Program-made: the position numbers and the translations under genes | Notes under the pieces: model-generated | Databases searched by the model: none | What the model saw: the letters and a program-made list of their open reading frames with translations, nothing else | Told to the model about the DNA's origin: nothing | Source of the DNA: Euzebyales bacterium | GTDB lineage: Bacteria; Actinomycetota; Nitriliruptoria; Euzebyales; JAHELV01 | Direction of reading: 5' to 3' | Assembly (NCBI GenBank): GCA_035461305.1 | Contig: DATHVN010000112.1 | Coordinates: 1-35,953 of the forward strand | Length of the DNA stretch: 35,953 nucleotides | Part shown: in pieces, positions 1 through 35,953 of the stretch | How positions within the stretch are numbered: the first letter of the stretch is position 1 | How the letters are laid out: each line of letters begins with the position of its first letter

Positions 1-2909
1 TGACCGGCCTCGGCCTGCCCCTCGAGGCTGACCCGCATCCCACCGGCGGTCTTGGCCGCACGGTCCTCGGCGAGCTGGGCGGGACCAGAGGCGTCGGCGT
101 CGCCGACGACGAGCTCGTCCTCGACGAGCACAGCGGTCATCGTCAGAGCGGATCGCGATGAGGTGCATCCACGCCTCGTGGCTGCGGGTAACGTCAGCGA
201 TCGGCTGGCCGGTTTCGGCGTCGGTCAGGCGGAGAGTCAGGCGCGTCCGCTGGGCGGGCGCGGCCGTGGGCGCGGCATCGATGACGGCCTCAACTTCGGC
301 CTCCTCAGCCTCGACCGGGTCGGCCTCGGTCGTCATCATCACGCTCATCGCCGGGCGCATCGGCATGCCGGTGCCCTGCATCCACGCCAGCACGCCTTTC
401 ATGCCGCGCTGCGCGCCCTCAGTCTCGGCCAGGCGCATCGCGCCGGCGCCGACCACGAGCGCCAGGAGTGCCACGACGACCAGGTACGCGTAGTCGCGGA
501 TGCGCGTGCGCAACGGCGGCGAGAGGATCTCGCGGACCGTGGCGGGCTGGCGGAAGCCACGCAGCCGCAGCGCGTTCGTGACGACGCTGACCGAGCTCAT
601 GGCCATCGCCGCGGCGGCGAGCACCGGGTCGAGCAGCAGCCCGGTGGCGGGGTACAGCGCACCGGCGGCGACGGGGATCAGCAGCACGTTGTAGGCGAAC
701 GCCCAGAACAAACCCTGCTTGATCGTCGCGACCGTCTTGCGGGACAGCGCGATCGCGCTGGTGATACTGCGCAGGTCACCGCCGATCAACGTGATGTCGG
801 ATGCGGCGATGGCGACGTCGGTGCCGGTGCCGATGGCGATGCCCAGGTCGGCCTGAGCCAGCGCGGGTGCATCGTTGATGCCATCACCGACCATCGCCAC
901 GACCCGGCCGTCGGCCTGCAGCCGCGCGACCTGCTCGGCCTTCTGGTGCGGCAGCACCTCGGCGAGCAGGTGGTCGATGCCGGCGTCGCGAGCGACGGCG
1001 CGCGCGGTGGCGGTTGTGTCGCCGGTCAGCATCCACACGTCTAGGCCCAGTGCCTGCAGCTGTTCGACGGCCTGGGTCGACTCGGGCTTGAGGCTGTCGG
1101 CGACCGCGATCAGACCTGCGGGGTGGCCATCGACCGCGACGAACATCGGCGTCGCGCCCTGCGCCGCCTGCCCCGCCGCGACGTCGGCCAGACCGTCGAG
1201 GACCATCCCGTGGCGGTCGAGCAGCGCGGCGTTGCCGATGACGACGTCGCGGCCGTCGACCCGTGCGGTGATCCCGTGACCGGACACGGCCTCGAAGCCT
1301 TCTGCGGCCGGCGGCGCGATGCCCTGGTCGTGGGCGTCGGTGACGATCGCTTCGCCGAGCGGATGCTCGGAACCGACCTCGGCCGCGGCGACCGCGCGAG
1401 CAGTTCACGCGCGGCGGTCTCGGCCGTCCACCCCAGCCCGTTGCCTGTGAGCGGCACGACCGCCACCACGCTCGGGCGCCCGCGGGTCAGCGTGCCGGTC
1501 TTGTCCAGCACGATGGTGTCGATGCGGCGCGCCTGCTCCAGCGCCTCGCCGCCGCCGATCAGGATGCCCAGCTCGGCCGCCTTGCCGGTGCCGACCATGA
1601 TCGCCGTCGGCGTGGCCAGTCCGAGCGCGCAGGGGCACGCGATGATCAGCACGGCGATCGCGGTGCTGATCGCGAACGTCAGGCGCCCCACGTCGGGCCC
1701 GACGACCATCCAGACGACGAACGTCAGCGCAGCGGCGGCGATGACCGCCGGCACGAAGTACGCCGAGACCGTGTCGGCCAGCCGCTGCATCGGCGCGCGC
1801 GAGCCCTGGGCGTCCTCCACGAGCCGCACGATCTGCGCCAGCGTGGTGTCGCGGCCGACGTGGGTCGCGCGGAACACGAACGACCCGGTGCGGTTGATCG
1901 TCGCGCCGATCACCGTGTCACCCGGCGCCTTGTCGACCGGCAGGCTCTCGCTGGTCAGCATGCTCTCGTCGACCGTCGACGCACCCTCGGTGACCTGCCC
2001 GTCGACCGGGACCTTCTCGCCGGGACGCACGCGGACGAGGTCGCCGACCACGACCTGCTCGAGCGGGATGTCACGCTCGACGCCGTCGCGGATGACCCGC
2101 GCGGTCCTGGCCTGCAGGCCCATCAACGCCCGGATCGCCCCCGCGGTCTGCTTCTTGGCGCGGGCCTCCATCCACTTGCCGAGCAGGATCAGCGCGATGA
2201 TGACGCCTGCGTTCTCGTAGTAGACGTGCAGCGGAAAGCCCCACTGCTCGGCTACGCCCGGCCACAACGTGACGAACGCGCTGTAGCCGTACGCGACGCT
2301 GGTGCCCAGCGCCACCAGCGTGTGCATGTTGACGCTGCCGTGGCGCGCGGCCGCCCATGCCGCGCTGTAGAACATCCGGCCGGCCCAGAACTGGATCACC
2401 GTCGCCACAACCAGCAGCGCCGGCATCACCAGGTCCATCGCGTCGATCGGCAGCGGCACGTACATCAGCGCCATCATCGACAGGCCCGCCGTCAGGCTGA
2501 CCTGCCACTTGCGCTTCAAGCCCGCCAGCTCCCGATCTCGCTGCACGTCCCGTTCATCGGCGGGCTCGCCCGCCGTGGGATGCGGTGTCGCGTCGGCGGG
2601 CACCAGTCCGGCGCGCGGCACAGACGGGTCGTGCCCCTCGCCAGCCGCCACGCCAGCCGACAGCGTCGCCGTGTACCCCGCGCTGGCCACCGCGGCCTCC
2701 AGGGCCGCCACATCGGTCGCCGCCGGGTCATCGACAACGGTTGCCCGCTCGGTCGCGAGGTTGACGCTGGCCTGCTCGACGCCGTCGACCTTGCCCAGCG
2801 CCTTCTCCACGCGTCGCACACACGACGCGCACGTCATGCCGCCGATGTCGAGTGTCAGCTCACGGGTGGTGCGCGTCGGGACGGCCGTGGTCCGGTCGTC
2901 GGTGCTCAT
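1..2909 (-). CDS. copA: Copper-translocating P1B-type ATPase, frameshifted, C-terminus beyond window edge
   Basis: Exports Cu(I) from the cytoplasm by ATP hydrolysis through an aspartyl-phosphate intermediate. An N-terminal HMA domain has GMTCASC at residues 24-30. The transmembrane CPCALGL lies at about 1618-1641, the phosphorylation motif DKTGT at 1491-1505, and SEHPLGEAI near 1350-1380. The hinge GDGIND lies at about 871-888. The start ATG at 2909 follows GGAGGACGTC. The frame is lost near 1396, where one missing base after ELLAR restores [11 protein letters not shown]. The core domain reads through to about 500. It is followed by an extension (RLTDAETG, then [14 protein letters not shown]) that resembles the FixH-like tails of copper proteins. 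Near 140 the sense continues only in another frame ([14 protein letters not shown]), so a second lesion is likely. copZ lies 36 bp upstream in the same operon. The family call is certain; whether it is intact is not. Confidence 0.9.
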
Positions 2910-2945
2910 GACGTCCTCCGTGCTGTTCGGTGGGTGGTGGTCGTG

Positions 2946-3149
2946 TCAGGTCTGCGACTCGTAGCCGGCCTCGACCACCGCGGCGTAGACGGCGTCGAAG
3001 TCCATGGCACCGCCACGGACGCGGACCGACTTGGCGTCGAGGTCGACCAGGACGTTGGTCACGCCGGCGACGCTGCCCACCTCGCCGGTGATCGTGGTGA
3101 CGCAGTGCTGGCAGGAGATGTCGGGGACGGTCAGCTGGATCTCGTTCAG
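2946..3149 (-). CDS. copZ: Copper chaperone, HMA domain (CopZ-like), probable CTG start
   Basis: A 67-residue HMA protein that would carry Cu(I) to the adjacent ATPase. The metal motif is ISCQHC near residues 10-15, followed by the usual beta-alpha-beta pattern (GEVGSVAGVTNVLVDL) and a C-terminal VVEAGYES. An in-frame TAG sits two codons upstream of the first usable codon, CTG at 3149, which has a strong GGAGGAG 6-7 bases before it. Either CTG is the true start or one base of an ATG was lost. The gene ends 36 bp before copA on the same strand, so the two are probably co-transcribed from the 3150-3300 intergenic region. Confidence 0.8.
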   Translation of the reverse strand: MNEIQLTVPDISCQHCVTTITGEVGSVAGVTNVLVDLDAKSVRVRGGAMDFDAVYAAVVEAGYESQT

Positions 3150-3207
3150 GCGCTACTCCTCCGAAGGGCTCGCCGGTTGGTTGCAGGCCACAACGTGCGG
3201 TCGGGCG

Positions 3208-3240
3208 CTGTCGACATCCTGTCGAGGGGCTGTCGACCGC
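3208..3240. promoter_or_regulatory. Three CTGTCGA heptamers at exact 11-bp spacing (SARP-type direct repeats)
   Basis: CTGTCGA occurs at 3208-3214, 3219-3225 and 3230-3236, one helical turn apart, in the intergenic region between divergent copZA and the SARP-type regulator gene. Streptomyces antibiotic regulatory proteins are known to bind heptameric direct repeats with 11-bp periodicity, so this is a candidate site for the adjacent regulator. A possible -10 element, TAGACT, is at 3266-3271, ahead of the GTG start at 3308. Binding is inferred. Confidence 0.6.
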
Positions 3241-3307
3241 CCGGGAAGGCCGCAACAGGCGCGCGTAGACTCGCGAGTCGACCGCCGACCTCGACCGGGG
3301 AGCCGTG

Positions 3308-6300
3308 GTGCCGGACGCCGATGCGCTCCAGATCCGACTGCTCGGCCCGCTCGAGGTCGTCGTCGGTGGCGCACCGCGGGAACTGCGGGGCGTCGGCGAG
3401 CGCGCGGTCCTGTCGCTGCTCGCGCTGGAGGCCGGTCGGGTGATCAGTGCCGACCGCATCATCGACGCGTTGTGGGGTGAGCGGCTCCCGGCGAACCCCG
3501 CCAACGCGTTGCAGCTCCGTGTGTCGAAGCTGCGGCGGGCGCTGCGCGACATCGGTGCCGATGCCGGCTGCATCGCCACCCGGCCGCCGGGCTATGTGCT
3601 CGACGTCGCACCGGCTGCGGTCGACGCGTTGCGGTTCGCCCGCGACGTGGCGGACGCCCGCCGCGCCGCCGACGACGGGTCACCCCGTGCCGCGCAGCGC
3701 TCCCACGACGCGCTCGCGCTGTGGCGGGGACCACCGCTCGTCGAGTTCGCCGCCGAAGCATGGGCCGTCCCCGAGGTCCGGCGGCTCGAGGAGCTCCGGC
3801 TCGCGGCGATCGAGGAGCAGATCGCCGTCGAGCTCGACGCCGGACAGCACGCCGAGCTCGTCGACCAGCTCGAGGCACTCGTCGCCCAGAACCCGCTGCG
3901 GGAGCGCTACCACGAGCAGCTCATGCTGGCGCTGTACCGCTCCGGCCGGCAGGCCGACGCCCTTGCCGCCTACCGGAGGGCGCGGGACGTGCTCGCCGAC
4001 GAGCTCGGCCTCGAACCGTCCGCGGCGCTGACAGATCTCGAGGCAGCGATCCTGCGGCAGGACCCGTCGCTCGCGGCCACCGTGCGACCGCAGGGAGCCA
4101 GACGCGGGAGGCTCCCCGCCCGCCTGGCCACCGTCATCGGGCGCGAGGAGGAGCTCGCTGAGCTCGTATCGACCATCCGCGAGCATCGCCTCGTCACGGT
4201 CACCAGGCCCAGAGGGACCGGCAAGACGACCGTCGCGCTGTTAGCGGCACGGCAGCTGATCGCCGATGCGCCTGACGGAGCGTGGTTCGTCGACCTCTCC
4301 GCGGTGACCGAGGAATCGGACGTCGCCGACGCGATCGCTGGCGCGCTGACGCTGCCGCGGACCGATCCGCTGCCCGGCGAAGCACCCGAGTCGCGTCTCG
4401 CCCGTCGTCTGACTGCGCATGCGGCGATCGTCGTGCTGGACAACTGCGAGCACCTGCTCGATGCCTGTGCGACGGTCGTCGAGCGCCTCCTGCGCAGCTG
4501 CCCCGACCTTCGCGTCCTGGCGACGAGCCGGGAACCCCTGGGGGTTCCCGGCGAGCGTCAGTTCCTGCTCGGTCCCCTCGCGACGCCTCCGCCCGAGGCG
4601 GGGTTGGATCAGCTGGTCTCGTCGCCCGCCGTCCGGCTGTTCGCCGACCGTGCCGGAGCGGTGGTACGCGGGTTCGTCATCGACGAGGCCAACGCCGCCG
4701 ACATCGGACTGCTCTGCCGGCAGCTCGACGGGATCCCACTGGCGCTCGAGCTCGCCGCCGCGCGCACAACGACGCTGCCGGTCGCTCAGATCGTCGCCCG
4801 GCTCGATGATCGGTTCCGGTTGCTCACGTCAGGAAGCCGGACAGCCCACGCACGCCAACGGACGCTGCGGGCGACCGTCGACTGGAGCCACGATCTGCTG
4901 ACCGGACCGGAGCAGATGCTGTTCCGACGACTGGCCGTGTTCCGCGGCGGGGTGGACGGCCGAGGCTGCGGAGGCGATCTGTGCCGACGCCACACTGCCC
5001 GTCGATGACGTCCTCCACCTGATCGGCCGCCTCGTGGACCGCTCGTTGGTCGTCACTGATCCCCGGTCGGGCAGGTTTCGGCTCCTCGACACGATCCGCC
5101 GGTACGCGGGCGAACGACTTGCGGAGGCAGGTGAGGAGCCGACGCTGCGGCTGGCCCACGCCGCGTTCCATGAGCACCTCGCGCACCGGGCCGAGCCTCA
5201 CCTGCGGGCGCGCGACCAGACCGAGTGGTTGCTGCGGCTACGCGAGGATCAGGACAACCTCCGGACGGCGCTTGCGTGGTGCCGCGACCATCCGCAGGCG
5301 GGACTGGACGTCGGCATGCGCCTCGCCGGTGCCCTCGGCTGGTTCTGGTACCTGGGTGACCACGTCGAGGGCCGCCATCAGCTGCGCGAGACCCTGCACG
5401 TCGCCGACGCCGCCGACGACATCGCGCCCGGTGTGCGGGCCGGGGTGCTGCGGGCGGTTGCGATGGTGGAGCGCCCCGGTGCGTGCGGGCGGTTGCGATG
5501 GTGGAGCGCCCCGGTGCGTGCGGGCGGTTGCGATGGTGGAGCGCCCCGGTGCGTGCGTCGTGCATCCGAGCCCCGTCTGCGCGGCGGCGGCGAGCGAGAG
5601 CGTGACGTTGTTCGAGGCGGCCGGGGAGCCCGTCCCTGCGGCGCTGTCACGGCTGTTGATGGCGGTGGAGGGCGGGTGGCGAGCCGCCGGAGTCGAGCCT
5701 GGCTGTCATCGACCACGCCGAGTCGGTGCTGCACGCGGCCAACCACGCGTGGGGTCTCGCGCTCGCCGAGTTCATCCGCATGGAGGTCGCCATGCGGACG
5801 CCCGACCGCGAGGCGGCGGTCGCGGCAGGTCGGCGTGCCGTCGCCCGGTTCCACCAGGTCGGGGACCGGTGGGGTCTCGGCCGTCCTGTCGCATCTCTGG
5901 TCCAACGTGCGGCCCTCGGTCGCCTGACCGAAGCAGCGGAGATCCTCGAGGAGTCGCTCCGCATCGCCGGCGACGTCGAGCTGTGGAACACGGTCCAGTG
6001 GGTCGCCGGTGATCTCGGGCTGACCCACGTCATGCTCGACCGTGGCGACGACGCCGAACGTTGCTTCGACGAGGCCGAGCGGGTCGCCACGCGCTACGGA
6101 CTGCCGGCGGGTCGCGGGCTGGCCCACCTCGGACGTGGCCACCTCGCCCGTCGCGCCGGGGACACCGCCGCGGCGCGCGAGCACTTCCGACAGGCGGTCC
6201 GCCTGTGCGAACAGGTCGGGTCGCCCGCGCTCGTGGCGACGGCGCTGTCCGGCCTCGGGTACGTGGAGGAGTCGGTCGGACACCTCGATCGTGCCGCAGA

Positions 6301-6599
6301 GGCGCACCACCAGGTGCTCGAGCTCGCACGGACGGCGCGGGTCGGGTCCTTGACGGCGCCAGGGCTGGAGGGACTCGCCGGCGTCGCAGCCGCCCGGGGC
6401 GATGCTGAGGGCGCCGACGAGCTGGGGCGAGCGGCTGCGCTGCGTGCCCGCTCCGGGCAGCCGCCGCATGCACTCGAGCAACCCGACATCGAGCGGATCA
6501 TGCGACGCGTCGAGGAGGATCTCGGCAGCGGGTTTCGACGCCGCCTTCGCACGCGGTCGTGGTCAGACGAGCCTGGACGACCTCCCAATCACCCGGTGA
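3308..6599 (+). pseudogene. AfsR/SARP-type transcriptional regulator (BTAD, NB-ARC ATPase, TPR-like), multiply frameshifted
   Basis: A large regulator with an N-terminal winged helix (IRLLGPLEVVVGG, then DALWGERLPANP and the LRVSKLRRAL recognition region). A BTAD helical domain runs to about residue 255 and an NB-ARC ATPase follows. The P-loop reads RPRGTGKTT, so the first Walker A glycine is Arg; VVLDNCEHLLDAC and TSREPLGVPGER follow. The C-terminal half is TPR-like. GTG at 3308 is preferred over 3305 because GGGGAG lies five bases before it. The frame is lost at about 4955 (an extra G; the other frame reads GGWTAEAAEAI), across the 35-bp triplication at 5450-5554, at about 5675, and at about 6533 (an extra T). 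The last shift restores an ending FDAAFARGRG...DDLPITR with a stop at 6597-6599. Every shift is net +1. The first 550 codons could still make a BTAD/ATPase fragment. The target is unknown; the divergent copZA operon is one candidate. Confidence 0.85.
5450..5554 (+). repeat. 35-bp tandem repeat, three perfect copies, inside the SARP regulator gene
   Basis: Three identical 35-bp units start at 5450, 5485 and 5520, each beginning GCGGGCGGTTGCGATGG. Two extra copies add 70 bp, which shifts the frame by one. Removing them joins RAVAMVERPGA directly to the reading frame used downstream of the array. The array is therefore best read as a recent duplication inside a coding region, or as an assembly artefact. 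Confidence 0.9.
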
Positions 6600-6617
6600 G
6601 CGGTGACACCGTCGGCG

Positions 6618-7934
6618 TCATGCGCGGTCGGGCAGCGTGTCCGGTCCGGCGGCACCGTTGATGCGACGGGCCGCGGCCACGGCGAGGGCGACCGCGACGG
6701 CCGTGCAGAGCAGCCCGAGGCCACCGAAGCCGGTCCGTGCCATGACGAGTCCGGACAGGGCGGCGCCGAGCATGCCGGCCAGGCCCATCGCGGTGTCCGC
6801 GAGCCCCTGGACACGGGGTCGCTCACGCGCATCGAGCGCGTTCGTGATCAGCGAGCTTCCTCCGACGAATGCGAGGTTCCATCCAACGCCGAGCAGCAGC
6901 AGCGCCACGATCAACCGCGTCGCGCGGGTTGTATCGGCACCCACCACGAGCATGCCCGCGGTGGCCAGCAGCACGGCACCGGCCACGACGACCCGCTGGT
7001 GCCCGAAGCGGTCGCCGAGCCTGCCGGTGAGCGGGGCCGGTGCGAACATGCCGGCGATGTGGACGGAGATGACCACGCCGATGAGCTCCACTCCGTGGTG
7101 ACCACCGCCGACGTGGCCAGCCGCGATGTGCAGCGGCGTCACGGTCATGAGCGCCAGCATGGTGAAGTTCGCGACCACGACGGCCGAGACCCCGAGCCGC
7201 ACGCCCGGACGCTCGAACAGCACGGTCAGCCGCTGGGCCGCTGCGTCCGGCGTCGTCCGCGACTCATCGGTCGCCGTGACACCGACGGCGATGAGGAGTG
7301 GGTCGGGGCGCAACCCGACCGTCAGCACCGTGCCGGCCACGACGAACGCCAGGGCCGACAGGGCGAACGGTCCGGCGAGCGGCGCCATCCCCGCCGCGGC
7401 GGATGCTGACGTCACCGGTCCGACCAGGACGGGTCCGACCGTTGCCGTCACCGCCGTGGAGCAGACGACCGTCCCGATCGCGATGCCGCGTCGCGCCAGC
7501 GGGGCGAGGTCCGCGGCCGCGAAGCGCGCGGCGGAGCTGGCCGCCTCCGCGGCGCCGAACAGCACCATCCCGGCGATCAGCAGCGGCAGGCTGCCCTGCG
7601 ACACCGCCGACACCGCGACGAGGGCGCCCGCCGCTCCGGTGAACCAGCCCAGGCGCAGTCCACGACGCCGACCGGCGCGCCGCATGATCAGCGAAAGCGG
7701 GTACGCGGTCGCTGCGGTGCCCGCGACGGCAGCGGTGAGCGGCAGCCCCGCCGCGGCAGCGCCCCCGAGATCGGCGGCGATCAGACTGCCCACGGTCACG
7801 GCCGCGGCCAGGCCCAGCCCACCCGTCACCTGGGTTGCGATCAGGGTGGCGATCGTTCGGCGTTGCAGCCGGGCGATCGGCCGGATGTCGGCTCCAACGG
7901 ACGGTGTCGCAACCGTCAACTCAACCGTCGACAC
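6618..7934 (-). CDS. MFS transporter, 12 transmembrane segments
   Basis: A 438-residue membrane protein with about twelve hydrophobic helices. It has a cytoplasmic loop after helix 2 (MRRAGRRRGLRLGW) and a central loop (DESRTTPDAAAQRL). The motif-A-like GRLGDRFGHQ opens the second half. The start is GTG at 7934, with AGGAGG five bases upstream; an upstream in-frame start at 7988 lacks such a site. It belongs to the drug/metabolite exporter part of the major facilitator superfamily, and the substrate cannot be read from sequence. Its 3' end meets that of the SARP gene (6599) with 18 bp between. The SRPBCC-like gene ends 86 bp upstream, so transcription may be separate. Confidence 0.85.
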   Translation of the reverse strand: MSTVELTVATPSVGADIRPIARLQRRTIATLIATQVTGGLGLAAAVTVGSLIAADLGGAAAAGLPLTAAVAGTAATAYPLSLIMRRAGRRRGLRLGWFTGAAGALVAVSAVSQGSLPLLIAGMVLFGAAEAASSAARFAAADLAPLARRGIAIGTVVCSTAVTATVGPVLVGPVTSASAAAGMAPLAGPFALSALAFVVAGTVLTVGLRPDPLLIAVGVTATDESRTTPDAAAQRLTVLFERPGVRLGVSAVVVANFTMLALMTVTPLHIAAGHVGGGHHGVELIGVVISVHIAGMFAPAPLTGRLGDRFGHQRVVVAGAVLLATAGMLVVGADTTRATRLIVALLLLGVGWNLAFVGGSSLITNALDARERPRVQGLADTAMGLAGMLGAALSGLVMARTGFGGLGLLCTAVAVALAVAAARRINGAAGPDTLPDRA

Positions 7935-8020
7935 GCTGGCCTCCTGTCGCTCTGCGACCACAGGCTGGCGGCAGGCGACCGCTGACACATCCGTGCACGC
8001 TGCCCATGTCTGCGTGAGCG

Positions 8021-8716
8021 CTACGGAGTTCGTCCCGTGTGGTGCGTCGACTCGGAGCTCGACCGGGCCCCCGTCGCACGCTGTCGTTCAACGCGTTCGC
8101 GGATGCCGAGCATCTGCTTGCCCATGAACAGGAAGTCGCCGATGTCGAAGGCGAGCCCGAACAGGCGATGCCGCGGCGGGAAGTGGGCACGGATCCGAAA
8201 GACCATTCGGGTTCGACCGTCAGGCAGCGGCGTCAGCATGGGAACGCTCGTGATCCGCGAGCCGCGGTTCTCGATGTCCAGCACGAGCGCACGGCCGGGA
8301 TCGATGGAGCGGACGACGAAGCCCTCGGTGGGCGACGTGAGCATCACGTCCCCAACCCGCAGGTCCTGCAGTTCGGGGATGATCCGATCGGCGCTGGCGC
8401 GACCGGCGTTGTCGAACCGGTCGTAGGAGTACCAGCCGGCGCGTGTGTAGCCACCCATCTGAACCAGCCACGGCCAGACGTCCGCGGGCGACGCGTCGAT
8501 GGTGATGCCGCGCGTCGCGGACAGCGTCGGGTGCGGGACCAACTCGTCGCCCGGCATCGGCCGCTCCACCTCGTCCTGCGTCGCGCCCCACCGCAGGTGC
8601 CACGGTCGGACGACCCGGCGGTAGACCAGCGACACAAGCGCCATGGTTCCGACCACTGCGAGCGCGCCGCGAGACCGCATCACAGCCGGCACCGGAACTC
8701 GTCGGTCATCGCTCAT
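8021..8716 (-). CDS. SRPBCC-family protein with N-terminal hydrophobic segment
   Basis: A 231-residue protein with a short basic N-terminus and one hydrophobic helix (ALAVVGTMALVSLVYRR). It then shows the conserved block WGAT..E..RPMPGDEL, ITIDASPADVWPWLVQMGG and AGWYSYDRFDN, typical of SRPBCC (START/Bet v1-like) proteins of actinobacteria. The fold makes a hydrophobic ligand pocket; the ligand is unknown. A clear paralogue lies at 18960-19632. GGGGG abuts the ATG at 8716. The alpha/alpha-toroid gene ends 89 bp upstream on the same strand, so an operon with it and the EmrB-type pump is possible. Confidence 0.7.
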   Translation of the reverse strand: MSDDRRVPVPAVMRSRGALAVVGTMALVSLVYRRVVRPWHLRWGATQDEVERPMPGDELVPHPTLSATRGITIDASPADVWPWLVQMGGYTRAGWYSYDRFDNAGRASADRIIPELQDLRVGDVMLTSPTEGFVVRSIDPGRALVLDIENRGSRITSVPMLTPLPDGRTRMVFRIRAHFPPRHRLFGLAFDIGDFLFMGKQMLGIRERVERQRATGARSSSESTHHTGRTP

Positions 8717-8805
8717 CCCCCACGACGGCGATCAGCGATCGACGTGCCGCCAACCGCTGCCGGATTCTGTCAGTATCAAGTCCTCGACCGCCAGTGGGCA
8801 GACGG

Positions 8806-9657
8806 CTACGCCGTGAGGTTCCGGCGGATCTCCCCGTGGCGCGCCGTCGCGAGGGCGGATGGCTCGCCTCTGGCACAGAACGCCAGGCCCCTGAGCCTCG
8901 GGTGCGGTCGCTCGACGACGAGCCGACCCGCCTCGTCCAGCTTCGCTTCGAGCGCCGAGACGGCGGCCGCGAACCGCGGGTCGGACCGCGCTCGCGCGTA
9001 GAAGGACAGCACGTTGACGTAGAAGAACAGGTTGTGACGCAGGAAGGGGTACTCGACCCGCAGGAACTGGGTACCGATCCCCCAGTGGCATGGCCCCAGC
9101 GGCTCCCGCGTCTCCCAGTGGTCGAGCAGGGACTCCACCGCGTGATCGATCGCGACGACTCCGGCGCGGTGCTCGGTGCCGAAGCGCAGGGCGTCGAGGG
9201 CGTACAGCGTGGCACCCGGATTCGCGTAGCGGGTGTCCGGTCCACGACCGAAGCGCGTGAAGTTGTACCGCCAGCCGCCCGTCCCGTGGACGCTGTCGAG
9301 CAGGTACCGCATCGTCCGTTGTACCGACGGGTGATCAGCGAGTCCGAAGCGACACAGCACGCGCGCCGCCTCGGCCGTGTAGCAGGGGTACAGGGGCGCC
9401 TTCGGCGCAACGCGGATGCGGCCGTCATCGCGGCACGCGTCGAGGATGAGCTCGAGGCCGCCCTGCACCGCCTCGTGGTCGGCAGGCACGCCCAGCTCGT
9501 GGAGCATCGCGAGCGACGCGATCGTGCTGAACGGGTTGCCGACGTAGACGCGACCCTCCGCCGTCGCCCAGAAGTCTCCGCCGTTGTCGTGGCGACGCGC
9601 GACGATCGCCGCGACGTCCGCGTCATGGCTGTCCGTCCGAAAGCCGATCGGCGCCAC
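8806..9657 (-). CDS. Alpha/alpha-toroid protein (prenyltransferase/squalene-cyclase-like repeats), function unknown
   Basis: A 283-residue protein of repeated helical hairpins: TIASLAMLHELG, TAEAARVLCRFG with RTMRYLLDSVHGTGGW, and GATLYALDALRFG. It also has GPCHWGIGTQFLRVEYPFLR. This is the pattern of terpenoid-cyclase/prenyltransferase alpha-alpha toroids, but no DxDD or QW-type catalytic signature is apparent, so I do not assign an enzyme activity. GTG at 9657 starts nine bases after the stop of the EmrB-type pump, with only a weak ribosome site, suggesting co-transcription and perhaps translational coupling. Confidence 0.6.
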   Translation of the reverse strand: MAPIGFRTDSHDADVAAIVARRHDNGGDFWATAEGRVYVGNPFSTIASLAMLHELGVPADHEAVQGGLELILDACRDDGRIRVAPKAPLYPCYTAEAARVLCRFGLADHPSVQRTMRYLLDSVHGTGGWRYNFTRFGRGPDTRYANPGATLYALDALRFGTEHRAGVVAIDHAVESLLDHWETREPLGPCHWGIGTQFLRVEYPFLRHNLFFYVNVLSFYARARSDPRFAAAVSALEAKLDEAGRLVVERPHPRLRGLAFCARGEPSALATARHGEIRRNLTA

Positions 9658-9666
9658 GGTTGGATC

Positions 9667-11274
9667 TCAGCCGCCAAGGAGTCCTTCGACGGCGGCTGAT
9701 GGCTTGTGGTCGGGCAGGCGCATCATGCGGAACGAGTTGATGAACCCGACGAGGCAGGCGAGGCCCGGAACGACCATCGCCACCTGGAGCGCGAGGCTGC
9801 CTGCGGCGCTGTTGATACGGATGATCTCGTCTCGAATCTCCTCGGGTTGGTCGGCGAGCAACTCCTCGAGCTGTGTGGTGCTCACGAGTTGGGCGTTGTC
9901 CTCCAACGCGACGGCGATGCGCTCCTGGTCCGCCGGCGGGATCACGTCGCTCGACTCGGCCATGGTGATGAAGCTCAGCGACAGGGCCGCGAGGAGCAGA
10001 CCGCCCGCCACCGCCAGTCCGAACGACAGCCCGAAAGACTGGCCGGCCGAGTTGACCCCGGCCGCCTCGCTGACCCGCTCCTCCTCGATCGGCGCCAGGA
10101 TGTAGTTGTTGAGCTGCGAGACCAGGAGGCCGAGACCCGATCCGGCGATCAGGAGGGGGACCAGAAGCGCCCAACCGGACTCACCACGAGGGATGACCGG
10201 GACGACCAGCACCATCCCGACAAGCGCGAGCGCGAATCCCGTCCGGATGATGCTGGCCGGGCGTCGATCCCCGGCCTTCTTCCCGGCGAGCAGGGCGACG
10301 GCGAACATCGTGAGCGAGAGCGGTGCGAGCGAGAGCCCCGCCTGCATCGCGTTGTACTCGAGCGTCACCTGCAGGTAGAGCGGCAGGGCGATCATCGCGC
10401 CGCCGAGGGCGATCTGTTGGAGCACCATCTGGGAAGCGCCGACCCGGAAGTTGGCGAGCTTGAACAGGTCCGGATCGAGCAGCGCCACCTTGCCCTCACG
10501 CTTGCGCCTCACGAGCCAGCGGGCGAGCGAACCGAGTGCGACCGCACCGACGGCCATGAGGAGCAGGACGAACTCGCCACCTTCCTGCCAGACCAGGATG
10601 CCGAGCACGACCCCGCCCATCCCGAGGACGGAGAGGACGGCGCCGACCGTGTCGATCTTGCGCAGACCCGTGAACGGCACGTCGACGACCATCTTGATCT
10701 GGGACAGCACGATCGCGATGATCAAGACCTCGAGGCCGAAGCCGACGCGCCACGACATGTAGGTGGTGACGAAGCCCCCGAGGAGCGGGCCGACCGCGGC
10801 GCCGACCGCCGCTGAGGCTCCGACCAGTGCGTAGGTCCTTCTCTGTGCCGCCCCCTCGAAGTTGCCGTGGATCAGGGACTGCATCGCGGGCAGCAGCAGC
10901 GAGGCGCCGAACCCCCCGATGATCGCCCAGAAGATCACGATCGGGGCCACGCTCTGGGTGAGGGTCATCGCAAGGGCACCGATGGCATAGGCCAGCAGAC
11001 CCAACACGTAGGCGCGTTTGCGCCCCATCAGGTCGCCGAGCTTGCTGCTGATGAGGATGAACGCCGCGGAGACCAACGCCTCGAGCGCGATGGCGGACTG
11101 GATGCCGCTGACCGTCGCCTCGAGATCACGAGCTACGGCGGTGATCGACACGTTCATGATCGAGGTGTCGACGACGAGGACGAACATCGCCATCGCCAAC
11201 AACACGGACAGCCTCCGGCTGCCCGTTGCCTCCTCAGAAGCGCTCGGCTCAGGCTGACTCCGCAACTGGGACAT
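9667..11274 (-). CDS. EmrB/QacA-type MFS multidrug efflux pump (DHA2, 14 TM)
   Basis: A 535-residue proton-driven efflux transporter. Helix 1 carries the DHA2 signature VLVVDTSIMNVSITAVARDL. GDLMGRKRAYVLG is motif A after helix 2, and LLPAMQSLIHGNF plus GPLLGGFVTTYMSWR form motif C. A long extracytoplasmic loop near the end (SSDVIPPADQERIAVAL...) precedes the last helix. ATG at 11274 is chosen because AAGGGTGGG precedes it; a GTG at 11289 has no ribosome site. The toroid gene follows at 9 bp. The ECF sigma gene ends 189 bp upstream, with a hairpin between. Substrate unknown. Confidence 0.9.
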   Translation of the reverse strand: MSQLRSQPEPSASEEATGSRRLSVLLAMAMFVLVVDTSIMNVSITAVARDLEATVSGIQSAIALEALVSAAFILISSKLGDLMGRKRAYVLGLLAYAIGALAMTLTQSVAPIVIFWAIIGGFGASLLLPAMQSLIHGNFEGAAQRRTYALVGASAAVGAAVGPLLGGFVTTYMSWRVGFGLEVLIIAIVLSQIKMVVDVPFTGLRKIDTVGAVLSVLGMGGVVLGILVWQEGGEFVLLLMAVGAVALGSLARWLVRRKREGKVALLDPDLFKLANFRVGASQMVLQQIALGGAMIALPLYLQVTLEYNAMQAGLSLAPLSLTMFAVALLAGKKAGDRRPASIIRTGFALALVGMVLVVPVIPRGESGWALLVPLLIAGSGLGLLVSQLNNYILAPIEEERVSEAAGVNSAGQSFGLSFGLAVAGGLLLAALSLSFITMAESSDVIPPADQERIAVALEDNAQLVSTTQLEELLADQPEEIRDEIIRINSAAGSLALQVAMVVPGLACLVGFINSFRMMRLPDHKPSAAVEGLLGG

Positions 11275-11382
11275 CGGCCCACCCTTCACGCGCTGAACTG
11301 ATCGCTGGAGATCCGACCACCAATCGGTGCTCCTCCATCCGCTGATCGTCCGTCGTGGAACACCGCATGGTCAAGGGCAAAC

Positions 11383-11400
11383 GGCCCGACCCGGTCGGGT
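11383..11400 (-). terminator. GC hairpin downstream of the sigma-factor gene, possible terminator
   Basis: CCCGAC at 11385-11390 and GTCGGG at 11394-11399 form a six-base stem with a three-base loop. Read on the minus strand, the stem is followed by CCGTTT. It lies 65 bp after the sigma gene stop and before the EmrB-type pump, so it could end the sigma transcript. The T-tract is short, so intrinsic termination would be weak. Confidence 0.4.
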
Positions 11401-11463
11401 CAGATGATCGAGACCCATGGCAGGCCCCCGTTCGACGCGGATGAGTGCGGCGATCGCCTGACC

Positions 11464-12495
11464 TCACAGCGACCGCGGGAGGCCGAACGCGGGGAACAGC
11501 CGCGCCTCGAATGTCATGATCTCCGCGATCAACCCGTCCTCGAAGCGGAGCACGTCGAGGTTGGACGCCCTGAACGTGTCTGCGCCGGGGGCGCGGAAGT
11601 AGTTGGCGACCGCGGGCTGCAGGTTGGCACCGGTGGCGACCGCACGCCAGTCACCCCAGGCGTCGGGTCCCACTATCGCCGAGGACCACATGGCGATGAT
11701 CGCCTCACGTCCGTCGAAGCGCTCCGGGTGCGGGGGCATCGTCTGCACGGCATCCTCGCGCAGCATCCCCGCCAGCGCGTCCATGTCGTAGCGCTCGGTG
11801 GCCTCGACGAACCGTTGCAGCAGGACGCGGTCGTCGGCCTGTGCGCCCGTCTCCGACCGGGACCACTCCGTGCGATGGCCGGGCAGGCTCGCCCTGAGGG
11901 TGCGACGGGCGCGCTGCAGCGCGCTCTTGACCGCCGCCACGCTCATGTCCAGCAGCGCGGCGGTCTCGTTGGCGGGCCAGCCGAGCACGTCGCGCAGGAT
12001 CAGTACCGCGCGCTGACGTGGTGGGAGGTGCTGGATAGCGGCCATGAACGCAAGCTCGATCGTCTCCTTGGCCACGACCATGGCATCGGGCCCCGCGTCG
12101 TCCGGCGTCGCGGGCTCGAGCAGGTCGTCGGGGTACGGCTGCAGCCACGGAACCACCGCCGTCACGGCGCCACCCGGCGCTGGCGCCAGACGCGCGCGAC
12201 GGTTCCGCCGGTTCAGCACGTCCAGGCACGCGTTGGTCGCGATCCGGTAGAGCCAGGCCCTGACCGTCGACCGTCCCTCGAACGTGTGTCGCCTGCGCCA
12301 CGCGCGCAGCAACGTCTCCTGGACCACGTCCTCGGACTCCTCGAACGAGCCGAGCATCCGGTAGCAGTGGAGCTGCAACGGGCGGCGATGGCGTTCGGTC
12401 ACGGCGGCGAACGCCGCCTCGTCGCCCGTGCGGAGCGCGGCGACGGTGGCGGGGTCCTCCCCGTCACCGTGCTGCTGTGTCACCGCCGACGCCAT
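11464..12495 (-). CDS. ECF RNA polymerase sigma factor with C-terminal SnoaL-like domain
   Basis: A 343-residue extracytoplasmic-function sigma factor. Region 2 includes LQLHCYRMLGSFEESEDVVQETLLRAWRR and TVRAWLYRIATNACLD. Region 4 includes LPPRQRAVLILRDVLGWPANETA and MSVAAVKSALQRARRTL. A C-terminal domain of about 130 residues (VLLQRFVEATERYDMDALAGML..., ending EIMTFEARLFPAFGLP) has the SnoaL/NTF2-like pattern of the SigX5/TIGR02960-type group. In related ECF groups that domain modulates activity in place of an anti-sigma factor. ATG at 12495 lies six bases after the stop of the DUF1579-like gene, with GTGAGGG as ribosome site, so the two are probably translated together. Confidence 0.9.
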   Translation of the reverse strand: MASAVTQQHGDGEDPATVAALRTGDEAAFAAVTERHRRPLQLHCYRMLGSFEESEDVVQETLLRAWRRRHTFEGRSTVRAWLYRIATNACLDVLNRRNRRARLAPAPGGAVTAVVPWLQPYPDDLLEPATPDDAGPDAMVVAKETIELAFMAAIQHLPPRQRAVLILRDVLGWPANETAALLDMSVAAVKSALQRARRTLRASLPGHRTEWSRSETGAQADDRVLLQRFVEATERYDMDALAGMLREDAVQTMPPHPERFDGREAIIAMWSSAIVGPDAWGDWRAVATGANLQPAVANYFRAPGADTFRASNLDVLRFEDGLIAEIMTFEARLFPAFGLPRSL

Positions 12496-12501
12496 CGACC
12501 C

Positions 12502-12957
12502 TCACGCGACCCTGGTCATGATGGAGTCGTAACCTCCGCCCCCGGGGTACACCCAGGCGCCGGCGCAGGTGGATCCGTCGGAACTGAACGTCCCTCTGAA
12601 GTAGGCCGGCGAGCCCCGCTCACCGCCCCAGATCGTCAGCGTGTCGCCGTCGAGCTCGTAGACGTAGTCGAACGTGTTGCCCATGCTGTCGTAGTACCGC
12701 GACCAGATGTCGTCGGTCTGCTCCTCACCGAACGGCTGCAGCCGGCCGATGACCTCGATGCCCGTGACCCGCTGGCCGTACTGCTCCAGGTCGACATGCT
12801 GAAGCAGGAAGAACCCGCCGTCCAGCCACTCGTAGGTCACTGTCCCCTGGGCGCCACCGGTGACCTGCCACGTCCCGAGCAACCGTTCGAGGCCCCGCAG
12901 GTCGGGCGATGGCGCCGGTCGCTGCTGCGTCTCCTGCACACTCCCGTCGTCAGTCAT
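12502..12957 (-). CDS. DUF1579-like lipocalin-fold protein, partner of the sigma factor
   Basis: A 151-residue cytoplasmic protein. LRGLERLLGTWQVTGGAQG, then TYEWLDGGFFLLQHVD and IEVIGRLQPFGEE, then DTLTIWGGERGSPAYFRGTF match the lipocalin-like DUF1579 pattern. ATG at 12957 is favoured over longer starts because GGAAGAGGAG sits just upstream. It is the first gene of a two-gene unit with the sigma factor. No catalytic residues can be named. A role as sensor or effector of the sigma factor is inferred only from the pairing. Confidence 0.7.
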   Translation of the reverse strand: MTDDGSVQETQQRPAPSPDLRGLERLLGTWQVTGGAQGTVTYEWLDGGFFLLQHVDLEQYGQRVTGIEVIGRLQPFGEEQTDDIWSRYYDSMGNTFDYVYELDGDTLTIWGGERGSPAYFRGTFSSDGSTCAGAWVYPGGGGYDSIMTRVA

Positions 12958-13123
12958 CACGCACTCCTCTTCCGGTCCGGGGCCCGCTCCTTCGCGTGCC
13001 CACACCACTACGACGGCGCGACCCGGAGAAAGGAATCGCAACGGGCCGACGGCTGGGCCTCGGCAGTGGTCGGACGTTCGCAGCGGCGCGCCCACCGGCG
13101 GTGGTCCGCGCGAGAGCGCAGTG

Positions 13124-13618
13124 TCAGGCGTGGCGGCGGTACACGAGCATGGTCAGTGGCCCGAACACGGCGACCAGGCCGGCACTGATGGCGAGGACCA
13201 GCCCGATGTGGCCGGTGGCCGCTGGCCGTGCATGAGCCCGCGGACCGCGGTGACCAGGATCGTGATCGGTTTGACGTCGACGAACGCCTGCAGCCCGCCC
13301 GGCAGCGTTTCGAGGCGCACGAAGACGTTGCTGTTGAAGGTCAGGGGGGAACAGGACCATCATGCTCAGGCCCATGATGGCCTGCTCGGAACGCATGACG
13401 ATGCCGAGCATGGTCCAGATCCATGACAGGCCGAACGCGAAGACGAGCAGCACACCGACGCAGGAGCACCGTCGTGCCGCCATCACCAGCGCACGGACGA
13501 TCTCCCACACCTGGTTGCGGCTGCGGGGATCCAGTCCGGTCGTCGGCTCTTCGAGGAAGATCAGGTCGGGCGTGACGACGATGCTTGGCTGCGATGTCGA
13601 TCCGCCGCCTCATCGGTC
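13124..13618 (-). pseudogene. Collapsed drrA/drrB drug-ABC transporter relic
   Basis: Two trunks are fused. The 5' part is the C-terminal half of a DrrA-type ATPase: MRRRIDIA, then [31 protein letters not shown] and GGTTVLL in an adjacent frame. It then passes directly into the C-terminal half of a DrrB-type permease: [20 protein letters not shown], then SMMVLFP, then (shifted) [24 protein letters not shown] and finally [18 protein letters not shown]. The Walker A half of the ATPase and the first membrane helices of the permease are missing. The fusion point near 13465 lies at similar stretches, GTGCTCCTG and GTGCTGCTC. There is an extra C near 13345 and another shift near 13245. It cannot encode a working transporter. 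Confidence 0.75.
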
Positions 13619-13693
13619 GATCGTCCCGGAATCAGTGTGCGGCCGGGTCCGCGGGAGTGGAGCTGCGGGCGCGCACCGCTGGCCACAGGATCG

Positions 13694-14926
13694 TCACACG
13701 CCCGTGGACGCAGCGCGCGCAGCAGCTCCGGGGACGACCCGTGCGTCCCAGTCGACGTGATAGCGGTGCATCCACGCCAGCGAGCTGGCGCCGTTGCCGG
13801 CGACCCTTCGCAGGAACAACGGCATGAGCAGATCGCGGAACACCCGTGCCACCGGCCCCGCCACCTTGTCACTGGTCGACCTCGCGCCGACGGCGACGAC
13901 GCGTTCGACCCGCGCGCGGCGAAGCTGCTCGTAGGTCTCGAGCGCTGCAGGGATCGTTGGGAGGTCGCGGACGCACCGGGCGAGCTGCACGGCGTCCTCG
14001 ATCGCCATCGACGCTCCCTGACCCGACGATGGCGAGACGGCGTGGGCGGCGTCGCCGATGACGACCATCGATGGGTTGTGCCAGATCGGGATGGTCGGGA
14101 AGTCGTAGGTGGCATAGCCGCGCAGCGGGCCAGGCGTCGCGTCGATGAGGTCGACCGCCGGCGAGCGGTCGACGGCGTACAGGTCGCGTAGCATCGTCCG
14201 CCACTGCGTGTCGGTCGTCGATGCCAGCGCCTCATGACCCGGGTCCTCGCGGGCGGGAGGGTTGGCGAACCACCACGTCTCGCCGTCGGGTGCGGGGGCG
14301 TAGCCGAAGAACGCACGCTTGCCGAAGATCATGTGGTACTCGCCGGGCCGCTTGTCGGTGGCGACACCGCGCGCGTAGCCGCCGAGGTTGAGCAGCGGCA
14401 CGCGACGCGCTGCCGGAACATCCGGGTCGATGACCGTGCGCACCCGTGAGCGGACGCCGTCACAGCCGACGAGGAGATCCCCCGCGGCCGTCGAGCCGTC
14501 CTCGAACTCGGCGATGGCTCCGCCGGCGTGCTCGCGAGCGTCGACGAGCCGCCGGCCATGGTGGATGCGCACACCGCGGCGCACGGCCTCGTCGCGCAGC
14601 GCCGTGTACAGGTCGGTTCGCCTGACCGTGTGACCGACAGTCCCGTCGTCGAGCACGCCGCCGGTCGGCACGGTCCCCAGGTGCTTGCCCGTCCAGCTGT
14701 AGAACTGCATCACGGGCGTGGCGAATCCCCTGCCGGCCACCGGGCGGTAGGCGTCGATGGCGCGCAGCGCGTCCATGCCGTTGGTCTGCAGCGTGAGGAA
14801 CGCGCCCACATCATCCGCCGTGCGCGGGTGGGCCTCGAAGATCTCGGCGTCGACGCCCGCACGTTGCAGGGCCATCGCGGCGACCGGTCCAGCGACACCG
14901 GCGCCGATGATCAGTGCCTTCGTCAT
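13694..14926 (-). CDS. FAD-dependent monooxygenase (PHBH-type group A)
   Basis: A 410-residue flavoprotein. The dinucleotide motif is GAGVAGP at residues 8-14, the DG motif is GCDGVRSRVR, and the second FAD motif is VVIGDAAHAVSPSSGQGAS. These define NAD(P)H-dependent aromatic hydroxylases of the PHBH fold; the closest use in actinobacteria is oxidation of aromatic or polyketide-like compounds. No substrate can be deduced. ATG at 14926 follows GAGGAG. It is divergent from the MarR-family gene across 144 bp that holds a palindromic operator, so it is probably under MarR control and induced by its substrate. Confidence 0.9.
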   Translation of the reverse strand: MTKALIIGAGVAGPVAAMALQRAGVDAEIFEAHPRTADDVGAFLTLQTNGMDALRAIDAYRPVAGRGFATPVMQFYSWTGKHLGTVPTGGVLDDGTVGHTVRRTDLYTALRDEAVRRGVRIHHGRRLVDAREHAGGAIAEFEDGSTAAGDLLVGCDGVRSRVRTVIDPDVPAARRVPLLNLGGYARGVATDKRPGEYHMIFGKRAFFGYAPAPDGETWWFANPPAREDPGHEALASTTDTQWRTMLRDLYAVDRSPAVDLIDATPGPLRGYATYDFPTIPIWHNPSMVVIGDAAHAVSPSSGQGASMAIEDAVQLARCVRDLPTIPAALETYEQLRRARVERVVAVGARSTSDKVAGPVARVFRDLLMPLFLRRVAGNGASSLAWMHRYHVDWDARVVPGAAARAASTGV

Positions 14927-14997
14927 GACTGCTCCTCGTGGTGTGGCCTCCCGACCCGCGCTACCGTCGAGCCGGACCGGAACCTCGTTGTGACAAC

Positions 14998-15042
14998 TAT
15001 CTCGCCTTGCCGAAGTGTAGTATCTCGCCAAGCCAAGATACT
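14998..15042. promoter_or_regulatory. MarR-type operator: inverted repeat plus direct half-sites
   Basis: AGTATCT at 15019-15025 and AGATACT at 15036-15042 form a seven-base inverted repeat with a ten-base spacer. The half-site TATCTCGCC occurs at 14998-15006 and again at 15021-15029, 23 bp apart, and GCCAAGATA at 15033-15041 is its near complement. This AT-rich cluster sits between the divergent monooxygenase and MarR genes. It fits dimeric MarR binding that represses both; the binding is inferred. Confidence 0.7.
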
Positions 15043-15070
15043 CGCAACCCCGAATCATGAGGCCGCACAG

Positions 15071-15514
15071 ATGACCCCGACCGATGCACTCCGGGATCGC
15101 GTCCAGGCCGCGGTGGTGCGGTTCATCGCCGACGCGATCCTGTTCAACCACGTCGTGGCGCAGCGTGAGGGGCTCGGTCCGAGCGATGGACAGTTCATCA
15201 CACTGCTCCAGGTGCACGGGCCGATGACGGCGGGCGAACTGTCAGCCCGCAGCGGGCTGACGACCGGGTCGACGACCGGCGTGATCGACCGGCTCGAGCG
15301 CGCAGGCCTGGCGCATCGCGTGCGCGACCGGCAGGACCGCCGCCGGGTCATCGTGACCCCCGATGACGAGGCGATCAGCACACGGGTGTTCCCCCACTAC
15401 GCTGGACAGGCCGAACGCCTCGGCCGGGTTCTGGACCAACGGACCCGCGACGAGATCGAGACGGTCGCAGTGTTCTTCGAGGAGCTCGTGGACGACCAGG
15501 CCAACGAGGGCTGA
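15071..15514 (+). CDS. MarR-family transcriptional regulator
   Basis: A 147-residue winged-helix repressor. The helix-turn-helix is LLQVHGPMTAGELSARSGLTTGSTTGVIDRLERAG and the wing is HRVRDRQDRRRVIVTP. Flanking helices for dimerisation are at both ends. ATG at 15071 is the first codon after a non-coding AT-rich stretch. It faces the FAD monooxygenase gene and shares its promoter region, so the simplest reading is autoregulation and repression of the monooxygenase, relieved by a small ligand. It ends 29 bp from the convergent reductase-like gene. Confidence 0.9.
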   Translation: MTPTDALRDRVQAAVVRFIADAILFNHVVAQREGLGPSDGQFITLLQVHGPMTAGELSARSGLTTGSTTGVIDRLERAGLAHRVRDRQDRRRVIVTPDDEAISTRVFPHYAGQAERLGRVLDQRTRDEIETVAVFFEELVDDQANEG

Positions 15515-15543
15515 CGACCGCACCATCGTTGGGGGCACGAACC

Positions 15544-17235
15544 TCATCGGCTGTTGGCGGGCGGGGGCTGCTCACGGTCACGCTCCACCACTGGCGGTGT
15601 GGTGAGGAATCTGTGGATCATCGGCACCGTCACCGCACCTTCACCGGCCGCGGCGGCGACCCGCTTGACCGAGCCGGCGCGCACATCGCCCGCCGCGAAC
15701 ACACCGGGCATGCTGGTCTCGAACGCTGCGGGCGCGCGGCTCAGCGGCCACCGATCGGGCGAGATCTCACCACCCGTGCGCACGAAGCCGCGCTCGTCCC
15801 GTTCGATCTCGTCCGGCAGCCAGTCGGTGTGTGGTTCGGCTCCGATCAGGATGAACAGTCCCGCCGCGGGGACCTCACGATCCTGGCGGGCGGCCCTGTC
15901 GCGGAGCGTGAGCCGCTCGAGGTGCCCGGAACCGCCACCGCCGACGACCTCCGTCTGCAGGAGCACCTCGATGCGGTCGTGCGCGCGCAACTCGCGGATG
16001 AGGTAGTCGGACATCGATCTACCCAGGTCCGGTCCACGAACGACGAGCGTCACGCGCGCCGCGTACCTCGCGAGGTGCAGTGCGGCCTGCCCCGCCGAGT
16101 TCCCCGCTCCGACGACGAACGCGTCGAGCCCCTCGAGCGCCGCAGCCTCGCCCAGCGCCGCACCGTAGAAGACACCCGCGCCGACCAGCGCCTCCAGGGA
16201 CGCGACACCCAGCCGGCGGTACGACACGCCGCACGACAACAGGACCGATCGCGACGCCACCTCGACCCCGCTCGACACGGTCAGCTGCAGCACGTCGTCG
16301 GCCCGCAGGGCAACCGCCGAGCGCATCAGGTGGAACGACGCGCCGAACCGGGTCGCCTGCCGCTCGCCGTGCACGGCGAGACGACGCCCCGTCACGCCGC
16401 GGGGGAAGCCGAGGTAGTTGCGGATCATCGAACTCGTGCCGGCCTGTCCGCCGATCGCCTCATGCTCGATCACGAGGGTGTCCAGGCCCTCCGACGCGGC
16501 GTACACGGCGGCGCCCAGCCCGGCGGGTCCCGCGCCGATGACCACCAGGTCGTAGACGTCCGAGCCGACATCACCCGCGAACCCGAACTGGTCGGCCAGT
16601 TCCTGAAGCGACGGGGCGCTCAACGGCGGCGCGTCCAGCACCTCGACGACGGGCAACCCCGCATCGGGGTCCGCGCGGTCGAGGATGCGTCGCCCCTCAC
16701 TGGAATCAGGAGGGTAGATCCCGGCTGGGATGGCGTGACGTCGCAGGATGTCGACCATCGTCCGCTCGGCCACCGCCGTCTCAGAACCGACGATCTTGAC
16801 GGCGTCCACGACCGGTCTGGTGATCCATGCCCAGTCCGCCAGGTACTCGGTGAGCATGCCGAAGAAGTCCTCGTCCCGCGGCCCGGTCGGCTTCGACACG
16901 GCGCTGTCGATGCGGCCGAGCGCCACGGCCCGTCGGACGTCACCCCCAGCCGCCCCGACACCACGATCGTGGAGCAGGATCCGCGTGGCGGTGGGCACGA
17001 GTCCCCGGACCTGCACGAGGAACGCGATGCTGTCGACCGACCACATGTCGACGTCGGCGAGCACCATCGCGACTGGCGCATCGGCGGCCTCGAACGCCAG
17101 CAACCGCTCGAGTGCGGCTCTCGCTGACGAGCATGCCTCAATGGCGTAGTCACGCGCGAAGCGACTTGCGAGCTCGTCGGTCATGCGCGCCCGTTCGCCG
17201 GCGTCCTCGATGACCAGCAGCAGGACAGGGTTCAT
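15544..17235 (-). CDS. Response-regulator/glutaredoxin-like/thioredoxin-reductase-like fusion flavoprotein
   Basis: 563 residues in three parts. Residues 1-130 resemble a receiver domain (VLLLVIEDAGERARM; AMVLADVDMW with D61/D63 at the usual phospho-acceptor strand; a late SAVSKP). Residues 143-215 resemble a glutaredoxin/thioredoxin fold (VKIVGSETAVAERTM...LPVVEVLD) without any CxxC. Residues 227-563 are a thioredoxin-reductase-like FAD/NAD(P) domain with GAGPAG at 234-239, GGQAGTSSMIRNYLGFP, GAGNSAG at 377-383 and GVFAAGDVR at 511-519. Where thioredoxin reductase has CATC the sequence reads GAGVFYGAALGE, so the redox cysteines are absent. It should bind FAD and a nicotinamide nucleotide but cannot be a classical disulfide reductase. 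ATG at 17235 overlaps the stop of the UBP gene (ATGA), giving tight translational coupling. Confidence 0.85.
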   Translation of the reverse strand: MNPVLLLVIEDAGERARMTDELASRFARDYAIEACSSARAALERLLAFEAADAPVAMVLADVDMWSVDSIAFLVQVRGLVPTATRILLHDRGVGAAGGDVRRAVALGRIDSAVSKPTGPRDEDFFGMLTEYLADWAWITRPVVDAVKIVGSETAVAERTMVDILRRHAIPAGIYPPDSSEGRRILDRADPDAGLPVVEVLDAPPLSAPSLQELADQFGFAGDVGSDVYDLVVIGAGPAGLGAAVYAASEGLDTLVIEHEAIGGQAGTSSMIRNYLGFPRGVTGRRLAVHGERQATRFGASFHLMRSAVALRADDVLQLTVSSGVEVASRSVLLSCGVSYRRLGVASLEALVGAGVFYGAALGEAAALEGLDAFVVGAGNSAGQAALHLARYAARVTLVVRGPDLGRSMSDYLIRELRAHDRIEVLLQTEVVGGGGSGHLERLTLRDRAARQDREVPAAGLFILIGAEPHTDWLPDEIERDERGFVRTGGEISPDRWPLSRAPAAFETSMPGVFAAGDVRAGSVKRVAAAAGEGAVTVPMIHRFLTTPPVVERDREQPPPANSR

Positions 17236-17522
17236 CCGGTGCCAACGTCGACCAGGCTCTCGTCGACGAAGCACCACGCCCATTCCTCACCCGGCTCAAC
17301 CGACCGCGCGATCGGATGCCCGACCGCGTCCGCATGACGATGTGCGTGGCGGTTCTTCGACGAGTCGCAGCATCCGACTTCACCACAGGTCAGGCACATC
17401 CGCAGATGCACCCACGGATCGCCGATCGCGAGGCACTGGGCGCAGCCCTCGGACCGCGGCTGCGCGTCGCGGACCGCATCCAGGTGGGAGCACGCCGGCG
17501 ATCGCCCGGTCATGCGCTGCAC
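17232..17522 (-). CDS. UBP-type zinc-finger protein
   Basis: A 96-residue protein that is essentially one ZnF-UBP domain: CSHLDAV near residue 11, GCAQCL at 26-31, WVHLRMCLTCGEVGCCDSS at 37-55, NRHAHRHADAVGHP at 57-70, and PGEEWAWCFVDE at 77-88. The Cys/His ligands of the family are all present. In eukaryotes this domain binds the free C-terminus of ubiquitin; actinobacterial copies are stand-alone and their partner is unknown. GTG at 17522 is preferred because GCGAGG lies six bases upstream; ATG at 17513 is the alternative. It overlaps the reductase-like fusion by four bases, so the two products should be made in fixed ratio. Confidence 0.85.
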   Translation of the reverse strand: MQRMTGRSPACSHLDAVRDAQPRSEGCAQCLAIGDPWVHLRMCLTCGEVGCCDSSKNRHAHRHADAVGHPIARSVEPGEEWAWCFVDESLVDVGTG

Positions 17523-17809
17523 GAACCACCTCGCGTTGGACAGCAACCCCACGAGGCGCGTGACCTCGCCATCCGGTCTCCTCCTGACTGACACCGCACG
17601 GTACTGCAACGCCACCCGACCATCCAATCGGTCGTCGTAGCGACTCGAGCCACAACCCGCGAGGCATCGTCTCCTGCGATCACTTCGGTCACGTTGACCG
17701 GTTCGTAGGGCGATCGTCCGTCGCTTCGTGACACAGGCTCGCCATACTGGACATCCGGTGATCGCCCTCCGGCAACGACGGTCCGGGCCGCAGTCGAAGG
17801 GAGCGAACG
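17523..17809. other. Divergent intergenic region
   Basis: 287 bp between the UBP gene and the membrane-protein gene. It should hold the promoters for both directions. I see no RNA gene and no convincing -35/-10 pair. CATACT near 17742 is a weak -10-like match for the plus strand. Confidence 0.4.
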
Positions 17810-18345
17810 GTGGCTGACGTCGGGCTCGGTCTGGTGGCGATCCTCGTCGGCGCCGGCCTGACCGCGTCCCTGACGGGTGAGGGCTTCCTCGCCACCGTCC
17901 TGGGGTGGCTGGTCGGCCTCGTCGTCGCCGCGCTCTTCGGTGTCCTCGCCTACCTGTACTACGAGGTGTCGGTCCTTATCGCAATGTCGGCGATCGGCTT
18001 CAGCTGGGCACCACCGCGATGGTCGCCCTGGGCGTCACGTGGTCCTGGCTCATCGTGCTGGTCGGCGTGATGGTCGGGGCGTTGCACGTTGATCGCCATC
18101 GTCGCGGACCTTCCGATGGTCCTGCTGACCGTGCTCACCGCCGGAGCCGGGGCGACCGCGATCATCATCGGCGTCATGCTCGTCGTGGGTGTGGTGTCGA
18201 TCGGCGACCTCGGGGCGACCACGACCACCGCCGACCTCGATGACGACTGGTGGTGGTACGTGGTCTACGCCATCCTGACCGTCGCCGGGATCGTCGCGCA
18301 GCTCACCGCCACAGCGAGAATGCGTGGTTCCCTCCGCAATCGCCA
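17810..18345 (+). CDS. Multi-spanning membrane protein, two compensating frameshifts
   Basis: Start GTG at 17810, with GAAGGGAGCG just upstream. Hydrophobic segments follow one another: LGLVAILVGAGLTASL, TVLGWLVGLVVAALFGVLAYLYY, VSVLIAMSAIGF, then in a shifted frame LGTTAMVALGVTWSWLIVLVGVMVGAL. Back in the first frame come LPMVLLTVLTAGAGATAIIIGVMLVVGVV and DDDWWWYVVYAILTVAGIVAQL. A base is missing near 17998 and one is extra near 18085. The layout resembles TM7S3/TM198-like (DUF4203-type) actinobacterial membrane proteins; that is a tentative family guess. The tail beyond about 18345 runs into sequence that belongs to a GAF relic on the other strand, so the true C-terminus is uncertain. No substrate can be assigned. 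Confidence 0.55.
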
Positions 18346-18690
18346 GCGACCGGAACTGCTCCCACCGGGGATCGCGTGTCGCGTCGGTCACGATGACTGG
18401 CGGCGGTGGTGGGCCGCTGTACCACACGAGCCCATCAGGGGCCGATCGCCATCCCGTCGATCGCTGTGCAGTGCTCCTCGGGCACTCTGCCACTCGGACG
18501 ACGACCGCCACACGTGGCGCAGTAGATCGTCCCGGCTGCCGCCCGCAACGGCGATAGCGCGAGCAACAGCAGCAGGTCGAACTGCAGCGTCGTGAGGCGA
18601 CAGGTCCAGGACCACCAGGCCGACCCGGGGATCGTCGACCCGCTCGAGCGCGGTGGTGGCGTCGGCGAACCGTCACGCAGGTCGCAGGGC
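18325..18690 (-). pseudogene. GAF-domain sensor fragment, frameshifted and truncated
   Basis: Three neighbouring minus-strand frames together give a recognisable GAF domain: HCTAIDGMAIGP (about 18437-18472), then GSCGTAA (about 18418-18440), then PVIVTDATRDPRWEQFRSLAIAEGT (about 18331-18400). This follows the order AIDG..IGP, GSCGTAA, VVV.DI..DPRW..fr.lA of sensor-kinase and GGDEF-type GAF domains. Upstream, ATTALERVDDPRVGLVVLDLS at about 18600-18690 may be the end of another domain. The fragment stops where the membrane-protein gene on the opposite strand ends. No effector domain remains. Confidence 0.5.
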
Positions 18691-18695
18691 ATCAC

Positions 18696-18959
18696 GGCGC
18701 TGGGGGGTGTGCTGGTGGCGATGAGCTATCGCCGCCCGCGAGGCCGGTCTCCGGGCGCTGGGGGTTGTCGACGCCGGTTTGCCGACGGGCGTGGGCGCAT
18801 GACCCGCGGCGATGGGGTCGTTCTGCTGTCGAGCGGACTGGGCGGCGCGCGCGTCGGACCTGCGTTGGCCCGGCGCCTGTGCCCGCGCTGTATCGCGACG
18901 TGTGCCACGTCTCGTCATGGATCAGACCGAGGCCCGGCGACCCGCCGTGGAACGGTGGG
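18696..18959. other. Non-coding or degraded stretch
   Basis: 264 bp between the GAF relic and the second SRPBCC gene. GC-rich in all frames, with no recognisable protein, RNA gene or strong hairpin. Confidence 0.4.
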
Positions 18960-19632
18960 CTACGCGGCTGCCTCCTGTACGGGTGTCGACTCCGCGAGGC
19001 GCTTGATGGCCTGCAGGTGACTGCGGGCCATGACGAAGTCGGCGGGCACGATCGCGGCGAGGAACGCGACCTCGAACCAGCGCGGTCGAAGCTTCATGCG
19101 GTTGCGTTGCACGAGCCGCGTGACACCCGGCCACGGTTGGTCGAGGTGCCAGCTCCACACCCATTCCAGGCTCGCCCCGAACCTGTCGCGCCACGCGATC
19201 GGCACGTGCCGGGTCGAGCGCAACGCCATCGTCCGTCGCCGGTCAAGGATCTCGACGGTGAACCAGCAGTCAGATTGGGGCGGGCCGTCGAGGATGCGGT
19301 CGCCGAGCCGAAGCTGCTGCAGCTCGGAGACGATGCGATCGGCGCTCGGACCGTTCGCTGGGAACAGCAGCTGGTCCACCCACCGGTACGTGTACCAACC
19401 CGCTCGGCCCCAGCCCATCTGCGCCAGCCACGGCCAGACGGTGGCCGGCGGGGCGTTCCACCGTGATGCCGTGCGTGGTCAGCAGCGTCGCGCCGTGGAG
19501 CAGCTCGTCGCCAGGCAGCGGCCGCCGACGCTCGTCCGCCGTGGCACCCCACGTGGCGCCGAGACGGAACAGCGACGCGTACCCGACAGCCGCCGCGCCC
19601 ACGAACGCGATCGTCCTTGCACGGGTTGTCAT
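18960..19632 (-). CDS. SRPBCC-family protein, second paralogue, one frameshift
   Basis: A paralogue of the gene at 8021-8716. It has the same layout: a short hydrophobic N-terminus (IAFVGAAAVGYASLFRLGA), then WGATADERRRPLPGDELL, HGITV, VWPWLAQMGWGRAGWYTY and SADRIVSELQQLRLGDRI. The C-terminal part (WSWHLDQPWPGVTRLVQRNR, then FEVAFLAAIVPADFVMARSHL) differs from the first copy. ATG at 19632 has GGGGAGA upstream. An extra A near 19459 breaks the frame; deleting it restores VDAPPATVWPWLAQMG. The gene starts 14 bp after the stop of the gene at 19647-20249 and is probably co-transcribed with it. The ligand is unknown. Confidence 0.7.
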
Positions 19633-19646
19633 CGGCATTCTCCCCT

Positions 19647-20249
19647 TCAGCGACGGAGCGCGCCGGCCCGCCCCAGGACGTGGCGGAGTCCCCGGGCCGC
19701 GGTGAGCAACCCGGCGTCCCATCCAGGTGCACGTCCGCCCGCCGGGGGCCCGATGTCATGCATCGGCAGGCCGCTTCGGGCGAGCAGCCACGAGATCACC
19801 GAGTTCGAGTTCCACATCTCGCCCGTCCCCAGCTCGTCCCGCCCCCACGTCGGGCTGGGCAGCTGGCTGACGAGGTCGAGCAGGTGACGCGCCTGCAACG
19901 CATCGTCGCTCACGCGCTGCGGACCTGCGACGGCCGCGTCGGCGTCGGCGATGACGCCGTCACGCCAGCGGCGGACCTCGTAGCGGAACACGCGGAGGCG
20001 CGCGGTCCGGCGGCTGCCGACCGGGCCCTCCACGACGACGCCGCGCGATGCACCGTCGCCATCCGGGATCGGCCACGCGTTCTCGATCACGTAGCGCCCC
20101 TCCGGCAGGTGGACCTCGAGCGCGGAGTGGTACAGGTCCAGCGGTCGCCGCCGCTCCGCGAGCGCGTGCATCGCCTCGTAGACGCGGCCGTTCAGCCGCA
20201 CGAACCACCCGCCAGCGCCGAGGGGAAGCCAGTACAGATCGATGCTCAC
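19647..20249 (-). CDS. Conserved actinobacterial protein of unknown function (SIDLYWLPLGAGG family)
   Basis: About 200 residues starting SIDLYWLPLGAGGWFVRLNGRVYEA. It contains DLYHSALEVHLPEGRYVIENAWP, RGVVVEGPVGSR, LRVFRYEVRRWRDGVI, PTWGRDELGTGEMWNSNSVISWLLARSG and PPAGGRAPGWDAGL. I recall this conserved layout from actinobacteria but know no function. The WNSNSVISWLL block and well-spaced polar motifs suggest a folded, possibly papain-like or lipocalin-like enzyme, which is speculation. GTG at 20249 gives the family's usual N-terminus; in-frame starts at 20309 and 20357 exist. It forms a two-gene unit with the SRPBCC gene. Confidence 0.65.
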   Translation of the reverse strand: MSIDLYWLPLGAGGWFVRLNGRVYEAMHALAERRRPLDLYHSALEVHLPEGRYVIENAWPIPDGDGASRGVVVEGPVGSRRTARLRVFRYEVRRWRDGVIADADAAVAGPQRVSDDALQARHLLDLVSQLPSPTWGRDELGTGEMWNSNSVISWLLARSGLPMHDIGPPAGGRAPGWDAGLLTAARGLRHVLGRAGALRR

Positions 20250-20610
20250 CTGTGACGCCGCCCGCGGGAGCCGGGCGTCAGCGTACGGCCCGCCGCGGCG
20301 ATCGGCCATCGTGCCGCTCGCACGCCATCCACCGGCCTCGGCTCCCACCGTTTCCACACCTCCAGGTCACACCGCGACTCTGGTACCAGACCGGGACGCC
20401 GTGCAGTGCCGAAGGACCCCGAGCGCAGGGACCCTTGCCAACCGTCCGAAGGGACCGCCACCGCCCGATGGCCTCGTCGATCGGGGTCATGTGACCCTGT
20501 GCTCGCGCGCTGGATCCGCCAGCCTGACACTGGAGACGAGACGGTGAGCAGGTGCTGCGAGCGGAGAGGTGGTCGTCCATCCTCTCGGGGCTCGATGACG
20601 AGGGACGGAG
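20250..20610. other. Divergent intergenic region upstream of the E2-type acyltransferase
   Basis: 361 bp with no convincing gene. It holds the palindrome at 20484-20497 and several GGGAC or GTCC elements (around 20391, 20438 and 20454) that are too imperfect to call DosR sites. Promoters for both directions should be here. Confidence 0.4.
20484..20497. promoter_or_regulatory. Perfect inverted repeat GGGTCA-TG-TGACCC
   Basis: A 14-bp element with two six-base arms and a two-base centre, about 115 bp before the start of the acyltransferase gene. Short dyads of this kind are typical of dimeric regulator sites; the regulator is unknown. Confidence 0.35.
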
Positions 20611-21420
20611 ATGAGCGACGGCGCACGGGGAGACCGCCGGTACCGGGTGGTACCGTACCCGCGCCAGCGTCAGCCCGTGCTGGACGTGCTGGCCACCGCG
20701 GCCCGGCAGTACACGATCCACGGACTGATCGAGGTCGACGTCACCACCGCACGCGAACGGCTCACGCGTCCAGCGCACCAGGTGTCGTTCACGGCGTTCG
20801 TCGTCGCCACGGTCGCGCGCGCCGTCACAGCGCATCCCCAGGTCAACGCCCGTCGTGTCGGCCACCGTCTCGTGCTGTTCGACGACGTCGACGTGGTCGT
20901 GACGATCGAGCGGCCTGTCGACGGCGCGCCTACGCCGATGCCGACCATCCTGCACGGCCTCGACAGGCAGTCCTGTGCAGACATCACCGGACAGATCAGC
21001 ACGCTCAGGCAGCGGCCGGTCACCCGTGCAGGCGACCTGACCGGCAACCGGCTGCTCGCCACGGTGCCCGGGGTGATCCGCCGGCTCGCGCTGCGCGCGG
21101 CCGGCCGCGTTCCCGCCGCCGCGGCCCGCTTCGCGCCGCCGATCGGGATCAGCTCGCTTGGGATGTTCGACGCGGGTGGCTGGGGCATCCCACTGTCGCC
21201 GATGACGCTGATGGTCACCGTCGGCGGCATCATCCAGCGACCCGCGCTGATCGACGGCGAGCTCGTCGAACGCGAACTGCTACCGTTGACACTGAGCTTC
21301 GACCACGCGGTCGTCGACGGCGCGCCGGCGGCACGCTTCGCCGCCACCCTGCGGCGGCTGTTCGAGTCCGCCGCGGCGCTCGACGGTGCTGGGACCGATC
21401 ATGACAGCCACACGCGGTAG
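20611..21420 (+). CDS. Stand-alone 2-oxoacid-dehydrogenase E2-type acyltransferase domain
   Basis: A 269-residue protein equal to the catalytic core of dihydrolipoamide acyltransferases, without lipoyl or peripheral-subunit-binding domains. VSFTAFVVATVARAVTAHPQVNA begins the core. The active-site motif is SFDHAVVDGAPAARF (HxxxDG) near residues 226-240, and IGISSLGMFDAGGWGIPLSPMTLMVTVGG is the conserved strand pair before it. Such solitary E2 cores occur in actinobacteria; their acyl donor and acceptor are unknown. ATG at 20611 follows GAGGGACGGAG. Its last 20 bases overlap the alpha/beta hydrolase gene, so the two products are probably coupled. Confidence 0.8.
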   Translation: MSDGARGDRRYRVVPYPRQRQPVLDVLATAARQYTIHGLIEVDVTTARERLTRPAHQVSFTAFVVATVARAVTAHPQVNARRVGHRLVLFDDVDVVVTIERPVDGAPTPMPTILHGLDRQSCADITGQISTLRQRPVTRAGDLTGNRLLATVPGVIRRLALRAAGRVPAAAARFAPPIGISSLGMFDAGGWGIPLSPMTLMVTVGGIIQRPALIDGELVERELLPLTLSFDHAVVDGAPAARFAATLRRLFESAAALDGAGTDHDSHTR

Positions 21421-22315
21421 GTCCGCCTTCCGCGCCGACATGCGTGCGGCCCGCCGGCGCCTGGCCACCGTGCACTCGTTGCTGGCCGCGACGCGGTACG
21501 GGGCGGTCGAGTACGCCGACCATGGAAGCGGTCCGCCCGTCCTGGTGATCCACGGGGTCATGGGCGGCGTCGACGCCGGGCTGCGCAACGTCGCCTGCCA
21601 CGTCCCCGACGGGTACCGCATCGTCGTGCCGTCCCGCTTCGGCTACCTGCGCTCCTCGCTGCCGCTGCGCGCCACCCCCGCATTGCAGGCCGACGCCTAC
21701 GCCGCGCTCCTCGACGCGCTCGACATCGACCGGGTCGCGGTCATCGCCGCGTCCGCCGGATCGTCGTCCGCGCTGCAGTTCGCCATCCGCCACTCCGACC
21801 GCGTCCGTGCGCTGATTCTGGTGTCCCCCAACGTCCCCGGCCCGCATCACGCCACCAGCCTGGCGTTCAAGCTGATCGCCCATGCGCTGTGGCGGTTCAA
21901 CGTCGTGTTCTGGGCCGCTGAACGCTACGCGCCGCGTGCCGTGCTGGGTCTCATGGGCGTCCCCGAGGGCCTGCCGCTGAGCGACGCCGACCGCGCCACC
22001 GTCCAAGCCGAGCTCGAGGGCATCTTCCCCATCGACCAACGCATCGACGGGATCCTGTTCGACACGTTCACGTCCAACCCTGACATCAACACCGGCTACC
22101 CGCTGCACGCCATCACCGCGCCGACACTGCTGTGCCATGGCCGCGACGACCCGGGCCCGCCATACCACGGCGCGGTCCGGCTCACCGAGCAGATCCCCGG
22201 CGCCACCCTCACATCCTGGGACCGCGGCGGCCACATCGGCCTCGGCGACCACCCCCACATCGACAACGCCATCCACACCCTGCTGCGCGACAGCGCGGCC
22301 GCGCCAACACGATGA
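21401..22315 (+). CDS. Alpha/beta hydrolase
   Basis: A 304-residue hydrolase. HGVMGG at about residues 51-56 is the oxyanion-hole loop, and VIAASAGSSSAL holds the nucleophile elbow with S118 in an A-A-S-A-G setting. The acid is in LLCHGRDDPGPPYH and the histidine in DRGGHIGLGDH. No signal peptide is seen, so it should be cytoplasmic. ATG at 21401 lies inside the end of the acyltransferase gene (overlap 20 bp); an upstream GTG at 21386 is possible but has no better ribosome site. Pairing with the acyltransferase suggests acyl or thioester chemistry on a shared substrate, which is inference. Confidence 0.85.
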   Translation: MTATRGRSAFRADMRAARRRLATVHSLLAATRYGAVEYADHGSGPPVLVIHGVMGGVDAGLRNVACHVPDGYRIVVPSRFGYLRSSLPLRATPALQADAYAALLDALDIDRVAVIAASAGSSSALQFAIRHSDRVRALILVSPNVPGPHHATSLAFKLIAHALWRFNVVFWAAERYAPRAVLGLMGVPEGLPLSDADRATVQAELEGIFPIDQRIDGILFDTFTSNPDINTGYPLHAITAPTLLCHGRDDPGPPYHGAVRLTEQIPGATLTSWDRGGHIGLGDHPHIDNAIHTLLRDSAAAPTR

Positions 22316-22410
22316 ACCTTCGTTTGCGGTCCCGTCCGGCGAGCCCGCGGTGACGGTGCTGCCCCCGGACCGGACGCGAGCGCGCGCCGTCGGCGGGAAC
22401 CCCACATGAG

Positions 22411-22430
22411 GTCGGGACGAAGGTCCCATG
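22411..22430. promoter_or_regulatory. DosR/DevR-like box (GGGAC-N4-GTCCC)
   Basis: GGGAC at 22414-22418, GAAG at 22419-22422 and GTCCC at 22423-22427 give a fully symmetric core matching the mycobacterial DosR consensus, GGGAC-N4-GTCCC preceded by TS. The outer A/T positions are only partly met. It lies 87 bp before a start codon with a strong ribosome site (22517), among redox genes of the kind found in hypoxia regulons. Regulation is inferred. Confidence 0.5.
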
Positions 22431-22456
22431 ACCCGTCCGCTTGGAGGCCCGGGCAG

Positions 22457-22481
22457 CAGCGTCGGCGGGCCGCCGACGCTG
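22457..22481. terminator. Perfect 10-bp stem hairpin, terminator or leader structure
   Basis: CAGCGTCGGC (22457-22466) and GCCGACGCTG (22472-22481) pair perfectly around GGGCC. There is no T-tract on the plus strand. It could end the hydrolase transcript (stop at 22315) or act in the leader of the ORF beginning at 22517. Confidence 0.45.
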
Positions 22482-22516
22482 TCCGGTGACGTTGGAACGC
22501 CCGGCGGGAGGACGTC

Positions 22517-22680
22517 ATGGTCGATCGCGGCGTGGGCCTAGTCACCGGCGTGAAGGCCCGCGCCATCGCGATCATGTGCGCCGATCCGGCGGTCCTTGTC
22601 GACGCCGGGCCGGCCCGGCTTGGGATTTTCGACCCGACGCTACGGACTGGAGAACCAGGGTTCCGTCATGTCGAGATGTC
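22517..22680 (+). pseudogene. Truncated ORF of unknown identity with a strong ribosome site
   Basis: ATG at 22517 is preceded by GGGAGGACGTC, a near-ideal ribosome site, and lies just after the DosR-like box and the hairpin. About 50 codons (MVDRGVGLVTGVKARAIAIM, then LGIFDPTLRTGEPGF) look coding, but beyond about 22680 the frame only reads the complement of the convergent gene. I do not recognise the protein. The simplest reading is a 5' gene fragment whose remainder was deleted. Confidence 0.3.
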
Positions 22681-23093
22681 GGTTCGGCGTTCGAGATGGC
22701 GGGCCGCAGGTCCCCGAGCGTGCCCTGCATCGCCCGATCGATGTCCCGCGCCTTGTCGACGTCGTTGACCGTGCCCTGGATCACCTGCACAAAGCCCGCG
22801 TCGTCCGAACCCCCGTCCTTGAGCACATCGACGAACGTGCAGTCGTGGAAGGTCGGTTCGTCGACGTACTGCGACGTCTCGCTCCACCACGCATCCTGTT
22901 CGGCGCGCTCGCTGTTCGCGAGCGCGGCCGTTTCGTCCTCGAACCGGACGAGCGCGATGAACTCACCCTCCGCCGTGACGCCGGCGGTGCCGCCGAGGAA
23001 CCCCTTCGCGCCCGGCTTGAGCTGTTGGTCCCACTGCTCCCATTGCGCGCGCAGCGCCGTCGGATCGTTCGTCCTGCCTTGGATCACCTGCAC
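22572..23093 (-). CDS. Duplicated dimeric alpha/beta-barrel-like protein, damaged C-terminus
   Basis: Two homologous halves. The first begins VQVIQGRTNDPTALRAQWEQWDQQL and the second GFVQVIQGTVNDVDKARDIDRAM. The first half also has KGFLGGTAGVTAEGEFIALVRF, ETAALANSERAEQDAWW and TFHDCTFVDVLKDGGSDDAG. This is a conserved actinobacterial arrangement of ABM/ferredoxin-like repeats of unknown function, possibly binding a small molecule or heme. GTG at 23093 overlaps the end of the preceding rhodanese region; AGGAGGTGAGC lies 13 bases upstream. After ...GDLRPAIS the sequence no longer follows the family, so the last 40 or so residues are probably replaced or shifted. Confidence 0.6.
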   Translation of the reverse strand: MQVIQGRTNDPTALRAQWEQWDQQLKPGAKGFLGGTAGVTAEGEFIALVRFEDETAALANSERAEQDAWWSETSQYVDEPTFHDCTFVDVLKDGGSDDAGFVQVIQGTVNDVDKARDIDRAMQGTLGDLRPAISNAEPTSRHDGTLVLQSVASGRKSQAGPARRRQGPPDRRT

Positions 23094-23547
23094 GACATCA
23101 CGCTCACCTCCTGGGTCCCGCGCGTCTGGCCGCGCCGATCGTGTTGAGGGTCGGCCGCCCACCGGCAGTCCGTCGCGACGCCACGCCTCGAGCCGCCGGT
23201 CACGTCGGTCGCGTCGCGACCGAGCACGGGTGCATGATGCCGCCGGTCGCGGCGATCAGGCGCGATGCGGCGAGGCTGGAGCAGAACCCCTCTGCGCACA
23301 GCACGATCAGCGGGACATCGGCCCGTCCGAGCCGCCGGTCGTGCGAGGGCGAGGAGGGGTCGGCGCGCCACTCGAGGACATTGAGTGCGATGGGCACCGC
23401 GGCGGGCACCTCGCCGTCGCGCGCACGCTGTTCGCTGGTGCGCACGTCGATCAGCACACGGCCGCTGCGCACGGCGTCGGCGGCTGCCTGCGGCTCGAGA
23501 CGGTCCAGACACTGCCGCGCCCGCGCGAGCATCTCATCGACGGTCAC
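23084..23547 (-). pseudogene. Rhodanese-domain protein, frameshifted
   Basis: GTG at 23547, with ACGAGG upstream, starts VTVDEMLARARQCLDRLEP. LIDVRTSEQRARDGEVPAAV, then LNVLEWRADP and VPLIVLCAEGFCSSLAASRL follow. The active-site loop CAEGFCS fits a rhodanese-like sulfurtransferase with Cys as nucleophile; many relatives read CxEGYSSS. The frame breaks after MHP near 23228; the next frame gives VLGRDATDVTGG. It breaks again near 23193, where a missing T restores EAWRRDGLPVGG. The likely stop overlaps the next gene's start (TGA at 23084-23086). A working enzyme would need both shifts to be sequence errors. Confidence 0.7.
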
Positions 23548-23894
23548 AGGGGTCGGCCTCGTGACGGAGGGTTGCCCGCCGCAACCCGGGACGCCCACTA
23601 TCCGCTCGCGAAGGACGATGTCGAGGGCATGCGGCCACCCAGCGCACACGCCTGACGTCGATGGTCGTTCGCCGGACCGAGGCGCCGCATCGATGTGCCG
23701 CGGGCCGCACCAGCCCCGACCAGGCGGATGCGAGCACGTGGATGGACCGGATCGGGACGTTCGTCGGGCCCGCCACGTGCCGAACGCCCGTCCGCACCGG
23801 CGCCCGTTCCACGGAGACTGACATCGGTCTGCCCCCGAGTCGCGGGACGCGGACGCGCGGCATGAGTGGCCGGCCGCGACGCAGGAGGCGACCG
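23548..23894. other. Intergenic region between rhodanese and flavodoxin genes
   Basis: 347 bp with no recognisable gene. A half-matching DosR-like element, GGGAC-GTTC-GTCGG, is at 23754-23767, about 130 bp before the flavodoxin start; only the left arm is perfect. Confidence 0.35.
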
Positions 23895-24434
23895 ATGACA
23901 ACCGCTGGGACGGGATCCGGCAGCCGCGTGCTGGTGGTTGCATCCTCCAGGCACGGCGCGACGCACGAGATCGGGGCGCACATCGGACAGACGCTGCGAG
24001 CCCGCGGGTGCGACGTGACCGTCGCCGACGCCGCTCGGATCGAGGCCCTGGACGGCTACGACGCGATCGTGCTCGGCAGCGCCGTCTACGCCGGCCACTG
24101 GCTGCCCGACGCCAAGGCGGTCGCCGAGCGGATCGCCGACCTCCACCCGTTCCCCGCGGTGTGGTTGTTCTCCAGTGGGCCGGTCGGCGACCCCCCGAAG
24201 CCCGACGAGGAGCCGGTCGACGTCGCCGCGATCGTCGAGGCCACCAACCCCCAGGGCCATCGCCTGTTCGCCGGCAGGATCGACAAGTCCGAGCTCGGGT
24301 TCGCCGAGCGGGCGATCATGATCGCCGTGCGTGCTCGGGAGGGGGACTATCGCGACTGGGACGACATCGCCGGTTGGGCGCAGGGCATCGCCGATGCCCT
24401 GCACGCCGCGCGATCGGATCGGGGGTCCGCGTGA
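23895..24434 (+). CDS. Flavodoxin-domain protein (HemG/protoporphyrinogen-oxidase-like)
   Basis: A 179-residue FMN-binding protein. VLVVASSRHGATHEIGAHIGQTL carries the phosphate loop (S-S-R-H-G-A-T), DAIVLGSAVYAGHWLPDAKAV the middle FMN loop, and VWLFSSGPVGDPPKPDEEP the third loop. This matches the flavodoxin_5/HemG-type group, used in actinobacteria as small redox enzymes and often found in hypoxia or stress clusters. ATG at 23895 follows GCAGGAGGCGACCG, a strong ribosome site. The Ddn-like nitroreductase follows 57 bp downstream on the same strand, so the two redox genes are likely co-transcribed. Confidence 0.85.
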   Translation: MTTAGTGSGSRVLVVASSRHGATHEIGAHIGQTLRARGCDVTVADAARIEALDGYDAIVLGSAVYAGHWLPDAKAVAERIADLHPFPAVWLFSSGPVGDPPKPDEEPVDVAAIVEATNPQGHRLFAGRIDKSELGFAERAIMIAVRAREGDYRDWDDIAGWAQGIADALHAARSDRGSA

Positions 24435-24491
24435 CGCAGGTGCACGACCCCGCTCGAACCACGATGCGTCTCCATGGAAGGAACGGTCGAC

Positions 24492-24981
24492 ATGGGTCCG
24501 CAGGAGTACTCGACCTGCACGACGTACCGGCCGCCGAAGGCGTGGTACCGCCGCCTGAACAGACTCGGCGTCGTCCTCACGTCGCTGGGGCTCGCGCCGC
24601 GCGACGCGGTGACACTGGAGGTCCGCGGCCGCAGGTCCGGCAAGGTGCGCAGGACCCTGGTCCTACGCACCCGGCACAATGGTGCGGACCACCTCGTGGC
24701 GCTGGCGGGCGAATCCCAGTGGGTGCGCAACGTCCGCGCAGCCGGAGGTCATGCGGTCATCCGACGGCGGCGTGCGCACCACGTCCGCCTCGAGAAGCTC
24801 GGCCCGGCGGAGCGGGGTGACATCATCGCCGCGTACCTGTGTGCGGGGCCGGCGGAGCGGCGCCGAGGCCGCTGCGACGCAGGCACGCGCGTACTTCGGG
24901 CTCGATCCGGACCCGTCCCGCGACGACATCGAGGCCATCGTCGACCACTACCCCGTGTTCCGCATCGCGTGTGAGAGGTAA
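24492..24981 (+). CDS. Deazaflavin (F420)-dependent nitroreductase-family protein, one frameshift
   Basis: A Ddn-like split-barrel protein: YRRLNRLGVVLTSLGLAPRD, VTLEVRGRRSGKVRRTLVL, DHLVALAGESQWVRNVRAAG, then HHVRLEKLGPAERGDIIAAYL. These blocks are typical of actinobacterial F420-dependent reductases that act on quinones or nitro compounds. One extra base near 24855 breaks the frame; the other frame gives SGAEAAATQARAYFGLDPDPS and IEAIVDHYPVFRI, the usual C-terminus, ending at TAA 24979-24981. ATG at 24492 (GGAAGGAAC upstream) is preferred to 24474. Its presence implies that the host makes coenzyme F420. Confidence 0.75.
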
Positions 24982-25006
24982 GGATGTCGCTCACTGGTGC
25001 ACCATC

Positions 25007-25955
25007 TCATCGGGCCAGGAGCAGCTGCGCGAGGCCGTCCGTGCTCGCGCGGTAGGCGTTGGCCAGGACGACGATCACGCGACGCCGGCCGGGTTGGTAC
25101 CACATGGTGGCGCGATAGCCGGGCAGTGATCCGCTGTGGCCCCGCACGGCGGTGCGGTAGTCGGGTCGGCGCAGTTCGACGCCCAGCCCCGTAGTTGCTG
25201 TGGGGAGGGTGGAACTGACCCGGCGTGGTCATCTCACGACGGGCGTCGCGCGATACCAGGTCGCCCTCGAACAGCGCCCGGGCGAAGCGGACGAGGTCGG
25301 GCGCGGTCGACACCAGCGCGCCCGCGGGCCCCTCGGTGGTGTCGAGCGCGGGCCACGGGCCAGTGACGGGGTCGTCGAACCCGTCGCCGCTCGTGTCGAA
25401 CCATCCGGAGATGGTGTCGGTGGCCGGATCGTCGACGCCGGCGATGCTGGTGTCGCCCAGGCCGAGTGGCTCGATGATCCGCTGCCGCACCACGCGTGCC
25501 CACGGCTGGCCGGTGACAGCCTGGATGACCTGACCGAGCAGCACATAGCCGGTGTTGGAGTAGGCATAGGCCGTCCCTGGAGCGAAATCGCGGTCGCGGT
25601 CGGCGACCAGGTCGAGCACCTCGGCCGTGGTCCATCGCCGCTCCGGCTTGTCGAGCAGCGCATCGGCGAACCCGGCCGCCAACGTGTGGTCGGGCACACC
25701 GCCGGTGTGACGGAGCAGCTGGCGCAGGGACACGTCGCCCCATGGCGAGGCGGGGACGTACCGCAACAGCGGGTCGTCGAGCCGGAGCCGGTGCTCGTCG
25801 GCCAGCTGCATGACCACCGTCGCGACGAAGGTCTTGGTGATGCTGCCGACGCGGAAGCGCGCGTCCGCGGCCACCGGCTCCTCAGCGTCACGGCCGCTGA
25901 CGATGAAGCGGGCGCCGGTGTCGGGATCACTGATCGCGACAGTCACGGCGTGCAC
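25007..25955 (-). CDS. Serine beta-lactamase-fold hydrolase (class C / DD-peptidase-like), one frameshift
   Basis: A penicillin-binding-protein-like hydrolase. The nucleophile motif is SITK at residues 38-41, the second motif YSN at 132-134, and LLRHTGGVPDH precedes the core. After an extra G near 25185 the other frame gives RGHSGSLPGYRATMWYQPGRRR, which holds the third HSG motif, and ends ANAYRAS..LAQLLLAR with the stop at 25007-25009. No signal peptide is visible, but the N-terminus is uncertain. GTG at 25955 is the first in-frame start, whereas relatives extend upstream ([14 protein letters not shown] is in frame), so residues may be missing through overlap with the ABC permease gene. The substrate may be a peptide, an ester or a beta-lactam. 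Confidence 0.8.
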
Positions 25956-26718
25956 CGGGGTGCGGATGCGCCAACGCTCGACGACCCCCTGCGTTGCGGT
26001 GGCGGCCCGCGGCGACGAGCGCGGTCGCGTACGCGGCCAGCAGCAGCCCGCCGGTCCACATCGGCAGCAGCCCGGGCAGCTCGGCGCGGCTCAGGGCGCT
26101 GGTCGCACCGCCCGGAAGCCAGCGGACCATCCCGGCGAGCCCGTACGCGGGCAGCAGGTTCTCGACCACGACCAGCCAGGCCAGCGGCGCGATGACCGCG
26201 ACGGTCTGTTGCCTGATCACCGCGCCGATCCCGATACCGGCGATGCCGTACAGCGGGATGCTGACCAGGACGCCACCGACGGCCAGCGGCAGGTCGGCGT
26301 TCGCCAGATCGATCGGCACGCCTGCCGCGGTCAGGTAGGGCACCACGATCGCCAGCTCGAGACCCAACCCACTGACGGCCACGGCGCCACCAACCAGGGC
26401 GAGGGCGAGCGCCTTCGCCACCAGCAGCCTCGGCCGGTCGGGGACCGTCAACAGCGACGTGGGCATCGTGGCGTGACGGAACTCCGACGTCACGGCGATC
26501 ACACCGACCGCCAGGACGATCGGTGAGACGACACCCACGGTCTTCAGGAGGATGGCCAGGCTGTCGATGGTGCCCAGCGACGGGGCGCCCACCTTGCCCG
26601 CGTTGCGCATCTGCATCGCGAGGAACGCGAGCGTCACTCCCACGGTGACGACGGCCAGGATGGACAGGATCCAGGTCGAGCGCAGCTTGGCCAGCTCGGC
26701 GTGGACGAGGCGGGTCAT
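25927..26718 (-). CDS. ABC-2 type transporter permease
   Basis: About 263 residues with six hydrophobic segments: [100 protein letters not shown] and the last near [39 protein letters not shown] is the conserved cytoplasmic loop of ABC-2 permeases linked to antibiotic-resistance or lipid-export ATPases. ATG at 26718 overlaps the stop of the upstream ATPase remnant (ATGA) and has GGAGGAC. The tail after VAAGRH reads through into the beta-lactamase-fold gene and looks unnatural, suggesting a lost stop or a shift. Confidence 0.8.
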
Positions 26719-27070
26719 GACAGTCCTCCGGTGTTCGTCATGGCGAGGAACGCTTCCTCGAGGCTGAGACGTTCGGCGCGCATCTCGTAGATGGCGATCC
26801 CCGAGCCCGCGACGACCCGTCCGACCTCCTCGGTCGTCCCGTCGGCGATGACCTCGTTGCCCTGACCGAGGGTCGCGACGACGCCGGCGGTGTCCAGCGC
26901 GGCGGCCAGCCGGCGCAGGAACCCCCGCACCCAATGCACCCCCTGCGGGTCCAGCCCGTTCGTCGGTTCGTCGGCGACCAGGATCTGTGGGTCGCCGAGC
27001 AGGGCGGTCGCCAGCGCAAGGCGCTGGCGCATCCCCAACGAGAACCCACCCACGCGACGACCGGCCGCGG
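26715..27070 (-). pseudogene. ABC transporter ATP-binding protein remnant (no Walker A, no H-loop)
   Basis: The signature [19 protein letters not shown] and Walker B/D-loop [17 protein letters not shown] are intact, followed by [12 protein letters not shown]. The sequence then jumps to the C-terminal regulatory tail ([17 protein letters not shown], then [19 protein letters not shown]). Relatives have about 60-70 residues there, including the H-loop SSHLMSEM. The junction near 26901-26912 lies in CGGCTGGCCGCC, the kind of short sequence that can recur on both sides. Upstream the gene starts abruptly at [10 protein letters not shown], fused to a histidine-kinase fragment. It ends MTNTGGLS, overlapping the permease start. 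It cannot hydrolyse ATP. Confidence 0.7.
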
Positions 27071-27590
27071 TGCCCGCGCCAGCTGATTCGCCCGCTCCGC
27101 CTGCTCGCGGGCCGCCTGCTGCCAGCGTCGCAGTCCGGCACCGAGCAGCCACGACCCCGCCAGCAGTGCCGCGAACAGCGCCCACGAGTCCCACTGCACC
27201 CCTCCGGTCACCGCGCCCACCACCAGCGCGACCTCAGCGGCGGCGAGCCCGAGCAGCGACTTCCGACGGTCGCGGAGCGCCGCCACCGTGTAGACCGCGA
27301 CCAGCGACGCCGGGCCCAGGAAGAAGACGGGCAACCCGAACCCCACGTACGCCAGGCCCGTCACGATCACGACCGACAGGACGACGGTGGGCGCGCGGCG
27401 GCGCGCGATCAGCACCGCTCCGTGCAGGAACGCGAGCAGCACGGCCGGCGTCCGCTGTGCAGGCGCCGCGCCCGCCAACCATTCGTTGGTCAGGATCACG
27501 GCGAAGTACGCGGCGATCCCGGCGACCGCCGCGTGCGAACACCCACCGCCAGACCACCGGGAGGTCACCGCGGTCGGCGCGCACGCGCAT
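27071..27590 (-). pseudogene. Sensor histidine kinase N-terminal fragment
   Basis: Membrane helices AAVAGIAAYFAVILTNEWLAG, PAVLLAFLHGAVLIARRRAP, VVLSVVIVTGLAYVGFGLPVFFL and LVAVYTVAALRDRR, then a last pair, lead into [19 protein letters not shown]. That is the linker that normally precedes the HisKA_3 dimerisation box of NarL-type kinases. There the gene stops and the ABC ATPase remnant begins, so HisKA_3 and the HATPase domain are absent. ATG at 27590 starts MRVRADRGDLPVVWRWVF, with a shift near 27540 joining it to the helices. Kinase, response regulator, ATPase and permease commonly sit together in actinobacteria, so one deletion of roughly 2 kb would explain the layout. Confidence 0.65.
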
Positions 27591-27776
27591 GGCGGACACG
27601 CTACGTGTTCACCGCGATCGGGACGCCGGCCTCGGCGGCTGCGCAGCGCCCGGCCGACCTGCGCGCGCGAGCACCCCGGTCCATGGGAAGGCGCGAGCTC
27701 GCGGATCGCGGACGGGGGCCGCGTCCCTGGATGCGGAAGGCGCGCGTCCCCGGCCGCCTCGGCCGTCCCGTCCGGG

Positions 27777-28193
27777 CTACGTGGACTGTCCGGCGATGTT
27801 GACCATCCAATCGATGCCGAACCGATCGGTGACCATGCCGAACTTGTCGCCCCACGGTGCCGCTTCGAGCGGCTGGGTCACCGTGCCTCCGTCGGACAGC
27901 TTCTCGAAGTAGCCCAACAGCTCCGCGTCGTCGTCACCGCTCAGCGACATGGACATGGTCGTCCCGGGACGGTGCTCCATGCTGTTGGGCGTGTCGGCGG
28001 CCATGAACATGATGCCGTTATCGGCCTCCATCACGGAGTGCATGACCTTGTCGTCCTCGCTCGGATCCTCCGACGCGCCGAACTCGGCGAACGTGTTCAC
28101 GTCGAGCGTGCCACCGAACACGGTCCGGTAGAACTCCATCGCCTCCCGAGCGTTGTCGCGGAAGCTCAGGTACGGGTTCAGTCGACTCTGCAT
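27777..28193 (-). CDS. PhnB-like VOC/glyoxalase-fold protein
   Basis: 138 residues of the PhnB/3-demethylubiquinone-methyltransferase-like VOC group. It opens LNPYLSFRDNAREAMEFYRTVFGGTLDV and continues DKVMHSVMEADNGIMFMAAD and TTMSMSLSGDDDAELLGYF. It ends APWGDKFGMVTDRFGIDWMVNIAGQ. Such proteins are small dimers; many have no proven activity and some bind metal or drugs. ATG at 28193 follows GAAGGACACGCG. It stands alone on the minus strand. Confidence 0.9.
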   Translation of the reverse strand: MQSRLNPYLSFRDNAREAMEFYRTVFGGTLDVNTFAEFGASEDPSEDDKVMHSVMEADNGIMFMAADTPNSMEHRPGTTMSMSLSGDDDAELLGYFEKLSDGGTVTQPLEAAPWGDKFGMVTDRFGIDWMVNIAGQST

Positions 28194-28502
28194 CGCGTGT
28201 CCTTCGTCCAGGGGCCGGATGCGGCAATGTGAGATGACACTGCGTTCGACCGCTCCGGGGGTCCAGAACGTAGCGGTCCGCGATCCAGACGAGCAAGTGC
28301 CGGTCCCATCCACTGTCCGGTCCCCGAGCACCCGGTGGGCCGCGAGTCTCGGGCGTCGACAACCGGTGCGAACGACGCAGCCGGATCGGTCCGCGATCGA
28401 CCTCCGCGCCGTCGGGCCGTGCGGATGTCGTGCTCCGCACCGACGATGTGGCATGGTGCCCGACGACGAGCGCACCCCAGCTGACCGAGCCCCTTGTCGT
28501 AG
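28194..28502. other. Divergent intergenic region
   Basis: 309 bp between the VOC gene and the membrane-anchored gene. No recognisable gene. CGGTCCGCGATC occurs twice, at 28274-28285 and 28387-28398, a 12-bp direct repeat 113 bp apart; its role is unknown. Confidence 0.4.
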
Positions 28503-29042
28503 GTGATCACGACGAGAGCGATCAAGATCACAGCGGCCGTCGCCCTCATCGCGGTCGTCGGCATCGCGACGGGAGCCTGGTACGGCCGCCGCGACCGGGT
28601 CCAGGACCTGGTCACCGCCGCCGAGGCCGTCGATGCGGTCATCGACCAGTGGTACAGCGTCCGTGCCGTCATCCAGGCCGACCTGCCCAGCGCGCACTAC
28701 CGCACGCCGGAGATCGAACAGGACGCGGCCGAGCGGCTGCGGCGCTCGACGACCGCCACCCTGCGCTCGCTCGACGACGCGATCGCGGACGTCCGCGGCG
28801 TCCCTCTCGCCGGCCGCTGGAGCGTCGACGTCGACGTGGCGCGCGACAGCTACATCCATCACGCCAGGCGCTGGACGGCCTACCTGAGAGAGGTCGCCGA
28901 GGATCCCGTCGCAGCACTTGACGAACCCCCACCGCCGTTCACCGCGAGCCGCGCGGCCAGCGAGGAGGCGTTCGCCTCCGCCCTCCCGCCCTTCGCAGGC
29001 GACGAACTGCGGCGACGGGTCGCCGCACTGCTCGAGCGCTGA
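28503..29042 (+). CDS. Membrane-anchored protein of unknown function
   Basis: 179 residues. IKITAAVALIAVVGIATGAWYG is an N-terminal membrane anchor or uncleaved signal, followed by an extracytoplasmic, mostly helical and acidic domain (VQDLVTAAEAVDAVIDQWYSV, RRSTTATLRSLDDAIADVRG, HHARRWTAYLREVAEDP). I do not recognise a family. GTG at 28503 has no strong ribosome site, so the exact start is uncertain. The molybdopterin oxidoreductase follows 145 bp downstream on the same strand, but no functional link is evident. Confidence 0.6.
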   Translation: MITTRAIKITAAVALIAVVGIATGAWYGRRDRVQDLVTAAEAVDAVIDQWYSVRAVIQADLPSAHYRTPEIEQDAAERLRRSTTATLRSLDDAIADVRGVPLAGRWSVDVDVARDSYIHHARRWTAYLREVAEDPVAALDEPPPPFTASRAASEEAFASALPPFAGDELRRRVAALLER

Positions 29043-29187
29043 CCGCAACGCCGGTCCCCAGTGGTGTCCGCAGGCAGGACTCCGACGCTCCTCGGTGGCC
29101 GTCGTCACGGCGCGCACGACCCGGACGCTGTTGATTCCGGTTGCGGCGTCGCCGACACTGCTCCTACCAGTCCGCGATGGAGTGGCG

Positions 29188-31584
29188 ATGGCCCGGGAAC
29201 AGGCGACGACGCAGGTCTCGACGTACTGCGCATTGTGCGTGTCGCGCTGCGGCGCGAAGGCGACGATCTCCGACGGGACGCTCGTGGCGCTCCAGCCCGA
29301 TCCGTCGCACCCGACCGGCCACGCGCTGTGCGTGAAGGGCAAGGCGGCTCCGGAGCTCGTCAGGCACGCCGACCGGCTGCTCCACCCGCTCAGGCGGACC
29401 AATCCCAAGGGCGCCGACGATCCGGGCTGGCAGCGCATCACGTGGGACGAGGCGCTCGACGCGGTCGCAGCGCGACTCCTGGGGCTCGCGGCCGGGCACG
29501 GCCCCGAGTCGGTTGTGTTCAGCGCCACGTCCCCGTCGACGTCGGCGATGAGCGACGCCATCGACTGGGTGATGCGCCTGCGGCGCGCCTTCGGCAGTCC
29601 CAACCAGTGCGTCTACATGGAGCTGTGCGGCTGGGGGCGCTACCTGGCCTCGATCTACACGTTCGGCGCGTCCGTGCCGGGCGCCTACCTGCCGGATCTC
29701 GACAATGCCGGCTGCATCCTGTACTGGGGCTACAACCCGTCGGTGTCCCGGCTCGCGCATGCGACGGGCACGGTCGCGGCGCTCGCCCGCGGTGCGCGCC
29801 TCGTCGTCGTCGATCCGCGGCGGGCCGGCCTCGCTGGCAGGGCCCACCACTGGTTGCGCGTGCGCCCGGGGACGGACGGCGCGCTGGCGCTGGCGCTCGC
29901 GCACGTGATGATCGAGCACGGCTGGTACGACGACGACTTCGTTCGCCGCTGGACCAACGCGCCACTGCTCGTCCGCGCCGACAACGGTCACATGCTGCGC
30001 GCGAGCGAGCTGTCGTCGCCCGGCGATCGCGCCCACTTCGTTGCGTGGGACGAGGTCGAGGTGCAGCCGGTCGCATACGACCCGGCACGCGGGCACCACG
30101 CGGTCGACGAGGCGCGCCTCGCGCTGTTCGGCGCGCGGGAGGTCGGGACGACGAGCGGTCCGGTGACGTGCCGGCCCGCCTTCGACCTGGTCGCCGCGCA
30201 GTGCCGCCGAATGGAGCCAGACCTGGCCGAGGATGTCACCGGCGTGCCCGCCGGCGACATCGAGGACACCGCGCGGACGCTGTGGGACTCGCGCCCGGTC
30301 GCGTTCTACGTGTGGAGCGGCCTCGAGCAGCACAGCAACACCACCCAGGCGGTGCGCGCGATCAACCAGCTGTACGCCCTGACCGGCAGCTTCGACACGC
30401 GCGGCGGCAACGTTGCGTTCCCGAGCGTGCTGACCAACCCGATCGACGGCGCCGAGCTGCTGGCCCCCGAACAGCGCGCCAAAGCCGTCGGCGTGACGCA
30501 ACGCCCGCTGGGCCCCGCGCGGTTCGAGTTCGTCACCGGCGAGGATGTCTTCACGGCGGCGCTCGAGGGTCGCCCATACCACGTGCGAGGGCTCGTCAAC
30601 TTCGGCGCCGACCTGGTGATGGCCCACGGCGACAGCTCGCGCGGGCGCGACGCGCTTGCGGCGCTCGACTTCTTCGTCCACGCCGACCTGTTCATGAACC
30701 CGACCGCCGAGCAGGCCGACATCGTGCTGCCGGTGACGAGCGCATTCGAGGCCGAGGGCCTCAAGGTCGGCTTCGAGATCAGCGCGGAGGCACAGTCACT
30801 CGTGCAGCTGCGCGCACCGCTCGTGCGCCCGCGCGGCGAGGCGCGCTCAGACTTGGAGATCATCTTCGCGCTCGCAACGCGTCTCGGCCTCGGTGAGCAC
30901 TTCTGGGACGGCGACCTCGACGCGGCGTGGCGCCACCAGCTCGCCCCGAGCGGCCTCACCCTCGAGCAGCTCCGCGCCGAGCCCGCAGGCCTGCGCGTGC
31001 CACTGGAGACGCACCACCGCAAGTACGCCGAGCTGGACGGCAACGCGCCGCGCGGGTTCCGCACGCCGTCGCGCAAGGTCGAGCTGTACTCGGAGGTGCT
31101 CGCTGAGCACGGCTACCCGCCGCTGCCGGACTTCGACGAGCCCCGCACGAGCCCGAGGTCGCGGCCCGACCTCGCCGAGCGGTTCCCGCTGATCCTGACG
31201 TGCGCGAAGTCGCTGTGGTTCTGTGAGACCCAGCACCGGAATGTAGCGAGCCTGCGCAGCCGGGCGCCCGATCCACAGCTCGAGCTGCATCCCGACGCCG
31301 CACGTCAGCGCGGCATCGCCGCCGGCGACTGGGTCCGCCTCGAGACACCCCACGGCGCGGTTCGCGCCCGCGCCAGGCTCAACGCCAGCCTCGACCCGAA
31401 GGTGGTGTGCGGGCAGCACGGCTGGTGGCAGGGCTGCGCCGAGCTCGGCCTCCCCGGCTACGCGCCGTTTGGCCCGGACAGCGCCAACCTCAACCTGGTG
31501 TTGCGCCAATCGCCGAGCGACCCGATCAGCGGGAGCTCACCGCTGCGTGCGTCGGTCTGCGACGTCGCCCCGCTCGCCAGCTGA
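29188..31584 (+). CDS. Molybdopterin-dependent oxidoreductase, large catalytic subunit
   Basis: 798 residues of the DMSO-reductase/formate-dehydrogenase superfamily. The [4Fe-4S] motif is C14-x2-C17-x3-C21-x26-C48 (TYCALCVSRCGAK, then HALCVKGKAAPEL). NQCVYMELCGWGR places a Cys where the molybdenum ligand usually lies. ILYWGYNPSVS, VVVDPRR and HWLRVRPGTDGALALALAH are the cofactor-binding blocks, and the C-terminal beta-barrel (LILTCAKSLWFCETQHRNVASLR) binds the second pyranopterin. There is no Tat signal, so it should act in the cytoplasm. ATG at 29188 is chosen because GGAG lies five bases upstream. No ferredoxin-like, membrane or chaperone subunit gene is adjacent. The substrate is unknown. 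Confidence 0.9.
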   Translation: MAREQATTQVSTYCALCVSRCGAKATISDGTLVALQPDPSHPTGHALCVKGKAAPELVRHADRLLHPLRRTNPKGADDPGWQRITWDEALDAVAARLLGLAAGHGPESVVFSATSPSTSAMSDAIDWVMRLRRAFGSPNQCVYMELCGWGRYLASIYTFGASVPGAYLPDLDNAGCILYWGYNPSVSRLAHATGTVAALARGARLVVVDPRRAGLAGRAHHWLRVRPGTDGALALALAHVMIEHGWYDDDFVRRWTNAPLLVRADNGHMLRASELSSPGDRAHFVAWDEVEVQPVAYDPARGHHAVDEARLALFGAREVGTTSGPVTCRPAFDLVAAQCRRMEPDLAEDVTGVPAGDIEDTARTLWDSRPVAFYVWSGLEQHSNTTQAVRAINQLYALTGSFDTRGGNVAFPSVLTNPIDGAELLAPEQRAKAVGVTQRPLGPARFEFVTGEDVFTAALEGRPYHVRGLVNFGADLVMAHGDSSRGRDALAALDFFVHADLFMNPTAEQADIVLPVTSAFEAEGLKVGFEISAEAQSLVQLRAPLVRPRGEARSDLEIIFALATRLGLGEHFWDGDLDAAWRHQLAPSGLTLEQLRAEPAGLRVPLETHHRKYAELDGNAPRGFRTPSRKVELYSEVLAEHGYPPLPDFDEPRTSPRSRPDLAERFPLILTCAKSLWFCETQHRNVASLRSRAPDPQLELHPDAARQRGIAAGDWVRLETPHGAVRARARLNASLDPKVVCGQHGWWQGCAELGLPGYAPFGPDSANLNLVLRQSPSDPISGSSPLRASVCDVAPLAS

Positions 31585-31878
31585 CCGCATGCCGGCACGG
31601 ACGTGGTAGGGCACGCTGAACCTCTGGTCGTCACCGAGCGGACGAGGAGTGCGCGGCGCGCCTTGACGACCCGTGCGAGGCGGGACCGAGTGAACCTGGC
31701 GGCACCCTCCATTCGAGCAGCGTGTGCTAAGCGGTCGAGCACGGATCACCAGTGGTCCTCCATCCATGAGCGCCGGGCCTCGAGGCCCGGCGGGTCGACC
31801 TGATGGACGCGACGGCGGCCGGCTGAGCCGATCCGGCAGGGCTTGCGCTCGGCCACGCCGCTTGCGAAGGTGTGCAGC
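31585..31878. other. Intergenic region after the molybdopterin gene
   Basis: 294 bp with no recognisable gene or RNA. Its one clear structure is the 22-bp palindrome at 31771-31792. Confidence 0.45.
31771..31792. terminator. Perfect 22-bp palindrome, strong GC hairpin
   Basis: CGCCGGGCC and GGCCCGGCG flank TCGA, giving a perfect 22-base dyad. It can fold into a nine-pair stem with a four-base loop. It lies 187 bp after the oxidoreductase stop and 87 bp before the next start. There is no T-tract, so it may be a terminator of the GC-hairpin type or a DNA-binding site. Confidence 0.45.
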
Positions 31879-32172
31879 ATGGCGGATACGAGTGAGGCGT
31901 GGGAACGGGTCACGGACCGAATGTCGGCGCTGGCGTTGAAGCTCAAGCTGCACGCCCGGGAGGAGCTCTCCGACGAGGACCTGCGGTCGAAGGTCGGCTT
32001 CGACAAGTTCCGCGCGGTGGTCAACGAGGCGATGGACGGCATCCAGACCGCGTCCGAGGACGAGGCGGTGCGCGCCGACGCCCGCGACGCACGCGACGCG
32101 TTCGTCGACGCCATCGACGCCACCGTCCGCGACGTCGAGCGACGGCTCCGGTCCCGCTCCGACGAGTCGTAG
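31879..32172 (+). CDS. Small helical protein of unknown function
   Basis: 97 residues, highly charged and predicted fully helical: WERVTDRMSALALKLKLHAREE, FDKFRAVVNEAMDGIQTASED, then FVDAIDATVRDVERRLRSRSDES. Heptad-like spacing suggests a coiled coil. No membrane segment or known motif. ATG at 31879 has GAAGG nine bases upstream. It converges on the Gfo/Idh gene with 19 bp between stops. I do not recognise it, but codon use is that of a real gene. Confidence 0.6.
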   Translation: MADTSEAWERVTDRMSALALKLKLHAREELSDEDLRSKVGFDKFRAVVNEAMDGIQTASEDEAVRADARDARDAFVDAIDATVRDVERRLRSRSDES

Positions 32173-32191
32173 ACCCTCGGGATCGTCGCGG

Positions 32192-33469
32192 TCAGCCCGA
32201 CACGCGGTGCTGCTTGGCACGTACCTCGCGCGGGTTCCACACGCCGCGGGCGACCTCGGGCACGTAGTCCTCGAGCCCTGTCACCGGCCACCTGAGCGTC
32301 TCACCCAGCTCGGCGGACAGGTAGGCCGCCATCATCAGCTCGGTGATCAGCAGGCCGTCGTGGAGATCCTCGTCAGGCTGCCTACCGGCCCGGAACGCCT
32401 GCACCATGTGGCGGTTCTCGTGCAGGTAGCCGTAGCTGAACCCCTCGTCGGCGAGCACCGGCATCACTCCCTGCTCGGCGTTCTGCTTCTCGACGAGATC
32501 CTCACCGGACTTGCCTGAGACGTTGCGGCTGAAGAAGATCTCGGCCGGTGTGTGCAGCGTACTGACGCCGAGCGAGTATTCGGGCCCGAGCAGCTCGAAC
32601 GACAGGCGTAGCCCGGCGCCGACGAAGCTCCAGGAGGTCGTCCCCTCGACCACCACCTGCTCGCCGTCGGCGTTCTCGAACAGCACCGTCGCGCGAGCGT
32701 AGTCCTCGGCGGGGCTGCGCCGATAGTCGATCCCCTGGTACTTCGCGGCCAACTCGTCCGCGTAGCGGTCGCGGCTCCACTTCAGTGACGCGATGGTCGC
32801 CGTGATCGACACGGGCACGAGGAAGTCGCTCTTGCGCGTTCCAGGGGGCGTGAGCAGGTGGCGGCCCGCCTCGATCGAGTGGCAGAGCATGTCGTTGAGC
32901 ACGCCGCCGCCCTGCTTCGTGCCGTCCCAGAACCAGCCGGAGTGCGGTCCGGAGTGCTCCTCGGCCGCGCGTGCGAGGTACGGGTTGCCCGACAGGGTGG
33001 CGCCGCGCTTCCACACGAGCTCCTTCGCGCGGGTCAACGCGGGTGCGAAGACCTGGTTCTCGAGGTACCCGTGGAGCAGGCCGGCGTCTTCGATCATCCG
33101 CACGACCTCGCGTGCCTCGGCGACGTTGCGCCCCAGCGGCTTCTCGATCGCGACGCCTGTCAGATCGGCCCGACCGGAGGAGACCTCCTCGACGATCTGC
33201 TCGACGACCGGCACGCGCAGGTCGTTAGGCACGGCGACCCACACGGCGTCGACCCGCTCGTCGCGGATCAGCGCGGCGACGTCGTCGTGGACCGTGGGAT
33301 CACCGACGGACAGCTGCCGACAGTGGTCGGCGACCCGCTGGGCGCTCTCACGGGTACGGCTGGTGACGCCGGTGATGTCGGCGTCCCGGACGCCCTCCCA
33401 GACGCCGACGTGGAAGATGTCCACGATGAATCCTGCGCCGATGAAGCCGATGCCGAGGCGGTCCGTCAT
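32192..33469 (-). CDS. Gfo/Idh/MocA-family NAD(P)-dependent oxidoreductase
   Basis: 425 residues. The Rossmann motif is GIGFIGAGFIVDIFH near residues 6-20. AVWVAVPNDLRVPVVEQI and VAIEKPLGRNVAEA hold the catalytic EKP lysine. The C-terminal alpha/beta domain has GTKQGGGVLNDMLCHSIEAGRHLL with the conserved D and H, and EGTTSWSFVGAGLRLSFELLG. These enzymes oxidise or epimerise sugars, inositols or related polyols. AGGAG five bases before ATG 33469 decides the start over TTG 33472. It is the last gene of the sugar-ABC operon, 30 bp after the second permease, so its substrate is probably what the transporter imports. Confidence 0.9.
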   Translation of the reverse strand: MTDRLGIGFIGAGFIVDIFHVGVWEGVRDADITGVTSRTRESAQRVADHCRQLSVGDPTVHDDVAALIRDERVDAVWVAVPNDLRVPVVEQIVEEVSSGRADLTGVAIEKPLGRNVAEAREVVRMIEDAGLLHGYLENQVFAPALTRAKELVWKRGATLSGNPYLARAAEEHSGPHSGWFWDGTKQGGGVLNDMLCHSIEAGRHLLTPPGTRKSDFLVPVSITATIASLKWSRDRYADELAAKYQGIDYRRSPAEDYARATVLFENADGEQVVVEGTTSWSFVGAGLRLSFELLGPEYSLGVSTLHTPAEIFFSRNVSGKSGEDLVEKQNAEQGVMPVLADEGFSYGYLHENRHMVQAFRAGRQPDEDLHDGLLITELMMAAYLSAELGETLRWPVTGLEDYVPEVARGVWNPREVRAKQHRVSG

Positions 33470-33499
33470 CAAGTCTCCTTTGGGTCGTTGGCGGCACGG

Positions 33500-34506
33500 T
33501 CACTGTCGCAGCCGGCGTTGGCGGCCGTACGCGGACAGCAGGATGATGAGCACGATGCCGAGGACGATCTGACGTTGGGACGCGTCCATGCGAATGGTCG
33601 TCAGCAGCGACTCGAGCACGGTGAGCGCGACCGCGCCGACCGCGGTCCCCGCATAGCCTCCAACGCCACCGGCCAGCGTGGTCCCTCCGATCACCACTGC
33701 AGCAATTGACGGCAGCATGTACTGGTCGGCGAGGTTCAGAAACACGGTCTCGGTGAAGCCGAGGAGGAAGAAGCCCCCGAGGGCGGCGAGGACGCTCGAG
33801 CACACGTAGACGGCGACGACGTTGTACTTCACCGTGATGCCGGACAGTTCCGCGGCGTGCCGGTTGGCGCCCAGCGCGTACACCCGCCATCCGAACGTCG
33901 TCCGGCGCAGCACGAGGATCACCAGCGCTCCCAGCACGAGCCAGATCCACAACAGCCCGGGAATCGAGAAGATGGTGTCACCTTTGACCAGCGTGATCAT
34001 GATGGGCGCGGCGCGCCCGGCGGCAGTACCACCCGCGTAGAGCAGGACCAGGCCCTGCACGACGCCGATCATCCCCAGCGTCATCACCAGCGGCGGGATG
34101 CGTGCGTAGGCGATGCCGATGCCGTTGACCAGCCCTATGCCGGCGCACGCCAGCAGTGCCAAGCCGAGCCCCGCCAACACCTGGGAGTCGTCGCCTTCGA
34201 TGGTGCGAGCGGCGATGATCGCCGAGAACGTGGCGACCTTGCCCACCGAGAGATCGATGCCCTCGCCGCCGGAGATGATGACGATCGTCTGACCCATCGC
34301 GATGATCCCGAGGAAGGCAGAAACCCGCAGCACGCTTACGATCTGGCGGTAGGAAGCGAAGCCGGGGGAGATGATCTCGCCGCTCACGATCAGCGCAACG
34401 GCGATGAGCACGGCGATCGCGACAGGGGTGTCGGCGAACCACTCTGCGACACGCCGCGCGGCTCGGGCAGCGACCCGAAACGCCCGGTCGTCTGCTGCGT
34501 GCTCAC
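33500..34506 (-). CDS. RbsC-type sugar ABC transporter permease (second subunit), N-terminal frameshift
   Basis: A permease of the ribose/xylose/inositol ABC family. LGIIAMGQTIVIISGGEGIDLSVGKVATFSAII is the family hallmark. LVNGIGIAYARIPPLVMTLGMIGVVQGL and FGWRVYALGANRHAAELSGI follow, then IAAVVIGGTTLAGGVGGYAGTAVGAV. GTG at 34506 overlaps the stop of the first permease (GTGA), but that frame is off by one. Restoring one G in the GGG near 34480 joins it to AFRVAARAARRVAEWFADTPVAIAVLIAV, the expected first helix. If the shift is real, only the part from GTG 34411 remains in frame. It probably pairs with the first permease as a heterodimer. Confidence 0.85.
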
Positions 34507-35501
34507 GATCGGGCCCTCCGCAGCGCGGGGATCCCGGCGAGGGCGAGCGCGCCGATCACGATGAGCCCGTCGATGAGTTCGCGCGTCCCACCGGACAGAC
34601 CGGCGAAGAACACGATGTTCGAGATCAGACCGAGCACGATCGCCCCCGCTATGGCGCCGCCGGCCCCACCGACGCCCCCCGACAGCGCCGTGCCACCGAT
34701 CACGAGTGCCGCGATCGAAGTCAGCGTGAGCTCTCCTCCGATGAAGACGGCACCGGCAGACGCCCCGACGTACGGGTCGCCCGATCCGGTGTTGGCGAGG
34801 ATCGCCAGGGCGCTCAGTCCTCCGAAGAGCCCGCCGAGCACGTAGCTGGCCACTCGTACCCGGCTGACGTTGATCCCACTGGCGAACGCCGCCTGCTCGT
34901 CACCCCCGATCGCATAGATGTGGAGGCCGAGCCGGTGGCGCTTGACCGCGAGCCACAGCCCGGCGAACAGGAGGATGACCAGTGCCGCCACGGGCACGCC
35001 GAAAACCGTGTCGCGGTAGACCGGCGTCATGACCGTCGGTACGCTGCCGCCCGGCTGGGGCAGGACCTGCAGCGTGAGCCCGGCCCACACGAAGCTTGCC
35101 GCGAACGTGGCGACGATCGGTTGCAGCCGGAGGTAGGACGCGAGCGCGCCGTTGATGAAGCCGCCGACCGCACCGACGGCCAGCGCGGCGAGCACGGCCA
35201 CGGGGAGGTTGGCCGGTCCACCGTCCATCAGGACCACCCCAACCACCGACGACAGCGTGATCAATGCCCCGAGTGAGAGATCGATGCCGCCCCCCAGGAC
35301 GATGATCGTCTGCCCGATGGCCGCAGCCACGAGCGGCACGAACGTCGCGAAGTTGGAGCTGATCGAGTAGCCCGTGAAGAAGTTGGGCGCGAGCCAGGCA
35401 TTGATCGCGATCGCGATGAGCAGGAGCACCCAGACCGTGACCGACGCGAGACGCCCCTGACGGACGAACGTGCGAGCGGTCTCGAGCACCCTGTCCATCA
35501 T
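34503..35501 (-). CDS. RbsC-type sugar ABC transporter permease (first subunit)
   Basis: 332 residues with eight to ten membrane helices. VPLVAAAIGQTIIVLGGGIDLSLGALITLSSVVG is the family signature. FINGALASYLRLQPIVATFAASFVWAG and LGLHIYAIGGDEQAAFASGI follow, then IAALVIGGTALSGGVGGAGG. ATG at 35501 overlaps the stop of the ATPase gene (ATGA); a second ATG lies at 35498. It sits between the ATPase and the second permease with overlaps on both sides, so all three are translationally coupled. The substrate is probably a pentose, polyol or autoinducer-like sugar; the binding protein must lie beyond the window. Confidence 0.92.
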   Translation of the reverse strand: MMDRVLETARTFVRQGRLASVTVWVLLLIAIAINAWLAPNFFTGYSISSNFATFVPLVAAAIGQTIIVLGGGIDLSLGALITLSSVVGVVLMDGGPANLPVAVLAALAVGAVGGFINGALASYLRLQPIVATFAASFVWAGLTLQVLPQPGGSVPTVMTPVYRDTVFGVPVAALVILLFAGLWLAVKRHRLGLHIYAIGGDEQAAFASGINVSRVRVASYVLGGLFGGLSALAILANTGSGDPYVGASAGAVFIGGELTLTSIAALVIGGTALSGGVGGAGGAIAGAIVLGLISNIVFFAGLSGGTRELIDGLIVIGALALAGIPALRRARS

Positions 35502-35953
35502 TCGACCTCGTCCGTCGTGACGTCCGAGGTCTCGTCGACCCGCATCGAGGCGGCCAGCAGCCGGTCCTCGGTCAGCTGGTCGGCCGTGAGCTCGTCGACG
35601 ATGCGTCCCTCGTAGAGCACGACGATGCGATCGGAGAGATCGAGCAGTTCCCGATTCTCGCTGGAGTTGAACAGGATCGCGACACCGTCATCGGTCAGGG
35701 AGCGCATGACCCTGTACAGCTCCTCCTTGGCCCCGACGTCAATGCCTTTGGTCGGATCGTCCATCAGAACGATTCGCGGATCCGTGAGCAGCCACTTGCC
35801 GACGACCACCTTCTGCGCGTTGCCGCCGCTGAGCGTTGAGACAGAGTCGTCGAGGTCGCCGAGCTTGATCGACAGCCGCTCGACGGCGTCGCGGGCGGCC
35901 GCACGCTCCCGGGATCCCGACAGCAGGCCCCCGGCGATCTTGCGTTGCCCCAT
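35498..35953 (-). CDS. Sugar ABC transporter ATP-binding protein (RbsA-like), C-terminal part
   Basis: The last 151 codons of an RbsA/MglA-type ATPase; the gene continues past the right edge. It is the second ATPase half: the signature LSGGNAQKVVVGKWL, Walker B and D-loop IVLMDDPTKGIDVGAKEEL, and ILFNSSENRELLDLSDRIVVLYEGRIV, where sugar-type ATPases carry SSE in place of the histidine switch. It ends DVTTDEVE and overlaps the first permease. First gene of the visible operon. Confidence 0.92.
   Translation of the reverse strand: MGQRKIAGGLLSGSRERAAARDAVERLSIKLGDLDDSVSTLSGGNAQKVVVGKWLLTDPRIVLMDDPTKGIDVGAKEELYRVMRSLTDDGVAILFNSSENRELLDLSDRIVVLYEGRIVDELTADQLTEDRLLAASMRVDETSDVTTDEVE

Follow-up and report, generated by a model that had tools for sequence, protein, structure and literature searches.

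Several described protein families resemble parts of the locus analyzed here. In thioredoxin reductase (TrxR), the nucleotide is brought up to the flavin in the flavin-reducing conformer, and enzymes of the same fold that lack the CxxC dithiol are known, namely the ferredoxin-NADP reductases. Among flavoproteins tied to transport, KefF, a flavodoxin-fold quinone reductase, regulates KefC. The ZnF-UBP fingers of eukaryotic proteins are represented by that of HDAC6, where R1155 is the residue that we take to anchor the free C-terminal carboxylate of the bound tail. In bacteria, zf-UBP domains are represented by RPA1320 of Rhodopseudomonas palustris (PDB 2ida), a structural-genomics deposit; apart from this structure, no function for bacterial UBP fingers was found in the searches made, and UBP goes unmentioned in PMC1779556, which surveyed prokaryotic ubiquitin precursors in 2006.

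In the window, the whole 35,953-nucleotide stretch that was analyzed, a UBP zinc-finger gene (17232..17522) and a gene encoding a flavoprotein with receiver (REC), glutaredoxin (Grx)-like and TrxR-like domains (15544..17235; 563 residues, here called P0001, recognized by profile matches, motifs and a structure model) lie on the minus strand. As the preliminary description had read it, they overlap through an ATGA (17232..17235), composed of the UBP stop TGA at 17232-17234 and the flavoprotein ATG at 17233-17235. The UBP gene encodes 96 residues from a GTG at 17522, which is its most likely start and is preceded, 3 bases upstream, by a GAGGTGG (17526..17532, minus strand) read from the sequence as the likely ribosome-binding site; an ATG at 17513 is a possible alternative. 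The product matches zf-UBP with an E value of 8.9e-14, above the Pfam cut-off, over a domain encoded by 17247..17444 (53 bits). A start at the same -4 offset is also available in loci L111, L082, L056, and L137. L111, from a genus-mate, carries the orthologous pair, with 78% protein identity in the flavoprotein; because it keeps the overlap, and because nucleotide similarity to it is confined to 15612-17551 with nothing beyond, the pairing in the window is not due to chance. The flanking MarR and flavin monooxygenase genes were rejected as members of the unit, since similarity to the genus-mate ends at the pair. Elsewhere in the window, a heavy-metal P-type ATPase gene (1110-2909, minus strand) has a hydrolase domain that stops early, and its frame looks shifted near the end.

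The association of the two genes is strongly supported by comparison across genomes. Within a survey of 296 genomes of one phylum, taken to be Actinomycetota since its unnamed members cluster with named Streptomyces and Nocardia in the tree, 58 carry both a UBP and a member of the flavoprotein family, out of 75 with UBP and 71 with the family (odds ratio 55, Fisher p 3e-33); counted by genus, both occur in 42 of 192, with 54 holding UBP and 52 the family (odds ratio 45, p 5e-22). About a quarter of the family genes (26 of 103, with approximately 0.3 expected) lie within 5 kb of a UBP gene, which answers the possibility, raised in the preliminary description, that the two would rarely be adjacent in other genomes; the remaining 77 do not, a count that speaks against the explanation favored below. 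When loci were picked from named genomes by the flavoprotein alone, UBP was found beside it in six phyla (Actinomycetota, Cyanobacteria, Bacteroidota, Acidobacteriota, Pseudomonadota, and Verrucomicrobiota), and the linkage undergoes about 25 changes on the family tree. Ribosomal-protein genes neighboring the family in mycobacteria were rejected as functional partners, as they reflect one conserved location. It is of note that the third UBP of the window's own genome (L117, G000:C79) faces a flavoprotein copy split over several frames, representing either a decayed gene or sequencing errors. With the statistical partner of bacterial UBP now clear, the question of its function becomes directly testable.

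In the structure model of P0001 (pLDDT 90), a receiver-like domain is followed by one of thioredoxin fold and then by a TrxR core. The latter (residues 227-545; 15601..16557, minus strand), delineated by profile match and model, is recognized by Pfam as Pyr_redox_2 (E 2e-30), and the top NCBIfam match is TIGR01292 TrxB, with 197 bits falling below the cut-off of 343. Both nucleotide-binding motifs are kept, as had been proposed: the FAD-binding GAGPAG (residues 234-239; 16519..16536), whose glycines are invariant across the alignments and reproduce the GxGxxG of TrxB, and the NAD(P)-binding GAGNSA (residues 376-381; 16093..16110), although a single Arg (R400) is left of the HRRxxR that follows it in TrxR. 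GAALGE (residues 358-363; 16147..16164) indeed stands where CxxC would be expected, and Cys is absent from this site in 146 family members. The preceding Grx-like or GST-N-like domain (residues about 143-222; 16570..16809), whose relatives match Glutaredoxin (PF00462) or GST_N_2, also lacks CxxC, and the only two cysteines of the whole protein are at positions 35 and 335. The preliminary description was thus correct in noting the missing redox cysteines, but these are not special to P0001: no redox-active CxxC is present in any of the 146 relatives, making the absence of the dithiol a trait of the family. A classical thioredoxin system is thereby rejected, and the view of the pair as a coupled module of another kind holds, given this loss and the very strong co-occurrence with UBP. 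It also follows that the annotation 'thioredoxin-disulfide reductase' is contradicted, and that genes so named in many genomes cannot encode such enzymes; proteins annotated as 'cyclic nucleotide-binding domain-containing thioredoxin-disulfide reductase' or 'FAD-dependent oxidoreductase' belong to the same family. Among the matches listed for the modeled core, flavin-reducing TrxR conformers were the best (e.g. 5mh4, TM 0.89), a likeness that is suggestive only.

The REC domain of P0001 (residues 1-135; 16831..17235, minus strand), which the preliminary description had named, goes unseen by Pfam even at an E value of 1; it is recognized through its relatives, which match the REC profile, and through the model, where the alternating strand and helix order of a receiver is predicted with pLDDT above 90 over the first 90 residues. 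What did not hold is its canonical character: the residues corresponding to D12, D13, D57, T87, and K109 read I-E-D-H-K, with D12 to I and T87 to H clearly lost and D13 replaced by E, and a phosphorylatable receiver was therefore rejected. In the family at large, the D-D-D-T-K signature is kept in all 73 REC-flavoproteins that adjoin a histidine kinase with a cyclic nucleotide (cNMP)-binding sensor domain, and in only 5 of the 34 other REC members, two of which lie beside other kinases (L281 and L282) and one at a contig end (L269). The first of these loci (L281, G000:C86:18383-30500), likewise from the window's own genome, contains the flavoprotein next to other histidine kinases and receivers, with neither cNMP kinase nor UBP. 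Kinase presence is here defined by an adjacent gene, distant kinases falling outside this definition; by this measure there is no cNMP-sensor kinase gene beside the window pair, and one is present in the same genome, at L076. P0001 belongs to a kinase-less clade of 26 members (SH-aLRT 99), where receiver decay has taken many different forms. An independent-pairs sign test of kinase presence against receiver integrity offered 4 independent pairs, too few for significance, the pattern being largely traceable to what was probably a single ancestral kinase loss in this clade; receiver decays are nevertheless numerous. As a pattern in sequence, the coupling of kinase and receiver is clear, as is its loss in the window copy, whose decayed receiver and lack of an adjacent kinase gene mark it as a kinase-uncoupled derivative.

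This kinase is the strongest third partner of the flavoprotein and UBP, and an HE[LIM]NNP H-box is found in 67 of 81 such kinases. As judged from gene content, the canonical cassette consists of a cNMP-binding-domain histidine kinase, a dithiol-free REC/Grx-like/TrxR-like flavoprotein, and a small UBP finger. Family members carry either REC, mostly with the kinase adjacent, or, in a sister branch, a cNMP domain fused directly onto the flavoprotein in place of REC; none of the 32 cNMP-fused members has an adjacent kinase, and UBP accompanies both types. The window pair, a CxxC-less flavoprotein of this family with a linked UBP, is an offshoot of the cassette, and its intact counterpart is the L076 locus of its own genome (G000:C188:17068-29268), with a REC-flavoprotein, a cNMP kinase, and a convergent KefC-type antiporter bearing TrkA_N and a C-terminal UBP. 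At L130:5986-7743, a cNMP-histidine kinase-UBP fusion directly adjoins the REC-flavoprotein gene, and another UBP, this one unfused, lies upstream. In Tsukamurella, three overlapping genes bear the RefSeq names FAD-dependent oxidoreductase, ATP-binding protein, and UBP-type zinc finger protein. On a Tsukamurella plasmid (L299, 8553-10261), UBP precedes genes for S-(hydroxymethyl)mycothiol dehydrogenase and an MBL-fold hydrolase. This pair, which serves the thiol-dependent detoxification of formaldehyde, was seen in no other genus. The parts of the cassette all come from known domain families; neither their assembly nor the receiver signature nor the fusions to kinase and transporters were found in the literature searched (open-licence full texts, exact terms), and the cassette, although widespread, is apparently undescribed in bacteria. 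The kinase, the receiver decay, and the fusions of UBP to kinase and ion transporters had been overlooked in the preliminary description, whose coupled module otherwise stands.

The closest solved structure to the window UBP is RPA1320 (51% identity in structural alignment, TM 0.81), around which bacterial UBPs group as a family. Among 128 of these, L-R, CC, and EPGE.W are near-invariant. All zinc ligands had been thought present in the window protein, which is nearly so: the position of the last zinc Cys of HDAC6 is occupied by Asp, as in 69% of the 128. The designation as a 'ubiquitin-tail-type' finger is not supported, since the position aligned to the tail-anchoring Arg is Ser in the window protein, and Ser (77%) or Asp in the bacterial set, and the following position, Tyr in HDAC6, is Ser in 98%. 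The fold and the zinc ligands of a ubiquitin-binding ZnF-UBP are thus there, apart from the one Asp, and the anchoring Arg is not; with both positions replaced, binding of a ubiquitin tail by the eukaryotic chemistry is unlikely.

Fusions and neighborhoods point to a link between UBP and membrane transport. UBP is found in the architectures Na_H_Exchanger-UBP, Na_H_Exchanger-TrkA_N-UBP, LtrA-UBP, and cNMP-kinase-UBP; exchanger, KefC-type, or LtrA genes are fused to or lie beside many UBPs, and DHA2-like transporters lie beside eight. In Pelatocladus, Nostoc, and Deinococcus, the genes flanking those of the flavoprotein and kinase also include LtrA, bestrophin, and DHA2. One LtrA membrane protein is fused to UBP at L143:4588-6243, in Pelatocladus (L155) LtrA comes after UBP, and plasmids of Nostoc and Deinococcus carry LtrA close to the flavoprotein and kinase. 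Approximately half of UBP loci show neither a transporter nor a flavoprotein partner, which speaks against the explanation favored below; UBP must therefore serve other purposes or have partners farther away.

We give an even chance to the reading in which the window pair represents a signaling cassette that has been reduced and uncoupled from its kinase; in such a cassette, a sensor-run flavoprotein would act via UBP as adaptor, probably on membrane transport. The cNMP-fold sensor would control the flavoprotein, either through a phosphorelay or by direct fusion; the flavoprotein would bind FAD and a nicotinamide nucleotide and hand electrons to no thiol; and UBP, as its binding partner, would pass the output on to its target, in most cases a membrane transporter such as a Na+/H+ or KefC-type antiporter, LtrA, or a DHA2 transporter, much as KefF acts on KefC. 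Control of the window copy could then come from the redox state of the nucleotide alone or from another receiver input; the redox-sensing role suggested in the preliminary description is possible. That such cassettes constitute an undescribed bacterial system, running from cNMP-fold sensor through thiol-free flavoprotein to a UBP finger that gates ion antiporters and other transporters, is a more tentative and somewhat doubtful proposal. If true, the UBP finger would act in prokaryotes as an adaptor with no relation to ubiquitin, response regulators with a flavoenzyme as output would be an unusual class, and, should the transporter link hold, redox or cyclic-nucleotide sensing would be joined to ion homeostasis in many phyla.

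Other explanations start from the same features. The flavoprotein could oxidize NAD(P)H slowly and, through the peroxide or electrons it yields, oxidize or reduce the finger cysteines, leading to zinc release and a change of partner; the retention of flavin and NAD(P) motifs without a dithiol would suit such a switch, as would the cysteine-rich UBP with its near-invariant CC pair, but the cysteines are not uniformly conserved, since the first CxH pair is missing from a quarter of UBPs and Asp or Asn often takes the place of Cys at the third site, and we regard this explanation as unlikely. An equally improbable proposal views the flavoprotein as a sensor-regulated electron-transfer enzyme, with UBP docking an electron carrier: TrxR-like ferredoxin-NADP reductases are matched by sequence and the model fits flavin-reducing conformers well, and yet the sequence is closer to TrxR than to these reductases, and no ferredoxin gene was recognized among the recurrent neighbors.

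The fold match to the fingers of HDAC6 and USP5 invites the idea that UBP binds a C-terminal protein tail, the flavoprotein reporting redox state to a protein-quality-control pathway. A ClpB disaggregase gene does adjoin the UBP/flavoprotein pair in L102, L109, L202, and L206, upstream and in the same direction in the former two. ClpB is, however, a minority context, and the Ser or Asp at the Arg position, with Ser after it, weighs further against an idea to which we attach slightly less weight than to the two preceding ones. Finally, UBP and the flavoprotein might not interact directly and owe their proximity to shared membership in stress or soil-lifestyle gene islands; transporters, ClpB, and universal-stress-like proteins are found nearby, and both genes are carried by large genomes. 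Stop/start overlaps, the fact that only the two-gene unit is conserved between genus-mates, the kinase-UBP fusion, and repeated re-linkage in six phyla would be hard to reconcile with mere proximity, which is very unlikely.

Several described systems share features with the pair and differ from it in others. TrxB (TIGR01292; PDB 5uth, 9xub) shares with P0001 the fold, the FAD motif, and the NAD(P) Rossmann motif, and differs by its CxxC and full HRRxxR and by the absence of REC and Grx-like domains; P0001 also scores below its family cut-off. The best full-length fold match is AhpF (PDB 1hyu, 4xvg), in which accessory N-terminal domains likewise precede a TrxR core, but both the N-terminal domain and the core of AhpF bear redox-active CxxC pairs, of which P0001 has none, and its own first domain is a receiver. 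The ZnF-UBPs of HDAC6 and USP5 resemble the window UBP in fold and most zinc ligands, while bacterial UBPs have Ser at the Arg and Tyr positions, Asp at the last zinc Cys, an LR insertion, and the CC pair. In KefC with its ancillary KefF, a soluble flavoprotein is likewise tied to a TrkA_N-bearing CPA2 antiporter; the folds of KefF and the cassette flavoprotein are unrelated, and the comparison concerns only the manner of working.
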